From positions 186,001 through 250,000 of the forward strand of contig NZ_JBDOIO010000005.1 of NCBI RefSeq assembly GCF_039831995.1: a stretch of 64,000 nt of DNA, written 5' to 3'. This document shows, piece by piece, positions 1-64,000 of this stretch. Every line of letters begins with the position of its first letter. The first letter of the stretch is position 1. The position numbers were made by a program, and so were the translations under genes. The DNA comes from Paenibacillus pabuli (lineage in GTDB: Bacteria; Bacillota; Bacilli; Paenibacillales; Paenibacillaceae). The notes below the pieces were generated by a model. The model saw nothing but the letters and a program-made list of their open reading frames with translations. It ran no database searches and was not told the DNA's origin.

Positions 1-99
1 CTGGTATTCCTGTTCAATTTCCTTGATGCAATTCGAGCATACATCTCGAAAATTCAATGCATATAACCTACCACAGCGAGGACAATTACCCAAATTCAT
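1..99 (-). CDS. yvyF: YvyF-like flagellar operon protein (N-terminal part, runs off the window)
   Basis: Only the first 33 codons are inside the window. They read MNLGNCPRCGRLYALNFR followed by two more cysteines, giving two CxxC pairs (C6/C9 and C21/C24) of a zinc-ribbon type. This matches the start of YvyF, a small protein encoded just ahead of flgM and flgK in Bacillus. The order comFA-comF-yvyF is also that of B. subtilis, which supports the call. A GAGGGG ribosome-binding site lies about 11 nt upstream of the ATG. The function of YvyF is linked to flagellum assembly by context only. The identification rests on a short stretch plus synteny. Confidence 0.8.
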   Translation of the reverse strand, partial: MNLGNCPRCGRLYALNFRDVCSNCIKEIEQEYQ

Positions 100-358
100 C
101 GCTCAAACGCCCCTCTCAAACTTCCTCAATCCGATGGATAATACCTATACATTACCTTATTTTCTCACATCAAGTCCATAGTCTATTTGCGCACCAAGAG
201 GACAAATAATGCGTACATACGCAAAATTTTGGATGTTGTTTTATGGTTATCATTAAAGAATTCTTATCCTTTCCTCATTGTGAAAAGATTTAATTCTTTG
301 ATCTCATCATAATCTATCACATCATATCCATTCAAATTACCATATTATTAAAACTTTT
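100..358. other. Intergenic region between comF and yvyF
   Basis: AT-rich spacer that should hold the promoter of the flagellar operon starting with yvyF. On the minus strand a possible SigA pair TTGATG-18-TATAGG lies near 141-170. A perfect short palindrome, TGCGTA-CA-TACGCA, lies near 208-222. No clear intrinsic terminator for comF and no convincing SigD box were seen. Confidence 0.3.
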
Positions 359-1393
359 CTATGATCGAGCTAGAGTTAGAGTATAGATCTCTATTGGAAT
401 ATCACTTGAAACAGCTGCATATAAAATAACCCTTCCGCAGGCGTCCAGCGTGCTGCCCGTTGTATAAATATCATCGATTAATAGCAATTGAAGTGGACAA
501 GCGTGCCCTCTAGCAGTTTTAAGTCCTGCTTCGCCTATGTAGAAGTCTCTCAAAATGTCCATCGCGTCTGAGCCTATTAAAAAAGCTTCCTTCATCGTCT
601 CAATCCGTTCGCCACGTGTCTTGAAGCTCTGCTTCCTGGTGTTGATCCGGCGCTGCAGCAGATCAACTACAGGTAGACGGCAGGCTGCGGCGAGTCCGGT
701 AGCGAGCCGCTCGGCCTGGTTGAAGCCGCGCTCGGCAAGGCGCTCGTTGCTGACGGGGACGTAAGTTACCGCATCAGGCCGCCATCGCGGCTTTGGGGTT
801 TGGAGCAGCGACTGCGGATTGCGAGTCACTGCTTGAGGGTTGGCGCGCACGGCTGCTGATGCGAGCGCACTTGGTGGCTGAACGCGCGCGTAAGTTGATG
901 CGCGCGGACTCGGTGGATGGAATCCGGCATCCACCGGAGGTAAAGCAAAGGTGGCGGGATGAGCCACGGAAGCTTGGGTTTCTTTTGCCGCTATCAAACT
1001 CAGTTCTTCACTCATGGCTTGAAAGCCTTGAATGAGAAGCGACGTTAACAGCGGTGCGTAGCGTTCGTGACCCCTGAATTTGTACATGCTGATCCATTCT
1101 TTCATGAGAGCATTGTATTGGACGGCACTGCGGTTACAGATGAACGAACGGTTTGCCATATGTGGGCGGCTGCAGTCCGGACAACCGATGGCCCGGCCAC
1201 AGCGCTGACAGCGGATGGAGCGAATCCAAGGAATCTGCTGAGCGCAGCGTGTACAAATCCCTGGGTAGGTTGGAGATAGTACGGCACGGGTGCCACAGGT
1301 CAGGCAGGTTGCCCCAGGCGGGGCAAACAGGTTATGTAGGCGATGGGTCAATTGGTGAACAAAGTCAGTTATGTCGGTAAGCCGATTAAACAT
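359..1393 (-). CDS. comF: ComF family amidophosphoribosyltransferase-like competence protein
   Basis: 344 residues. The N-terminus has cysteine pairs C30/C33, C47/C50, C62/C65 and C71/C74, probably zinc-binding. The C-terminus has the phosphoribosyltransferase PRPP loop LLIDDIYTTGSTLDAC at about residues 303-318. The family (ComFC in Bacillus) is needed for DNA uptake in natural transformation and acts with the ComFA helicase, which is the upstream gene here (30 nt gap). GGAGG lies 10 nt before the ATG. The protein is about 100 residues longer than Bacillus ComFC. The extra length is a Pro/Ala-rich segment at about residues 135-205 that separates the cysteine-rich part from the PRTase part. 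No comFB lies between comFA and comF. Confidence 0.9.
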   Translation of the reverse strand: MFNRLTDITDFVHQLTHRLHNLFAPPGATCLTCGTRAVLSPTYPGICTRCAQQIPWIRSIRCQRCGRAIGCPDCSRPHMANRSFICNRSAVQYNALMKEWISMYKFRGHERYAPLLTSLLIQGFQAMSEELSLIAAKETQASVAHPATFALPPVDAGFHPPSPRASTYARVQPPSALASAAVRANPQAVTRNPQSLLQTPKPRWRPDAVTYVPVSNERLAERGFNQAERLATGLAAACRLPVVDLLQRRINTRKQSFKTRGERIETMKEAFLIGSDAMDILRDFYIGEAGLKTARGHACPLQLLLIDDIYTTGSTLDACGRVILYAAVSSDIPIEIYTLTLARS

Positions 1394-1423
1394 GATGCCA
1401 GCACCTCCTTGAATGGAGTGAAT

Positions 1424-3019
1424 TTAAGATTGGTTCTGCGGGTGCAGGTAGCCTTTGCGATGGGCAATGGTATTCATTTTCCGGATCTGTGCCACTGCCT
1501 TGGCCTGAGAACGGGTGCGCCGGGAGGATGCAAAGACGACTCTGCCTGCCGGATCATCCATGGAACGCCCTGCTCTGCCCGCCATCTGTACCAGTGAAGC
1601 CTCATCGAAGAGTCCATTATCTGCATCCAAAATAAATACATCGCTGCGTGGAATGGTCACCCCCCGCTCCAGAATGGTGGTAGTCACCAACAGACGGATT
1701 TCTCGCTCGCGGAATGCCATGACTTTACTCGCCCGGTCCGTATCTTGGGATGATGTCCCTTGGATATGGATCTGGGGGAAGATGCGCCGCATCAGGTTAA
1801 CAAATGCCTCAATCTGAGCAATACGCGTTACGAATACAAACACCTGAGCATCACGCTGCAAGGAGGTTTGGATGCTGTTCTTCAGGGCAGCGGGCAGGCT
1901 CCGCTTTTTGATACATTCTGCAACGATCGGCATCTTGATCAACTGCGGCACAGGTAAGGGATAACGGTGAAAGCGTACAGGCACCCTCGCATGAGCGAGT
2001 TTTCGCTGTGATACTTCTTTTTGCAGCCGGGCTGGCGGAGTAGCCGAGAGATATATGAAATTTCCATCTGGCTTGCAGGAAGCTGCAGCGGCATGAGCGA
2101 GCATGGGATCATTGTGATAAGGAAAAGCGTCGAGTTCGTCAATGATGACCAGATCGAATCCTTGGTAAAAACGCATCAGCTGATGCGTAGTGGCGAGGGT
2201 GAGCTGCGCGTCTTTCCATCGCTCGGTACTGCCGCCGTACAGGGTGGCCAGCGTAACGTCCGGAAAGGCTTTGGCCAAACGTGGCGCAAGCTCCAACACC
2301 ACGTCTCTACGCGGCGTTGCTACAAGAGCTCGCCCACCGCGCTCTAACGTATGCTGGAGCAGCGGGAAGATCATTTCGGTCTTGCCGGCCCCGGTCACGG
2401 CCCACAGCAAGAACCGCCCCGGCCCCTCCTCTGCGGAGGTAGGCCGGGCCAAGTACGCCAGCGCCGCAGATGCTGCCGCACTCTGCGCTGCGCTTAGCCC
2501 CCACCGGGCGAGCCCGCCGCCGGTGGCAAGAGCGGCCGTGCCCCGCACGGCCGCAGGCGCTGCACTGCGCAGCAGCAGCGCACAGGCACGGCTGCGCCCC
2601 AATGCGAGGCATGCCTCGCAGTAGGCGCACGCCGCCAGGCCGCAGGCAGCGCAGGGCACGCGCTGCCTGGCAACGCTGCCGCACCGGCGGCAGCGGGGCG
2701 CGCCTTGCGCGCTGAGCCACGCGGGCCGGCGGCGCTTGGGCAGTTCCAGGGCGGCTGTGATACTCAGCCGCCCGTGCAAGCGCGCGAGCTGCGCAGCCGC
2801 GCGCCAGGAGGCCAGCTGCGGGACAGTGTCCGCCAGCAGCGCCTCTGCCTCGGCCGCCAGCAATTGGCGGCCACGAAGCCGCTCAGCCAGCAGAGCCGCG
2901 CCCTGCTCCAGCTGAGCCCATCCATCGGCGGGATAGGCAACAAGCATCCCGCCCACCCCAGCTCCACTGGAGGCAGCAGCCATCCCACTTGTCCCAGCCC
3001 TACGTTCAACTGTAGTCAT
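1424..3019 (-). CDS. comFA: ComFA-like DEAD/DEAH-box helicase of the competence machinery
   Basis: About 531 residues from the chosen ATG at 3019. It has a cysteine cluster (C110, C113, C123, C126, C131, C134, C137), like the zinc finger of ComFA. It has Walker A TGAGKT (about 209-214), the DELD box (about 294-297), SATPP (about 325) and a C-terminal helicase half ending in a QMAGRAGR motif. ComFA is the ATPase that helps single-stranded DNA enter during transformation. The frame is open upstream to 3169, but that stretch overlaps a better-supported gene in another frame; the ATG at 3019 has AGGA/GGAGG upstream and overlaps that gene by 14 nt. The segment at about 2390-2920 is much more GC-rich than its neighbours. 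Confidence 0.88.
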   Translation of the reverse strand: MTTVERRAGTSGMAAASSGAGVGGMLVAYPADGWAQLEQGAALLAERLRGRQLLAAEAEALLADTVPQLASWRAAAQLARLHGRLSITAALELPKRRRPAWLSAQGAPRCRRCGSVARQRVPCAACGLAACAYCEACLALGRSRACALLLRSAAPAAVRGTAALATGGGLARWGLSAAQSAAASAALAYLARPTSAEEGPGRFLLWAVTGAGKTEMIFPLLQHTLERGGRALVATPRRDVVLELAPRLAKAFPDVTLATLYGGSTERWKDAQLTLATTHQLMRFYQGFDLVIIDELDAFPYHNDPMLAHAAAASCKPDGNFIYLSATPPARLQKEVSQRKLAHARVPVRFHRYPLPVPQLIKMPIVAECIKKRSLPAALKNSIQTSLQRDAQVFVFVTRIAQIEAFVNLMRRIFPQIHIQGTSSQDTDRASKVMAFREREIRLLVTTTILERGVTIPRSDVFILDADNGLFDEASLVQMAGRAGRSMDDPAGRVVFASSRRTRSQAKAVAQIRKMNTIAHRKGYLHPQNQS

Positions 3020-3338
3020 CCCCACTTTTCCTGCCACGCCTCCACCTTCTCTTCCTGGCTGCCTGTTCTCCTGACAGCTTGTCATACTCATCCACTTTAC
3101 GGCGCATATATGCCAGCCAATGTTCCTCATTCCACTGATCCATCCCTCGCTCCGGCTCAAAATGTTCAACCAGCCATGACACCTGACTTAACGGCAATGC
3201 TTCATCCAACAACAACCAGCTAAGCACCCGTTGACCACTCGCTCCTTCCAGCCACCAAGTGACATCTACCCGAATATCCAAGGACAATAGCATGTTCCAC
3301 CTATCCCTGACTCGGCATACATAGAGCGCAACTCTCAT
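3006..3338 (-). CDS. Small protein of unknown function overlapping comFA
   Basis: 110 residues from the ATG at 3338, which has a very strong GGAGGGG site about 7 nt upstream. The N-terminal half reads like a folded domain rich in Trp and Leu; the C-terminus is strongly basic (KRRWRRGRK). Its stop codon lies 14 nt inside comFA, so the two are probably translationally coupled. It could instead be the N-terminal part of one longer ComFA-like protein split by a frameshift, because ComFA here begins abruptly with a low-complexity stretch. I do not recognise a named family. Confidence 0.65.
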   Translation of the reverse strand: MRVALYVCRVRDRWNMLLSLDIRVDVTWWLEGASGQRVLSWLLLDEALPLSQVSWLVEHFEPERGMDQWNEEHWLAYMRRKVDEYDKLSGEQAARKRRWRRGRKSGDDYS

Positions 3339-3377
3339 CCAATCCCCTCCCCCAAACTTAATAATTTCTAGAAACGC

Positions 3378-3421
3378 AAAAAAGCACACGCTTACCCGGC
3401 TATCTGCCGGAGCATGTGCTT
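3378..3421 (-). terminator. Intrinsic terminator in the leader of the comFA operon (possible attenuator)
   Basis: On the minus strand an 11-bp stem (one G-U pair) formed by 3411-3421 and 3382-3392 continues, after a 3-nt bulge, into a CCGGC/GCCGG stem with a 5-nt loop. It is followed by six T. It sits after a likely promoter (3463-3491) and before the gene that starts at 3338, so it would stop most transcripts unless it is bypassed. Confidence 0.8.
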
Positions 3422-3462
3422 CATGTCCTGATCTCATCCATGTCTTATCTTATTGTCTTTTT

Positions 3463-3491
3463 ACTATATCAATTGCTCCAGTGCAGGACAA
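3463..3491 (-). promoter_or_regulatory. Candidate SigA promoter of the comFA operon
   Basis: TTGTCC (3486-3491), 17-nt spacer, TATAGT (3463-3468) on the minus strand. Transcripts would start near 3456 and run through the terminator hairpin at 3378-3421. The call is by consensus match only. Confidence 0.5.
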
Positions 3492-3727
3492 GCTTTAGTA
3501 AATTTAAATTCATGTTTTAGGCCCATTTTACCAATTTAACGAATACCCCTAACCAATCTCATAAATTGCGAAACTTTTTCCAATCGGTGCCGTCTATACT
3601 TTTAAGTTAAGATGTACGGTTTCAAATTGCTTCTTACATCAAACTCAGCAGCTCAGCATTCAAACAATAACCATAGATTGCATAAAAACCCATTTTTAAT
3701 TTAACAGCAGACTTGACTACAATGAAC

Positions 3728-3757
3728 AAAAAAAGATTACAGCTATGCTGTAATCTT
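3728..3757 (-). terminator. Intrinsic terminator after the small membrane-protein gene
   Basis: Perfect 10-bp stem AGATTACAGC/GCTGTAATCT with a 3-nt loop followed by seven T on the minus strand, 45 nt past the stop of the gene at 3803-4183. Confidence 0.9.
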
Positions 3758-3802
3758 CATGTGGATCTATGGTAATCAACTCGATTCAGGCTTTACATAA
3801 AA

Positions 3803-4183
3803 TTAATGCTCTGGCTCACGCAGATCAATAAGTCGAAACGCACGGTCTTCATTTGGCTTCGAACGTTCCATATCGGGTGGTACGGCTGCCAAGTACGAAG
3901 GCTCCAACCCCTGCTTGCGCATTAGCTTTTCAATAATCCGAACCGTTTCTGATTCCATACGATCAGCAACAACTGTCAATGTGAAGCTCTTTCCACGGTA
4001 AAACAGCTCCCGGCAAAGTGCTCTTACAACGCCTTCGATCCGCTGTTCCTGATTGGAAGGAATGAGCAAAATCTGCTCGTAACCCTCGGGTTCCGGACGA
4101 GAAAGATGACGCTGGTGCATGGCATGAACGGCCACTGCCGCCAGGAAGTATATGAGCAGAATCATAGTCAAATGAGCAACCAT
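3803..4183 (-). CDS. Small membrane-anchored protein of unknown function
   Basis: 126 residues from the ATG at 4183, chosen because GAGGAGG lies 10 nt upstream; the frame is open a further 11 codons. It has a single N-terminal membrane segment (about residues 4-24, VAHLTMILLIYFLAAVAVHA). A soluble, mixed alpha/beta cytoplasmic-type domain rich in charged residues follows. The gene follows degU with a 333-nt gap and has its own terminator, so it is probably a separate unit. No family recognised. Confidence 0.75.
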   Translation of the reverse strand: MVAHLTMILLIYFLAAVAVHAMHQRHLSRPEPEGYEQILLIPSNQEQRIEGVVRALCRELFYRGKSFTLTVVADRMESETVRIIEKLMRKQGLEPSYLAAVPPDMERSKPNEDRAFRLIDLREPEH

Positions 4184-4516
4184 GGCAACTGCACCTCCTC
4201 GGAAGGTCATGCTCACCCATGGCGAACATCCCTGTATACGACAGTATATGCCGTACTCCCGAAAGGGTTACACCTGCACATTCCAAGCGCCATATTTCTT
4301 TCTGATGACATCTGGCAAGGAAACGACAGGCCAGGTCATTCATCCACTCATTCATACCTAGCTGAACATTTGTTACGCGCGGCTTCACACTCTGTTCCTA
4401 TGCAGTGATAAAGTCCATTAACCCGCAGACCAATCCGGGCAATCTGGAAGGGAGCGAGTGAACAGCGATCTATAATATCATTCTTACTTTTAGTAAATAA
4501 AAATCTTATCCTTGTA
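4184..4516. other. Intergenic region after degU
   Basis: No convincing gene. A possible minus-strand promoter TTTACT-17-TATAGA lies near 4461-4489 and could serve the small membrane-protein gene, leaving a leader of about 270 nt. No terminator was seen directly after degU. Confidence 0.3.
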
Positions 4517-5239
4517 TTAGAGCGTGACCCAGCCATACTTGATGGAGTTGATAACGGCTTGTGTACGGTCATCTACTTCCATCTTCTGCAGAATGCTGCT
4601 GACGTGGTTTTTTACCGTTTTTTCACTGATGAACAGGAATTCACCAATCATTTTGTTACTCTTACCTTCAGCCATCAGACGAAGCACTTCTGCTTCACGA
4701 CGAGTGAGCGGGTTGTTATCGCCAGCGACAAATTTAACCCCAGCTTCTTTTGAAGCACCTTCGCTCATCGCACCTGTTTCATTAAGATACGTCATACGAC
4801 GCAGCTGCATGATCAGTTTGCCTGTTACTTTAGGGTGAATGAACGCATGCCCCTCATGAACGGAACGAATCGCATTGATTAGGGATTCAGCTTCCATATC
4901 CTTCAGCAAATATCCGTTGGCACCTTTACGCAATGTCTCAAATACGTAACTTTCATCATCATGAATGGACAGAATAATGACTTTGACGTCCGGGAACAGC
5001 TCACGCAGTTTCTCCGTCGCTTCAACCCCGTTCTCCACAGGCATGTTAATATCCATTAGAACGATATCCGGCTTCTCCTGGTTGCAGAATTCAAGCACCT
5101 GAATCCCATCACCGCATTCGCCGATGACCTCAATATCGTCCTCCATATTCAAAATGCGTTTTAGCCCTTCACGGAACAGCTGATGATCGTCAGCCAAAAG
5201 AACTTTAATTGATGTATTACCAGTATCACGGTTTTCCAT
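4517..5239 (-). CDS. degU: Two-component response regulator DegU
   Basis: 240 residues. The receiver domain has the acidic pair D17/D18, phosphoacceptor D63 (in IVLMDINMP) and the conserved lysine in YLLKDM (about 113). The C-terminus is a LuxR/NarL-type helix-turn-helix ([18 protein letters not shown], about residues 177-235). It lies 4 nt after degS in the same operon. DegU controls exoenzymes, competence, motility and biofilm formation in Bacillus; here its neighbours are competence and cell-surface genes. A linker of about 15-20 residues between the domains is rich in Gly/Ala/Glu. Confidence 0.95.
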
Positions 5240-5243
5240 CCTG

Positions 5244-6404
5244 CTACTCCTTTCCCTTATCCACGTTTGTCGGGATATGAATCACGATTTTGGTTCCTTG
5301 ATTTTCTCCGGATTCAATTTCTATTCTGCCTTCCAGCAGTTCAACCCGTTCTCTCATCCCAATCAGACCGAAATGGTTGTGATCCTTGCTTTTCTTCGCA
5401 AGAAGCTCCGGTTTGAAGCCAAGCCCATTGTCCTGAACGACAATTTTGACGAGCTGAGCCTGGTATGTAATTTCCACTACAACATGAGTGGGATAAGCAT
5501 GCTTTGCAGCATTGGACAGACCCTCCTGCACGAGGCGATAAATTGCGGCCTCCATTGCAGAAGACAAGCGGTGTTCCTTGCCCCTTGTTTCAAAAATCGA
5601 GCGGATTTTTGTTTTTACTTCAAAATCCTGCACGTATTTCCGAAGCGTTGGAATCAATCCCAGGTCATCCAGTGCCATAGGACGCAAATTGAATATTACT
5701 TTTCTCATTTCTTCAAGACTGGAACGAACCTGGCCCTTCAAATCTACTATTTCGGCCTGGACCATCTTAAAATCCTGCTTAATGAGCATTCTTTCTACAA
5801 TTTCCGTCCTAAGTACTAGATTGGCGAGCATCTGCGCAGGCCCGTCATGAATCTCACGTGCAATGCGCTTCCGCTCTTCTTCCTGGGCCAAAATAATTTT
5901 CAAACCAATCATTTGTCGATTCTTGGCGGACTCGATAATCCGGGTCACTTGACCCAGCTCACCCGACAAGTACTCCAGTACGACCCCCATCTGCGAACCA
6001 ATCGTTTCGGCGCGCTCCACAGAAGCCTCCACATTTTTGGCACGCTTCTGCAGGTCATCCCGACGGGCCTTCAGATACATTTCCTTCTCACGATAAATCA
6101 TCAGGTCCAGCTGCAACTGCGTCGCTTTCTCATACGCCTGCTTGATATCATGCTCGGAATAACGGACGAAGTCACGGCTAACCTCAGTCAGACGGATCCG
6201 GGAGCGGCGGTAGTTGAGCTCCAATTGATCTACTTTCTCGATCGTTTCCGCCGTCTCCTTCAGAACCGACTTCAACTCCTCATTCAGAGTTTTTAGCTCC
6301 TCACGGGTTGAGTCCATGATTTCGAACATTTGATATTTGCTGTTTTCCATGACTTGTATGGCGTTTTTAATGACGCGGTCTATGGCATCGGCTTGTAAAT
6401 CCAC
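5244..6404 (-). CDS. degS: Sensor histidine kinase DegS
   Basis: 386 residues, cytoplasmic with no membrane segment. The first 180 residues form a long coiled coil typical of the DegS sensor part. Then come the HisKA_3 phosphoacceptor motif REIHDGPAQ (His186) and a C-terminal HATPase domain with DNGLGF and a glycine-rich GLIGMRER. It starts at GTG (6402-6404) with GGAG about 10 nt upstream. It phosphorylates DegU, encoded next. It begins 47 nt after the stop of the phosphodiester-glycosidase gene. Confidence 0.95.
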   Translation of the reverse strand: MDLQADAIDRVIKNAIQVMENSKYQMFEIMDSTREELKTLNEELKSVLKETAETIEKVDQLELNYRRSRIRLTEVSRDFVRYSEHDIKQAYEKATQLQLDLMIYREKEMYLKARRDDLQKRAKNVEASVERAETIGSQMGVVLEYLSGELGQVTRIIESAKNRQMIGLKIILAQEEERKRIAREIHDGPAQMLANLVLRTEIVERMLIKQDFKMVQAEIVDLKGQVRSSLEEMRKVIFNLRPMALDDLGLIPTLRKYVQDFEVKTKIRSIFETRGKEHRLSSAMEAAIYRLVQEGLSNAAKHAYPTHVVVEITYQAQLVKIVVQDNGLGFKPELLAKKSKDHNHFGLIGMRERVELLEGRIEIESGENQGTKIVIHIPTNVDKGKE

Positions 6405-6440
6405 GTTAGTTCGACTCCATTTCTATCGTTTCCGGTATAT

Positions 6441-6468
6441 ATCATACCATATCACGATGAGATGGTAA
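6441..6468 (-). promoter_or_regulatory. Candidate degSU promoter inside the 3' end of the upstream gene
   Basis: TTACCA (6463-6468), 16-nt spacer, TATGAT (6441-6446) with an extended TGG just before the -10 box, on the minus strand. It overlaps the last codons of the gene ending at 6452. Consensus match only. Confidence 0.4.
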
Positions 6469-9217
6469 CGGTCTTCGTTTTCTGTTCCCATTTTACAGTC
6501 AATCCAAGCTGCTCGGAAACGAGTCGGAGAGGGACTAAAGTCCTACCTCCGGTTACATATGGGGCTACTGTTGCGCTTTGTCTTTTTCCATTCAAGATGA
6601 ATTCTTTCTGTCCCACGACCAGATCGATCAGTTTCCCGCCGCGAATAACGGTGATCCGCTGATTTTTGCTATCCCAGCTTGCCTGTCCGCCAAAGGCATC
6701 CAACACATGTTTGATTGGGACATATGTTGTACCATTTTTCAGCACCGGTGCTGCATCAATTGCCTTTTTCGTTCCGTTCACGGTCATCGACTTCTGTCCA
6801 AGTACCAGGGAAGCTGTTCCTGTAGGCAGTCCCACTTCACTGGATTTCGATGGCATCGTGAAAGCAATATTATCAAAAGCAACGGTACCTGTCATCGCCC
6901 GCTCATCCTGACCTTCTTCTACATTGACTACATAGACACGTTTCAGCTTGGCTGGATATGCAATGTTCAGACCGCTCAGGTCCACGTTCACTTTTTTCCA
7001 CCCACTCCAGTCAATGGCCTTCGCAAGATCAGCATATACGGTTTTGCCATTTGCATCGGTAAACTCTGCACGGAGCCAGTTCAGACTCTTGTCACCCATA
7101 ACATCCATCGACATGGACGTTGCAGCTGCAGATACTTCTCTGCCTGTTGCACCGTTCAATTGGGCATAAGCATACATTTTCCCTGTACCTGCAGTCATGT
7201 CGTAGCTCAGCTGAAGCACTTTGGAGCCTGCCTTTTCACCTGTACCCGCCGTTACAGCTGCTGAACCAGTCACACCAGTGGCGTTCGTCGTGAAGTTAAT
7301 CGGATAACTTACATTCTCGAAGTCCTCCCAGGTGGTTTCGCTGTCCGCAGCCGTAAGAACAACGACTGTACTGTAGCCGTCATAACGACCGATTGCATAT
7401 CCAACCTGTGCACCTGAATTTACAGAAGATACCGTTAATTGATCGCCAGAAACTTTACCTTTGAATCCGATAAATTCCCATGTAAGTGAATCAGCTGATA
7501 CCGTTACACTTTGCCCGTCTTTCGTCTTCGCGGTCACAGGGATGGACATGGTCGTTCCCGCTTTCAGCGAGCCGAGACCGGATCCTGCACTCAGAGAGGA
7601 TAGCTCGCTACCACCCATCACCGTTACTTTAATAGAAGACGATGCACCGTTGCTTGTTGCTGTCAGCGTAGCCGTTCCCGGTTTAACTCCCTTGATCACG
7701 CCATTACTCACGCTCACGATGCCATTGTTGCTTGATTTCCATGTCAGTTTGATGTCGCCTGTAGCTATCGGGTTGTAATACGTGTCATACCCTTTGGCTG
7801 AATACTTGCCTTCTTGTCCTACCAACAGCGTTTGGCTGCCACTTACAGCAAAACCTTTCAGCTTGCCTTCCGGAGCCGTAGAGAACACGCCCAGCGTGTT
7901 TACGACTTGACGCTGCTCTGTGCCGTATTCCGTGTTGAAGGTCAGACTTGCATTTTCTTCCCCAAGCGGACGTGTCACCATGGTGGTAGAGCCGCCGCCG
8001 TCCAGGTTCATGCCTTTCCATACGCCGATACTGGTCATGAAGGATTGCAATTCAGTCAGCGACATACCGCTGCTGTTACTGTTTTTCTCAGCCGCAATAA
8101 TATAGACATATCGACCATCCTGAGAATAGCCTACCGCTGTTCTCGCACGAATACCTCCAATACCGGAAGAGGCGATATCACGGGAAAACGTAGCTGCTTT
8201 GCCTCCATTGACAAGGATCGTATGACCACCAATCATCATCTCGAGATTACTCGGATCAACCGATTGTCCGGTTGTTTTGGCTACGAGCTTGTAGTCCGCA
8301 CTAAGCGTCTGTCCCACGGAGAGATGGGTCATGATCCAGGTAGCCGCTGTTCCATGTGCACGCAAAATGTACCCGTCTTCCGGCACCGTCATGTCCAATG
8401 CTTTTTTGTCGGAAATTTGCGTAATGACGCCGTTCTGCACCAGCACCTCTGTCGGGGTGGTAGAAGGGTCATTCGGACGTTTGGTAGATGTCCAGGCTGG
8501 TGTATAAATATACATCGAGTTGGCGTGACTATACTTGACCGAGCCTGACTCTACCGTATAATCCTCCTTGTTAATTCCACGCAGAGCAAACGTTGAACCG
8601 TCATCGGCCTTCACCGTACCATCGAAAGAGTATTCGTCGATCATCGGTTTGCCATCCTTGGTCACGGTTAGGGCATACATGCCCGTCAGTTCCGAAGGTG
8701 TGGAGATCAGAACTCCGTCAGAGACCTGTCCACCAATTGGAGCAAGCTCCCCGGATACGTTAAAATAATCACCGTTCACGGCAGCAACCGCATCGTTTTC
8801 CTTCGCCATGCCGCCTGTACTTTGTTTGCTGTTCAAGTTCCCGCCCTTACCTGTCATCACATCGAGTTTCACATAAGGGTTTTGCAGATCCACCTGGATT
8901 ACATCAGCCAGCACATTCACTTTCGACCCGGATCTTGTGGTTGTATATTTGTATTTCATGAGCTTCGCACCGGAAGTCAGAATTTCCTCACTTAACTTGC
9001 TTGTACTTGTAGATGCCGCAGCGGCTACAGACTGCCACGTCGTTCCCGACCAGACCTGCTGCCCTGCTCCCAAGACCGGTGCAATCCAGATCACACCTGC
9101 CAGCGTCACAATTGCCCATTTCTTCGCCTTGCTGCCCTTCACGTCTTCCAGCGGTTTCCCGTGTTTTCCCAGCATGTTTGAAACGTCTCTCCCATCTTGT
9201 ATATCAATCTTAGACAT
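6452..9217 (-). CDS. Exported phosphodiester glycosidase (NAGPA/DUF2233-like) with Big2 and copper-amine-oxidase-like domains
   Basis: 921 residues from the ATG at 9217 (AGGA 6 nt upstream; a second ATG is adjacent and the frame is open to 9334). A basic stretch and one membrane segment (about residues 34-52) export or anchor it. A NAGPA-type domain follows (VNGDYFN, RTAVGYS and the signature MNLDGGGSTTMV, about 90-450), then a Big2 Ig-like domain, a carbohydrate-binding-like region, and two copper amine oxidase N-terminal-type repeats at the C-terminus (about 790-921). NAGPA-type enzymes cleave GlcNAc-phosphodiesters; here cell-wall polymers are the likely target, which is an inference from the surface-gene context. 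A terminator lies upstream, separating it from the SLH gene. Confidence 0.85.
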   Translation of the reverse strand: MSKIDIQDGRDVSNMLGKHGKPLEDVKGSKAKKWAIVTLAGVIWIAPVLGAGQQVWSGTTWQSVAAAASTSTSKLSEEILTSGAKLMKYKYTTTRSGSKVNVLADVIQVDLQNPYVKLDVMTGKGGNLNSKQSTGGMAKENDAVAAVNGDYFNVSGELAPIGGQVSDGVLISTPSELTGMYALTVTKDGKPMIDEYSFDGTVKADDGSTFALRGINKEDYTVESGSVKYSHANSMYIYTPAWTSTKRPNDPSTTPTEVLVQNGVITQISDKKALDMTVPEDGYILRAHGTAATWIMTHLSVGQTLSADYKLVAKTTGQSVDPSNLEMMIGGHTILVNGGKAATFSRDIASSGIGGIRARTAVGYSQDGRYVYIIAAEKNSNSSGMSLTELQSFMTSIGVWKGMNLDGGGSTTMVTRPLGEENASLTFNTEYGTEQRQVVNTLGVFSTAPEGKLKGFAVSGSQTLLVGQEGKYSAKGYDTYYNPIATGDIKLTWKSSNNGIVSVSNGVIKGVKPGTATLTATSNGASSSIKVTVMGGSELSSLSAGSGLGSLKAGTTMSIPVTAKTKDGQSVTVSADSLTWEFIGFKGKVSGDQLTVSSVNSGAQVGYAIGRYDGYSTVVVLTAADSETTWEDFENVSYPINFTTNATGVTGSAAVTAGTGEKAGSKVLQLSYDMTAGTGKMYAYAQLNGATGREVSAAATSMSMDVMGDKSLNWLRAEFTDANGKTVYADLAKAIDWSGWKKVNVDLSGLNIAYPAKLKRVYVVNVEEGQDERAMTGTVAFDNIAFTMPSKSSEVGLPTGTASLVLGQKSMTVNGTKKAIDAAPVLKNGTTYVPIKHVLDAFGGQASWDSKNQRITVIRGGKLIDLVVGQKEFILNGKRQSATVAPYVTGGRTLVPLRLVSEQLGLTVKWEQKTKTVTISS

Positions 9218-9332
9218 CATCCGTCCTGCCAGATGGCAGAGAACAGCCAGATCCCTAGTATACTCTACTAGTAATAGACTGCTTTTCGTGGAAAAAGTTA
9301 CGCCCGCAGCCAACATTGAGGGTATTTCGTGC

Positions 9333-9377
9333 AAAAAAAGACCTCAAGCGTGGCATGGAATCGCCACACTTGAAGTC
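9333..9377 (-). terminator. Intrinsic terminator after an SLH-protein gene
   Basis: 15-bp stem with two G-U pairs (9340-9354 with 9363-9377), then seven T on the minus strand. It lies about 120 nt after the stop of the gene at 9498. Confidence 0.9.
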
Positions 9378-9497
9378 ACATGTTAAATAATAGATTATTG
9401 TTTATACTGCTGCTAACTTGCCAAAAAAGAGAAAATCAATCCGATAAACCGGTCACTCTCTACTTTAACTAGAAAAAACAGTTTAATTCCATTCGGA

Positions 9498-12400
9498 TTA
9501 TAGATAACCCAATTTGTTCAGTACACGCTTCAACATTACCGCTGCTTGTGCACGCGTTGCGTTACCTTGTGGTACAAACGTCTTCGATGTCATTCCCTGA
9601 ATAATGCCCTCCTGTACGGCCTTAGCAACAGAATCCTTGGATTGAATTTTGTTGCTATCCTTAAACTTGGACAATGTTGATGCTGCCGAAGTATTCAATA
9701 CGGTTGGCTGACCAGCATAGTCCAAAGCCCGCACCATCATGATGGCCATCTGCTCACGAGTAACAAGGCTATCCGGTTTGAAAGTACCATCCGTATTACC
9801 CGTGACGATACCTGCTTTAGCCGCTGCACCAATATACGCACCCGAAATATCACCATAACGAACATCTTTAAATTGTTGAGCACTTGCATAGTCGCCTGGC
9901 AATCCCAATCCTTTTGCCACTAAAGTAGCAAATTCTGCTCGTGATATCTGCTGATCGGGAATATACAAGGTCCCATTTTGCCCATTAATAATCCATTTTG
10001 CAGACAGCTCACCAATGACGTCCTTAGCCCAGTGTGAAGCAGTATCCCGATACGATACGGGATGGGATGCAGCCACAATAGCCTGATTGCCTTTCAGCTG
10101 CCCTGTTATAATAACTGCTCCAGTTGCATTGGAAAAATGATGAGGAATATTGGCTAGAGCTGAAGTACCTTGATCAATGTAGACTAACCCAGTAGCCGGT
10201 CCAGTTGTCGTTGAAGGCAGTCTAATTGCAAGTGTACTCTTTACCATTTGTTCTGCACGCTGGCCACTGTAGCCATTGTAAGCGGATAGATACACATCCG
10301 TAATATCGGATACTCTTTGTGCTCCGGCTGATGCAAGCATACCGTCCATTGTACCGGAGACAGTTACAGGAACCGATTCGAGTTGAACATAAAAGTATGT
10401 TGAGCCTGAACCTGCATTCACGCTTTGTGCAATGCTGGAAGGTTTCAAATCCGACAAAGGCACTGACCACAGACGATCTCCATATTTCACCCCAATAAAT
10501 GAGAAACGTTCACGTGAGGCGATCTCTGTTAGCGTGTCTATTGGGAACCCTACATAAGCTGATGCTTCTGTTGTAGGAACTTCAAATACGACCATTCGAC
10601 TTGAATTGTTGCTTAAGTTTGCATATTGAAATGCCTGATTTAACTTACTAGCATCCACATTAAACTGACGAGTAGAGCGACTATTACGCGACTGGGCAGA
10701 AGTTGTTGTCGCTGCATCTGTGCTCATGACATACATGGACTGGTTAAAAGCCGATGTGTCCGATACAGTTAGCCATGATGGCAGGTTGCCACTTAAACTT
10801 CCAGTATTGGTAGTTGAGCCTGTGCTTTGAGTTTGGCTAATTGATAAAGGTCCAAATGCCTCAACAATGACGTTATCAAGCGTACGCAGCGGGATGATCC
10901 CTGGTGCATAACTTACGGTTCCTGTTTGTCCGTTGGTGCCCGAACTGGATAACTTCAGAGTTAATGTTGTACCACTTGATGCTGCAGAAATCACACTTAC
11001 TTGTGAGCCTCCCAACTGGACACCGAATTGAGAAGGAGTAAGCAGATTCTGCAACTGCAGAGATTCTCTAAAAGTAACAGTCAAGGTATCGCCTTGCAAT
11101 ATAGCTGATTTCACCATCCCATTACCCGCTGTGTAGCTTACAGGTGTTAAATTGATATAACCAGCAGGATTACCATTTAGGTCCGTCAAACGCAATGCAC
11201 CCGGTACATAAGAAAGTGTTACATTTTGACTCGTGCCTACAGCTGAAGCCAAAGTCAACGTAACTGTGTCATCTTCAATATCTGTATCATTCACAAATAA
11301 TGGTTTGCCGTCTACAAGGACAGAATACTGGCTTTTTAACGGTTTGTTGGTTGTTCTAAGTGGCTCGTTATAACGGATCCATAGCTTGGAGCCCCTTATT
11401 TCAGCACTTTGAAATTCAGGCGCCTTGGTATCGATGCTATTCCGAACATAGAAGCCGCTGAATCCCGCAAGAGCTTGTCCCCGACTGTCTTTCACAGGAG
11501 AAGAGCCAGGTGCATACGAGACACGAACTACTTCCCCATCGGTAATGGAACGGCTCAGATTCAATGTAACCATTGAACTATTAGTTAAGGATATGCTGTT
11601 AATTCCTACCGAAGACTGGTTTGCAGTCACACTGAATTGTGACACCGCATCACTAGAGTTGATATATACCGTCTCGGGGTAGTATAGGTTAATTGTGCTG
11701 TAATATACAGTACCTTCCCGTGGTTTGGACATGACCGAATCAAGTGTATTCTCCACATCACGTGCTGCAAATGACGCAGCCGGGTTCAGGGAAGTATCCT
11801 GTATTGGACGCAATCCAGGTGTATACCCGATCCGGACAACCTGCCCTACAGCTACACCTGTATCGAGTACAACATATACGCTATCTCCTGATACATATGC
11901 AGTGCTGACATTACGCGCTTCCCCATTTACGGTTACCGTGAAGCTGCTGTAAGCAGGATTAGCGTTGAACAAACTTTCATCATAAGTAAGTCGAATCGTA
12001 TTGTTACTATACATCTTGACTGTTTTGAGTACCGGGGCTGTAGTATCTCTGCTCAGCGTCTTAAAGCCCCATGAACTGGTCCCTGTCAATCCTGTAAAGA
12101 GGTTACCAGTCTTGTCCCTGAACACATTTGCAGGGATATCCACATAATAACTCGTGTTGCTTTCCAGTGTACTCTGTGGGACGATTCGCAGCTGTCTATT
12201 GTTTGAACTGTTAATGGTCGTTGTTACTGCCACAGTTCCACCATTAGCCTTTCTCAACGTTGCATTACCTGGATAATTGGTATCAAGCTCTTTATTAAAT
12301 GTGACCGTTAGTTCTCCCGTCAAAGGCGCATTCGTCGTACCGTTTGTTGGAGAAACAGATGATACAGTAAGAGCAGTAGGATCTGAGATTACGCCATAGC

Positions 12401-13226
12401 CCCACTCTGTTTCGGTTATTCCTCTGATGTCGTTCCCCAGTTCATCCCTTAAAAAGCCTTCTGGCATAACAACATAATATGTGCTGCTACTGTTCCAGTT
12501 TTTCTCTGGATCAATCACAATGGAATTCGTCCCCAAACCATTAACACGTGGAGAACCTGCATTCACAGGTATTTCCTCATATAATGTAGTCCCTTGAAAA
12601 ATCTGCAGTATCCCAGCACCTGCAAAAACCTTTTTATCAAAAGTCATGGTTATATTGGATGAAGGCGATACCTGCATCGCTGCGTTCGCGGGAACCTTCT
12701 CTACCAATGATGCTGTGCCTACACCTTGTGTATGGAACGTCCATTCTTTGCTCAGTCCATTGAATGCTGTATTATTCTCATCCGCGTATACAAATGAATT
12801 TTTATCGATTTGAACATAATATGTTCCTCCCGGCAGAGGTGCATGATTAATTATCACTTTTCTCCCTACATCCGGAATACTGGCGTCATCTGGTGTAATG
12901 CTAATATTGCTTGATTCCGTTGGGTCCACTAAGATAGGTGGAATAACCTCCGAATCATCTGACACACGTTTTATTGATATGTATCCACTGGTAGTGCCCG
13001 CTGCTTTTCGAACAGGTTGGCCAAATTCGATCTCCAATGGAATTACTCCATTTACGTTCTTCTCTCCTATTACAGGTAACGTTGCCGTGACCCCTAACGT
13101 AGTTAAGTCATCTGCTGCATAAGCCGTGTTTTCCACTCCAAGCAGACCTGTTAGCCAACCTTGGGCAGTTAATAGTACGATTAAAAGCCCGATTGTACTC
13201 TTCTTGGCCATTCGTTTCAAACGCAC
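9498..13226 (-). CDS. Large S-layer-type surface protein with Ig-like repeats and C-terminal SLH domains
   Basis: 1242 residues. It starts at GTG (13224-13226) with GAGGGGG 8 nt upstream; an ATG five codons later is possible. The signal peptide ends near AYAADD (about residue 38). Repeated Ig-like/Big_5-type domains follow (SPTNGTTNAPLTGELTVTFNKEL and similar), then several SwmB-like repeats with 'SYAPG' ends, and a serine-rich linker. Three SLH domains occupy about residues 1060-1242, with motifs SRAEFATLVAKGL, TREQMAIMMVRAL and TRAQAAVMLKRVL. SLH domains bind pyruvylated secondary cell-wall polymer; csaB in this window provides the pyruvyl groups. A terminator follows. Confidence 0.9.
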   Translation of the reverse strand: MRLKRMAKKSTIGLLIVLLTAQGWLTGLLGVENTAYAADDLTTLGVTATLPVIGEKNVNGVIPLEIEFGQPVRKAAGTTSGYISIKRVSDDSEVIPPILVDPTESSNISITPDDASIPDVGRKVIINHAPLPGGTYYVQIDKNSFVYADENNTAFNGLSKEWTFHTQGVGTASLVEKVPANAAMQVSPSSNITMTFDKKVFAGAGILQIFQGTTLYEEIPVNAGSPRVNGLGTNSIVIDPEKNWNSSSTYYVVMPEGFLRDELGNDIRGITETEWGYGVISDPTALTVSSVSPTNGTTNAPLTGELTVTFNKELDTNYPGNATLRKANGGTVAVTTTINSSNNRQLRIVPQSTLESNTSYYVDIPANVFRDKTGNLFTGLTGTSSWGFKTLSRDTTAPVLKTVKMYSNNTIRLTYDESLFNANPAYSSFTVTVNGEARNVSTAYVSGDSVYVVLDTGVAVGQVVRIGYTPGLRPIQDTSLNPAASFAARDVENTLDSVMSKPREGTVYYSTINLYYPETVYINSSDAVSQFSVTANQSSVGINSISLTNSSMVTLNLSRSITDGEVVRVSYAPGSSPVKDSRGQALAGFSGFYVRNSIDTKAPEFQSAEIRGSKLWIRYNEPLRTTNKPLKSQYSVLVDGKPLFVNDTDIEDDTVTLTLASAVGTSQNVTLSYVPGALRLTDLNGNPAGYINLTPVSYTAGNGMVKSAILQGDTLTVTFRESLQLQNLLTPSQFGVQLGGSQVSVISAASSGTTLTLKLSSSGTNGQTGTVSYAPGIIPLRTLDNVIVEAFGPLSISQTQSTGSTTNTGSLSGNLPSWLTVSDTSAFNQSMYVMSTDAATTTSAQSRNSRSTRQFNVDASKLNQAFQYANLSNNSSRMVVFEVPTTEASAYVGFPIDTLTEIASRERFSFIGVKYGDRLWSVPLSDLKPSSIAQSVNAGSGSTYFYVQLESVPVTVSGTMDGMLASAGAQRVSDITDVYLSAYNGYSGQRAEQMVKSTLAIRLPSTTTGPATGLVYIDQGTSALANIPHHFSNATGAVIITGQLKGNQAIVAASHPVSYRDTASHWAKDVIGELSAKWIINGQNGTLYIPDQQISRAEFATLVAKGLGLPGDYASAQQFKDVRYGDISGAYIGAAAKAGIVTGNTDGTFKPDSLVTREQMAIMMVRALDYAGQPTVLNTSAASTLSKFKDSNKIQSKDSVAKAVQEGIIQGMTSKTFVPQGNATRAQAAVMLKRVLNKLGYL

Positions 13227-13383
13227 CGATTCGTCCCCCTCAACTTATATTTCTTCTCCTGTCTAAAGAACAGACCTCATTAAGTATGTCGGTTAGATCA
13301 GACAATTTATTTAGCCAAAAGGGAATAAAAGGAATATTAATTCGTTTATAAAACCTCCTACTTAGCCAACTACTTATGTACGC

Positions 13384-13420
13384 AAAAAAGCCCTTGATTC
13401 CTGATCGGAACCAAAGGCTT
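13384..13420 (-). terminator. Intrinsic terminator of metK
   Basis: 14-bp stem with two G-U pairs (13407-13420 with 13388-13401), followed by six T on the minus strand, 20 nt after the metK stop. Confidence 0.9.
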
Positions 13421-13439
13421 GGATCTATCGCAATTAAAC

Positions 13440-14642
13440 TTACAGACCCGCTTGAGCTTTCAAAGCATCTGCTTTGTCCACTTGCTCCCAAGGTACATCC
13501 AGATCTGTACGGCCGAAGTGACCGTAAGCAGCCGTTTGTTTGTAAATTGGGCGACGCAGATCCAGCATACGGATGATGCCAGCTGGACGCAGATCGAAGT
13601 TGCTACGTACCAACTCAACCAGCTTCTCTTCGCTGACTTTGCCAGTTCCGTATGTATCCACGTTGATCGATACCGGGTTGGCTACACCAATCGCATAAGC
13701 GAGCTGGATTTCCACTTTGTCAGCAAGACCTGCAGCAACGAGGTTTTTCGCTACGTAGCGAGCCGCATAGGCAGCGGAACGGTCTACTTTTGTCGGATCT
13801 TTACCGGAGAACGCGCCACCACCGTGACGTGCATAACCGCCGTAAGTATCTACGATGATTTTACGTCCAGTCAGGCCTGCATCTCCTTGAGGTCCGCCAA
13901 TAACGAAACGTCCTGTTGGGTTGATGAAATATTTAGTCTGCTCATCCAGCAATTCAGCGGGAACGACAGGCAGGATAACTTGTTCTTTAATGTCTTTTTG
14001 AATCTGCTCAAGGGTAGTCTCTTCAGCGTGCTGAGTGGATACTACAATTGTATCGACACGAACGACTTTGTCGCCATCGTATTCGATCGTTACTTGAGTT
14101 TTACCGTCCGGACGGAGGTAATCCAGTGTACCGTTTTTACGTACCTCAGCGAGGCGGCGTGCAATACGGTGGGACAATGCGATTGGCAATGGCATGAGTT
14201 CTGGTGTTTCGTTCGTTGCAAACCCGAACATCAGACCTTGGTCACCCGCACCGATGTTTTCTGTTTCGCGAGCGACTTGAGCCGGATCACGGTTCTCCAG
14301 TGCTGCATTAACTCCTTGCGCGATATCCGCAGACTGCTCATTCAGAGAAGTCAGAACGGCACAAGTGTTGTAGTCAAAACCATATTTGGCACGTGTGTAC
14401 CCGATTTCCTTAACCGTGTTACGTACAATGGCCGGAATGTCTACGTATTCAGAAGCTGAACTGATTTCACCGATGACAAGCACTAGGCCTGTAGCCACGG
14501 AAACTTCGCACGCTACGCGAGCGTTTGGATCATTCGCCAGAAACGCGTCCAATACGGCGTCCGAGATCTGGTCGCAAATCTTATCCGGATGTCCTTCGGT
14601 TACAGACTCCGATGTGAATAGATGTCGGCCTTTAACAGACAT
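13440..14642 (-). CDS. metK: S-adenosylmethionine synthetase
   Basis: 400 residues, full length. MetK makes S-adenosylmethionine from methionine and ATP. Clear family motifs include the N-terminal [25 protein letters not shown] and the glycine-rich [23 protein letters not shown] lies about 10 nt before the ATG. It is a single-gene unit with its own terminator, placed between SLH-protein genes and a spore-protein gene. I looked for an S-box (SAM riboswitch) in the 150-nt leader and did not find its conserved core. Confidence 0.97.
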
Positions 14643-14797
14643 GAAGTTTCAACCTCCCATAACTAGTAGTATGGCGATTGCCCGAACAAAACATTTACGG
14701 TGATTCGTTCACTGTACCCTCGAAAGCATTCCGGGCGGAATAAGGACGCAGGGTCCGCAGTTACGAAGATAAGGATTTTTCAGGTAATTGCCTTAAC

Positions 14798-14829
14798 AAA
14801 AAATCAACCTTTTCCTCCTGGAAAAGGTT
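14798..14829 (-). terminator. Intrinsic terminator between the SASP gene and metK
   Basis: Perfect 10-bp stem AACCTTTTCC/GGAAAAGGTT with a 4-nt loop and a T-rich tract on the minus strand. It ends the SASP transcript about 70 nt after its stop. Confidence 0.85.
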
Positions 14830-14897
14830 GCATACCTCAACTGCCATCTTAACGCATTTGTCAAGACGTGTCAAACCATGTGGGATAAAGAAAAACC

Positions 14898-15173
14898 TTA
14901 TAATAACTGCTTTTCTGCCTGACGAATCAGCCTTTTTGTTATCTCGCCACCAACCGATCCGTTCTCACGGGAAGTCAGATGTCCCCAGCCTTTGTACTGC
15001 CCATAGGAATGATCACTCACAGCTCCCAGCTCAGAACCAAACTCGGTATCTGCACCAGCAAGGGCATTTTGACCATATCCTACATTCAGACCAAATTCGG
15101 CAGCAATCTCATACTTCATCTGATCCAGCATCTGACGACTTTCCGGTACCACTCTGCGGTTACTTCTAGCCAT
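14898..15173 (-). CDS. Alpha/beta-type small acid-soluble spore protein
   Basis: 91 residues. It carries the two signatures of alpha/beta SASPs: the germination-protease cleavage site TEFGSELGA in the middle and the DNA-binding C-terminal motif [16 protein letters not shown]. These proteins coat spore DNA and protect it. GGAGG lies about 10 nt upstream of the ATG. It is somewhat longer than common SASPs (about 60-70 residues), with extra sequence around [10 protein letters not shown]. It is expected to be under SigG; I did not find a convincing SigG box. Confidence 0.93.
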
Positions 15174-15310
15174 GATTCCTGCACCTCCGTTAATTGATTT
15201 TGTACAATTATAGAGTGAGCAGGAACCCTGATGGCTAGCCGTATAAATGTTTGTTAGAACTGGTTAATCTACACAACTCAAATGAATAAAAATGCGGATA
15301 AATGCTTAAC

Positions 15311-15868
15311 CTATTTCAAAGAATATCCGCCGCGAACCATAACCGTCAGGCTGTACTTGTTACCGTCCAATACCGTTATGCCCCGTCCATCCCTTGGAAA
15401 AGAGAGCAGGTGATTGGTCGGCGCTGCCTGTCCATTTGTCAGGTCAACCCCGTCCGTCAGATCAGCTACACCGTTCGTACCTTCACTGACGATCACAGCC
15501 TTGCCGCTGCGTACGATGAACTCCGCGCCAGACTTACCGATCAGCTGTTGACCCGGCTTCACGGTAACAATCTCTACCGCATCAGATGCTCCAGATACCA
15601 CCGGTGGAAGCGAGGTGTCACCACCTGTGCTGCCTGTGCCGGTAGATCCGCTGTTATTGCCTGCGGAGCTTCCTGAACCGGCATTAGACCCTCCGTTTAG
15701 AGCCTTTTGAATTTGTTGATCTACATAACTCTTCGTCACAACTGGATCATCGGCTGTGCCTGGTTGACTGGTTCCTGCACCTATAGCTGTATTGCTGTAT
15801 ACGGACCCAACCCACACACCAACACCAATGGCTAATGCAGCCAGGGATACTTTCATATAAGGTTTCAT
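15311..15868 (-). CDS. Exported conserved protein of spore-formers, unknown function
   Basis: 185 residues. An N-terminal membrane/signal segment is followed by VVTKSYVDQQIQ, then a Gly/Ser/Asn-rich low-complexity linker (about residues 58-85). The C-terminal domain contains PGQQLIGKSGAEFIVRSG, a 'GVADLTDG' motif and NHLLSFPRDGRGI. I recall similar C-terminal domains in proteins of Bacilli and Clostridia without assigned function. It probably anchors in the membrane with the domain outside. Upstream is the large exported protein at 15974; downstream is the SASP gene. Confidence 0.75.
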   Translation of the reverse strand: MKPYMKVSLAALAIGVGVWVGSVYSNTAIGAGTSQPGTADDPVVTKSYVDQQIQKALNGGSNAGSGSSAGNNSGSTGTGSTGGDTSLPPVVSGASDAVEIVTVKPGQQLIGKSGAEFIVRSGKAVIVSEGTNGVADLTDGVDLTNGQAAPTNHLLSFPRDGRGITVLDGNKYSLTVMVRGGYSLK

Positions 15869-15973
15869 TTATGATTGTACCTTCCCTTCTATTAAAACAA
15901 TCTACATATATTTGTCGTCAATTTCTATCATATCTTTAATAGAAAGATTTAACAACGATGCTTATTCTATCAT

Positions 15974-18523
15974 TTATTCAGCACTTGGTAGATTGCCGAC
16001 AGCTGGAACAAAGCCCATCGCCTGTGTTGCAAGCTTAATCCGTTGACCTTGGAACTCATCATATATAGCAATGGTGTAGGCTCCACTGCGTCGATCTTCA
16101 AAAACAACATCCTGAATGGTCCAATTCAAAAATTGATTGTTACCTTCCTTCATGTCTTTATCAAGCACAATCTCTTTGTCGAATACTTTTCCAGTAGGTT
16201 CAATCAGCTGCACAATAAGTTTGTGTTCACTTTCTGGCAAGTTCAATTCATTATTCCGTACAGCATCATAATTCCATGAAAGGTTTACGGTAGACCCACC
16301 ACTAAGAGAAGCTTTAAAATCTCTCGTTTGAAGACTGTATGGGTAAATCTCAAGATTCTTAATTGTATTTAATGTGGACTCCTGATCCGGTTTTAGTTCA
16401 AACGAAGCCGCATCAACATATCCAGCGCCTGTAGTGGAACCTTCCTTCCCCGTATCCCCACTTACTGTCTCTCCGATCAACAGCCTCATATCAGACACTA
16501 CCGTTTTCCTTGGGATTTTGGACCACATGGTTACTAATGCAGAATCACCTGGTCCTGCTGGATAATCAATCTGCTTAACCGTTGTTTTATAATACTCACC
16601 ATTTTTAGATTCGTAATATCCCGTTAATTTGGCCAGGTCGATCTGCCGATCCTCAATGTTTTTCACCTGGAGCTCGGTATATACGATATCAGAAGATGTC
16701 CCTGGGTAGATCAATGTTCTCTTCACTTGTAGTTCTGACTTTTTACCTGGTGTATTTAATCCATGGCTAGTCCCCAGCTCTACTTGTGGAACTTGCGGGA
16801 GTTGGCCAATGTGGGTAAGTCTGATCAATTCAGATGTGTTCTCGCCCACAACTTCAGATAATGCGACTTGTAATTGAGCTACATCCAGATTGGTAGGTAA
16901 CGATGTTAATAGATGTACATCAAGCGACATGCCAGGCCCAAGCAAAGCAGAGTTCTGACTAATTAACAATTGAGTATCTGCTATATCTGCTGAATCTATG
17001 GATAGCATACCCTTTAACTGTGGAAGTTTAAGAGTATTGGTTGAAATATTGCGTAAAGTAACTCTCGCGGACAAAACATCTGCATTATCCCAAGGTAGAC
17101 GCTGAACAGAATTCCATGTGACACCCAATGTTCCATTTTCAATCTGCAGAGTACTCTCTGTACCAATAGATTGCTGCATGGAAGTAGCTTTGGGAAGAAT
17201 GTACGTTCCCGCAGGATACGAAAATTTAATTTCTTTGCTTTCTGTACCCTCGGTGCCCTCAGCTTTTGGTGTATTCATAACCAATTTCATAGTTCCTTCT
17301 GCTTCATCGTAAGGCAAACTAAATGTGAGACGGATTAACCGCTCTTCGTCTGGTTTTAACTTTAAGCTATCGAGCGCTTTGGTGGACAACGGAAAATCCT
17401 TTCCTTTCTTGTTTTGAACCGAAAATTCGTACTTCGGCACTGAAACTTCTCGCGATCCTATGTTTTTAAATTTGAAATTGACAGTGTAATAGTTATTACC
17501 ATGAGTCTGACTGACACTGACATCTCCTACACTCGTAGCCATCTTGCCTTTGTTATCCTCAAGCGTTATTGTGTGTACCTTTCCAACCTTAGTTTCTGTA
17601 TTCTGCAAGGAGGTTGATTTCGGCATTTGCATGGTCGCAAGTGGAATAACCGACTTCTCGGCTTCGTTCTCTTGTACCATAATAAGCTCAGCCCCATCCA
17701 ACTTCACCTTCTTGGGAACAGTTGTTATATAGTTGATGCTCTTGGACTCTTGAGGCTGTACGCTGTACGTTGTATCGTTCGAATTTAGATTAAGCGGGTA
17801 GCTGCTGCCACCTTTTGTTCTCAGAACCCACTTCACATTTGGATTATCCAACCCCTTATACCCCACGTTATGCAGATTAATTTTTACACTCGCATAATTG
17901 GATGTATCTGAGGCTGAGAATGTCTGTAGACCCTGGACTTTAATTTTTACCGGAATATCATTGATCCGTACCTTTTTGACTGTATTCACTGGGGTAGCCA
18001 CAGTGTACGAGGCAGGAATATTGATTTTCCCCAGAATGCTTTCATAATTTGGCTTGCTGAAGTCCCATTTTACAATTTCAAAATTCAGATTGCTTAGCTG
18101 CACGTTTTTCCCAACAGTCGTCACATATGTAACGGATAAAGTAGAGCCAGCAGCAACACTCTTTTTCTCAGCATCTTGCGTCAGCAATTTGGAAGTATAA
18201 CTCGTACCACCTTTACTTCTAACCTTTGTCCAGTAATCAACTAACTGCAAGCTTCGCTTTTCATTGTTCGTATATGTGAGGGTGTACGTAATCAACTTGC
18301 CTTCATCCTGTGTCAGTACATTCACATCCGTAATCTTGACACTGCTTTTTGTCGATAGCTTGACACCCGGAACATTTGCCAGCGTTTTCAAGGTTGTTTT
18401 CGTTTGAGATATGGACTTCGTAGTACCTGCGGCTTGTACAGCCGACAGATCATGTATCCAAACAGTTTGAGTGATTCCCAGCACGACACTTGCGATCATG
18501 ACTTTCTTCAGGTTATTTTTCAC
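15974..18523 (-). CDS. Large exported protein with repeated beta-sandwich-like units, unknown function
   Basis: 849 residues from a GTG at 18521-18523, chosen because GGAGG sits 6-7 nt upstream; the open frame extends nine codons further. The signal peptide is basic, then hydrophobic, ending near AVQAAG. The rest has no membrane segment and consists of about five to six units of 120-140 residues, with patterns such as VKI-V-L-N-N, 'LK-DEERLIRLTFSLP' and 'YTTTVKQIDYPAG'. They resemble adhesion or CARDB-like extracellular folds. It has no SLH domain of its own. Its position between two SLH-protein genes suggests a surface role. Confidence 0.75.
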   Translation of the reverse strand: MKNNLKKVMIASVVLGITQTVWIHDLSAVQAAGTTKSISQTKTTLKTLANVPGVKLSTKSSVKITDVNVLTQDEGKLITYTLTYTNNEKRSLQLVDYWTKVRSKGGTSYTSKLLTQDAEKKSVAAGSTLSVTYVTTVGKNVQLSNLNFEIVKWDFSKPNYESILGKINIPASYTVATPVNTVKKVRINDIPVKIKVQGLQTFSASDTSNYASVKINLHNVGYKGLDNPNVKWVLRTKGGSSYPLNLNSNDTTYSVQPQESKSINYITTVPKKVKLDGAELIMVQENEAEKSVIPLATMQMPKSTSLQNTETKVGKVHTITLEDNKGKMATSVGDVSVSQTHGNNYYTVNFKFKNIGSREVSVPKYEFSVQNKKGKDFPLSTKALDSLKLKPDEERLIRLTFSLPYDEAEGTMKLVMNTPKAEGTEGTESKEIKFSYPAGTYILPKATSMQQSIGTESTLQIENGTLGVTWNSVQRLPWDNADVLSARVTLRNISTNTLKLPQLKGMLSIDSADIADTQLLISQNSALLGPGMSLDVHLLTSLPTNLDVAQLQVALSEVVGENTSELIRLTHIGQLPQVPQVELGTSHGLNTPGKKSELQVKRTLIYPGTSSDIVYTELQVKNIEDRQIDLAKLTGYYESKNGEYYKTTVKQIDYPAGPGDSALVTMWSKIPRKTVVSDMRLLIGETVSGDTGKEGSTTGAGYVDAASFELKPDQESTLNTIKNLEIYPYSLQTRDFKASLSGGSTVNLSWNYDAVRNNELNLPESEHKLIVQLIEPTGKVFDKEIVLDKDMKEGNNQFLNWTIQDVVFEDRRSGAYTIAIYDEFQGQRIKLATQAMGFVPAVGNLPSAE

Positions 18524-18699
18524 TTGAAACCTCCAAACATTAATTTCCAAAGTATCTATAGTATAGACGATTGTTCATAGCAGGAAGTTTCAAAGATATT
18601 ACTATTTGTATTAGATTAATGTAGATAGAGTAAAGCATTTCCTGCTACTAACTTTTTATAGCATCTAATTGCTCATTGTTTATGTACTTTATTTAAGTC

Positions 18700-18735
18700 A
18701 AAAAATAAAAGACCCCACGAAATCGTGGGGTCTTT
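18700..18735 (-). terminator. Strong terminator after the main S-layer-type gene
   Basis: 13-bp perfect stem AAAGACCCCACGA/TCGTGGGGTCTTT with a 2-nt loop, then a T-rich tract on the minus strand. It starts 17 nt past the stop of the gene at 18752. Confidence 0.93.
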
Positions 18736-18751
18736 ATCAAGCGAGTTCCAA

Positions 18752-21682
18752 TTAAGGAGCAACGATTGTGCTGTTTTGAGCTGCAACTGTGATTGCGCCC
18801 AGAGCGTTACCATTGTAATCAGTTACTGCTTTAGCGGACTCGTTGTTCGTTCCGTTGAATTTCAACGATACGAGTGCGTTTCCGTTGCCTGCTTGAGTAG
18901 CAGTAGCTGTAGCTGTTACTGTGATTTGGTTAGTACCATTTACTGTAACAGTGTCAATCTTAACTTCATCAGAACCAATGTTCAGTGTGAACAGTTCTTT
19001 AACGAAAGCATCTGTTACTTTGTTACTTTGATAAACATTTTCAGATACAGTGATTTTAGCAGTGTAAACATTTCCTGTTTTAGTGAATCCACCACTTACA
19101 AATGTTGGAGCGACACCATCTTTAACAGCTGTTGCAGGGATAGCCGCAATTTTGTTTCCATAAGCATCTTGAGTGTATGTGGATACAGTGCTTACGAATA
19201 CATTAGTCAGATCAACTGGAACTGCATCGTCAGCAAATTTCAACAACAATGTTTTATTGTTGTCTGTCAATGTGTAAGAAGTTGGTTGGGATTTAACGCC
19301 AGTTACGGAGAAATCACTCAAGTTAACGTTGGACAATGCAGCGTCAAATTTGATTTTGATTTCTTTAGTGCTAGTAGCGTAAACATCACCAGTTACGCCG
19401 ATTGTAGAACCACTCAGCGCATCTCCAACAGTGAAGCTTCCGTTGTTGAAGTATTTACCTTCTGAATCTTTAATGTAGCTTGCAGTTACTTGAACTCCGC
19501 TAGTCCAATCGAAACCAGCTGGAACAGTACCAGTAACAGAAAGACGTACAGTGTTTGTAGAGATCAAGTTAATGTCATTGTTCTCTTTAGAAACTTGGAA
19601 GAAAAGACCATTTTTGTCTTTAACAATATATTTCGCTGCTTCCAAAGCGTTTCCTTCACCAGTTGTTGCCAAAGTTTTGTTGAATTGAACGTAGATGTAG
19701 TTCGGCTTAACACCTGTTGCATCAGCCCATACACGAGTAACTTTACCGTTTTGAGCCGTGTTAGCGTTCAGAGTAGCAGTGTAAGGCAACAATACGTTAC
19801 CAACATATGCAGTATCTACAACACCAGACACAGTCAATGTGTAAGTAGCATCAGCGTTCAAGCTGCTACCCAGATTTACAACAACTGTTTTGTTGCTGTC
19901 TGTGTATACAGGTTTGATTACTGGGTTTCCGTCTGCATCAACACCAGCGATGGAAGGAACTTTACCATCAGAGTTTTTCAGCACATAGTTGTCAGGATTT
20001 GTTGCAGAATCAACTTTCAACGATTTGCTGAATTGGAACTTAGCATAGTAGTTTCCGTTTTCAACGTAGAAGTCAGTGCTTACTACAGTTGGACGAACAG
20101 TATCCAAAGTTGGAGTTACTTTAGCGTCTACAGAAGCAGTGTTGTTGCTGTAGTCACTTACAGTAGCCAAGTGGATTGTGTTCTCACTGTAGTTCAATGG
20201 GTTATTGAACTTCAATGTTACTTTGTTATCATTGATTTCGATCGATTGTGCACTGTTTCCAGTAACGTTTGCATATGCACTTGCAACGCTCTTAACAGTT
20301 TCGTCGAATTCAACAGTTACTTCTTTCAAGTCGTTGGACTTAACAGAAACAACTTGTGGAGCAGCAGTATCTACAGCTGCAGTGAATTTGTTTTCTACTG
20401 GAACGATTGTCAGACCAGAGAAGTCTTTAACATCGCTCACACGCAATGTGTGTTCACCAGCAGTCAGGTCTGTAGTTACGATTGCCGTGTTAGGGTAAAC
20501 GTATTTTACAGAAGCAGCAATCACGTTGTTGTCAACGCGGAAAGAAGTAGCGTTAACTGTGGATTGTTGAACTGGCTCGCTGAATACTACTTTGAATGCT
20601 TTTGTTCCCAGAGCTTTAACTTCTTTCACTTCTGGAACTGCAACATCAAGTGGAGTAAACTCTACTTTTTGTGTGAATGTTTTAGTTGCATCAGCATTTT
20701 TAACGTTGTTGATTTGCAGACTAGTTGCTCTTTGGTTAGTCAGAGCAGAAGAGTTTGCATCAACCAACAAAGTTACTGTTGTTTTGTCATCGGACAATGT
20801 AGCGCTCTTGAATGTCAAACCACTAACAACATAGTTGTTTGTGCTTTCAGCAGAGTTAGGATCTACAGTACCGTCGAATTTAACTGTGATTTCTTTCAGG
20901 TTTGTAGCAGTTACAGAAGATACTGCTTGAGCTACTGTAGTTACATAAGTAACTTTCTCAGTGAACTCTTTTTCTTTATAAGTAAATTTCACTTCAGTTT
21001 CTTTGTTAGCTTCGAGAGCTTTATCCAAAGTTACTTTAACGGATTCACCGTCGCTCATTTTGAAAGTAACAACTTTACCAGCTTCAGTTACATCGTAAGA
21101 AGCAACTTTCAGGCTTTGCTCTTGATCAACTGCATATGCAGCGCCAACGAGCAATTCGCGGGAAGCATTGGATTGGAAGTTCAGGCTGGAATCAAGCAAT
21201 CCTGCATTGATTGCCGCTTGAACATAACCTTTAGCCCATGCGGATGCTGAGTTGTTAGTTTCAGTTGGAACTTCAAGGTCAAGTGCACGAGTCAAGATGG
21301 TAGCCATCTCTTCGATTGTTACTTTACCGTTGAAATCGAAGATTTTTTTCTCAGTGTTTTTACCTTCCATGATGCCTGCAGCTGTTACTGCTTCGATGTA
21401 AGGAGCAGCCCAGTTTTTAGCATTGTAGTTTTTGTCAGTGTAGGAATATACACCAGTGATTTCTTTCAGGCCGAGCAATTTAGTGATGACTTTAGCGAAC
21501 TCAGCGCGAGTCATTTCTTTGTTCAGTCCTGCAGTACCATCTGGATAACCATTGAAGATACCTTTTGCTTTCAATGCATCAAACTGTTGTTGTGGTGTAG
21601 TAGCTGTATCACCAAATGCTACAGATGCAAACATCGAGAATGCCATTGCTGTAGACAAAGCTACGGATAAAATTTTCTTCAT
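18752..21682 (-). CDS. S-layer protein with N-terminal SLH domains
   Basis: 976 residues from the ATG at 21682 (AAGGAGG upstream; the frame is open to 21766 without a good site). The signal peptide is MKKILSVALSTAMAFSMFAS, cleaved near VAFGDT. Three SLH-type domains cover about residues 30-200 (GYPDGTAGLNKEMTRAEF, then two diverged copies). The remainder is Ala/Thr/Val/Lys-rich with many 'VTATNLKEITVKFDG'-like units of about 90-100 residues, typical of S-layer proteins. A consensus promoter with a leader of about 200 nt and a strong terminator suggest high expression. Its codons look strongly biased (for example many AAC, GTT and ACT), as in abundant proteins. Confidence 0.92.
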   Translation of the reverse strand: MKKILSVALSTAMAFSMFASVAFGDTATTPQQQFDALKAKGIFNGYPDGTAGLNKEMTRAEFAKVITKLLGLKEITGVYSYTDKNYNAKNWAAPYIEAVTAAGIMEGKNTEKKIFDFNGKVTIEEMATILTRALDLEVPTETNNSASAWAKGYVQAAINAGLLDSSLNFQSNASRELLVGAAYAVDQEQSLKVASYDVTEAGKVVTFKMSDGESVKVTLDKALEANKETEVKFTYKEKEFTEKVTYVTTVAQAVSSVTATNLKEITVKFDGTVDPNSAESTNNYVVSGLTFKSATLSDDKTTVTLLVDANSSALTNQRATSLQINNVKNADATKTFTQKVEFTPLDVAVPEVKEVKALGTKAFKVVFSEPVQQSTVNATSFRVDNNVIAASVKYVYPNTAIVTTDLTAGEHTLRVSDVKDFSGLTIVPVENKFTAAVDTAAPQVVSVKSNDLKEVTVEFDETVKSVASAYANVTGNSAQSIEINDNKVTLKFNNPLNYSENTIHLATVSDYSNNTASVDAKVTPTLDTVRPTVVSTDFYVENGNYYAKFQFSKSLKVDSATNPDNYVLKNSDGKVPSIAGVDADGNPVIKPVYTDSNKTVVVNLGSSLNADATYTLTVSGVVDTAYVGNVLLPYTATLNANTAQNGKVTRVWADATGVKPNYIYVQFNKTLATTGEGNALEAAKYIVKDKNGLFFQVSKENNDINLISTNTVRLSVTGTVPAGFDWTSGVQVTASYIKDSEGKYFNNGSFTVGDALSGSTIGVTGDVYATSTKEIKIKFDAALSNVNLSDFSVTGVKSQPTSYTLTDNNKTLLLKFADDAVPVDLTNVFVSTVSTYTQDAYGNKIAAIPATAVKDGVAPTFVSGGFTKTGNVYTAKITVSENVYQSNKVTDAFVKELFTLNIGSDEVKIDTVTVNGTNQITVTATATATQAGNGNALVSLKFNGTNNESAKAVTDYNGNALGAITVAAQNSTIVAP

Positions 21683-22213
21683 AACCTTTTTTTCTCCTCC
21701 TTGGGCGTTCATAACATGGGAATTTTCTTTAATAGTTTCGCTCGTGTTCCTCATATATTGTTGCACCCCCTTTCCAGAGTCCTGAGCAAGTTAATATAAA
21801 TGATGTCTGTGAGCTTATCACAGAAACTTGTAAACTAGCTTAATCTTAGAATCATACGAAAATAGAGTAGTTTCCTAATCCTACCTAACGTATTATACAA
21901 TGGGTTACTCTCGCCGTAAAGCAATTTTTTCTAATAAATAGACAAGATTCTTCACGAGGTCAATCTTGGTAAGAGGCCCAATGTTTTTGACTCTACATCT
22001 TAAACGCAGTAGATTTCAAAAAGTTGCGGATTCTTCAAAAAAAGTTTTGAACTTATTTATGTATTGACGCAGTGCGGGCAAATTGAGGGTTCAAAACCTT
22101 GAAACCGGTGTTATTGCAGCAGCCAAGCTCGTCTTCTGTTATGTCTGTATGGATGTGAACGTTTATTTATACCCCTTCAGCACCCACAAGAAGCGACAAA
22201 TTCTTCAAATAAC
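21683..22213. other. Long untranslated leader and promoter region of the S-layer gene
   Basis: About 530 nt without a gene. The promoter at 21892-21920 predicts a leader of about 200 nt ahead of the S-layer start. Upstream of it (21930-22210) only AT-rich sequence was seen, up to the terminator of the preceding gene. Confidence 0.5.
21892..21920 (-). promoter_or_regulatory. Candidate SigA promoter of the S-layer gene
   Basis: TTTACG (21915-21920), 17-nt spacer, perfect TATAAT (21892-21897) on the minus strand. Start would be near 21885. Confidence 0.6.
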
Positions 22214-22248
22214 AAAAAAATAAAAGGCATTCCGCATGGAATGCCTTT
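22214..22248 (-). terminator. Intrinsic terminator of the small coiled-coil gene
   Basis: Perfect 11-bp stem AAAGGCATTCC/GGAATGCCTTT with a 4-nt loop and a T-rich tract on the minus strand. Confidence 0.92.
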
Positions 22249-22271
22249 GTATCCATTTCTCGCTATATAAC

Positions 22272-22613
22272 TTAGCGAATTTTCATCGCAAGATCGATAA
22301 TTTGAGCACGCATCTCTGGATCACTGTTCAGTCTCAGATACATATCATCAATCGGTTGTCTATTTTCACGGTACGTCTTTTCATGTTTCATGGTGGTATG
22401 AGACCATTCAATCAATTCATTCTCAGCTAGAACCAATTGGTTATATGCGTCATGGAAGCCAGTCGCTTGCACGAGCCCTTCCATCACTTCTTGGGTCACT
22501 TCCTGCGTTTTACGTGTATCTTCTATTTTCTTTTCCAGAATGACTGCCTGCTTCTCGAACTGTGTCTTTGCCTTCATGTAGCCCAGCTGGGCCTTCGAAT
22601 AAATCGGTTTCAT
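22272..22613 (-). CDS. Small cytoplasmic protein, probably coiled coil, unknown function
   Basis: 113 residues, highly charged and almost entirely predicted helical: YMKAKTQFEKQAVILEKKIEDTRK, then a second helical part ending LRLNSDPEMRAQIIDLAMKIR. No signal peptide or membrane segment. GAGGGTGAAG lies just upstream of the ATG and a strong terminator follows, so it is a single-gene unit between two SLH-protein genes. No family recognised. Confidence 0.75.
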   Translation of the reverse strand: MKPIYSKAQLGYMKAKTQFEKQAVILEKKIEDTRKTQEVTQEVMEGLVQATGFHDAYNQLVLAENELIEWSHTTMKHEKTYRENRQPIDDMYLRLNSDPEMRAQIIDLAMKIR

Positions 22614-22751
22614 TAGCTAACTTCACCCTCTAGATCATTGTGTATTTACCGTTATTGTATCTTAAACTCTAGCAAATTACAAAAATAGTTATTGGTAAAA
22701 ATCATCTTTCTTCTATTATAAAAGTGTTCTTTTGCCGATTCCTTTACAGTC

Positions 22752-22786
22752 AAAAAGACCCGCCCCTTTAGCACAAGGGACAGGTC
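22752..22786 (-). terminator. Intrinsic terminator of the SLH-protein gene at 22819
   Basis: 12-bp stem with two G-U pairs (22775-22786 with 22757-22768), 6-nt loop, five T on the minus strand. Confidence 0.88.
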
Positions 22787-22818
22787 CTTCCAATAATGCA
22801 TAAATGAACTTTGATGAA

Positions 22819-25800
22819 TTAGCTCAAGTTTTTAGGGAATACTTTGGTGCTTTTCTTGAGCAGTTCAACAGCAATTTTACCCGCTTCTGCACGAGTTAAA
22901 TTACCTTTTGGATTGAAATTGTACTGTGGCTTCTTCTGGCCCGGAACCGTGATAGCAGCTCCTTCCATGATTTTAGCCTTTGATACTGCCATAATCGATG
23001 GACCTGCATACTTCTCAATGCTGCCTGAATCCAAAAATGCCTTAGCAAGTGAAGCATCCAGCTTACTATCATTCGTTGCCAATTTCAGCTTCAGAGCACG
23101 AGCAATCATGACTGCTGCTTGTTCACGAGTCAACGGTTGATCCGGTCCAAACACACCGTCCGTCAGACCCGTTACTATCCCTGCTCTTGCCGCTGTCTCA
23201 ATACGGTCATAATCCCATGTTGCAGATCGTGCACCTGGTACGAGATCCACGAACGTACGATTATTGTCCGAGTTAATTGGCAAATTAAGACCTTTAACCA
23301 GCAGTGTCGCGAACTCACCACGAGTTGTCTGATCATCTGTACCAAATTGCTCGAAACGCAAGTTGTTCATAAATCCTTTGGAATAGAGACCATTCAAAAT
23401 ATTACGAGCCCAGTTATGATTCGTTATGTCATTGTAGCTTCGACTCAACTTCATTACTTTATAGTATCCGAATTCATCGAACGGCACAGTGACCGTATGT
23501 GCTTTGGTATCAACCTCACCTCCGATATTTTCCCACTGGCGAGTTGCTGTATACCGATATACGGTAATTGTAGAACCAGCTTCGTCTACCACGTTAGGAT
23601 CAAAGGCGAGCGTAAGAGTTCCCCGCTGTGATGGTGTTATTTTGCGCTCTGTAGGTGTTTGAGGGTTACCAAACAACCCTTCTACAGAGTAAGGCGTCAA
23701 TCCATTCGTTGGAGCTGCATACGTAGCTGAGCCCAGATCTCCTGCCTCACCCAAGCCCCCATTAATCCAATAGATATCAGAGATTGCCCCAAAGTTACTT
23801 GATGCACTTGTTGATCCAAAGTTAAGCAAGTACTCATCCGGGATACTCCAAGCCGGAGCACCACTATTTTCACCCGTTCCAGGGAAGCCAATAATGTTAC
23901 CATAGTCATTGCGACGTTCTACAATCCCCGTAGTCGGGTCTGCAATACCGAATAGAAGCTTTGTATCCGGATAGTACTTCGTAATACCTCTTGTGCTGGT
24001 GCTTTGCATTACAGTACCTTTCGGGAAACTGAGTTGAAGCCCCTTGTTGAATACGTTATATTTGGTTGCCACTTTCGGTGCCATGTACTGAGCATCTACA
24101 CCCACAGTACCTGTGTAGAACACCTCAATGGTATCCGTATTACTTGTACCAGCACGTGTGATTGTGATTTTGATTTTATTTTCTTTATCTTGTTTCAATC
24201 CTACATAGTCATATACAAAACGGTTCTCTCCCAAATCTGTACGTTTCACAGCAGGATCTTTACCGATAAGCACTTCTGTTGCTCCCTCTGCTTCAATGTC
24301 AAAGTGAACAAAGTTTTTGTTTACCACGATCTGATTACCAACGGTTGGTTGTGGAGACAGAATGCGATAGGCACTCACTTCTCTGACAATCTCCAGCTTT
24401 TGCGATGTTTTAGCTCCGGTCTCATTGATTAGTTCCAAGGTGTACACATACGTCCCTGGCGCATCTGCAACCAAATCCTGAACACGCATAATAAAGTCTT
24501 TTTGATCACCTGCGAAATCATAAGTGTAGCGATCACCTGCAAAAGTAACCACTGCATTATTTACCGAGTTAGCAGGCAAGTCAACTGACAGGATATTCTT
24601 GGTTCCCATATTCAAATTCATCTTGACTGCACCGCTACCACGCAGAACCAAATCGTAGTTCTTTAAGCTGGTCGTGTACTTACTATCATTGTAAATAAAC
24701 TCAGGCGTAAGATTGAAAATCTGGGCCAGCTGCGGGTTGTCCGCGCTGAATTCTTTTGGAGGAAAACTAGGACGATCTTTTCCCACAGCAGGCTGGAAGT
24801 TAGTAATCGTAGATACATTATTATCTACAACATATATCCGGAGTTCTTTGCGAATTTCACGGGCTTGTCCCTTCTCATCCTTACCTGTACCTGTCAAAAT
24901 AATTCTGTTTTCCCCAAAGACCAAAGGTCCGTCCTTTAAGGAAATATTCAGTGGGAAATTGAAGGCTCCGGTGGTTTTATTTAACCAGGTAGGGTCAAGA
25001 CCCTCTGAAGTATTCGTTGATTTAACCTTCACACCGTTAGCAAACACTTCTGCAACGAAATAATTACTATTGATTGTGTCTTCGAAGTCAATGTATTGTC
25101 CTTTGACGGCTAGGGTATTGTTGGCCCCAGAATCCACATTATACGTTTGACCATCAGTCAAATTTTCAACATATATATAATTTTTGGATGCATATGAAAT
25201 GGTAACATCTTTATAGGCTGTTGAACTATCGTAGTTAAAACGAACGGTTTGGTTACCGTTCTTTAATCCAACCACTTTGAAGATATAACTGGTATCTGAA
25301 ACTGTAGCCACATGGTTCACCGTGATTCCACTTGTCCCGAGTGGAAGGTAATTGGCTTTCAATCCTGTCAGCGGATTAGCTGGTTTGCCGTTCGTGTTGA
25401 CCATAATGTAGAAGTCACCTGAGTCCACTTTAGCACCGTTCAAAGGCTCCCCAGTCGGGAGATTATCGGTCCCACTTCCGCTATAGCCCTTGAGATACTT
25501 CAGATCAGTAATGACGGTCTGACCTTTCATGTACTGGAAATCCATACGTTTGCTTACAGTCTTTGTTCCGTAAGTTACGGACAATGTATGATTTTGATCT
25601 TCTAAAATTTCGCCATTCGTACCCTTGTTAAAATTCACAGCATTTATATCAAAAGAAACTAACCAATACGAAGGCGTGTTATCTTTCAGACTTGGAATGA
25701 AAACTTCTTCAGTAAAGGTAGGTGTCTCTTTTGTTGTGTTGTTGTCTACATAAATTTCAGCGCCTTCGCTGAATTTATTTTTATTTACTTCGTCATAAGG

Positions 25801-26703
25801 AATCAACATTTGTACATGCACTTTGGCATTATCCGTATCTTCGGTGAATACGGGTTCAACACCAAGCAAACTTTGTGCATTTCTACTAGAATCTAACAGA
25901 TCCAATTTCACGATTGGATTTTTCTCATCATAATAAAATAGTGAATAGTTGAACGTTAGTGTGTCAGAACCATTTTGTACAACCAGCTTCAGATCATTCA
26001 CACCTGGATTCAGCTTAAGCTGCGGTGAGAAGAATGAATAATTTTGTAAAAGCTGTGTTGCCAAAGCTTGGCCATTGTTTACAGACACCGTCACTTTCGT
26101 AGCGTTGACAGCTGTACCTTGAAGTGTAATCTCGTCCTTGTTTACTACAATTTGAGTCCCTTCATTAAGGTCCAAGTTATCCGATCCACCGAGTACTTGC
26201 AACTTTTCTACGTAAGGTACTTGGTCAAACAAGATATAAAACGTCTCAGAACGTTCATTCTGTCCTTGTGCACCCGTAAATGTGATGCGGTTCATACCCG
26301 GATAAAGAGTGAGATTTGCCTTGAAACGATTATCCGGTCTATCTGTATCTAACGTGACTACTGCTGGAGCAACACGTGCAGGATCTTCTACCCAGCGATT
26401 TGTGCTTTGGTCCCAGTTCAACAATTGTATGTTTGCACCCAGTGTTGAACCCGTTACTTTGGTATACGTACCCGTAATCGCTTGTTGAGCATCTGTTACT
26501 TTATATACTTTATCTCGTGTTATCTGATTAGCCCCTGCTGTCAATGTCAAATCAACCGTATTTCTGAATTCGGAAATATCGGGAGTAAAATAACTCGTCG
26601 GTTTGTCTGCCGCCGATGCGACTGGTGCCAAGCCTGCCGGTATCAACGATACAACCAGTGCCACCATCATAAGCCAAATCATCGGCTTCCTCGTACGCTG
26701 CAT
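22819..26703 (-). CDS. Large surface protein with C-terminal SLH domains
   Basis: 1294 residues. The signal peptide is MQRTRKPMIWLMMVALVVSL, ending near PVASAADK. The bulk is extracellular repeats containing 'GMNRITFTG', 'GVNDLKLVV' and 'GENRIILTG' motifs, that is, Ig-like modules of about 100 residues. A glycosidase-free region rich in Asn/Thr follows. Three SLH domains lie at about 1110-1290 (TRGEFATLLVKGL, TREQAAVMIARAL, TRAEAGKIAVELL). A GAGGAG site lies 10 nt before the ATG. It lies beside tagO and has its own terminator. It is probably held on pyruvylated cell-wall polymer. The specific function is unknown. Confidence 0.9.
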   Translation of the reverse strand: MQRTRKPMIWLMMVALVVSLIPAGLAPVASAADKPTSYFTPDISEFRNTVDLTLTAGANQITRDKVYKVTDAQQAITGTYTKVTGSTLGANIQLLNWDQSTNRWVEDPARVAPAVVTLDTDRPDNRFKANLTLYPGMNRITFTGAQGQNERSETFYILFDQVPYVEKLQVLGGSDNLDLNEGTQIVVNKDEITLQGTAVNATKVTVSVNNGQALATQLLQNYSFFSPQLKLNPGVNDLKLVVQNGSDTLTFNYSLFYYDEKNPIVKLDLLDSSRNAQSLLGVEPVFTEDTDNAKVHVQMLIPYDEVNKNKFSEGAEIYVDNNTTKETPTFTEEVFIPSLKDNTPSYWLVSFDINAVNFNKGTNGEILEDQNHTLSVTYGTKTVSKRMDFQYMKGQTVITDLKYLKGYSGSGTDNLPTGEPLNGAKVDSGDFYIMVNTNGKPANPLTGLKANYLPLGTSGITVNHVATVSDTSYIFKVVGLKNGNQTVRFNYDSSTAYKDVTISYASKNYIYVENLTDGQTYNVDSGANNTLAVKGQYIDFEDTINSNYFVAEVFANGVKVKSTNTSEGLDPTWLNKTTGAFNFPLNISLKDGPLVFGENRIILTGTGKDEKGQAREIRKELRIYVVDNNVSTITNFQPAVGKDRPSFPPKEFSADNPQLAQIFNLTPEFIYNDSKYTTSLKNYDLVLRGSGAVKMNLNMGTKNILSVDLPANSVNNAVVTFAGDRYTYDFAGDQKDFIMRVQDLVADAPGTYVYTLELINETGAKTSQKLEIVREVSAYRILSPQPTVGNQIVVNKNFVHFDIEAEGATEVLIGKDPAVKRTDLGENRFVYDYVGLKQDKENKIKITITRAGTSNTDTIEVFYTGTVGVDAQYMAPKVATKYNVFNKGLQLSFPKGTVMQSTSTRGITKYYPDTKLLFGIADPTTGIVERRNDYGNIIGFPGTGENSGAPAWSIPDEYLLNFGSTSASSNFGAISDIYWINGGLGEAGDLGSATYAAPTNGLTPYSVEGLFGNPQTPTERKITPSQRGTLTLAFDPNVVDEAGSTITVYRYTATRQWENIGGEVDTKAHTVTVPFDEFGYYKVMKLSRSYNDITNHNWARNILNGLYSKGFMNNLRFEQFGTDDQTTRGEFATLLVKGLNLPINSDNNRTFVDLVPGARSATWDYDRIETAARAGIVTGLTDGVFGPDQPLTREQAAVMIARALKLKLATNDSKLDASLAKAFLDSGSIEKYAGPSIMAVSKAKIMEGAAITVPGQKKPQYNFNPKGNLTRAEAGKIAVELLKKSTKVFPKNLS

Positions 26704-26788
26704 GCAATCATCTCTCCTCTTTTTAAGTCAGTTAACTCTTTTATCGGTGCCTAGGTTCCAATTATTTAGTAAAAACAGCAAATTAAAC

Positions 26789-26818
26789 AAAAAACCTTAT
26801 CCATAACGGATAAGGTTT
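26789..26818 (-). terminator. Intrinsic terminator of tagO
   Basis: Perfect 11-bp stem AAACCTTATCC/GGATAAGGTTT with a 5-nt loop and six T on the minus strand, 47 nt past the tagO stop. Confidence 0.92.
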
Positions 26819-26864
26819 GGGGCTTGGATAATATTCAAGAATTGCAGTAAACGAGCGTTTATAT

Positions 26865-27992
26865 TTAGGATTTCGAGCGAGTCTCCGGATTAATTTTGAC
26901 GCGCATGCGCATCAGGAAATTAATAACCGGTCGTCTGGTTTTACTTACAAGTCCGATAACTTCTGCACCAACTTGCAGGAAGAACATCATGATACAGATC
27001 ACGACAAACGTTACCCAGTTGGCTTCGAACATGGCTGCCGACGATTGAATGATCGCCAGTACACCGAAGAATGCGGCAATACCGTAGATGATCAGCACCG
27101 TCTGACGATGGCTGAATCCAAGTTCACGCAGGCAGTGATGCAGGTGACCTTTGTCCGGTGAGAAAATTGGTTTCCGTTGTACCGCACGACGAATGATCGC
27201 GAAGAACGTATCCGAAAGCGGTACACCAATAATGATCAGCGGCGTGATGAAGGACACGACTGCAATTTGTTTAAACCCGAGCATGGACAGCATCGCCAGA
27301 GAGAATCCAAGGAACAGTGATCCCGTATCTCCCATGAAGATTTTGGCCGGGTGGAAGTTGAAGAACAGGAAGCCGACAATGCTGCCCAGCAGCACCAAGC
27401 ACATCAAGGCAATCATCATATTGCCCATCAGGAAGGACATCACGGCAATGGTACCAATCGCAATACCGGATACACCGGCAGCGAGACCATCCAGACCGTC
27501 GATCAGGTTAATCGCATTCGTAACACCAACGATCCACAGAATAGTCAGCGGAATGGCTACCCAAGCCTCAAGTGAAGAGTATGCATCCTGAAAAGGAATG
27601 TTCACGAAATCGACTCGGATATTAAATCCGAATACGACTACAGCAGCAGCAACGAGCTGCCCAAGCAGTTTTACTTTGGCTGACAGTTCGAAACGGTCAT
27701 CCAGTGCACCAATCAGAACAATAATAGATCCACCGATCAGAAAGGCACTGACAAAGCTCATATCTCTTGTTGTAAACCATGCAGATACAAATGGAAGAAG
27801 TGCAGCTACTGTAATAATAAAAGCAAGAAAAATTCCCAAACCACCGAGACGTGGCATAATCCGAGTATGCACTTTACGCGCATTCGGCGTATCCATTGCA
27901 CCTATTTTAACCGCGAACTTTTTGACAAGCGGTGTCAGGGCAAGAGCCAGTCCCATCGACACGATAAATCCAATGATAAAGATCGCTACCAT
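26865..27992 (-). CDS. tagO: UDP-GlcNAc:undecaprenyl-phosphate GlcNAc-1-phosphate transferase (TagO/WecA)
   Basis: 375 residues with about ten membrane segments. Family motifs: GALDDRF (Asp pair), NLIDGLDGLAAG and the HLHHCLRELGFSHRQTVL loop. It starts polymer synthesis by loading GlcNAc-phosphate on the lipid carrier at the inner membrane face, for teichoic acid or secondary cell-wall polymer. GGGGGT lies upstream of the ATG. A 377-nt gap holding a repeat element separates it from tagA, so they are likely different transcripts. Confidence 0.93.
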   Translation of the reverse strand: MVAIFIIGFIVSMGLALALTPLVKKFAVKIGAMDTPNARKVHTRIMPRLGGLGIFLAFIITVAALLPFVSAWFTTRDMSFVSAFLIGGSIIVLIGALDDRFELSAKVKLLGQLVAAAVVVFGFNIRVDFVNIPFQDAYSSLEAWVAIPLTILWIVGVTNAINLIDGLDGLAAGVSGIAIGTIAVMSFLMGNMMIALMCLVLLGSIVGFLFFNFHPAKIFMGDTGSLFLGFSLAMLSMLGFKQIAVVSFITPLIIIGVPLSDTFFAIIRRAVQRKPIFSPDKGHLHHCLRELGFSHRQTVLIIYGIAAFFGVLAIIQSSAAMFEANWVTFVVICIMMFFLQVGAEVIGLVSKTRRPVINFLMRMRVKINPETRSKS

Positions 27993-28099
27993 TTGAACAT
28001 TCGACCCCCAATTATAATACCCATACGAAATTATAAATCCCCTGATCTCTTTTTTATATATAAAGAAATATTGTTAGCCATATTTAATGAAGCATATTT

Positions 28100-28249
28100 G
28101 TTACACGATAACGAAGAGTGCAAGGAAAACCTGGAGAAGTGTAACGTTTGCCTTTATCACCGGATTTCTCCCTATCTAAAGGGAATAAAAGAAATCTGGA
28201 GATAACAGCAATCGGAAGGTTGTCTTGCAATCGTAGTGCCAAGTGTAAC
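28100..28249 (+). repeat. Dispersed hairpin element, copy A
   Basis: About 150 nt between tagA and tagO, bounded by GTTACAC (28100-28106) and its inverse GTGTAAC (28243-28249). The core is a 15-bp hairpin: TTATCACCGGATTTC (28154-28168) with GAAATCTGGAGATAA (28191-28205). It has one mismatch, one G-U pair and an inner CCCT/AGGG stem. It is preceded by TTTGCC and followed by AACAGCAATCGGAAG. It matches copy B closely and copies C and D in the same plan. Confidence 0.8.
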
Positions 28250-28369
28250 GGTCTGATTCATTCTTTGCGAACACACATGTAATCCGGAATGAATTATACG
28301 CTGATCACACCCGAAATGCCAACCTCAATTTTTAGCAAAAACGTTCATTTTTCTCGTAATAGCCTGTAT

Positions 28370-29128
28370 TTAACGGGCTTTAGTCACGTTTTCTTTGTCC
28401 TGGATCACTTTAATCGCGAATTTTGGAAGCGCAAGCATGCGGCCAGCACGACTCGGTTCGCGAAGCAGTCGGTAAAACCACTCCAGTCTCAGCTTCTGGA
28501 ACAGTTTTGGGGCGCGTTTCGTTTTGCCGGAAATGACATCGAAACTGCCTCCAACGCCCATGGTTACGGGAACCTGAAGCGCCTCCTTGTACTTGTGAAT
28601 CCAGGGCTCCTGCGTATCTGCGCCGCGTGCCACAAACAGAAGATCAGGTGCAGCTTCGCGAATGGAAGCAACCACCTCTTCGTCCTCAGCCGGACCAAAA
28701 TAACCGTCGCGATAACCTACAATACGGATCGCCGGATATTGCTGTTGTAACCGAACTGCCGTTTCTTGAATCACCTCAGGGGTGGAACCGAGCAAATAAA
28801 CGCCCCAGCGATAGTTTTCTCCAACCCGCAGCAATTCATGTAAAAGCTCAAATCCGGGTACTCGCTCTGCCACAGGGTCACCACAATAATTGGCAGCCCA
28901 TACGACACCTGTACCATCCGGTACAATCAATTCGGCAGACTGCATCACCTGCATCATGGACGGATTCTCCAGTGCTGCCATCACCATGATCGGGTTCGCT
29001 GTAATGACCTGGTGCGGCTTCTTGGACAACACGGCTTCCCGGAGAGTCTCCACCGTTTCTTTCATCGTCAGTTTGGAAAAAGGAATGCCATAGATCGAAA
29101 CGGTAGGTATTGATCCGGTCTGATTCAT
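28370..29128 (-). CDS. tagA: WecG/TagA/CpsF-family N-acetylmannosaminyltransferase
   Basis: 252 residues. The family motif run is visible: ITANPIMVMAALENPSM, VPDGTGVVWAANYCG, then GSTPEVIQETA, and GVGGSFDVISGKTKRAPK near the end. TagA adds ManNAc to GlcNAc-PP-undecaprenol, the second step after TagO. AAAGGGTGAG lies just before the ATG. It starts 7 nt after csaB ends, in one operon with csaB and the DUF5693 gene. UDP-ManNAc would come from the epimerase at 52792. Confidence 0.92.
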   Translation of the reverse strand: MNQTGSIPTVSIYGIPFSKLTMKETVETLREAVLSKKPHQVITANPIMVMAALENPSMMQVMQSAELIVPDGTGVVWAANYCGDPVAERVPGFELLHELLRVGENYRWGVYLLGSTPEVIQETAVRLQQQYPAIRIVGYRDGYFGPAEDEEVVASIREAAPDLLFVARGADTQEPWIHKYKEALQVPVTMGVGGSFDVISGKTKRAPKLFQKLRLEWFYRLLREPSRAGRMLALPKFAIKVIQDKENVTKAR

Positions 29129-29135
29129 CTTTATC

Positions 29136-30305
29136 TCACCCTTTGCGGCCTAAATAGTTAATAATTTGCTGTGCAGGCACTCTGGCCTCCTGCTTCAGTT
29201 CGGTAATGCGATCTTCGTTTTCCTTCAACCACTGTGAACGTTGATCCAGAAGAGAGGCTACGCTCTTCGCCAGCTTGTCCCCATCGAGTGCAGTCGTATT
29301 TCCTACAGGCTCACTATCTAGACGAAGCATGAACTGATCGATTTTAGGATCGTATGAGATAGCCACAGGTGGCACATACTGCGATGCGGCATAGATCAAA
29401 CTGTGCAGACGCATGCCAATGACAACATCACACTTGCTGACTTCCTCCAGCATGAGCTGTGGATCGGTCAGATTCGGAGTTATGCTGACCTCGCTGCCTT
29501 TACTAGTGACGTCTCCGAGCATCTCCATAATAAAACGGGAGGCCTGTTCGTCTTTCGGCAAATGAAATGGCATAAAACGCAGATGCACTGCTTTTTTGGC
29601 ACATAGCTTCTTCAGTCCTGAGGCAATCGCCGTCAGTTCCTTCCGATCGGACTCCCAGAAACGCACGGATACACCGATGACTGGAAGTTTCGTTTGCCCC
29701 GCAGATGAACCATCGCTCGCTTGATCCGGCACAGTCCCCGTCGTGACATCCTTTTCCCTGCTACCCTCCGGCAAAGGCAGTCCCATAACCGGGTCAGGTA
29801 CAACATGAATCTGATTCCACTGCAATCCAAGTCCGCGCAGATAATCAGCCGATTGTTCATCCCGAACCGATATATACTTACAACCCTTAAATACGGATCG
29901 GATCATCGGATTAAAGAATTTACGGTTAACGGGACCGATTCCCTGAGCATAAATAAACGTAGGTTTTTTTAGCCACTGGGCCAGCTTGATTACACCCAGA
30001 TAGTAGGGAATGGATTTCAGTCCGGTTGCATCCTGCAGCAAGCTTCCGCCGCCGCTGATCAATCCGTCACTTTCCTTGATTGCTTCGCGAACTTCCTTCA
30101 ATTTCATACGGTGAACGGAACGTACCCCATACATGGCGGTCGTCGACTCCGGATCGATGGAGAGCACGATCGGCTCAATGTTGACGCCGGATCTGTGACT
30201 CTCCTCTTCCAATGCAGTCAGAATCGACTTAAGTACCGCTTCGTCTCCGCTGTTGCGGAATCCGTAATATCCCGAGATGACTAACTTTTGAGAAGTGGTG
30301 ACCAT
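29136..30305 (-). CDS. csaB: Polysaccharide pyruvyltransferase CsaB
   Basis: 389 residues from the ATG at 30305 (AAGGA about 11 nt upstream; other in-frame starts at 30317 and 30335). N-terminal SGYYGFRNSGDEAVLKSI and C-terminal MRLHSLIYAASQYVPPVAISYDPK are hallmark CsaB motifs. CsaB transfers a pyruvyl ketal from phosphoenolpyruvate to ManNAc of the secondary cell-wall polymer, making the ligand for SLH domains. It overlaps the end of the DUF5693 gene by 25 nt, so translation is probably coupled. The three SLH proteins in the window are its likely beneficiaries. A low-complexity insert (PDQASDGSSAGQTK) lies in the middle. Confidence 0.94.
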   Translation of the reverse strand: MVTTSQKLVISGYYGFRNSGDEAVLKSILTALEEESHRSGVNIEPIVLSIDPESTTAMYGVRSVHRMKLKEVREAIKESDGLISGGGSLLQDATGLKSIPYYLGVIKLAQWLKKPTFIYAQGIGPVNRKFFNPMIRSVFKGCKYISVRDEQSADYLRGLGLQWNQIHVVPDPVMGLPLPEGSREKDVTTGTVPDQASDGSSAGQTKLPVIGVSVRFWESDRKELTAIASGLKKLCAKKAVHLRFMPFHLPKDEQASRFIMEMLGDVTSKGSEVSITPNLTDPQLMLEEVSKCDVVIGMRLHSLIYAASQYVPPVAISYDPKIDQFMLRLDSEPVGNTTALDGDKLAKSVASLLDQRSQWLKENEDRITELKQEARVPAQQIINYLGRKG

Positions 30306-32302
30306 TTTTTCCAACATCCTTCCGCTACTTGCCACACACCCACAGCAATGATACCGAAGATTAAGCCAATTCCCAGTCCCATCACTCCACGAATGAGAGA
30401 TAATACAGCCGGTGTATGGATATGCGCGAACGTATCCACCATGGACAACTGTCCAATCGCTGCAATAATGAGTACAAAGATGACTTGACGATATTTTAAA
30501 GCGGCGAACACGCCAACGATAAACAGCGGGTGTCCCAGCACAAATTCTTTGAACCTTGGTCGTACGCCAAATGTATCTTCCAGCGTTGTACGCAGGAACA
30601 TTTCAAATGGGGTTACTGAACCCGAGTTCCCTGTACGTGTCAAATAATAATATCCAGCTGCGGCTGCAACAACCGCCAGAACAACCATCAGTACATTAAC
30701 CGGTGTACGCAGAATTCCTTTGATTTGCTTAATGGAAATCGTACCCGATCCACGATAAAACAAGATATAAATAGCTACCAGTCCCATTGGCGCAAAGTGC
30801 AGCAGGCTCACGCCCCTGAACTGGTTAATGACCAAACTATACGTAATGCTGTTGAGCAATGCGATCATAAATGGAACCGCAAGGAGCGACAGAATCGACG
30901 TTCTTACATACAATATCAACGTTTGTGCCAATCGACGACCCGCAGATGCATTGGGCTGACGCTGCTGCTGATAATTCACGGTTCTAACCGCAAGCACCAT
31001 TGCGATGGTTGGTGCGGAGATCGCAACGAGCAAGGCGATCCCCTGCTCAAGCAAAGTCGGTTTCAGGAGGAACAAGCCCGCACTTCCAACCAAACCTAAT
31101 ACAAACACAAGCAAGGTCAACAGTGGTACGAAGTATGACACCATTAAGGTAATCATGGCAATTGCACCAACTAGCGCAACCAGCTTGGCATAACGCTGAA
31201 TTGAAGATTCTTTTACTGTAAATGCCTCAGCCTGTCCTAGCTCGAATCCGCGCTTCTCCATGCGTTCAATGGCATGCCCTGGCTCACCCAGACTGTTAAT
31301 CAGGTTCTCAATCGGGTCCGTAATCATGGCTTTGGCCGTGTTCCGGCTAGGTCCTGCATTCAGATAGAGCATGCGGATGTTACGGTCCTTGGTAGCAAGC
31401 ACAAAACGGTCCGCAATGACGTCTACATCCAGATTGGCATCTCCCTCACTTAACGAATACAAACGAGCAACGTTGTAGTCCGTTTTGTAGGCAAGGGTTT
31501 CGAAGCCGGATTGAGGTTTCTTCAAGTTTTCAATGGCTGCAAGTCCAATGTCATGTTTGTTCAACAATTGTGCGAACTGATCAAGACTCTTCATCTCCGC
31601 ATTATCATTGTACCCTTTCACTGCATCACCATCAAACAGGATGCGTTTCACGCCATTCTCTTCGAAGAAGGTCAGCAGGCGCTCCATGGATTCCTGGCTG
31701 TATGGCACGCTATCTGCGATCCTTGGCAAAATGTAAAACCCTTTATCACGCAGCATTTGAATAGCAACCGGATCCGGCTGCATCGGCTGCATGTTGGCAT
31801 TCTCCGGAGGAGTCTGCAAAATCAAGCCGCTTCGACCTTCAAATTCCCATGGAACAACCGGAATCTGACGATCCGCGAACGTTTGTTCAATGATGGGTGT
31901 ATAGGTTTGGGCATTTTCTTCGGATGTGAACAATACATACGTGAAGTTCTCGTTAGGAGAAACCACGTTCTGAGTCAGGTTAGCAACATCCTGCCCGTTA
32001 TATACGGTCAGTTTCCGTGACTTTCTAAGCTCATCCAGCGTACTCTCGAATACGGCCATTGTTGTTACGCCGGCATCTTTCAGACGAGTCAATTGCTCAT
32101 TCATAAAATCTTGGGGATGGGCTTGATAAGCCGATATATCCAACAGACCTCTATAATTGAATACAAGTTCCACCTTTTTGGCCGACGATTCCGTCTGTAC
32201 CCGGTCACTGATAACAGGGATGGAAGCGATCAGTCCTATAATGACAACAAGCCACAGCCACTTCCGGGAAGCGGTATTCCAATAAAGCCATTTTTGACGC
32301 AC
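30281..32302 (-). CDS. DUF5693-family polytopic membrane protein
   Basis: 673 residues from a GTG at 32300-32302, chosen because GAGGAGG lies 8 nt upstream; the longer frame to 32398 has no such site. One N-terminal membrane helix (LWLVVIIGLIASIPVI) is followed by a large extracytoplasmic domain of about 340 residues, then about eight to ten membrane helices. It is the first gene of an operon with csaB and tagA. Families of this kind usually accompany csaB; a role in exporting or modifying the wall polymer is an inference from that, not shown. Confidence 0.82.
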   Translation of the reverse strand: MRQKWLYWNTASRKWLWLVVIIGLIASIPVISDRVQTESSAKKVELVFNYRGLLDISAYQAHPQDFMNEQLTRLKDAGVTTMAVFESTLDELRKSRKLTVYNGQDVANLTQNVVSPNENFTYVLFTSEENAQTYTPIIEQTFADRQIPVVPWEFEGRSGLILQTPPENANMQPMQPDPVAIQMLRDKGFYILPRIADSVPYSQESMERLLTFFEENGVKRILFDGDAVKGYNDNAEMKSLDQFAQLLNKHDIGLAAIENLKKPQSGFETLAYKTDYNVARLYSLSEGDANLDVDVIADRFVLATKDRNIRMLYLNAGPSRNTAKAMITDPIENLINSLGEPGHAIERMEKRGFELGQAEAFTVKESSIQRYAKLVALVGAIAMITLMVSYFVPLLTLLVFVLGLVGSAGLFLLKPTLLEQGIALLVAISAPTIAMVLAVRTVNYQQQRQPNASAGRRLAQTLILYVRTSILSLLAVPFMIALLNSITYSLVINQFRGVSLLHFAPMGLVAIYILFYRGSGTISIKQIKGILRTPVNVLMVVLAVVAAAAGYYYLTRTGNSGSVTPFEMFLRTTLEDTFGVRPRFKEFVLGHPLFIVGVFAALKYRQVIFVLIIAAIGQLSMVDTFAHIHTPAVLSLIRGVMGLGIGLIFGIIAVGVWQVAEGCWKKWSPLLKS

Positions 32303-32448
32303 TACATGTACCTCCTCAAGTGTTGGAACCAAATCCACGTTCAGCTCAAGTAATTCATTCAAATAATTAACGGGTATATACACAGCTTGTGTCAACAAGC
32401 CTTCGAATATCCGATCAATCTGCTTCTGACTCTGTAAAAATCACACCT

Positions 32449-32498
32449 AAAAGAAAAGCCCCTCCGCCAACCAACCTTACGGTGCGGAGAGGCTTTTA
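32449..32498 (-). terminator. Intrinsic terminator of pgcA
   Basis: Long stem AAAAGCCTCTCCGC paired with GCGGAGGGGCTTTT around a GC-containing loop, followed by a T-rich tract on the minus strand, 30 nt after the pgcA stop. Confidence 0.85.
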
Positions 32499-32527
32499 AT
32501 CATTCGTGCTTCGTACAACAATCGTAC

Positions 32528-34249
32528 TTATTGTGCGTCTACTCGCGACATTACGGTGGAAGCCAAGCGCTCAATGCGGCCTTCTGCATCTTCTAGGCTC
32601 TCACCACGTACAGCAAAGTACACTTTGATCTTCGGTTCTGTACCCGAAGGGCGCAGGCAGAACCATGATCCATCCGCCAAAATGAACTTCAGGACGTTTT
32701 CCTTCGGCAAGCCATCCAGACCAAGAGAGTAATCAAGCACATCTTGTACCGCGATCCCCGCTACTTCTTGTGGCGGATTGGAACGCCAATCTGTCATTTT
32801 CGCCTGGATTTGTGCTACGCCATCCTTGCCTTTCAACGTACGGGACTCCAGCTTCTCCAGGAAATATCCGAACTGGTTATAGAGCTCCTGCAGCACATCG
32901 TACAGTGTTTTGCCTTGGTTTTTGTAATATGCAGCAGCTTCTGCAATGAGCATCGATGCCAGGATGGCATCTTTGTCACGTGCATAGCTGCCTGCCAGGT
33001 AGCCATAACTCTCTTCATATCCGAACAGGAATGTATGACTGCCGGTTGCTTCGAACTGGTTCATTTTTTCACCGATATATTTGAAGCCAGTCAGGGTGTT
33101 CATCACTTCTGCACCGTAATGCTCCGCAATGACCGCTCCCATCTCGCTCGTTACAATCGTTTTGACCACTGCGCTGTTGGTTGGCAGCTTACCTGTCTCT
33201 TGCAGACGGCTCAGCACGTAGTGCACCATGATTGCACCCGATTGGTTACCAGACAGTACGAAGTACTTGCCATCATTGTCTTTTACGACTGCTCCCATGC
33301 GATCTGCGTCCGGGTCCGTACCAATCAGAATGTCAGCACCTACGGATTCACCAAGTTTCATGGCAAGCGTGAATGCTTCGCGCTCTTCCGGGTTAGGTGA
33401 CTTCACTGTGGAGAATTCAGCATCCGGCTGTTCCTGTTCTGCCACAACATGTACCTGCTCAAAACCGATCTTCTCCAATACACGACGAACCGGAATGTTT
33501 CCTGTGCCGTGCAGCGGCGTAAAGACGATTTTGAAGTCACGGCCTACACCTGATTGAATCAGGTCACGACTCAGACTCACGCTGGCAACCGTATCAACAA
33601 ATGCCTGATCTTCCTCTTCACCCAGCCATACCAGCAAGCCTTGCGCTTCAGCTTCTTCCTGGGTCAGCTTTTTCACATCGGCAAGGGAAGGTACTTCCTG
33701 AATGTATTGGATGACTTTCTCTGCTTCGTGCGGTACCAGTTGGCCACCTTCGTGGTTGTATACTTTGTATCCATTATACTCCGGTGGGTTATGACTTGCC
33801 GTTACCACAATACCGCCCGTCGCTTGCAAGTGACGCACACTGAAGGACAGCTGCGGCGTAGGGCGCAGGGATGTGAACAGCTTGGCTACAATGCCGTTTC
33901 CGGCAAGAACCAACGCAGCATCCAGCGTAAATTCAGGCGAGTAGTGACGGGAGTCATGGGCAATAACCACAGAAGGTCTGCCTTCCTTGTCCCCATGCTG
34001 TTCGAGCAGATAACGTGCAAAACCTTGAGTCGCCCGACCAACGGTGTACTTGTTCATCCGGTTGCTCCCGGCGCCAATGACCCCGCGCAATCCACCTGTA
34101 CCAAACTCCAGATTTCGATAGAAACGATCCTCCAGCTCTTTCGGCTGATCCTGCAAATCACGAAGCTCCTGTTTCGTCGCTTCATCAATCGAAGCATCCT
34201 CCAACCACTGCTGTAACGTCTGTGCTGCTGTTTCGCTTAACTGTTCCAT
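32528..34249 (-). CDS. pgcA: Alpha-phosphoglucomutase / phosphomannomutase
   Basis: 573 residues from the ATG at 34249 (frame open to 34306; GAAGGGG upstream supports 34249). It interconverts glucose-1-phosphate and glucose-6-phosphate and so feeds UDP-glucose and wall-polymer precursors. Motifs: GTGGLRG near residue 50, active-site serine loop TASHNPPEYNGYK (about 140), metal loop DPDADRMG (about 300), sugar loop GYEESYGYL and phosphate-binding RPSGTEPKIKVY near the C-terminus. Length fits B. subtilis PgcA. It is a single-gene unit with a strong terminator. Confidence 0.95.
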   Translation of the reverse strand: MEQLSETAAQTLQQWLEDASIDEATKQELRDLQDQPKELEDRFYRNLEFGTGGLRGVIGAGSNRMNKYTVGRATQGFARYLLEQHGDKEGRPSVVIAHDSRHYSPEFTLDAALVLAGNGIVAKLFTSLRPTPQLSFSVRHLQATGGIVVTASHNPPEYNGYKVYNHEGGQLVPHEAEKVIQYIQEVPSLADVKKLTQEEAEAQGLLVWLGEEEDQAFVDTVASVSLSRDLIQSGVGRDFKIVFTPLHGTGNIPVRRVLEKIGFEQVHVVAEQEQPDAEFSTVKSPNPEEREAFTLAMKLGESVGADILIGTDPDADRMGAVVKDNDGKYFVLSGNQSGAIMVHYVLSRLQETGKLPTNSAVVKTIVTSEMGAVIAEHYGAEVMNTLTGFKYIGEKMNQFEATGSHTFLFGYEESYGYLAGSYARDKDAILASMLIAEAAAYYKNQGKTLYDVLQELYNQFGYFLEKLESRTLKGKDGVAQIQAKMTDWRSNPPQEVAGIAVQDVLDYSLGLDGLPKENVLKFILADGSWFCLRPSGTEPKIKVYFAVRGESLEDAEGRIERLASTVMSRVDAQ

Positions 34250-34362
34250 TCCTATAAACCCCTTCCGTCTATATAAATTCAATGGTTTGCTGAGCTGCTT
34301 CAGCATCTTGCATCAATCCGTTATATACACACTCTGACTGATGCAAATGCTCATGGTTGTAA

Positions 34363-34794
34363 TCAGCTTGGGTCAGACAGGGCAAACATGATTTCGCCTT
34401 CAGCGACGACTTTGTCTTCCACACGGGCTGTCGCTTTGCCTTTACCGATCGAACCCTTCAGACGTGTAATTTCCACTTCCAGCATCAACGTATCTCCGGG
34501 CACGACTTGTCCACGGAATCGGAAATTATCCAGTCCCGCCAAAAAGCCGATTTTGCCTTTATTGCTCTCCACGTTAAGAATGGCTGCTGCGCCTACTTGA
34601 GCCAGTGCTTCGGTGATCAACACCCCTGGCATTACCGGATATTCCGGAAAATGACCGATGAAGAACGGTTCGTTAATGGTTACATTCTTCAAACCAACGG
34701 CGCGTTTGCCATCCTCCATTTCTACAATCTTGTCCACCAGCAGAAACGGGGGACGGTGCGGGATAATGGCTTGAATCTGTTTGCTATCGAGCAC
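34363..34794 (-). CDS. fabZ: 3-hydroxyacyl-[acyl-carrier-protein] dehydratase FabZ
   Basis: 143 residues from a GTG at 34792-34794, supported by AAAGGAG 8 nt upstream and by the usual family length; the frame is open to 34818. It has the N-terminal [12 protein letters not shown], active-site His in [13 protein letters not shown] and Glu in [11 protein letters not shown]. It dehydrates 3-hydroxyacyl-ACP in fatty-acid elongation. In Bacillus the gene (ywpB) lies near flhO/flhP and mbl, as here. No terminator was seen directly after it; pgcA follows after a 113-nt gap. Confidence 0.96.
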
Positions 34795-35217
34795 AGTGTA
34801 ATCTCCTTTCAGGGTCACTTATATGTGAATCATTCCCAACATAATTGCTTGCGAGCGCGGTGGCCGTTACGGTTACGGATCGTTCTTCCGATCGCTGTTG
34901 TCTCCAAATTTTCTCGATTCATTTTTTTGAAGGTAAAAATTTGGAGACAAAGGCGAACGCTTCGCTTCTACAGAATCGATTCCGTCCCCTCCACTACGTC
35001 GCTAAAACACAACCATTATGATAATGAACCTCATATAAATGTGGTTATGTTTATTTGGTATGAAAAACGCATTTTCGGTTAACACTACTAATATCCTTCA
35101 TGACTGCAGTAGTGAAGGTTGAGATAAGGGGTCTCTCTTCGCGATGACAATTGTCTTTCGCAGGGGAGGCCTCTTTTGACGTCAAACGTCATCCATCATT
35201 ATACTGTTTTCAACGCG
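34795..35217. other. Intergenic region upstream of fabZ holding a repeat copy
   Basis: No gene. It contains hairpin element copy D (34884-34990) and, at 35000-35200, AT-rich sequence with a short inverted pair around 35128-35175 (GAGGGGTCTC-like and AGGCCTC-like arms). The fabZ promoter must lie here, but I could not choose one. Confidence 0.4.
34884..34990 (-). repeat. Dispersed hairpin element, copy D
   Basis: Same plan as copies A-C, on the minus strand. The box CTGTAGAAGCG-AAGCGTTCGCC (34952-34973) precedes a perfect 15-bp hairpin, TTGTCTCCAAATTTT (34936-34950 read on minus) with AAAATTTGGAGACAA (34898-34912). AACAGCGATCGGAAG follows. The arms differ from the other copies at several positions, and each change is compensated. 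Confidence 0.75.
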
Positions 35218-35249
35218 AAAAAGAAAACTCCTGCCTGCGCAGGAGTTTT
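35218..35249 (-). terminator. Intrinsic terminator after the EpuA-type gene
   Basis: Perfect 11-bp stem AAAACTCCTGC/GCAGGAGTTTT with a 4-nt loop and T-rich tract on the minus strand. It probably ends the mbl-flhO-flhP transcript. Confidence 0.88.
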
Positions 35250-35262
35250 CGCTATTTCACGA

Positions 35263-35490
35263 TCATGAAGCGAACACCAGATCATATACATGTTTCCAGG
35301 TACTCCACTGGAACACGGAGCCGATATCCTGTTTGCCCAGTACCACATAACCAGCGACCATGCCGCCAGCGAGGGCAAGAACAAGCAAGACCGGAATCAG
35401 GAACCATCTGGCAACGCGCCATCCACTCTTTTTCTTCTTCTTGACTTCCTTCTTCTCCGGCTTGCTGCTCTGCTTCTGTGTATCTGTCAT
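35263..35490 (-). CDS. EpuA-like small membrane protein
   Basis: 75 residues from the ATG at 35490 (AAGGTG 7 nt upstream; a GTG nine nt earlier is possible). A very basic lysine-rich cytoplasmic N-terminus is followed by one membrane helix (FLIPVLLVLALAGGMVAGYVV) and a short outer tail with WSTWKHVYDLVF. This matches EpuA-type proteins, which databases often mislabel as 'RNA polymerase subunit beta' because of fusion or proximity; there is no polymerase sequence in it. It starts 11 nt after flhP, in the same operon. Confidence 0.8.
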   Translation of the reverse strand: MTDTQKQSSKPEKKEVKKKKKSGWRVARWFLIPVLLVLALAGGMVAGYVVLGKQDIGSVFQWSTWKHVYDLVFAS

Positions 35491-35501
35491 CGCATTCACC
35501 T

Positions 35502-36341
35502 TTATGCTCTTATAGTGTTGGCAAGACCTGCCATCGAATCACTTGATGTCAGTGCACGTGCTGCCAGCTGATAGGTCCGCTGTCCTTGCATCAATAGTGC
35601 CATCTCCTGTGTCAGATCCACGTTGGACTGCTCCAGATAACCCGCACGAATCGTAGCTACGGAATCACGTGTAGCCGCATTAGCGCCAAACACATCATCC
35701 TCGGTCAAGCCGGCATCCAGACCAAACAGATTATCTGCGTATTGCACAAGTCCTTCCGGACGTTCGATGTCTACAAGCTGCAGCTGAGCTCCAATCGTTG
35801 CATTGGCTTCATTGCCGCGACGAATCAATAGGTTACCCTTCTCGTCGAAGGCCACTTTACTATTGTTCGGAGCCGTGATCCGGTTACCTTGACGATCCAG
35901 CGCGAAATAGCCTTCCCCGTTAACCAGCACCATCATCTGAGGTGCATTGGGGTTCGGGTTAGGTGTTGGATCAGGGACAAAATGGAATGCTCCCTGACGT
36001 GTCCACATTTTCTGACCATTCGCTTCAACGGCAAACATCGCGTTGCCTTCGATTGCCAAATCCGTTGGACTGCCTGTCTCATTCAGTGTCCCCTGAGACA
36101 TATCCTTCGTCACACTCGTCAACCGGGCACCAAATCCCAGATTATATCCCATTGGGGTGGAACGTCCATCGAGCTTATACTTGTCCGGCTGCTGCTGCAC
36201 CCGGGTCAGTACATCCTCGAACGCCGCCTGCTTGCTTTTATAGCCTGCCGTATTCACGTTGGCAATATTATCGGAAATGACATCCAGACGTTGCTGTATC
36301 GCGGTCATCGAGACCTTCGCACTAATCATGGAATTATTCAT
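35502..36341 (-). CDS. flhP: Flagellar hook-basal body rod protein FlhP (FlgG family)
   Basis: 279 residues. The N-terminal rod signature (ISDNIANVNTAGYK, about residues 22-36) and the C-terminal helix (QSNVDLTQEMALLMQGQRTYQLAARALTSSD) are those of FlgF/FlgG proteins. These form the distal rod of the flagellum. It lies 30 nt after flhO, as in Bacillus, where flhO-flhP is separate from the main flagellar cluster. The site upstream of the ATG (GAGGATG) is unusually far, about 14 nt. A Pro/Asn-rich insertion (PDPTPNPNPNAPQ) lies at about 135. Confidence 0.92.
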   Translation of the reverse strand: MNNSMISAKVSMTAIQQRLDVISDNIANVNTAGYKSKQAAFEDVLTRVQQQPDKYKLDGRSTPMGYNLGFGARLTSVTKDMSQGTLNETGSPTDLAIEGNAMFAVEANGQKMWTRQGAFHFVPDPTPNPNPNAPQMMVLVNGEGYFALDRQGNRITAPNNSKVAFDEKGNLLIRRGNEANATIGAQLQLVDIERPEGLVQYADNLFGLDAGLTEDDVFGANAATRDSVATIRAGYLEQSNVDLTQEMALLMQGQRTYQLAARALTSSDSMAGLANTIRA

Positions 36342-36371
36342 TTAGTAATTCATCCTCTCTATTGCCGCGCG

Positions 36372-37256
36372 TTATACACGACCTACATCATTGACGGCTT
36401 TGTCCAAGCTTCGATCATAGAACTGCACAACCTTCTGATTCGCTTCATACGCGCGATAAGCGGCATTCATATCCACCGTAGCTTGAGAAGCATCCACATT
36501 CGACCCTTCCAGATAACCCTGACGGATCTGCACATTATCTCCCGCAGCCATCATTCGCGCTGTAGCACCTTCTTGATCATACAGACTAAAATTACCGTCA
36601 CCCTGACGAACCAGTTGGTTCGGCTGATCAATAACGCTGATTCCAAGCGTAACACCTGTCGGTGCACCCGTGACCGCATCAACAAGACGGCCTTGCTCAT
36701 CCACTTTAAATTGGTCCACCGAGCCTGTCAACACTACTGGCTGTCCATTATTATCCAATATCTGAGCTCCCGTTGTGCTCAACAGTTCTCCCGTTCCTGT
36801 AACCTGGAAGTGACCATCACGTGTATATCTTGTATTGCCTTCATTATCCCGCACCGTAAAATACGCTTGAGGCTGATAGATCACCGTGCCGTCAGCTCGT
36901 ACAAACTTGCCGGAACCGTCAAAAGCGACAGGTTGTCCCGTCTGCGGATCATTTACGGCCAGATTGGACGATATGGCAAAATCACTCTTTTGCCCACTCT
37001 CCATAATCGCTCCCTGCAAATTCATGGACAAGCTCTCTTCCGCGAACACCCCAGTGTTCAGCTTGCCCAGCCGCTTCGTCGGAACATTGGCATCTCCACC
37101 GACCAACGTAATGAGCATTTCCGGGAATGAACGACTTACGCTGTTCACTTGTTTATATCCCGTTGTGTTCGCATTAACAATATTTTGAGTCGCTGTGTCA
37201 TGGCGGCGTTGTTGCGTAATCATTCCCGCGGTAGCGGTGTACAAACCTCTTAGCAT
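36372..37256 (-). CDS. flhO: Flagellar hook-basal body rod protein FlhO (FlgG family)
   Basis: 294 residues. N-terminal MLRGLYTATAGM and NIVNANTTGYKQVN are the flagellar rod signature; the C-terminus is YLEGSNVDASQATVDMNAAYRAYEANQKVVQFYD. FlhO and FlhP act together as distal rod proteins. It lies 102 nt after mbl and 30 nt before flhP. GAGGAGAGGGG precedes the ATG. A short perfect palindrome, TCCTGCA-C-TGCAGGA, lies just upstream at 37284-37298. Confidence 0.93.
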   Translation of the reverse strand: MLRGLYTATAGMITQQRRHDTATQNIVNANTTGYKQVNSVSRSFPEMLITLVGGDANVPTKRLGKLNTGVFAEESLSMNLQGAIMESGQKSDFAISSNLAVNDPQTGQPVAFDGSGKFVRADGTVIYQPQAYFTVRDNEGNTRYTRDGHFQVTGTGELLSTTGAQILDNNGQPVVLTGSVDQFKVDEQGRLVDAVTGAPTGVTLGISVIDQPNQLVRQGDGNFSLYDQEGATARMMAAGDNVQIRQGYLEGSNVDASQATVDMNAAYRAYEANQKVVQFYDRSLDKAVNDVGRV

Positions 37257-37358
37257 GAATAAACCCCTCTCCTCAAGCGCTTGTCCTGCACTGCAGGATC
37301 ATTGCTTGTCCGTTCTGTTCCCGAGCATAGGCGAACCTTTGATACTTATATCGGCAGA

Positions 37359-38357
37359 TCAGAACTTTTTCTTAACCACTTGATCCAAATTATTGAGCAT
37401 AATGCCTGTCCCTTTCACGACACAATGCATCGGATCCTCTGCAACCCATACCGGTACATGCAGTTCATTGGACAAAAGCTCGTCCAGTCCATTAAGCAGA
37501 GCGCCTCCGCCTGTCAAAACAACACCCCGGTCAATAATATCGGCCGACAGCTCTGGTGGCGTCCGCTCCAATACCGATTTTGCTGCAACGATGATGGATT
37601 GCACGGAATCCCATAGCGCTTCCTGCACTTCTTTTCCCGACACCGTTACGGTAACAGGCAAACCGGATACCATATCCCGTCCGCGGATGTCCATCTCGGT
37701 TTGACGTCCAGCCGGGTTCACAGAACCAATCGCAATCTTCAGATCCTCGGCAGTGCGCTCACCGATCATGAGTTTGTACTTGGCTTTGATAAATTTGATA
37801 ATCGCTTCGTCAAACTTGTCCCCCGCGACTTTAATAGAAGAGGCGGTGACTACGTCGCCCATAGACAGGACTGCAACGTCAGTCGTTCCGCCGCCGATAT
37901 CCACGACCATATTGCCGCTCGGCTGAAAAATATCCATTCCTGCACCAATGGCTGCCGCTTTCGGCTCTTCTTCCAGAAATACTTCTTTGGCACCGCTGCG
38001 CTCCGCAGCCTCACGAATAGCCTTCTGCTCCACGGAAGTAATATTGGTCGGTGCACAGATCAGAATACGCGGATGGCTGTACCAGCTTCTCGCCCCCACA
38101 CGGTTAATGAAATGTCTGAGCATCGCTTCCGTAATTTCGAAGTCCGCAATAACGCCGTCACGCAGCGGTCTGATGGCAACAATGTTACCCGGAGTACGCC
38201 CCACCATACGACGGGCTTCTTCCCCAACAGCAAGGACCCGCTTCGTATCGCTTTCAATGGTCACGACGGAAGGTTCATCGAGGACGACCCCACTTCCTTT
38301 CACGTGAATAAGCACGTTCGCCGTGCCAAGATCAATACCGATATCCTTGCTAAACAT
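37359..38357 (-). CDS. mbl: MreB-like actin homologue Mbl
   Basis: 332 residues. Actin-fold motifs: phosphate 1 DIGIDLGTANVLIH, NMVVDIGGGTTDVAVLS and the adenosine loop VVLTGGGALLNGLDELL. It forms curved membrane filaments that guide the elongation machinery (with RodA-type polymerases, two of which are in this window). The order spoIIID-mbl-flhO-flhP is the same as in B. subtilis, which favours Mbl over MreB or MreBH. GGGGGC lies upstream of the ATG. Confidence 0.93.
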   Translation of the reverse strand: MFSKDIGIDLGTANVLIHVKGSGVVLDEPSVVTIESDTKRVLAVGEEARRMVGRTPGNIVAIRPLRDGVIADFEITEAMLRHFINRVGARSWYSHPRILICAPTNITSVEQKAIREAAERSGAKEVFLEEEPKAAAIGAGMDIFQPSGNMVVDIGGGTTDVAVLSMGDVVTASSIKVAGDKFDEAIIKFIKAKYKLMIGERTAEDLKIAIGSVNPAGRQTEMDIRGRDMVSGLPVTVTVSGKEVQEALWDSVQSIIVAAKSVLERTPPELSADIIDRGVVLTGGGALLNGLDELLSNELHVPVWVAEDPMHCVVKGTGIMLNNLDQVVKKKF

Positions 38358-38575
38358 AAAAGAGCCCCCAAAGTGATATTATTTGGTCAGCGTATCCTGT
38401 GAAAAAGAGTCCCTTATCACGTCACCGCTCGTTCGACAAAGTGCAACATATATATGTAAAAATCGGGCTGATAAGATGTCATAATTCGATCCTGTACCAG
38501 CTTTTAACATATCATACTTCAGGGGAGGGATTCAATCCATGTGTGAGCTTTTTGACCTACGTCTTTTCGCGGTTG

Positions 38576-38863
38576 TTACGATTTAGCGGAAGCCAGTACC
38601 TCGCGCTTTTTACCGCTTGTTTTTTTGTATTTGATTTTGGTCGCTTCACCGCCCCGCAAGTGGCGGATGGACTTGTGGTACTCCAGGATATGCTTCACCT
38701 GGTCAGCAAGATCAGGGTTGATTTCCGGCAGACGCTCCGTCAGGTCCTTATGCACAGTACTCTTTGACACGCCGAACTCTTTGGCAATGGTACGGACCGT
38801 ATTCCTCGTCTCGACAATGCAGCGACCTATTTTTATGGTCCGTTCCTTGATGTAATCGTGCAC
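38576..38863 (-). CDS. spoIIID: Sporulation transcription factor SpoIIID
   Basis: 95 residues, starting at GTG (38861-38863) with GGAGG 7 nt upstream. The helix-turn-helix TVRTIAKEFGVSKSTVHKDL (about residues 22-41) and basic C-terminus (KIKYKKTSGKKREVL) match SpoIIID. It is made under SigE in the mother cell and both activates and represses SigE/SigK genes. It lies 218 nt upstream of mbl, as in Bacillus. Confidence 0.96.
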   Translation of the reverse strand: MHDYIKERTIKIGRCIVETRNTVRTIAKEFGVSKSTVHKDLTERLPEINPDLADQVKHILEYHKSIRHLRGGEATKIKYKKTSGKKREVLASAKS

Positions 38864-38979
38864 GCTTCCGCCTCCCTACTGTGTGGATAGTTTGGTACAT
38901 TATATGAGGAGCATGCCTATATATTCGCGGTTTAAAGGTGTGACAAGCTTCGAAGGTCCCAATAATTTCAGAAAAGCAC

Positions 38980-39014
38980 AAAAAAGAGCAGAGGGGATTT
39001 CCCTCTGCCCTTTT
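38980..39014 (-). terminator. Intrinsic terminator of spoIIQ
   Basis: Stem GGGCAGAGGG paired with CCCTCTGCTC around a short loop, flanked by A and T tracts, on the minus strand, 21 nt past the spoIIQ stop. Confidence 0.88.
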
Positions 39015-39034
39015 CATTCTGCGTTAAAATTCAT

Positions 39035-39769
39035 TTATTTTTCCGGAAGATATCCTTGTGGGTTAACCGGTTGACCGTCTTCGTACACTTCGAAGTGCAG
39101 GTGGTTGCCGAGCGTTTTTTCCAATTCATTTACGCCAGCGGATGCAATTGCATCTCCCTGTTTCACTTCGTCATCCTGTTTCACTTTGACGTCAGACAGG
39201 CTTTGGTATACGGTTTTGAGGTTATCACTGTGCGTGATTTCCACAACTTGACCTGTCAGCGGATTTTGCTCAACCCGTGTAACTTTACCCCCGAGTGCTG
39301 CTTTTACTTCAAACGATTTGTTATCTCCGCGTGCCAGGTCTACGCCTGTGTTTGGAATAAACGTATCGTTGTACTGCACCATTGCGGCTTCATGTTCTTC
39401 CGTAGAGCCTTCGTTCTCATAGAACGGTTTAACAACAGAAATTTCCGACGGACTGGCTACTGGCCATGCAAAATTCTCCGACTTGGCGACAACTTCCACA
39501 CTTTCTTCTCCACCAACTGCTGTTTCTTCTGTACCCGATGCTCCCGTCTCTACGACTCCACTAGCAGGATCCGAGTTCAGCGTTTTCTCGCCTGTACCCT
39601 GATAGACCCACACTAATGTTAGTATAATGCCTGCTGCTGCGATGTAGGCTGCCGGGAAGACCCAACGTTTGGACATTGCTCTTTTCCATGAAGATGGTTG
39701 GCTGGCCGGTACTCCTTGAGTTGTTTTAGGAGTTTCTTCTTGGCCCGTTTTTTTGTTTTGTTCATTCAT
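39035..39769 (-). CDS. spoIIQ: Stage II sporulation protein SpoIIQ (LytM-domain, probably non-catalytic)
   Basis: 244 residues from the ATG at 39769 (GAGGTGAT upstream; the frame is open to 39805). One membrane helix (about 37-55, WVFPAAYIAAAGIILTLVWV) and an outer M23/LytM domain. The zinc-site position that is normally H-x-G-x-D reads NTGVDLAR, so the first His is missing; the second motif HLHFEVYEDG is intact. B. subtilis SpoIIQ is also a degenerate LytM protein: it serves as the forespore half of the SpoIIQ-SpoIIIAH channel. Its neighbours spoIIID and spoIID fit this. Confidence 0.95.
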   Translation of the reverse strand: MNEQNKKTGQEETPKTTQGVPASQPSSWKRAMSKRWVFPAAYIAAAGIILTLVWVYQGTGEKTLNSDPASGVVETGASGTEETAVGGEESVEVVAKSENFAWPVASPSEISVVKPFYENEGSTEEHEAAMVQYNDTFIPNTGVDLARGDNKSFEVKAALGGKVTRVEQNPLTGQVVEITHSDNLKTVYQSLSDVKVKQDDEVKQGDAIASAGVNELEKTLGNHLHFEVYEDGQPVNPQGYLPEK

Positions 39770-39787
39770 CTTGATCACCTCAGTAAC

Positions 39788-39816
39788 AAGTGTTACCGGG
39801 TGCAACTCTTTTATAC
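39788..39816 (-). promoter_or_regulatory. Candidate SigF promoter of spoIIQ
   Basis: GTATA (39812-39816), 14-nt spacer, GGTAACACTT (39788-39797) on the minus strand, matching the SigF pattern except for the last base. It would give a very short leader that still includes the GAGGTGAT site. spoIIQ is a SigF gene in Bacillus. Confidence 0.5.
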
Positions 39817-39911
39817 ACGCGCGACTCTAATTTTTTTCACGGAGGTTTCAGAGAATGCTATATATGTGGGAATGAGCGGTTAATACGTGCGCCGCTTCGG
39901 GGCCAGAAAAC

Positions 39912-40013
39912 CTTTCGACCGGCTGTTATCCCCGGATTTCCTGATTATATTCTCCCAAGGGAGAAATCCGATGATAAAGGCGGACGCTACGCTTCTACAG
40001 GTCTTTTCTGTCC
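39912..40013 (-). repeat. Dispersed hairpin element, copy C
   Basis: Minus-strand copy. The box CCTGTAGAAGCGTAGCGTCC-GCC precedes a hairpin of TTATCATCGGATTTC (39963-39977 read on minus) with GAAATCCGGGGATAA (39926-39940). Its inner stem is TCTCCC-TT-GGGAGA. AACAGCCGGTCGAAAGG follows. Confidence 0.75.
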
Positions 40014-40284
40014 CCTGCGCTCCCCGTACGCTCTCACTTTCCGTATATATAGCAGAATCTCGAAAGCTCCGGAATGGTTGGTTGGTAGAGAAGCCCGGAT
40101 TGGCTGTAATGGCCTATCCTTCTATGAAGCGAGTTTATCGGCTGAAAGCGACGCGACATGAAATGGGATGTGATTAGATAAACCAATTTATTGCGCTCTA
40201 AGCGTTAAAGTGAGATGAGAGTTTGGCGATGCCGCGGCACTAATGACTGTTCCATCTAACCTTGAGATTAGATAATGAAATATT

Positions 40285-40480
40285 TCTAACGAACCCAAGT
40301 GGCCTTATTGGAGAGAAATTCACAGCTTGGGAATTCTAACGAATCGTTGACACTCTAATTACTCATTTGGGAGAATTATCGCTTTTATTGCGTATATCTC
40401 TTGATATAACGCGTCTGAGATTCGTTAAAATTTCCAATCGAGTGATATGGCTCAATAAGGTATCTCAGATTCGTTAGAGT
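40285..40480. repeat. Four short motifs CTAACGAA in both orientations
   Basis: TCTAACGAA occurs at about 40285 and 40335, and its inverse TTCGTTA(G/A) at about 40430 and 40471. The inner parts differ, so these are short interspersed inverted motifs, not one long hairpin. They could be protein sites or decayed repeats. Confidence 0.4.
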
Positions 40481-40536
40481 CATTGGTGTATAAAAGGCAT
40501 AACCTAACCCTGCTCATCTGCGTACATTTGTGTTCA

Positions 40537-40616
40537 TTCGAATTAATTCGGATTAACTCGCATTTATTCGGATATATCCGGATTAATTCAGATTGATTGG
40601 CTTTTATTCATCCGTA
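40537..40616. repeat. 10-bp tandem repeat, about eight degenerate units
   Basis: Units read TTCGAATTAA, TTCGGATTAA, CTCGCATTTA, TTCGGATATA, TCCGGATTAA, TTCAGATTGA, TTGGCTTTTA and TTCATCCGTA, giving a consensus near TTCGGATTAA. It ends 10 nt after (in transcription terms) the spoIID stop. Confidence 0.75.
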
Positions 40617-40626
40617 TTGGTGTCTC

Positions 40627-41973
40627 TTATTTCGAGGCCAGCATCTTCGATGCCTGTCCAAAGGAGATGCCTGTATAGTAGTGTTTCAGGATCTGTGTCG
40701 CGGTGTGACCCTCCTGCGCCATGCCATTCGCTCCCCACTGGCTCATACCCACGCCATGTCCGTATCCGTAGGTCGTAATCTGTACCTCATCGCCCTCAGC
40801 CTTCCAGCTGAACTGGCTGGATCTTAATCCAAGCAGCTTCCTTACTTCTGGTCCGCTGAACGTTGAGCCTGCGATCTGTATCTCTTTAATCCGGTGACCT
40901 TCTGTTGTGGACAGCACTTCCATCCAGGAGCCGTTCTCCTGGGCAGTAACCGGGATGGCGCTGCCGCTCAGATTCAGCTTCTGTAGAATTTCGCTGCGCT
41001 TCATTGTGACGGTCTCCTTGAATCCCGGGGCTAACTTCTGATCCCATGGACTTGATACACTTTTCAAATAGGGTACGACATTTCCCCATACATCCTCAGC
41101 ATTCTCCGTATAACCGTTACTTGTAGAAAAAAAGGAGGCGGTAATGGCCTTGCCCTGATATGTCATCACGGCGTCCCGGCTTTCGCGGATGGCCTGCTGT
41201 AACTTTTCCCATTCCTCCGCTTTCCCTAACCGTCTCCATTCCTCCTTCACCTGATCCGGTGGAAGAAACACCTGATGACTGACAGTATCCGTTACATCTG
41301 CATCACCCGAGGGTACACCGCTGGTATCATTCGCTGCCAGCCTTCTGACGATAAAGGTACGCGCTGCAATCGCCTGGGCTTTCAATGCCTCAAGCCTGAA
41401 CTCGGCAGGCATCTCTGCAGCAACGACACCCGTCACGTACTCCTCAAGCGGAAGATTCATCGTTGTTCCCGTCGCCGACAGATACACTCTTACATGGGGT
41501 TCGGGGTACGTCACTGGCACAGCCGGTACAGGAACGGGATTCGTTACGCTGCCTGTTGAGGGGGTAATGGGGATCGGCTTTACCGGATCACCTGCCCGGG
41601 GCCACACTAGGATGGCAGGGATCAGAAGTGCCAGCGCCAAGAGCCCTGATATAGCTGCAGCTGGTTGCCAGCGTCTGGAACCACTTGACCATCTGCGCCC
41701 TCTGCCGAATGTCCTCATCCGACGTCTCTTTACTCGGCGGAACTGATCAAGTTCTATGACCGGTACGTGGATTCCCCTTGACTCACGCTCAGACTGGCTT
41801 GCTGCTCCCGATGGGTTTGGATGGATCGTTCTTGTTGCCTCTGAAGATGGAATTCTGGTATTCATCGCCGCGAGCTTGTCTCTCTCCATTCCGGCTTCCG
41901 AATTCTCCTGTGACTCTTCCCTGATGGGGCGGGGGACAATGGGTACCTTAACCTGTATACGAGCTTCTTTCAT
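40627..41973 (-). CDS. spoIID: Stage II sporulation protein SpoIID
   Basis: 448 residues from the ATG at 41973 (GGAGGG 9 nt upstream; frame open to 41997). The SpoIID lytic-transglycosylase domain includes EEYVTGVVAAEMP with the expected catalytic Glu187, RTFIVRR, the FFSTSNGYTENAEDVWG stretch and YGYGHGVGMSQWGA near the end. It degrades septal peptidoglycan during engulfment with SpoIIM and SpoIIP. The membrane helix is at about 106-123, so there is a cytoplasmic, charged N-terminal tail of about 105 residues that B. subtilis SpoIID lacks. murA lies upstream, as in Bacillus. Confidence 0.94.
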   Translation of the reverse strand: MKEARIQVKVPIVPRPIREESQENSEAGMERDKLAAMNTRIPSSEATRTIHPNPSGAASQSERESRGIHVPVIELDQFRRVKRRRMRTFGRGRRWSSGSRRWQPAAAISGLLALALLIPAILVWPRAGDPVKPIPITPSTGSVTNPVPVPAVPVTYPEPHVRVYLSATGTTMNLPLEEYVTGVVAAEMPAEFRLEALKAQAIAARTFIVRRLAANDTSGVPSGDADVTDTVSHQVFLPPDQVKEEWRRLGKAEEWEKLQQAIRESRDAVMTYQGKAITASFFSTSNGYTENAEDVWGNVVPYLKSVSSPWDQKLAPGFKETVTMKRSEILQKLNLSGSAIPVTAQENGSWMEVLSTTEGHRIKEIQIAGSTFSGPEVRKLLGLRSSQFSWKAEGDEVQITTYGYGHGVGMSQWGANGMAQEGHTATQILKHYYTGISFGQASKMLASK

Positions 41974-42314
41974 TTCGTCATACCCTCCGTTGTACATAGG
42001 CCGTCATTAACCGGTCCTTTTGTTCAAATCCATAGTTTAGGGTATGAGCTATGCGGATCTGATAGAACCAAATTTGAGAGAAAGAAAGAGCATCCGATTC
42101 TTTTTAATGTTAGCTTAACATTGCTCTGCTATAGTGGATAAACCGCTGTTCTACGCTGTTTTTAAGATCCATAACCATACTTCGCGTTCTCTATTGATGT
42201 TCTTTCATTTGGTTGTATATGTTCAAAATTAGACCCATTAGGACCAGCTATTAATAGAATCAGGTACTGATTTGGAACCCATACTTCTAATAGTGTCCTG
42301 TCTAAAAAAAGGCA
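41974..42314. other. spoIID upstream region
   Basis: No gene. It holds a SigE-like -10 element near 42039-42046 and AT-rich sequence up to the murA terminator. Confidence 0.35.
42039..42067 (-). promoter_or_regulatory. Possible SigE promoter of spoIID
   Basis: The -10-like CATACCCT (42039-42046, minus strand) matches 7 of 8 SigE positions. The -35 region 14 nt upstream (TTCTATC) is a poor match. spoIID is a SigE gene in Bacillus. Confidence 0.35.
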
Positions 42315-42345
42315 TAAAAAAAGCCAAGCCAGATGGCTTAGCTTT
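42315..42345 (-). terminator. Intrinsic terminator of murA
   Basis: 10-bp stem AAGCTAAGCC/GGCTTGGCTT (one G-U pair) with a 4-nt loop and seven T on the minus strand, starting 16 nt after the stop. Confidence 0.92.
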
Positions 42346-42359
42346 TCTAATCACATATT

Positions 42360-43706
42360 TTAAGCCCAAGTCGGTTGTACCTTGAACAAAGGTACTTCTT
42401 CCTCAGCTTTTTCGCTTACAGGCTTAGCTGCGTCCAGTTTCGGTTCTTCAACCGAAATACGGTAGATGTCGGCTCCCAGTCCATTCAGCTTCTCAGCCAG
42501 GTGAACGTAGCCACGGTCGATGTGATGAACACCGCCGACTTCAGTTGTACCTTCAGCAACCAGACCCGCAATAATGAGTGCAGCACCCGCACGCAAATCG
42601 GTAGCTGTAACTTTGGCACCCTTCAGTTTGGCATTACCAGTAATGATGGACGAACGGCCTTCCACTTTGATCTCCGCATTCATCAACTGGAATTCATCCA
42701 CATGCATGAAGCGATTCTCAAACACCGTCTCTGTTACGACACTTGTTCCTTCAGATGCCAGCAAGAGCGCCATCATCTGGGACTGCATGTCAGTAGGGAA
42801 TCCAGGGTATGGTAATGTTTTCACATCTACTGCCTTGAGTGGACGGTCCGCAATAACACGCACCCCATTCTCATCTGGCAGGATGGTTACTCCCATCTCT
42901 TCCATCTTCGCAATAACTGAACCCAGATGGTCGGAGATCGCACCTTCGATGTACACGTCGCCACCGGAAATTGCAGCAGCAGCCATGTAAGTACCTGCTT
43001 CTACCCGATCCGGAATTACCGTGTGCTTCACGCCAGTGAGTTTCTCCACACCCTCGATGCGAATTACCCCGGTACCCGCGCCACGGACTTTGGCACCCAT
43101 TCCGTTAAGGAAGTTAGCCAGATCCACGATCTCAGGTTCTTTTGCCGCATTCTCCAGTACGGTTACACCGTCAGCCAAAGTTGCAGCCATCATAATATTT
43201 TGAGTAGCTCCTACAGAAGCTACATCCAGATAAATTTTAGCACCGCGCAACCGTCCTTGGCTGCGAGCTTCGATATAGCCTTGGCCCAAGCTGATCTCGG
43301 CACCCATGGCTTCAAAACCTTTCAAATGCTGATCAATCGGCCGTGTTCCGATGGCACAACCACCAGGAAGCGAAATTCTTGTATGGCCCATACGCGTCAA
43401 TAAAGGCCCCATGACCAAAAAAGACGCCCGCATTTTACTTACCCACTCATACGGGGCTTCGCAGGAAGTAAGTTTTTCCGCATTTACGGTAATCACTTCG
43501 TCCCGGTATGTAACACCCGCTCCCAGCGATTCCAACACTTTGTTAATCGTCATCACATCGTCTAGAGGAGGCGCGTCAATAATAACGCTTTGTCCTTCTT
43601 CCCCTAGTAGAGAGGCAGCGATGATCGGAAGAACAGAATTTTTAGCGCCGCTAACTTTGACACTTCCGGTCAACCTTTTGCCACCGCGGACGATAAATTT
43701 GCTCAT
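42360..43706 (-). CDS. murA: UDP-N-acetylglucosamine 1-carboxyvinyltransferase MurA
   Basis: 448 residues from the second of two adjacent ATGs (GGAGGG 7 nt upstream). It carries out the first committed step of peptidoglycan synthesis. Lys22 (SGAKNS) and the catalytic Cys117 in [13 protein letters not shown] are present, so it should be sensitive to fosfomycin. The C-terminus carries about 25 extra residues rich in Glu/Lys/Pro. Synteny with spoIID and the atp operon corresponds to murAA. The likely promoter is 320 nt upstream. Confidence 0.96.
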
Positions 43707-44226
43707 CATGGTTCCCTCCGCGCTTTTATTCCCTTTTCTTCATTCCGGAATACGTAAGCCCTCTGTGTTAGAAAGGACTGTTGCTGTGTGTGGAATTTCG
43801 ACATTACCCGGCAAAAAACGCCCTAGATGTCTGTTCAGAAAAGAATTGGTTTATAATCCAAAATTGATGATAACACTTGCCGTGCTGATTGCCTGCAAAC
43901 TTGTAATCAAGGCTTACAGGTCAGCAAAACATCAGGACAGACGGATTGGGATAATTATTAGCCGGTAAATTACCGGGGATCCCGTTTATAACCTCAGGTT
44001 AAAGTGAACAAATGTTAATTCCCTAACTTCCATCATAACATTTTTGAATTGTACGATACAAGCATTTTTACACAAAATCATCTCAATTCAACCAATTACA
44101 CGTCACACATTTTTCTTAATTGTTAGCAGGCGAGTCATACTCTAATTGTTGACACAATCAATCGATGTTATTCGACAATCAGCCTGCATAAAGAACCTAA
44201 CAGATGATTAACCAACCATCTCAGCA
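43707..44226. other. Long murA leader and upstream region
   Basis: About 520 nt without a gene. It contains the murA promoter candidate (44032-44061) and, in the transcribed leader, a perfect palindrome CCGGTAA-A-TTACCGG (43962-43976). No T-rich tract follows the palindrome. Confidence 0.45.
44032..44061 (-). promoter_or_regulatory. Candidate SigA promoter of murA
   Basis: TTGTAT (44056-44061), 18-nt spacer, TATGAT (44032-44037) on the minus strand. It predicts an untranslated leader of about 320 nt. Confidence 0.5.
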
Positions 44227-44484
44227 TTAAAACAAATGACGCAACATTTGGGTCCATGATAAATAATCAATAACGAACCCAGATACGGCATGACCCAGAA
44301 TAATGGCAAGCAATAAATGCAGCAATCTTCCTTGAGCTCCCTTTGGCTGTCTGATGATCAGATCAAGCTTCAGGTTTTGCAGTGCCCACCATGCAAGTGC
44401 TATACATAATAGCGAGACGACAATCGAAACTAACCCATTAGTGCTTAATGACTGGTTCAACTGATTCGTCAGATCAATATCCAT
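44227..44484 (-). CDS. ywzB: DUF1146-family membrane protein (YwzB)
   Basis: 85 residues with two membrane helices (about 18-38 and 56-76) and the family-like stretch ALQNLKLDLIIRQPKGAQGRLLHLLLAIILGHAVSGFVIDYL. In Bacillus ywzB lies between the atp operon and murAA, exactly this position. GGAGG lies 10 nt before the ATG. Function unknown. Confidence 0.85.
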   Translation of the reverse strand: MDIDLTNQLNQSLSTNGLVSIVVSLLCIALAWWALQNLKLDLIIRQPKGAQGRLLHLLLAIILGHAVSGFVIDYLSWTQMLRHLF

Positions 44485-45043
44485 ATATTCATTACCTCCA
44501 CATTTGTTGCAGCCACCAGCGTAATTTTGCTTGTCATCCCTAACTTAAAATCATAAGAATGGTAAGTTCCAGCACAACACAACTGATTCACCGCTGAAGT
44601 ACCCCATATGGAGATCCTTCCTGTTGCCCAATCACCGAGCAGCACAATCTGGCTGTGAATGATCATGGAATTCATCTTCGCAGCTGCAATCTCTGCTGAC
44701 TCTATGGAATATAGGCTCTTTCATCATACATTGTCAATTACATTGATTTCCACTTTGAAAATATTTTAAATTTAAATCATCGGGATTTTGTGACTAAAAC
44801 GACATAAAAGAGCGCTATTTCGATATCGATCTTGTCATTTCCTCGGAAATAATCTGGATTGAACTGGCCAAAAATGGGTCTATTAGTGGTAACTATCACC
44901 ACTACTATAGTCCTATAATATATTCAATATCACACGATCGGTGATCATTGTTTACAAAAATTAACGGAGAATCTACATAAAATCATCCAGTAAATTACGA
45001 TTACTTCAATCTTATATGGAAGATCATCGCTGCGATGCAAAGC
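44485..45043. other. Intergenic region between ywzB and the atp operon
   Basis: About 560 nt. A 207-nt open frame (44469-44675) has no ribosome-binding site and no recognisable sequence, so no gene is called. An inverted repeat TAGTGGT-7 nt-ACCACTA lies at 44884-44904. The rest is AT-rich. Confidence 0.4.
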
Positions 45044-45075
45044 AAAAAAGCCCGGCAGACCAAGCCGCCGGGCTT
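45044..45075 (-). terminator. Intrinsic terminator of the atp operon
   Basis: 9-bp GC-rich stem AAGCCCGGC/GCCGGGCTT with a 10-nt loop and six T on the minus strand, 10 nt past the atpC stop. Confidence 0.93.
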
Positions 45076-45086
45076 CCTTCAATCGT

Positions 45087-45491
45087 TTATTTGCCGTATA
45101 CGTTGATCCGGTTAACCGCTTTTTGCAGAGCAATCTCTGCACGGCGGTGATCAAAGTGGTCCTGGTTGCTTTGGCTGCTGAGACGGCGTTCTGCCCGTTC
45201 CTTCGCTGCACGCGCACGATCCACATCGATATTTTCCGGGAATTCGGCACTTTCTGCGAGAACAACAACCTTATCTTTGCGGACTTCGATAAAGCCGCCG
45301 CCAATAGCGACCTGCTTGTTCTCTTTTCCGTTTTTGATAGTGATCGGTGCAATCTGCAATGGAGTAACCATAGGGATATGACCTGGCAAGATCCCCAGTT
45401 CCCCTTCAATACCACGAGCGATGATGCTATCTACTTGCTCCGAATAGACCAAACGCTCAGGCGTTACGATTTCCAACAAAAAGGTGCTCAA
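45087..45491 (-). CDS. atpC: F1 ATP synthase epsilon subunit
   Basis: 134 residues from a TTG at 45489-45491. The frame is open to 45533, but the ATG in it has the AGGAGGG site touching it, whereas the TTG is 7-8 nt from that site and gives the conserved N-terminus STFLLEIVTPE. The beta-sandwich (GELGILPGHIPMVTPL) and C-terminal helices (RARAAKERAERRL) are present. It is the last gene of the atp operon. Epsilon joins gamma and the c-ring and regulates ATP hydrolysis. Confidence 0.92.
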   Translation of the reverse strand: MSTFLLEIVTPERLVYSEQVDSIIARGIEGELGILPGHIPMVTPLQIAPITIKNGKENKQVAIGGGFIEVRKDKVVVLAESAEFPENIDVDRARAAKERAERRLSSQSNQDHFDHRRAEIALQKAVNRINVYGK

Positions 45492-45554
45492 TTCCATCCC
45501 TCCTGAAACTATCCGAAGGATAGCTCGCTTCATAAGGACAATCCTGGATTCAGA

Positions 45555-46973
<1,419 letters not shown>

Positions 46974-47053
46974 CTACTAGCCTGCTACTTTTGCAAAAAT
47001 AAAGTTCCGTTCGTTCATCTTTGCAGTGCAAGCCTTCATTAAATAAAAAACGG

Positions 47054-47926
47054 TTAGCCTTGTGCTGCGTTGGCACCTGCCACAATTTCCGTAATCTCCT
47101 GCGTGATCGCTGCTTGACGGGCACGGTTGTAAGTCAATGACAAATCGTTAATGAGTTTGGATGCATTTTTGGTTGCATTACCCATCGCCGTCATTTTCGC
47201 ACCCAGCTCACTCGCCTTACCATTCAGAAGCGCACCGTAGATCAATGTCTCCGCATAACGCGGAAGCAAAACTTCCAGTACAGCCTCAGCTGATGGTTCG
47301 TACTCGTAGCTCGCCGTCGGTCCTTCCGCAGCAGTTACCTCAGGTGTTTCCATTGGAAGAAGTTTTTCTACCGTAGGAATCTGGGTCAACGCATTCACAA
47401 AGCGGTTATAACAAATGTACAATTCATCAAATTTAGCCAACTCAAATCCTTGAACAGCCTCGTGTGCAATAGATTTGATGTCTGCAAATGCTGGTGAATC
47501 GGATAGATCCGTTGTAACGGATGCCATCGCAATTTCGCGCCGTCTGAAGTAATCGCGTCCTTTACGCCCAATAACGAACAACTCGTAGTCATCTTGGGAG
47601 TTGTGTCGCTCTTTGAGGGTCAGATTGACCTGACGCAAAACGTTCGCATTGTATCCACCCGCAAGACCGCGGTCCGATGTAATGATCAGGTAAGCTGTCT
47701 TTTTGACCGGACGGCTCTCGAGCATCGGATGCTGGATCCCTTGCGTGCTTGACGCAATACTAGCCACAACTTCTTTCAGTTTCTCCGAATACGGACGGGC
47801 TGCCTCAGCTTTTTCCTGCGCTTTACGCAGTTTTGCAGCTGCAACCATCTCCATTGCTTTGGTGATTTGCTTGGTGCTTTGTACGCTTTTAATTTGCCGC
47901 TTAATTTCGCGCATGCCTTTTGCCAT
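47054..47926 (-). CDS. atpG: F1 ATP synthase gamma subunit
   Basis: 290 residues. N-terminal helix MREIKRQIKSVQSTKQITKAMEMVAAAKLRKAQ and C-terminal helix MTAMGNATKNASKLINDLSLTYNRARQAAITQEI form the rotor coiled coil. GAGGTGGTGA lies before the ATG. The ribosome-binding site is flanked directly by the last of four palindromes in the 200-nt atpA-atpG gap, which could affect how often gamma is translated relative to alpha and beta. Confidence 0.97.
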   Translation of the reverse strand: MAKGMREIKRQIKSVQSTKQITKAMEMVAAAKLRKAQEKAEAARPYSEKLKEVVASIASSTQGIQHPMLESRPVKKTAYLIITSDRGLAGGYNANVLRQVNLTLKERHNSQDDYELFVIGRKGRDYFRRREIAMASVTTDLSDSPAFADIKSIAHEAVQGFELAKFDELYICYNRFVNALTQIPTVEKLLPMETPEVTAAEGPTASYEYEPSAEAVLEVLLPRYAETLIYGALLNGKASELGAKMTAMGNATKNASKLINDLSLTYNRARQAAITQEITEIVAGANAAQG

Positions 47927-47942
47927 GATTTCACCACCTCAA

Positions 47943-48079
47943 AACTTTGACAAAGTCAAAGTTACTTCGTAAGCCCAAACCAGTTTTGACAAAGTCAAAA
48001 CTACATCGTAAGCATAATCTTACTTTGACAGAGCCAAAGTTACTTCGTGCATATTTAAACTTTGAAAGCATCAAAGTTT
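47943..48079 (-). repeat. Four regularly spaced palindromes between atpA and atpG
   Basis: AACTTTGAC-AAA-GTCAAAGTT (47943-47963), AGTTTTGAC-AAA-GTCAAAACT (47982-48002), ACTTTGACAGAGCCAAAGT (48022-48040) and AAACTTTGA-AAGCA-TCAAAGTTT (48057-48079). Their centres are 39, 39 and 37 nt apart. The linkers share ACTTCGTAAGC-like sequence, so this is a tandem repeat of a palindromic unit. Confidence 0.9.
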
Positions 48080-48132
48080 TACATGCAGACATGCGGAATC
48101 GGTTAAACAACTCCGCAGCTGCAATCATCTAT

Positions 48133-49653
<1,521 letters not shown>

Positions 49654-49663
49654 TCACCCCAAT

Positions 49664-50212
49664 CTACTGTACTCGTCTGTTAAAAGACTGCTCAAGACGT
49701 TCGAGCTTGCCAGCCAAGCTGCCGTCATAGATCGTATCGCCAATGGCGACTTTCAATCCGCCCAGCAGAGTCGCATCGACAATGTTCTCGATACGGATCT
49801 TTTTATTCACACGGCCTCCGAATTCACGGGCTACCGCTTCTTTTTCTTCATCATTCAATGCATAAGTCGAGTAAACCCGCGCATCGGCAATGCCGAGCGA
49901 GTCGCCCTCGATCTTCAGATAATCACTCAAAAGAGCTTCCAGCAGTTCAACGCGACCACGCTCAATCAGGAGCAGAACCGTGCGCAGGACAGGTTCGGAC
50001 ACTTTGCCTTCAAGGCTCGCATGAAGCACGTTCCGCTTGGCTTCATCAGAGATGTTCGGAGATACGATGAACTTGATGATCTCGGCATCCCCGGTCAATC
50101 CGCTGACAACCGCACGCAGTTCCTGTTCAACTTCAAGCACCTGCTGCTGCTGGAGAGCGACTTCGAACAATGCTTTCGCATAACGCTTGGCAACAATCGT
50201 ATCGCGGCTCAT
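49664..50212 (-). CDS. atpH: F1 ATP synthase delta subunit
   Basis: 182 residues. N-terminal helical domain (AKRYAKALFEVALQQQQVLEVEQELRAV) and C-terminal domain with GLKVAIGDTIYDGSLAGKLERL, the family end. It overlaps the end of atpF by 4 nt (ATGA), so translation is coupled. Delta connects alpha to the b-subunit stalk. Confidence 0.97.
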   Translation of the reverse strand: MSRDTIVAKRYAKALFEVALQQQQVLEVEQELRAVVSGLTGDAEIIKFIVSPNISDEAKRNVLHASLEGKVSEPVLRTVLLLIERGRVELLEALLSDYLKIEGDSLGIADARVYSTYALNDEEKEAVAREFGGRVNKKIRIENIVDATLLGGLKVAIGDTIYDGSLAGKLERLEQSFNRRVQ

Positions 50213-50697
50213 TGTCGGCCCCCTACCTCATTGAGGTATTGGTTCACAAGTTCTTCTTGTGCTGGACCGTTCTCAACTTCTTTTTTGATCAATTTGGAAG
50301 CAATCTGAACGGAAGCTGTACCCAGTTCGCTGCGAAGCGCTGCAACCGCTTTGTTCTTCTCACTTTCAATTTCACGTACCGCATCGTCTTTCAGACGATT
50401 AGCTTCAGCTTTTGCGTCAGCCAGAATGGACTCAGCCTGTTTGCCGCCCGTTTGTTTGGACTGTTCAATGATGTCGTGAGCTTCCTTGCGCGCTTGCTCC
50501 AGAGCTTGTTTTTGTTCCTCCACATAGGCAATGGCCTGTTCCCGAGTCTGAGCAGCCTCATTCATCTGCGTCAGCACGAGTTCGCGACGTTTTTCCATGA
50601 TGGAGAACAAAGGACCGAAAGCATAACGGCTAAGCAGCCAATATAAAATTGCAAATGCGATAATCGCAAGAAGCGTATTTTCCCATACGAAACTCAA
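50209..50697 (-). CDS. atpF: Fo ATP synthase b subunit
   Basis: 162 residues from a TTG at 50695-50697 (AAGGAG about 7 nt upstream); a GTG at 50704-50706 gives three more residues. One N-terminal membrane helix (ENTLLAIIAFAILYWLLSRY) and a long charged coiled coil (EKRRELVLTQMNEAAQTREQ onward) form the peripheral stalk. Confidence 0.95.
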   Translation of the reverse strand: MSFVWENTLLAIIAFAILYWLLSRYAFGPLFSIMEKRRELVLTQMNEAAQTREQAIAYVEEQKQALEQARKEAHDIIEQSKQTGGKQAESILADAKAEANRLKDDAVREIESEKNKAVAALRSELGTASVQIASKLIKKEVENGPAQEELVNQYLNEVGGRQ

Positions 50698-50811
50698 TCT
50701 GTTCACTCCTTCCTGGAGGTATCCTTGAAACGTTCATCCGCATGAACGGACATTACCTAAAAAGAAGGCGCGGATGGCTATGGCCTTCCCCGCCAAACCT
50801 TATCAATTTAA

Positions 50812-51072
<261 letters not shown>

Positions 51073-51115
51073 TTATTGTTCAGCCTGGTGAAGAAATCTT
51101 CGTCGGGCTTGGAAC

Positions 51116-51934
51116 TTAATGTTCGTCGTGCGTCTCGATGCTCTGTGAAATGTACACCATCATCAAGATTACAAAAACAAATGCCTGGATCGCGCCGATA
51201 AAGATACTAAAGCCTTGCCACACCATCAGCAACGGAATGGCAGCAATTGCGCCAAACACTTTGAATGTAGTCAGCTTCAGGATCGTTGTGATCAGTACCT
51301 CACCCGCGAAGATATTCGCGAATAGACGCATACCGTGTGTCAACAGCTTGGATGCCGTCTCAATCAAGTTGATGGGCAAGAACAAGGCGAATGGCTGAAG
51401 GTAGTGCTTGAGATAACCTCTCGTGTTGCGGAACAATCCGAGTCCATGAGATACCATGAACGCAACAAGCGCCAGTCCCATGGTTACCGATAAATCAGCG
51501 GTAGGTGATTTCCACCATGCCAATTCAACGTGTGGGTGTGCTTCAGGGTCTTTGGCATGCGCTTCTTCAAACGCATCGACCGCTGTAACGATCGGCTGAC
51601 CAAACACCTGCGCATGCTCTGCGCTGTCCACTGCGGTTACTGCCTGGAACGGAAGACCCAGCATGTTACCAACAAAGATGAACATGATCATGGAAAGAGC
51701 GAGAGAGATAAAGTGCTTCCCTTTCTTCATATCCATCGTACTGGAAATCAGATTGCGGACGAATTCTACTGCCCACTCCATAAAATTTTGCAGCTTGCCG
51801 GGATTTTCAACGGACAATCTCCTTGTAGCCAGTACAGCAAAAATAAAAACGAGGGCACCTGTAACAACCAGCATCAACACAACCGATAGATCCAATCGAA
51901 ATCCGCCAAGCATAATAATTGGAGCTTCATGCAT
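51116..51934 (-). CDS. atpB: Fo ATP synthase a subunit
   Basis: 272 residues with about six membrane helices. The essential Arg lies in LTHGMRLFANIFAGE, and the later helix carries IQAFVFVILMMVYISQ. GGGGTGAG precedes the ATG. It forms the proton half-channels against the c-ring. It lies 45 nt after atpI. Confidence 0.96.
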   Translation of the reverse strand: MHEAPIIMLGGFRLDLSVVLMLVVTGALVFIFAVLATRRLSVENPGKLQNFMEWAVEFVRNLISSTMDMKKGKHFISLALSMIMFIFVGNMLGLPFQAVTAVDSAEHAQVFGQPIVTAVDAFEEAHAKDPEAHPHVELAWWKSPTADLSVTMGLALVAFMVSHGLGLFRNTRGYLKHYLQPFALFLPINLIETASKLLTHGMRLFANIFAGEVLITTILKLTTFKVFGAIAAIPLLMVWQGFSIFIGAIQAFVFVILMMVYISQSIETHDEH

Positions 51935-51979
51935 ATTTTTCTCACCCCTTTCTCGACTTGAAAGCTGCAGGACCTAACA

Positions 51980-52357
51980 TCATTCTGCTCTGCGGGAATA
52001 GACAATCCCTATAATCAGTAAGGAAAATTGCGCAATGACCAGACCGCCTGCAACCGCGTATGTATTGAAGTACTGCGGAAAGCGCATCGATATGAATATA
52101 CCGAGCACAGCGAGTGCCGCTCTTGTCAAAAATCCCAGGTTCACACGCTTCAAGTTACCTTCTGCCGCATCATCAGACATTTTCCTTACTTTGTAGCCCA
52201 GGTAAAATGCATTGATCCAGCTAATTCCTGTACCCAGGGCCAGTCCCAAAGCAATTGTCTCCACACGGGGCATAAAGGCCGCTGCGAGAAAACAAATCAT
52301 AAGAAAGTACATGATGAAAACAGTCATCCATCTGCGGTATCTGGTTAGTTCACTCAT
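51980..52357 (-). CDS. atpI: ATP synthase protein I
   Basis: 125 residues from the ATG at 52357 (GGGGGAAAGTG just before; a GTG one codon earlier is possible). It has four membrane helices, with GTGISWINAFYLGYKVRKMSDDA in the middle. AtpI helps assemble the c-ring. It overlaps the small AtpZ-like gene upstream. Confidence 0.85.
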   Translation of the reverse strand: MSELTRYRRWMTVFIMYFLMICFLAAAFMPRVETIALGLALGTGISWINAFYLGYKVRKMSDDAAEGNLKRVNLGFLTRAALAVLGIFISMRFPQYFNTYAVAGGLVIAQFSLLIIGIVYSRRAE

Positions 52358-52604
52358 CACTTTCCCCCATGAATTTTTTCGCGATAAAGTAGATGCTCAC
52401 GCCGCCTGCGGCCAGAAAAAAGAGAACGCTTACGGCGATCCATATTCCGTTACCTCCAATGGTCTTGTCCAACCAGGAGCCAGCGTAATATCCGGCAACA
52501 GCGAGAATGGCAATCTCGATCCCAAAAGCTGTCACGAGTCCCATCGCTTTCCATACGTTATCGTCATGGTTACGGGATGAATTTGGTTTGTTCGAATCGG
52601 CCAT
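52350..52604 (-). CDS. atpZ: AtpZ/AtpI-family small membrane protein
   Basis: 84 residues from the ATG at 52604 (AAGGGTGG upstream; frame open to 52616). Two membrane helices (about 25-45 and 53-75) follow a polar N-terminus. The 'AGYYAGSWLDKTIGG' stretch is typical of AtpZ-like proteins, which help Mg2+ supply or assembly of the ATP synthase. It is the first gene of the operon and starts about 30 nt after the promoter -10 box. Confidence 0.82.
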   Translation of the reverse strand: MADSNKPNSSRNHDDNVWKAMGLVTAFGIEIAILAVAGYYAGSWLDKTIGGNGIWIAVSVLFFLAAGGVSIYFIAKKFMGESDE

Positions 52605-52633
52605 TTTCCACGCCACCCTTGCAATCCCAGTTA

Positions 52634-52663
52634 ATTTTACTGAATGATGAGAGCCTTTGTCAA
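52634..52663 (-). promoter_or_regulatory. SigA promoter of the atp operon
   Basis: Perfect TTGACA (52658-52663), 18-nt spacer, TAAAAT (52634-52639) on the minus strand, ideally placed before the first gene of the operon. Confidence 0.75.
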
Positions 52664-52690
52664 TTGAATGATTTTAGCGTTTTAAAGGGT

Positions 52691-52730
52691 AAAACGACGG
52701 GTTTACAGGCCCCCGGGAGCCCATAAACCC
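52691..52730 (-). terminator. Probable terminator between wecB and the atp operon
   Basis: 12-bp stem GGGTTTATGGGC with GCCTGTAAACCC (two G-U pairs) around a GC loop, followed by a weak T tract on the minus strand. Confidence 0.55.
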
Positions 52731-52791
52731 GCGTAAACCGTACAGTTTAACTGTATGCTGTACCCTTTATGATTCAGTCAGAAAAAACGAA

Positions 52792-53949
52792 TTATTTTTT
52801 GAATTTTCTGTGAAATGATTCCGGACGCTCACTATTTACGCCAAAATGGTGCAAAATCGCATTGACAATTCTTTCCGATGCATGTCCATCACCGTATGGA
52901 TTGGCAGCTTGACTCATGCTTGCATACAGCGTTTCATCCGTAAGCAGAGCTTTGGTCCGTTCATATACACGTTCCTCATCCGTACCCACCAGTTCCAACG
53001 TTCCGGCTTCGATGCCTTCCGGGCGCTCCGTCGTATCCCGCAGAACCAGCACAGGCACACCAAACGAAGGCGCTTCTTCCTGCAAACCGCCTGAATCGGT
53101 CAAAATCAAGTGAGTATGCGGATAAAAGTTATGCAAATCCACCACGTCTAGCGGATCAATTAATTGAATACGGGGGTGATTCCCCAAAATCGCGTGAGCC
53201 GGCTCCTTCACAGCAGGACTTGGATGCACCGGGTACACGATGGCAATGTCTTCGAACTCGTCGGCAATCCGTTTGACGGCCTGGAAAATGTTGCGGTGAG
53301 GCTCGCCTTGGGATTCACGGCGGTGAGCTGTCATCAGCACAAGACGTTTGCCTTGCGCCCATTCAAGTACCGGATGTGTGTAATCCTGCCGTACTGTATA
53401 TTGAAACACATCTGTTACCGTGTTGCCTGTGACATACGTACTAGACTCCGGTTTATTTTCTTTGGCAAGGTTGGAGAAAGACCAATCCGTCGGTGCAAAA
53501 TGCAGGTCTGCAAGCACACCGGTTAACTGGCGATTCATTTCCTCCGGGTACGGAGACAGCTTGTTCCACGTACGAAGGCCTGCCTCTACATGGCCGACCT
53601 GAATTTGCTGCAGAAACGCTGCATAGCTGGCTACAAACGTAGTCAGCGTATCCCCGTGAACAAGCACGATATCGGGTTTCGCTTCACGCAGTACAGGTTC
53701 CAGGCCACCAAGTACACGAATCGTAATTTCATTCAGCGTTTGGCGATCTTTCATCACGTCCAGATCATAGTCCGGTTGAATGTTAAACACCTCAAGAACC
53801 TGATCCAGCATTTGACGATGTTGTGCGGTCACACAGACGATGGATTCGATAGATTCGGGATGTTTCTGAAGTTCCAAAATAAGCGGAGCCATCTTGATGG
53901 CTTCCGGACGAACTCCGAATATCGTCATGACTTTAATTTTCTTGGACAT
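52792..53949 (-). CDS. wecB: UDP-N-acetylglucosamine 2-epimerase (non-hydrolysing)
   Basis: 385 residues. Motifs include TIFGVRPEAIKMAPLI at the start, VHGDTLTTF, GHVEAGLRT, TDSGGLQEEAP and RDTTERPEGIEAGT, all typical of the MnaA/WecB family. It makes UDP-ManNAc, the donor for TagA (28370) and hence the sugar that CsaB pyruvylates. AAGGGGC lies before the ATG. It lies 38 nt after upp, as in Bacillus (upp-mnaA). Confidence 0.95.
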   Translation of the reverse strand: MSKKIKVMTIFGVRPEAIKMAPLILELQKHPESIESIVCVTAQHRQMLDQVLEVFNIQPDYDLDVMKDRQTLNEITIRVLGGLEPVLREAKPDIVLVHGDTLTTFVASYAAFLQQIQVGHVEAGLRTWNKLSPYPEEMNRQLTGVLADLHFAPTDWSFSNLAKENKPESSTYVTGNTVTDVFQYTVRQDYTHPVLEWAQGKRLVLMTAHRRESQGEPHRNIFQAVKRIADEFEDIAIVYPVHPSPAVKEPAHAILGNHPRIQLIDPLDVVDLHNFYPHTHLILTDSGGLQEEAPSFGVPVLVLRDTTERPEGIEAGTLELVGTDEERVYERTKALLTDETLYASMSQAANPYGDGHASERIVNAILHHFGVNSERPESFHRKFKK

Positions 53950-53987
53950 TCAAACAAAGCCCCTTTTCTATTCAGCATGCAGCATGC

Positions 53988-54617
53988 TTATTTAGTGCCG
54001 TACAGACGGTCTCCTGCATCTCCCAGTCCGGGAACGATATAACCGTGATCATCCAGACGATCGTCCAGTGCAGCCACGTAGATGTCCACATCCGGATGCG
54101 CATCCTGAACTGCTTTTACACCTTCAGGTGCTGCAACAAGGTTCATCATTTTGATTTGGGTGCAGCCGCGTTTTTTGAGCACGTCAATCGCAGCAATGGC
54201 AGATCCGCCTGTTGCCAGCATTGGGTCGATGACAATCAGCTCACGCTCCGTCACGTCTGTAGGAAGCTTCGTGTAGTATTCAACAGGCTGCAGTGTTTCC
54301 GGGTCACGGAACAAACCAACATGTCCTACTTTTGCTGCAGGCAGCAGTTTAACAACGCCATCCAGCATACCCAGACCTGCACGCAGAATTGGTACCAGAC
54401 CAAGCATACGTCCGGAAATCACTTTTCCTTTTGTCTCAGCTACAGGTGTTTGCACATCAATGGTCTCCAGCGGAATCTCTCTTGTAATCTCGTACGCCAT
54501 CAGCGTAGCCACTTCATCCACCAATTCGCGGAAATCTTTCGTATTCGTACGCATGTCGCGTATAAACGTCAGTTTGTGTTGAATCAAGGGGTGATCACAT
54601 ATTACTAATTTTCCCAT
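53988..54617 (-). CDS. upp: Uracil phosphoribosyltransferase
   Basis: 209 residues, full length. N-terminal [18 protein letters not shown]-binding segment [15 protein letters not shown] and C-terminal uracil-binding [11 protein letters not shown]. It salvages uracil to UMP. GGAGGG lies about 10 nt before the ATG. It likely shares a transcript with wecB. Confidence 0.97.
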
Positions 54618-54702
54618 CTAATTTGTCCCTCCGGTAAGTTCTTCATGTTCAGCATTTCCAATAATGCCTAATCATCATTCATAGGCCCGATAAATCCTGT
54701 AT

Positions 54703-54711
54703 ATTATATCA
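54703..54711 (-). promoter_or_regulatory. Extended -10 element upstream of upp
   Basis: TGA-TATAAT on the minus strand, a perfect -10 box with the extended TG. The matching -35 region is weak. The predicted leader is about 80 nt. Confidence 0.4.
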
Positions 54712-54772
54712 TCACCTACACCGAATTACACCATCAAAGGACATGTAATCATTACAGAAAACCGAATACTAT

Positions 54773-54813
54773 AAAAAAAGGACCGGAAACTTGGCGTGTT
54801 CCGGTCCTTTTTT
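54773..54813 (-). terminator. Terminator of glyA (symmetrical)
   Basis: Stem AAAAAAGGACCGGAA with TTCCGGTCCTTTTTT around a 9-nt loop; A and T tracts on both sides mean it could work in both directions. Confidence 0.93.
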
Positions 54814-54847
54814 GCTCTAGATGTTAGTCGGTCCCATTCGTGATGGA

Positions 54848-56095
54848 CTAGTATTTCAAATCTGTGTACAGCGGGAATTGGTCTGTAAGTGCAGTTACTT
54901 CTGCACGAGCTTCATCCAGTTTCGCTGTATCTTTTGGATTTTTCAATGTTTTTGCAATGATCTTACCAATGGCAACCATAGCCTCTTCGTTCATACCGCG
55001 GGAAGTGGCTGCAGGAGTACCAATACGAATACCGCTCGTTACAAACGGGCTCGTCGGATCAAATGGAATTGCATTTTTGTTCACGGTAATACCGATGGAA
55101 TCGAGGACATGCTCAGCTTCCTTACCCGTGATGTTCACGCTGCGTGTGTCGATCAGCATCAAGTGGTTGTCTGTTCCGCCGGATACAATGTTCAATCCTT
55201 CGGCAATCAGTGTTTCAGCCAAAACCTGAGCGTTCTTCACTACGTTTTGTGCGTAAGTTTTGAATGAAGGCTGCAGGGCTTCACCCAGTGCTACCGCTTT
55301 GGAAGCGATAACGTGCATCAAAGGTCCACCTTGGGAGCCTGGGAATACCGCTTTATCAATCGCAGCTGCCCAGGATTTGCGGCACAGGATCATACCGCCA
55401 CGAGGTCCGCGCAGCGTTTTGTGTGTTGTCGTTGTAACAAAATGGGCATGTGGAACCGGGCTCGGATGCAATCCGGCAGCAACCAGTCCTGCAATGTGGG
55501 CCATGTCTACCATAAACAATGCACCTACGTCGTTGGCGATGGAAGCCAATTTTTCAAAATCAATCGTACGCGGATATGCACTTGCACCTGCAACGATCAG
55601 ACGAGGACGGTGCTTGAACGCTGCTTTGCGCACTTCATCGTAATCGATCAGGAACGTATCTTCCTGCACGCCATATGCCACGAAGTTGTACAGCAAACCG
55701 GATGCATTCACCGGGCTGCCGTGAGTCAGGTGTCCACCATGAGCAAGGTTCATGCCCAGTACCGTGTCGCCAGGTTTCAGCGCTGCAAGGTATACTGCCA
55801 TATTCGCTTGTGCTCCGGAGTGAGGCTGTACGTTTACATGTTCAGCTCCGAACAGTTCCTTCGCGCGGTCACGTGCGATATCTTCCACGACATCCACGTG
55901 CTCGCAACCACCATAATAACGTTTGCCCGGGTATCCTTCTGCGTACTTGTTCGTCAGTACAGAACCAAGCGCCTCAATTACCGCTTCACTTACGATGTTC
56001 TCGGATGCAATCAGCTCAATGTTGTTCTGTTGACGTTTCAACTCCAAATTCATCGCTTCAAGTACTGCAGGGTCATTCTTACGCAATTGTTCCAT
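54848..56095 (-). CDS. glyA: Serine hydroxymethyltransferase
   Basis: 415 residues, full length. The PLP-lysine motif [16 protein letters not shown] and N-terminal [15 protein letters not shown] are clear. It converts serine and tetrahydrofolate to glycine and methylene-THF. GGGAGGAATTTAAAC precedes the ATG. Upstream lies repeat copy B, then ywlG, as in Bacillus. Confidence 0.98.
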
Positions 56096-56143
56096 GTTTA
56101 AATTCCTCCCAGTATATTAGTGAAGTTATAAAGCAAAATTGAT

Positions 56144-56291
56144 GTTTACACGAAAACGGAGAGTGCAGGACCAATCTAAAGAAACGAAGTGGTCGCCTTT
56201 ATCACCGGATTCCCCCTTAAAAAGGGATTCAAAAAATCTGGGGATAACAGCGATCGGAAGATGGTTCTGCAATCGGAGTTAGGAGTGTAAC
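56144..56291 (+). repeat. Dispersed hairpin element, copy B
   Basis: About 148 nt between ywlG and glyA, bounded by GTTTACAC (56144-56151) and GTGTAAC (56285-56291). The core hairpin is TTATCACCGGATT (56199-56211) with AATCTGGGGATAA (56235-56247) and an inner CCCTT-AAA-AAGGG stem. It is preceded by GAAACGAAGTGGTCGCC and followed by AACAGCGATCGGAAG. Confidence 0.82.
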
Positions 56292-56323
56292 CTTTCAGTT
56301 TCGCTTTATAGTAGGTTGAAGAT

Positions 56324-56917
56324 TTAGTCGCAAAATGTCGAATCTGGTTGCTCTTCCATCTGATACACCGCGCGTTCGCCGCCAATCAACTTCGGACGGG
56401 TCAAGGCTGTGGTCACACGGGCTTCCCCGATGTAGCGAAGCGTTGTACGGAAAGGGACTGCCACATGCCGTAAGTGCATGCCAATCATCGTTTCCCCGAT
56501 ATCCACTCCCGCATGAGCCTGCACATGTTCAGCAAGGCAAGGATCACTCAGCGAACGATATGCTGCGGATGCCATGGAACCGCCTGCCTTGGGAACGGGT
56601 ACCGCGCCCACTTCAGTCAAACCAAGACGTGTGAGCAGTGAACGCTCCATTACCAGTGCGCGGTTCAAGTGTTCACAACACTGAAATACAGGCTCGAAGC
56701 CAAATTCCTGCTGTACTTCGCGAATACCGGCAAGAAGCTGCTGTGCCACATCCACCGCACCACTCGTACCAATTTTTTGGCCAGCGACCTCGCTTGTGCT
56801 TGTACCGATCACAATGATCTGTCCAGGTCCAAGCTGTCCGGCAAGTGCCAGTTCACGCAGAATGGATACGGTCTGTTCCTGCAATCCGGGTTGTTCTGAA
56901 TCTAACTCAATAGTCAT
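56324..56917 (-). CDS. ywlG: YwlG family protein (DUF436 / TIGR01440)
   Basis: 197 residues from the ATG at 56917 (GGGAGGCGATAGG upstream; frame open to 56956). It contains IVIGTSTSEVAGQKIGT, FQCCEHLNRALVME and GVDIGETMIGMHLRHVAVP, all characteristic of the family. Function unknown. Position next to glyA as in Bacillus. Confidence 0.92.
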   Translation of the reverse strand: MTIELDSEQPGLQEQTVSILRELALAGQLGPGQIIVIGTSTSEVAGQKIGTSGAVDVAQQLLAGIREVQQEFGFEPVFQCCEHLNRALVMERSLLTRLGLTEVGAVPVPKAGGSMASAAYRSLSDPCLAEHVQAHAGVDIGETMIGMHLRHVAVPFRTTLRYIGEARVTTALTRPKLIGGERAVYQMEEQPDSTFCD

Positions 56918-56956
56918 CCTATCGCCTCCCGATAAAATCATGCCTGACTTCCTCAC

Positions 56957-57279
56957 GGCTGCCCGCTCTTGTCTTCATGCACGGCATTTCAGGTACTATT
57001 ATAGCGAATAATCAGATGAAAGACGAAAAAAAGAGCAGTCTGCGGGTATCGCAGAATTGCTCTTTTGCCCAGGCGACCGGCCGTTTGTTCCGGTGCTCCA
57101 TTGTGGTTGTGCCCACTTCGTCGCCAGTTACACCGGATCCCTGTTTTCCCCTTCATCATAAAACAACCCACGCTTAAAATCAACGGGTAATTTACATTAC
57201 ATGTCCGTTTTTGCACTAGAAAAGTAGTTTGGAGATTCAATTGTCACTGTCCATTTACATTGCCCTGTACAATCCCGGT
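56957..57279. other. Intergenic region where Bacillus has rpiB
   Basis: About 320 nt between ywlG and ywlE with no gene; it holds the terminator at 57026-57066. An 83-codon minus frame runs through that terminator and is not credible. In B. subtilis rpiB (ywlF) sits here; nothing of it was recognised. Confidence 0.5.
57026..57066 (-). terminator. Intrinsic terminator downstream of ywlE
   Basis: Interrupted stem AAAAGAGCA + TCTGCG paired with CGCAGA + TGCTCTTTT, then a T tract on the minus strand. It is 214 nt past the ywlE stop. Confidence 0.85.
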
Positions 57280-57852
57280 TTATCCTAACTTGTCCAGGAG
57301 GCGATCCAGTGCGGTTCTGATCTCCGCAGCGGCGATATTGTAATCGTCACGACTGCCACCGAACGGGTCAGATATATCAAAGCTTGGAATACGCTGCCGG
57401 ATCTCAATCGCGCGCTCACGCTCTGACGCCAGAATCTCCTGACCCAGTGCACGTTTCAGCTCCAGTGTTGCAAACAGGCTGTCCAGTTCCTGGAGATCAT
57501 CCAGGACCTGCTCATCGTTCTCCACATACTCTTTCAGCGTATACGTTTTGTGAACCGAGTCCGGGAAAACCTGCAGGACATGCTGTTTATGGCTGCGCGT
57601 CAACGTAAGAACCAGATCGGCCCATCCAATCAGGCTCGCACTAAGCTGCGTGGAATGCTCTGGCCCCTCCGCCTGATGATCTCTTAGTACTGCTTCGGCA
57701 TGACGGGAAATCGGCATACCGGATGCTGCAGCCACGCCTGCAGAACGAACCTCCACCTGAATGCCCCGTTCCGATGCCAATTTGCGCAAAAGCCCCTCCG
57801 CCATGGGGCTGCGGCACGTATTTCCTGTACATACAAACAAAATATGTTTCAT
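57280..57852 (-). CDS. ywlE: Protein arginine phosphatase YwlE-like (LMW-PTP fold)
   Basis: 190 residues from the ATG at 57852 (GGAGG 8 nt upstream). The P-loop FVCTGNTCRSPMAEG has Cys8 and Arg14, and Thr12 where tyrosine phosphatases have Ile; that Thr sets arginine specificity in B. subtilis YwlE. The acid Asp is in SFDISDPFGGSRDDY. It counteracts the McsB arginine kinase. It is about 40 residues longer than the Bacillus enzyme, with an extra helical stretch before the Asp loop (VENDEQVLDDLQELDSLF and onward). Synteny supports the name. Confidence 0.9.
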   Translation of the reverse strand: MKHILFVCTGNTCRSPMAEGLLRKLASERGIQVEVRSAGVAAASGMPISRHAEAVLRDHQAEGPEHSTQLSASLIGWADLVLTLTRSHKQHVLQVFPDSVHKTYTLKEYVENDEQVLDDLQELDSLFATLELKRALGQEILASERERAIEIRQRIPSFDISDPFGGSRDDYNIAAAEIRTALDRLLDKLG

Positions 57853-57974
57853 TGTGATAGCCTCCCCATTTCGCAAATGTTGTCGAATAATGCAATATTT
57901 TAATTTTAAATGAAGAAAATTTAAAGAGTATCGTTATGACTGCACAAGGCTGCCAACGTCCTGCTCTATGACTA

Positions 57975-58535
57975 TTAAAAAATAAACAGCAGTCCAAACG
58001 CAAGCAGGATGGCTCCGCCGATGGCTTCACCATAATCGCCAAGATTTTGGCTTACTCGTCTACCCAGCAGCAGACCCATCACGGACATGATTCCACCGCA
58101 TGCGCCAAAGGCAAGTACCGTCAGTACCAGATCACTGCTAAACATGCCGAGAGACACCCCAACGGAAAACGAATCCACACTCACACTGAGTGAAAATAAA
58201 ATCACACCTAACATGGAGCGATGATCCACCAGCTTGGTGTCGCCTTCACGAAATGCATTCAGTATCATGTGGCCCCCGAGCAGAACGAGCAATCCGCCTG
58301 CGGCATACGTCGTAATATCTCCAAGAAGTGAACTGACGTATTTCCCCGTGTACATACCGATCAGCGGCATGATGACATGGAACAGGGCCGTGACAAAACT
58401 GATTCGCAGCACGTCCCGCAAACGAATGCCTTTCATGCCGATCCCAATACCCAGCGAGAAGGCATCCAGCCCAAGGGCGACGGCCATAATCAAAATGGTT
58501 ACCAACTGCCCCAAATGGGCAGACACATCCCACAT
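57975..58535 (-). CDS. mntP: Manganese efflux pump MntP family
   Basis: 186 residues from the second of two close ATGs (GGGGGT 7 nt upstream). It has six membrane helices in two repeats, each carrying an Asp motif: ALGLDAFSLGIGIG and SVSVDSFSVGVSLG. MntP exports Mn2+. The upstream 50 nt contain an inverted repeat (58561-58589) that may be an operator. No Mn2+ riboswitch (yybP-ykoY) was recognised. Confidence 0.9.
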   Translation of the reverse strand: MWDVSAHLGQLVTILIMAVALGLDAFSLGIGIGMKGIRLRDVLRISFVTALFHVIMPLIGMYTGKYVSSLLGDITTYAAGGLLVLLGGHMILNAFREGDTKLVDHRSMLGVILFSLSVSVDSFSVGVSLGMFSSDLVLTVLAFGACGGIMSVMGLLLGRRVSQNLGDYGEAIGGAILLAFGLLFIF

Positions 58536-58560
58536 TCCCATACCCCCAAGTCACGTAAAG

Positions 58561-58589
58561 GTTCTTGTACACGATATGCGGACAAGAAC
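58561..58589. promoter_or_regulatory. Inverted repeat upstream of mntP
   Basis: GTTCTTGT (58561-58568) and ACAAGAAC (58582-58589), perfect 8-bp arms 13 nt apart, ending 26 nt before the mntP start. It is a candidate operator or hairpin; it does not match a site I know for MntR. Confidence 0.45.
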
Positions 58590-58662
58590 ACAAACATGAC
58601 GGGAGATAGAGAATGAATAGTCAAGCAGAGACGCAGGCAGGCCTGGCTAAAGAAGATTGGTT

Positions 58663-58740
58663 TAATCGGCAGGCTGTAGTGGTGTTCGAAGGCACAACCT
58701 GCCGATTAGGCGGACCGGAGAAACATCGTCAGCTCCGGTC
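58663..58740. repeat. Two consecutive hairpins between sua5 and mntP
   Basis: TAATCGGCAGG (58663-58673) with CCTGCCGATTA (58698-58708), then GACCGGAG (58713-58720) with CTCCGGTC (58733-58740). No T-rich tract follows on either strand, so these are not standard terminators, though they lie just after the sua5 stop. Confidence 0.5.
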
Positions 58741-58746
58741 ATGGTG

Positions 58747-59970
58747 CTACTGGTTACCAACCTGTATCAGCTGGTGACCCGCAGCTTTGAGCAGCCGGTT
58801 CATGACGGCTGCACCCAGCCCTTCGCGTGAGCAGGCTTCAGCCACAATATATGTGGCGCCCTGCTCATCGCAGCTGCGCAGCGCGGCATACAGCCGGCGC
58901 GCTGCTTCTTCAAGCTCGCTGGCATTGCCCAGCGAGAACACGGCATCGGCGCGGTACTGCTCCGCGTGCTCAGCGAACGCCAGCACCGCGGTGCGCTCTC
59001 CGCGCTGCGCCGCCTCCGCGAGGGCGGCGCTGATCCAGGCAGCCACAGCTGGCGGCGGCCCCTCTACCACGCACAGCGCTCCTGTGGGCGCATAGTGCGT
59101 GTACTTCATGCCCGGCGAGCGCGGCGCCGGGCTGTCATCGCCAGCGGGCCCTTCGGCGAGAATCGCCGGGTCCGTGGCGACACGGGCGGCAACGGCGGAC
59201 AACTGTTCCGCCGTAATGCCGCCAGGGCGCAGGATGGTGACGTTACCGTCGTCACCGACCTGCACCACCGTGGACTCGACGCCCACCCCAGTAGGGCCGC
59301 CGTCCACAATGCCGCCGATGCGGCCAGCCAGATCCTCGCTCACATGTGAAGCGAGAGTCGGACTTGGCCGCCCGGAGCGGTTAGCGCTTGGCGCGGCCAC
59401 CGGACAAGCAGCCGCACCAAGCAGCTGCAGAGCCACCGGGTGATCCGGCATGCGCACGGCCACCGTATCCAGACCAGCAGTAACCCGCGGGGATACTGCA
59501 CCTGGCTTAACAGGCAGCACAAGCGTAAGCGGCCCCGGCCAAAAGGATTCAATCAGTGCTTCCGCCGCTTCATTGACTTCCGTAACCAGCGAGTCCAGCT
59601 GGTCTCGATGTGCAATGTGCACGATCAGCGGATTGTCTGATGGGCGGCCTTTGGCTTCAAATATAGCCTCAACCGCGGCTGTACTGCGCGCATCTGCGCC
59701 CAAACCGTATACCGTTTCCGTCGGGAACGCCACGGTCTGACCTTGACGAATGCAGGCTGCGGCAGCCTGCAAGTCGGCGAGCGCCTGCTGATAGGCGCTC
59801 TCTTTTTTCTCATCAGATCCCTGTTTCTCAAGTTCACTCATAACCAAATTACCCACGACATGTGGATGTTTCTCACTCAACAATGCTCTGACATCCCACA
59901 CAGGGGTAACCAGCTCTTCTTGGGCTTCCGAATCTTTGTTACCTGTGTATTGGTCTTGTTCTCTATTCAT
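58747..59970 (-). CDS. ywlC: L-threonylcarbamoyladenylate synthase (Sua5/YwlC)
   Basis: 407 residues from the ATG at 59970; the frame is open to 60018 and a later ATG at 59841 is possible, since no site is close. The YrdC domain starts at about residue 75 (GQTVAFPTETVYGLGADA, KGRPSDNPLIVHI, VAVRMPDHPVA, APSANRSGRPSPT) and the Sua5 C-terminal domain follows after PAPRSPGMKYTHYAP. It makes the TC-AMP precursor of t6A37 in tRNA. The second half is unusually GC-rich for the window. The N-terminal extension (about 50 residues) looks poorly conserved. Confidence 0.93.
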   Translation of the reverse strand: MNREQDQYTGNKDSEAQEELVTPVWDVRALLSEKHPHVVGNLVMSELEKQGSDEKKESAYQQALADLQAAAACIRQGQTVAFPTETVYGLGADARSTAAVEAIFEAKGRPSDNPLIVHIAHRDQLDSLVTEVNEAAEALIESFWPGPLTLVLPVKPGAVSPRVTAGLDTVAVRMPDHPVALQLLGAAACPVAAPSANRSGRPSPTLASHVSEDLAGRIGGIVDGGPTGVGVESTVVQVGDDGNVTILRPGGITAEQLSAVAARVATDPAILAEGPAGDDSPAPRSPGMKYTHYAPTGALCVVEGPPPAVAAWISAALAEAAQRGERTAVLAFAEHAEQYRADAVFSLGNASELEEAARRLYAALRSCDEQGATYIVAEACSREGLGAAVMNRLLKAAGHQLIQVGNQ

Positions 59971-60140
59971 ATATTCATCATCCCTAAACTCCAATAGGTT
60001 AGTAACCGCCAGGCTCAACCTTGCGGTAGCTGTCTTGTTTCAATTTCGAATACCTATAATTATAGCATATCTGTTCAACCTAAGAATCGGCTCAGTACTT
60101 CTCCTGCACCCCCCATATTTTAAGCAGGAGAGCGTTCCAT

Positions 60141-60186
60141 AAAAAAAGAATCAAAAGGGCAGCTCCCTGAGTCGAAGTCGCCCTTC
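60141..60186 (-). terminator. Probable terminator of spoIIR
   Basis: AAGGGCGAC paired with GCTGCCCTT around a long loop, then a T-rich tract on the minus strand; weaker than the other terminators. Confidence 0.55.
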
Positions 60187-60207
60187 ACTATGAATACCTT
60201 ACAGAAT

Positions 60208-60870
60208 TTATGCAAACAGCCCGGCTACCCAATCCCATAGTTTAACCGCCAGATCCACCAAGAAGAAACGCGCTTCCGGTGCCGCCCCCTGAACAGATGC
60301 TTCGGCATCTCCAGGCTCAGCTGCTGCGGCTGCAGATACGGTAGACGGATTCGCCAGCGCATCTCCCGTACTCGCATCAATGAAGCACAATGGCGGGAAC
60401 AGCACACACCACCAATTCTGACCTTCTCCTTCTCCCAGTGTTATACGCACTGATTCATAATCTCCTGCGGGATATACCGTGCCTCCATATAGTTTGGTAG
60501 GGAACGGGACAACACCAAGCTCCACCTGGTACGGGTAGTCCAGTCCACGGCTTGCCAGTTCTTCTCCCACCCGATCTTCGATTTCAGACAAATGCTCACG
60601 AATGACATGGCGTGCTTCATCCAGACTTTGCGGATTATCCAGCGCTGTAACCCACTCGCTCATCTGGGCAACCACGGCATCCCGAATCTCGCGTTTCACC
60701 AGTTGATCCCCTGGTGCATCCGAATTTGCAAGAATCCGCAAACGGATGGATTGCTCCGGAATCGCTGTAGCAGCTACAGCTGCATCCGTCTTTTGACCTT
60801 CCCACATCATAATAATCATCATAAGACAAACGATAATAAGTCCAATTTGTTTCACTGTTCTTCTGCTCAT
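60208..60870 (-). CDS. spoIIR: Stage II sporulation protein SpoIIR
   Basis: 220 residues from the ATG at 60870 (GGGGGAG 6 nt upstream; frame open to 60969). A signal/membrane segment (VKQIGLIIVCLMMIIMMW) is followed by the SpoIIR domain: SIRLRILANSDAPGDQLVKREIRDAV, YPYQVELGVVPFPTKLYGG and WWCVLFPPLCFID. It is secreted by the forespore under SigF and triggers SpoIIGA to process pro-SigE. The C-terminus has an Ala/Glu-rich insert (about residues 175-198) before the last hydrophobic stretch. Confidence 0.94.
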   Translation of the reverse strand: MSRRTVKQIGLIIVCLMMIIMMWEGQKTDAAVAATAIPEQSIRLRILANSDAPGDQLVKREIRDAVVAQMSEWVTALDNPQSLDEARHVIREHLSEIEDRVGEELASRGLDYPYQVELGVVPFPTKLYGGTVYPAGDYESVRITLGEGEGQNWWCVLFPPLCFIDASTGDALANPSTVSAAAAAEPGDAEASVQGAAPEARFFLVDLAVKLWDWVAGLFA

Positions 60871-61119
60871 CCCGTTCTCCCCCTCGGCTCCCGTGGTCAT
60901 GTTCCCTGCAACTCTCTCATGTCTATCAGTATGCCCGGAAGAGACAGAAGTAAACCTAGCATAAACCATAAATCTAGTAAATTCATTCTCTAATTTTACT
61001 GTTGTTCAGCGGAATTAAGAAAAGGCCGACCACATCTGTTTACAGAGTGAATCAGCCACGTTTCCGAATGAAATTGAACCTTATGCTGTAAAGCTATCGA
61101 TGCATATCCCTCTCCATGC

Positions 61120-62340
61120 TTACACCGCTCTCTTTTCTTTCCTGAGCAAATGCAATAACCGTTCTGGCAAGCCGGGCTTCTGCTCCCCAAGCAGCAGGTC
61201 ATCTTCCTCTTCCTGTCCATACAATTTAATGCTCATGACCAGTCCGATACAGGCCATATTAATAAGCAATGAAGTCCCGCCATAACTGATAAACGGAAGA
61301 GTAATTCCTGTTAGCGGCATCAGTCCGAGGAACGCCCCAATGTTTTCAAACACTTGGTACAGCAGCATGCCGATAATGCCTACAATAATGACTGGTCCTG
61401 CCCGATCTTTGCATTCCAGGCCAATCAGCACCATTCGGTGAATAAGAATAAAGTAAAGTAGCAAAAGCACCGACGCCCCAACAAAACCGAATTCCTCAGC
61501 AATAACGACAAAAATGGAATCCGAATACGTATACGGCACACGTCCGCTTTGCACGGAAGTCCCTTGCAAATACCCCTTACCGATAATGCCTCCTGACCCT
61601 ATAGCCAAGCCGGCATTTTTGGTGTGCCAAGTTGCCTTGGATGTGGCCTTTTCCGGTACAAGCCAGGGATCGATCCGTTCCGCCCAGTGTTCACGGTCGA
61701 CCTTTTCGAGAAAGGTAAAGATCTCATCGTGATACGTCGTGTAGGCTTTGACAAAACCAAAGAAGGTTGCACCAACAATGACGAGGCCAATGATCGCGTG
61801 TTTCAGCTTGATATTACCGATCCAGAATACCGCTGCCAAAATGACGACGTAACCCAGCGCGTTACCCAAATCATTTTGAATCATGACGAGTGCAAACGGA
61901 ATAAATGCCCAGCATCCGATAGGGACGACATCTCTCCAAAAACCTAGCATGTTCCTTTGCCGCTTCACAAGCAAATGTGCGAGAAATAGGATCAGGATCA
62001 TCTTGAACAACTCTGCAGGTTGAAACGAAAGATTTTCCCCAAGTTTGATCCAGCCATTGGCATTATTAATAGGTCCCCCTACAAAGTTGACGAGAACAAG
62101 CAGAATGATTCCTATGCCATACAAATAAAATGCATACTTCACATACAGCTTGTAATTCACTAATCCGATACCCAACACAGCGACAAATCCTATGAAGTAA
62201 AATAACAAGGTTTTGATATGATGCCTGGCCAAAGTGGCATCCGTCTGCGTACCACTATAAATGGCGAACACACTTACGATCATCAGCAAAAACAATACAA
62301 AAAGAATAACGCCGTCCATCTTCTTCAGCATTCTCAACAT
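61120..62340 (-). CDS. RodA/FtsW-family peptidoglycan polymerase, copy 1
   Basis: 406 residues from the ATG at 62340 (GGGAGGACG upstream, spacing about 12). About ten membrane helices; the SEDS signatures NDLGNALGYVVIL, KNAGLAIGSGGIIGKGYLQG, FIFVVIAEEFGFVGA-like and PLTGITLPFISYGGTSLL are present. It polymerises glycan strands with a class B PBP and, with Mbl, directs elongation. It is about 60% like the following paralogue by eye. It is the downstream member of a tandem pair. Confidence 0.9.
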   Translation of the reverse strand: MLRMLKKMDGVILFVLFLLMIVSVFAIYSGTQTDATLARHHIKTLLFYFIGFVAVLGIGLVNYKLYVKYAFYLYGIGIILLVLVNFVGGPINNANGWIKLGENLSFQPAELFKMILILFLAHLLVKRQRNMLGFWRDVVPIGCWAFIPFALVMIQNDLGNALGYVVILAAVFWIGNIKLKHAIIGLVIVGATFFGFVKAYTTYHDEIFTFLEKVDREHWAERIDPWLVPEKATSKATWHTKNAGLAIGSGGIIGKGYLQGTSVQSGRVPYTYSDSIFVVIAEEFGFVGASVLLLLYFILIHRMVLIGLECKDRAGPVIIVGIIGMLLYQVFENIGAFLGLMPLTGITLPFISYGGTSLLINMACIGLVMSIKLYGQEEEDDLLLGEQKPGLPERLLHLLRKEKRAV

Positions 62341-62490
62341 GATTTCAATCGTCCTCCCGGGTACCCAAATCCACATTTCCATATTATCTCAGTAATTACC
62401 ATTATATAAAAGAGAGCTTTCAATTGGAAATTTTAATCACTAGGCGGGGAATGGATTACAACTCACCTGACCAGCACAAAGAATCTAGCA

Positions 62491-62547
62491 AAAGAAAAAC
62501 CCTGGAAGAGTCAGCTCCAAATGGATTGGATTGATCTTTCCAGGGTT
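62491..62547 (-). terminator. Terminator between the two RodA/FtsW genes
   Basis: Perfect 10-bp stem AACCCTGGAA/TTCCAGGGTT enclosing 30 nt, followed by a T-rich tract on the minus strand. It suggests the two genes are separate transcripts. Confidence 0.85.
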
Positions 62548-62588
62548 CTATGTCTAACTCATTTTGATTATGGAACACGGTAAAAGGA

Positions 62589-63809
62589 TTACTGTTCCTG
62601 CTGGGACGGTTTCCTTCTGAACAACTTGAGGACGATATCCGTAATCCCCGGTTGTTCGGCAGAGCCCAGAATATCCTCGTTCTCTTCCGTGTGAACCTTG
62701 ATACTCATCACGATCCCCATACTGATCATGTTAATCATGATTGAGGTACCACCCGAACTGATAAACGGCAACGTAATCCCTGTCAGCGGCATCAGACCAA
62801 TAAATGGACCGATATTGACAAAAATCTGGTACAGCAGCATCGCTATAATGCCGACAATGAGATAAGGCCCTGCGCGATCTTTACATTCGAGCGCTATAAG
62901 TACCAGCCTGTGGATGAGAATAAAGTACAGCAGCAGCAGCACTGAAGCACCTACAAACCCAAACTCCTCCCCAATCTGCACAAAGATCGAGTCGGCATAA
63001 GCTAGCGGTACCCGATTGGATTGAATCGTTGTACCTTCCAAGTATCCTTTACCGCTAATGCCCCCAGAACCAATCGCCAGCTTCGCGTTATAGGTCTGCC
63101 AGAGCACATCTCTGGAAGTCTGATCCGGTACGAGCCATGGATCGAAACGATCCGCCCAGTGTGAACGCCCAACATCCTTCAGAAATTTGACAATTTCATC
63201 ATGATAATGAATGTAAGCCTGTATACCGCCGACAAAAGCAACCACTGCGATAATAAAACCAATAAGGGCATGAGTGAATTTAATATTACCGATCCATAAC
63301 AGTCCCACGAGAATAATTACATAACTCAAAGCATTCCCCAAGTCATTTTGAAGTAATACGAGTAGTAATGGCGGCAAAACACAGAGTGAGACCGGAATGA
63401 CATCACGTCCAAAATAAAGCGGACGATTCTTCTTTCGGGCCAATAAGGCCGATAAGAACACAATCAGGCACAGCTTGAACAATTCAGCAGGCTGCAAACT
63501 TACACCGAATATAGATAACCAGCCCTTTGCCCCATAATACTCTTTACCAAAGAACATAACAAAAATAAGCAACAGCATACCTACGCCGTAGATATACAGA
63601 TAATTTTTGATGATGAATTTGTAATTAACCATCGACATCCCAAAAAAGACCACGAAACCCAAAATATAATACATAACGGCACTCTTCGTGAGTCCCTCCA
63701 GCTTTGGACGGCCAAAGGTCGTACTATAAATCGACAAAATACTGATAACCATCAATATAACCAAGATAAAAACAATCGAATAGTCTATCTTTTTGAATTT
63801 ATGCAGCAT
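62589..63809 (-). CDS. RodA/FtsW-family peptidoglycan polymerase, copy 2
   Basis: 406 residues from the ATG at 63809; an in-frame TTG six codons earlier (63825-63827) is less likely. Same domain layout and length as the neighbouring copy: NDLGNALSYVIIL, YNAKLAIGSGGISGKGYLEG, PLTGITLPFISSGGTSIM. Its cytoplasmic tail (AEQPGITDIVLKLFRRKPS) resembles that of copy 1. The repeat DPWLVPDQTSRD / DPWLVPEKATSK in the outer loop is also shared. Likely a tandem duplication. Confidence 0.9.
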   Translation of the reverse strand: MLHKFKKIDYSIVFILVILMVISILSIYSTTFGRPKLEGLTKSAVMYYILGFVVFFGMSMVNYKFIIKNYLYIYGVGMLLLIFVMFFGKEYYGAKGWLSIFGVSLQPAELFKLCLIVFLSALLARKKNRPLYFGRDVIPVSLCVLPPLLLVLLQNDLGNALSYVIILVGLLWIGNIKFTHALIGFIIAVVAFVGGIQAYIHYHDEIVKFLKDVGRSHWADRFDPWLVPDQTSRDVLWQTYNAKLAIGSGGISGKGYLEGTTIQSNRVPLAYADSIFVQIGEEFGFVGASVLLLLYFILIHRLVLIALECKDRAGPYLIVGIIAMLLYQIFVNIGPFIGLMPLTGITLPFISSGGTSIMINMISMGIVMSIKVHTEENEDILGSAEQPGITDIVLKLFRRKPSQQEQ

Positions 63810-63894
63810 GTAGTTATGTTCCCCCAAGCATTCAGCAATCTTCGGTATATCTCATTGTAGAGGATTTCACGGCAAAAAGAAAACCCGCGGAACC

Positions 63895-64000
63895 TTACAT
63901 TTTCGTCACCTGTTCCGAAGTCCGAACACCCAGGACATGCCGCTCAATCCCGGCAAGGTCCGGGACAATGATAATTTCCGGCCAGTGTCCGGCTGATTCA
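63895..64000 (-). CDS. C-terminal end of a gene that starts beyond the window
   Basis: The frame ending in TAA at 63895-63897 reads ...WPEIIIVPDLAGIERHVLGV...SEQVTKM; it is open across the whole available 106 nt and looks like real protein. The family cannot be told from 34 residues. It ends about 86 nt upstream of RodA copy 2. Confidence 0.55.
   Translation of the reverse strand, partial: ESAGHWPEIIIVPDLAGIERHVLGVRTSEQVTKM

Follow-up and report, generated by a model that had tools for sequence, protein, structure and literature searches.

REP and REPIN sequences are extragenic palindromes in many copies, a likeness shared by the Paenibacillus element described here, which is nevertheless longer and more structured. 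Other described systems that resemble it include (i) CREE/NEMIS of Neisseria, (ii) ERIC of enterobacteria, and (iii) bcr1-bcr3 of the Bacillus cereus group. The accessible parts of the CREE/NEMIS literature describe small palindromic, high-copy intergenic repeats with terminal inverted repeats (TIRs) and a terminal TA, often located 5' of genes, all points of likeness, and a hairpin that is bound or cut by RNase III in the mRNA (PMC2649163, PMC2229807); for the Paenibacillus element, long helices are predicted. According to the same portions of text, CREE mostly measures 104-108 or 153-157 bp and displays promoters, a target duplication and, in its long form, an IHF site, whereas the Paenibacillus element shows a covarying three-way junction, an order-wide distribution and, at one site, inversion in place. 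ERIC, as far as the available part of PMC2229807 describes it, is likewise a small palindromic repeat that is cotranscribed and whose orientation matters for mRNA stability, an effect ascribed there to an RNase E site, whereas the effect of the Paenibacillus element on mRNA is putative, the two being likened by description. Finally, bcr1-bcr3 are MITE-like and lie in UTRs and between operon genes, the presence of bcr3 going with a longer mRNA half-life and with housekeeping genes in the accessible sections of the source (PMC3446304); compared by description, they are repeats of the B. cereus group, whereas the covariance model built here, R1, matches the family of its own host alone (299 class genomes, 1e-5).

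The window, that is, the whole stretch of 64,000 nucleotides of Paenibacillus pabuli analysed here, had been proposed to contain four copies, A to D, of a dispersed hairpin element. These are present at the places given and share a common plan, as read in the sequence and as scored by R1 (112-132 bits); the R1 search of the window recovers each of them at E values between 1.5e-29 and 4.5e-35, which are not independent because copies A-D are all among the 57 training rows. The 17-mer ATAACAGCGATCGGAAG occurs three times in the window at up to three mismatches, compared to 0.14 expected, and the box of copy C is divergent (AACAGCCGGTCGAAAG). The extents first assigned to B, C and D were too short (Table 1), the limits given here being read by eye since automatic arm limits are noisy. 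The palindrome of copy C extends past its TATATA termini, with TTCCGGAGCTTTCGAGATTCTG facing CATTCTCTGAAACCTCCGTGAA. A box does precede the hairpin, as the original prediction had it; nevertheless, it actually consists of the mini-hairpin and a single helix strand, the partner of which lies in AACAGCGATCGGAAG. All four copies are intergenic with respect to the genes predicted by a simple ORF caller; copy C overlaps a 69-aa ORF, probably spurious, by 58 nt, and copy A is flanked by two minus-strand genes. The gene facing copy B is presumably glyA. The view that the copies are not terminator-like also stands: no T tract was seen by eye behind any of the four, and merely three of the 69 full copies in the genome lie between converging genes, so that a terminator was rejected.

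Table 1. Coordinates of the four element copies, of parts of copy B and of neighbouring genes in the window
Feature	Position	Strand	Description
Copy A	28086..28262	+	arms AATGAA..TTCATT; R1 core 28103-28251; outer limits by eye
Copy D	34819..35038	-	termini TTATATGA..CATATAA; R1 core 34851-35002; upstream of fabZ (start codon 34794)
Copy C	39836..40074	-	approximate palindrome limits, by eye; R1 core 39879-40028; upstream of spoIIQ-like gene
Copy B	56127..56310	+	termini TATAAAGC..GCTTTATA; R1 core 56148-56293; 5' of glyA
Copy B, 5' junction part	56176..56196	+	P1 end (CT), bulge, GA of kink-turn-like motif, mini-hairpin, helix 5' strand
Copy B, 3' junction part (AACAGCGATCGGAAG)	56246..56260	+	internal-loop strand, helix 3' strand GCGATC
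fabZ, downstream of copy D	34366..34794	-	NF000582, TIGR01750
spoIIQ-like gene, downstream of copy C	39038..39769	-	NF053738, 246.9 bits, just below the cut-off of 250
glyA, 5' side facing copy B	54849..56096	-	DNA matches only

The 15-mer box AACAGCGATCGGAAG, used as query against a GTDB genome collection, was found in at least 119 stretches, and cmsearch of the first 100 such loci gave 95 matches at 1e-7, with no match at this threshold in those of the 100 loci that belong to other genera and hold the 15-mer. Alignment A2 comprises 53 standard copies from these loci and the four window copies, and yielded R1, with 151 positions and 32 pairs. Because the loci were found through the exact 15-mer, the invariance of this box in A2 reflects how they were selected, and the conservation figures given below accordingly come from the 69 own copies and from 32 distant matches. 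The own genome (G000, 6.95 Mb) contains 74 R1 matches at E ≤ 0.001, including (i) 69 full copies (at least 56.9 bits), (ii) four partial antisense shadows of copies already in this list, and (iii) one weak match (29.5 bits); an additional shortened copy of 124 bp lies around C3:3735887. The element is about 180-240 bp long. Several loci (L033:1232-1746, L081:7220-7864, L010, L027, L028) hold two or three elements in tandem, at a spacing of ~182-331 bp. All 60 sampled genomes of the genus match, as do 156 of 198 genomes of the order, representing 29 of its 43 genera, and 27 of 299 genomes of the class at 1e-5, every one of the latter in the own family; per-genome copy numbers that reach 51 in the genus search or 15 in the order search are lower bounds. 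The expectation of many intergenic copies here and in other Paenibacillus genomes was thus borne out, the covariance search returning many further copies rather than none, and the family is larger than first proposed.

The predicted RNA fold is overall a long palindrome. Outermost are arms of variable sequence, inside which an internal loop (5'-GNA/5'-GNA), enclosed by C-G and G-C pairs, leads to helix P1; the pairs at this loop covary in the 69 own copies (C-G in 52 and U-A in 10; adjacent to it, A-U in 48 and G-C in 15). Past P1 lies a three-way junction, CU-GNA-GA-A facing G-GA-AG, which we take to be the pattern of a kink turn, together with a mini-hairpin, GC-GNA-GC, in which the paired bases vary in concert (G-C 48, A-U 6, G-U 2; C-G 56 and U-A 1 of 57). 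The helix GNUCGC/GCGAUC, with U.U, C.U or G.U at its second position, is followed by an internal loop and a long stem with a variable loop. In copy B, the 5' junction part comprises the bulge AAA (GNA in most copies), the mini-hairpin AC-GAA-GT and the helix strand GNTCGC, and the 3' part also holds the GA of the kink-turn-like motif and the start of the P1 3' strand. RNAalifold alternatively pairs the final C of the mini-hairpin with the G following GCGAUC; the mini-hairpin is preferred because its pairs covary. In some copies an extra hairpin module lies near AAAGCTTTCTGAAAGAAAGCT (19 of 125 matches, by a rough pattern), and an accessory hairpin module near AAAGCTTTCTGAAAGAAAGCTACTTCGGAAGCATA is present or absent at varying junction points (L002, L016, L020, L026, L031 and others), including among glyA orthologs (L264, L266, L268).

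Compensatory changes, anticipated by the original prediction for a real family, are seen in every alignment, the double-change cells exceeding those of shuffled controls. In A2 they number 232, compared to 76.1 ± 7.5 after shuffling and at most 96 after sliding; in two alignments fitted to R1, which leans towards the structure, they reach 265 versus 64.8 ± 7.6 (the 69 own copies) and 302 versus 83.5 ± 8.4 shuffled and at most 68 slid (the 32 distant, non-training matches, drawn from the genus, family and order in 19 genomes of low copy number). In the distant set, 94.5% of cells are paired and 29 of 32 pairs covary. These counts show one conserved fold kept by compensatory changes. The outer arms, which lie outside R1, fit their own partner better on average than they fit the arms of other copies, with a mean of 18.96 against a permutation maximum of 15.04 (45 nt), a mean reached by none of 2000 permutations. 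At the kink-turn-like positions the own copies display G.A in 61 and A.G in 52 of 69, and at the GNA/GNA loop G.A in 64 and A.G in 63; the distant set preserves the bulge G (28/31) and A (29/32), the GA (27/30 and 27/32) and, on the facing strand, the A (31/32), the facing G being present in merely 17/31, with U in 10/31. A three-nucleotide bulge followed by G.A and A.G between two helices is the likeness to the Kt-7 type of kink turn, from which the element differs in that its motif lies in a three-way junction; the motif is kink-turn-like as judged by sequence pattern.

With respect to genes called by the simple ORF caller, 58 of the 69 own copies are followed by a gene of the same orientation, the flanks being ++ in 48, -+ in 10, -- in 8 and +- in 3 (48 versus 8, p 5e-8). 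Among the 48 ++ cases, the R1 end is followed by the start codon after 25-85 nt in 39, compared to 23.1 ± 3.1 expected from random placement in the same gaps, and the median distance is 54.5 to the downstream start and 62.5 to the upstream gene (Wilcoxon p 0.27). Ten of the 11 antisense copies end within 34 nt of the stop codon of the facing gene or slightly overlap it, some of these ORFs being short. For copies elsewhere (n = 81, after leaving out 14 of 95 without flanking sequence or neighbour ORFs), the counts are ++ 37, -+ 14, -- 16 and +- 14 (++ versus --, p 0.005), a sense bias far below that of the own genome. Several copies occur within single operons, for example around purC, purS, purM and purH, and before argB and argD. 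The purine operon (G000:C3:3492000-3505600, L186) carries five elements in 13.6 kb, and the purC-purS gap holds two elements of opposite orientation, one of which runs a few bases into the end of purC. A scan of 58 downstream genes matched 40 to an NCBIfam model at 1e-25, with functions as diverse as purine and arginine metabolism, DNA repair, translation, transport and sporulation. The sole copy in G060 (L248), a genome from a distant family within the order, precedes a gene that reads like tpiA; in genus g21 (L236-L238), a single copy is apparently located 5' of the same ORF, in sense, in three species, as read by eye.

The elements are old residents at stable orthologous sites. Across 380 kb compared between the own genome and its relative G035, 13 own sites were counted, of which 11 are shared, ten in the same orientation and one inverted; two further own copies, at C5:500-520 kb, fall beyond the G035 stretch compared and do not enter this count. 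Three of 14 G035 sites are absent from the own genome, and at least two of the five absences in total retain remnant arms, resembling partial deletions. Individual sites were surveyed in 30 loci each, own genome included, those of glyA and fabZ being the best 30 loci of 60 and 40 genomes searched. Site A is filled in 18 loci, antisense to both neighbours in 18/18 (L423 ends too near to tell), site C in 17 (one orientation in 17/17) and site D in 23 (23/23), amounting to a constant orientation in 58/58 occupied loci. A site 3' of glyA is filled in 25 loci (L268-L292), always in the direction of glyA, and empty in the own genome and its four nearest relatives among those loci (L263-L267). In seven G000/G035 ortholog pairs, 10 of 150 core positions, 32 of 428 in pairs and 35 of 150 in the terminal loop have changed; the terminal loop thus changed more than either the core or the stems (p 7e-5 and 1e-6), which shows selection after insertion. 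Paired changes in the same set comprise seven double kept, seven single kept and 11 broken. Four of the 11 pairs were excluded, because some other copy matched at least as well as the ortholog or fell short of it by at most 0.004 identity; a count of 28 double-kept changes over all 11 was discarded as inflated by replaced occupants, falling to seven once these were dropped.

Close relatives show the element inverted in place at one site and replaced at a second. The copy B site, 5' of glyA, surveyed with a single genome for each species, is filled in 24 of 30 loci and empty in six, the occupant being antisense to glyA in 14 of the 24 (own genome included) and sense in 10, so that both orientations are found at a single locus, as in an invertible segment. 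Between G000 and G035, whose glyA genes are 95% identical, the inversion is clean, with breaks inside the terminal repeat TTATAAAGC..GCTTTATA. The element tree requires at least two inversions and the species tree eight orientation changes; only two flips are claimed, because haplotypes seem to have been exchanged between species. At the fabZ site (copy D), the occupant in G035 belongs to another subtype, sharing 60% identity with the own copy, within near-identical flanks that break at TTATATGA..CATATAA; a second copy inserting at the same place would also explain this case. The occupants of three further shared sites are about equally close to another copy and to the ortholog, which suggests replacement there, although fast divergence could explain it too. 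The four other sites surveyed (A, C, D and 3' of glyA) show no inversion.

Small size, 69 copies and TIR-like ends are the features of a MITE. Fourteen facing pairs of such ends, with up to three mismatches and 124-236 bp apart, were found in 20 stretches, the termini lying near CTATATAAGTTGAACTA; in many other copies the arms are decayed or different. No consistent target duplication was observed across the 14 TIR pairs and none was established in the five G000/G035 differences, the empty glyA site being compatible with a 2-bp GT duplication or with none. No facing TATATAAGTTGAAC pair (up to one mismatch) 0.3-9 kb apart, as an autonomous parent sharing the TIRs would have, was seen in G000 or G041, in a list read by eye. 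Copy B, the sole query, had no match in plasmid and phage collections, and such an origin was set aside, divergent copies there being possible.

Searches for known families point to an apparently undescribed element. In Rfam, the window and 18 loci give no match to the element, the only matches, both outside elements, being a ZMP/ZTP riboswitch (RF01750, 56 bits) at window positions 57060-57141 (-) and an OLE RNA (RF01071, 336 bits, truncated by the end of the locus) at L250:2644-3144, ~1 kb from the element match in G173; with E values up to 10, copy B yields one weak caiA match (18.5 bits, gathering 55.5) overlapping the left arm. The literature searched, which includes few subscription papers, names no such element; an older description is possible. 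A word search of the main text of the discovery papers PMC11109978 and PMC6429828 finds no mention of Paenibacillus, and the word 'repeat' is absent from the accessible main text of the P. riograndensis transcriptome (PMC5670726). The original impression of an unnamed hairpin family, like no repeat known by name, therefore holds against Rfam and the literature searched; what it had not seen are the three-way junction with its kink-turn-like motif, the covariation of the outer arms, the nearness to gene starts, and the inversion and replacement at fixed sites.

The explanation we tentatively prefer, at somewhat less than an even chance, is that of an old MITE-like element that is transcribed along with its neighbour genes and on which selection acts at the RNA level, perhaps for the processing or stability of mRNA. 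A palindromic MITE-like family of ~180-240 bp, residing mainly in gene gaps of Paenibacillales, would be cotranscribed with neighbouring genes; the RNA would act on its own transcript as an intercistronic or 5' leader structure and steer the processing or stability of the downstream message, and recombination at the terminal inverted repeats may flip and swap the interior. We infer that this role in the mRNA is the likeliest one, proposed because CREE, ERIC/NEMIS and bcr repeats in mRNAs affect or accompany RNase III cutting or stability in the accessible parts of that literature. Against it count the stable antisense orientation at site A and the weaker sense bias elsewhere, the downstream distance, which is not clearly smaller than the upstream one, the four of 69 own copies that overlap a predicted ORF of more than 100 aa, the downstream genes without common function, and the outer arms, for which the own partner ranks best of 69 in just 16 copies (45 nt). 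Against the explanation as a whole count the facts that no transposase or recombinase was identified for the family, and that inversion was observed at just a single site, as was clear replacement. An unlikely elaboration holds that fixed intergenic 'sockets' throughout the genome, delimited by short TIRs, are places where a recombination activity flips or exchanges structured RNA cassettes, switching a leader off by inversion or changing its subtype.

High copy number, TIR-like termini, tandem arrays, unrelated downstream genes, empty glyA sites and mixed orientations in other genomes would all suit a selfish MITE-like element, the fold of which, as RNA or single-stranded DNA, serves its own mobilisation in gaps that merely tolerate insertions. 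This is a possible account, if a doubtful one: the constraint in place and the fixed sites and orientations (17-25 loci each) exceed a purely selfish need, and two close genomes differ at few sites. The conserved junction, the kink-turn-like motif, the sense bias and the start-codon distance in the own genome could instead belong to a single-ligand riboswitch or a protein-binding leader controlling a regulon, which is very improbable given the functionally diverse targets, the window copies without a terminator T tract and the several copies per operon; the single-ligand form was rejected for the functional incoherence of the downstream genes. Just as improbable is a site that acts purely as DNA, either as a cruciform or by binding protein, with no role for RNA; palindromes and stable antisense copies (site A) agree with it, but the biased orientation of the own copies with respect to genes does not, nor do the RNA-type motifs, since kink turns and sheared G.A pairs are motifs of RNA. 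Arm-to-arm correction is known in quasipalindromes, and the double-kept changes found beside single-kept and broken ones would fit pairing maintained by template switching or gene conversion between the arms without selection; nevertheless, such correction would also erase the unpaired nucleotides and asymmetric loops, both kept across families, and we give it the least credence.

A large, apparently undescribed structured RNA family, with dozens of copies per genome adjoining core genes (pur, arg, eno, fabZ, efp and ligA), is added to a well-sequenced order. Its covariation is strong enough for an Rfam entry, and annotation by Rfam would miss the family. The single-copy loci of genus g21 are a promising place to seek the original function. 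Filled, inverted, replaced and empty states of the same site are found in close relatives, and because of these differing states the old question of whether small repeats are passive or act as mRNA elements becomes testable.
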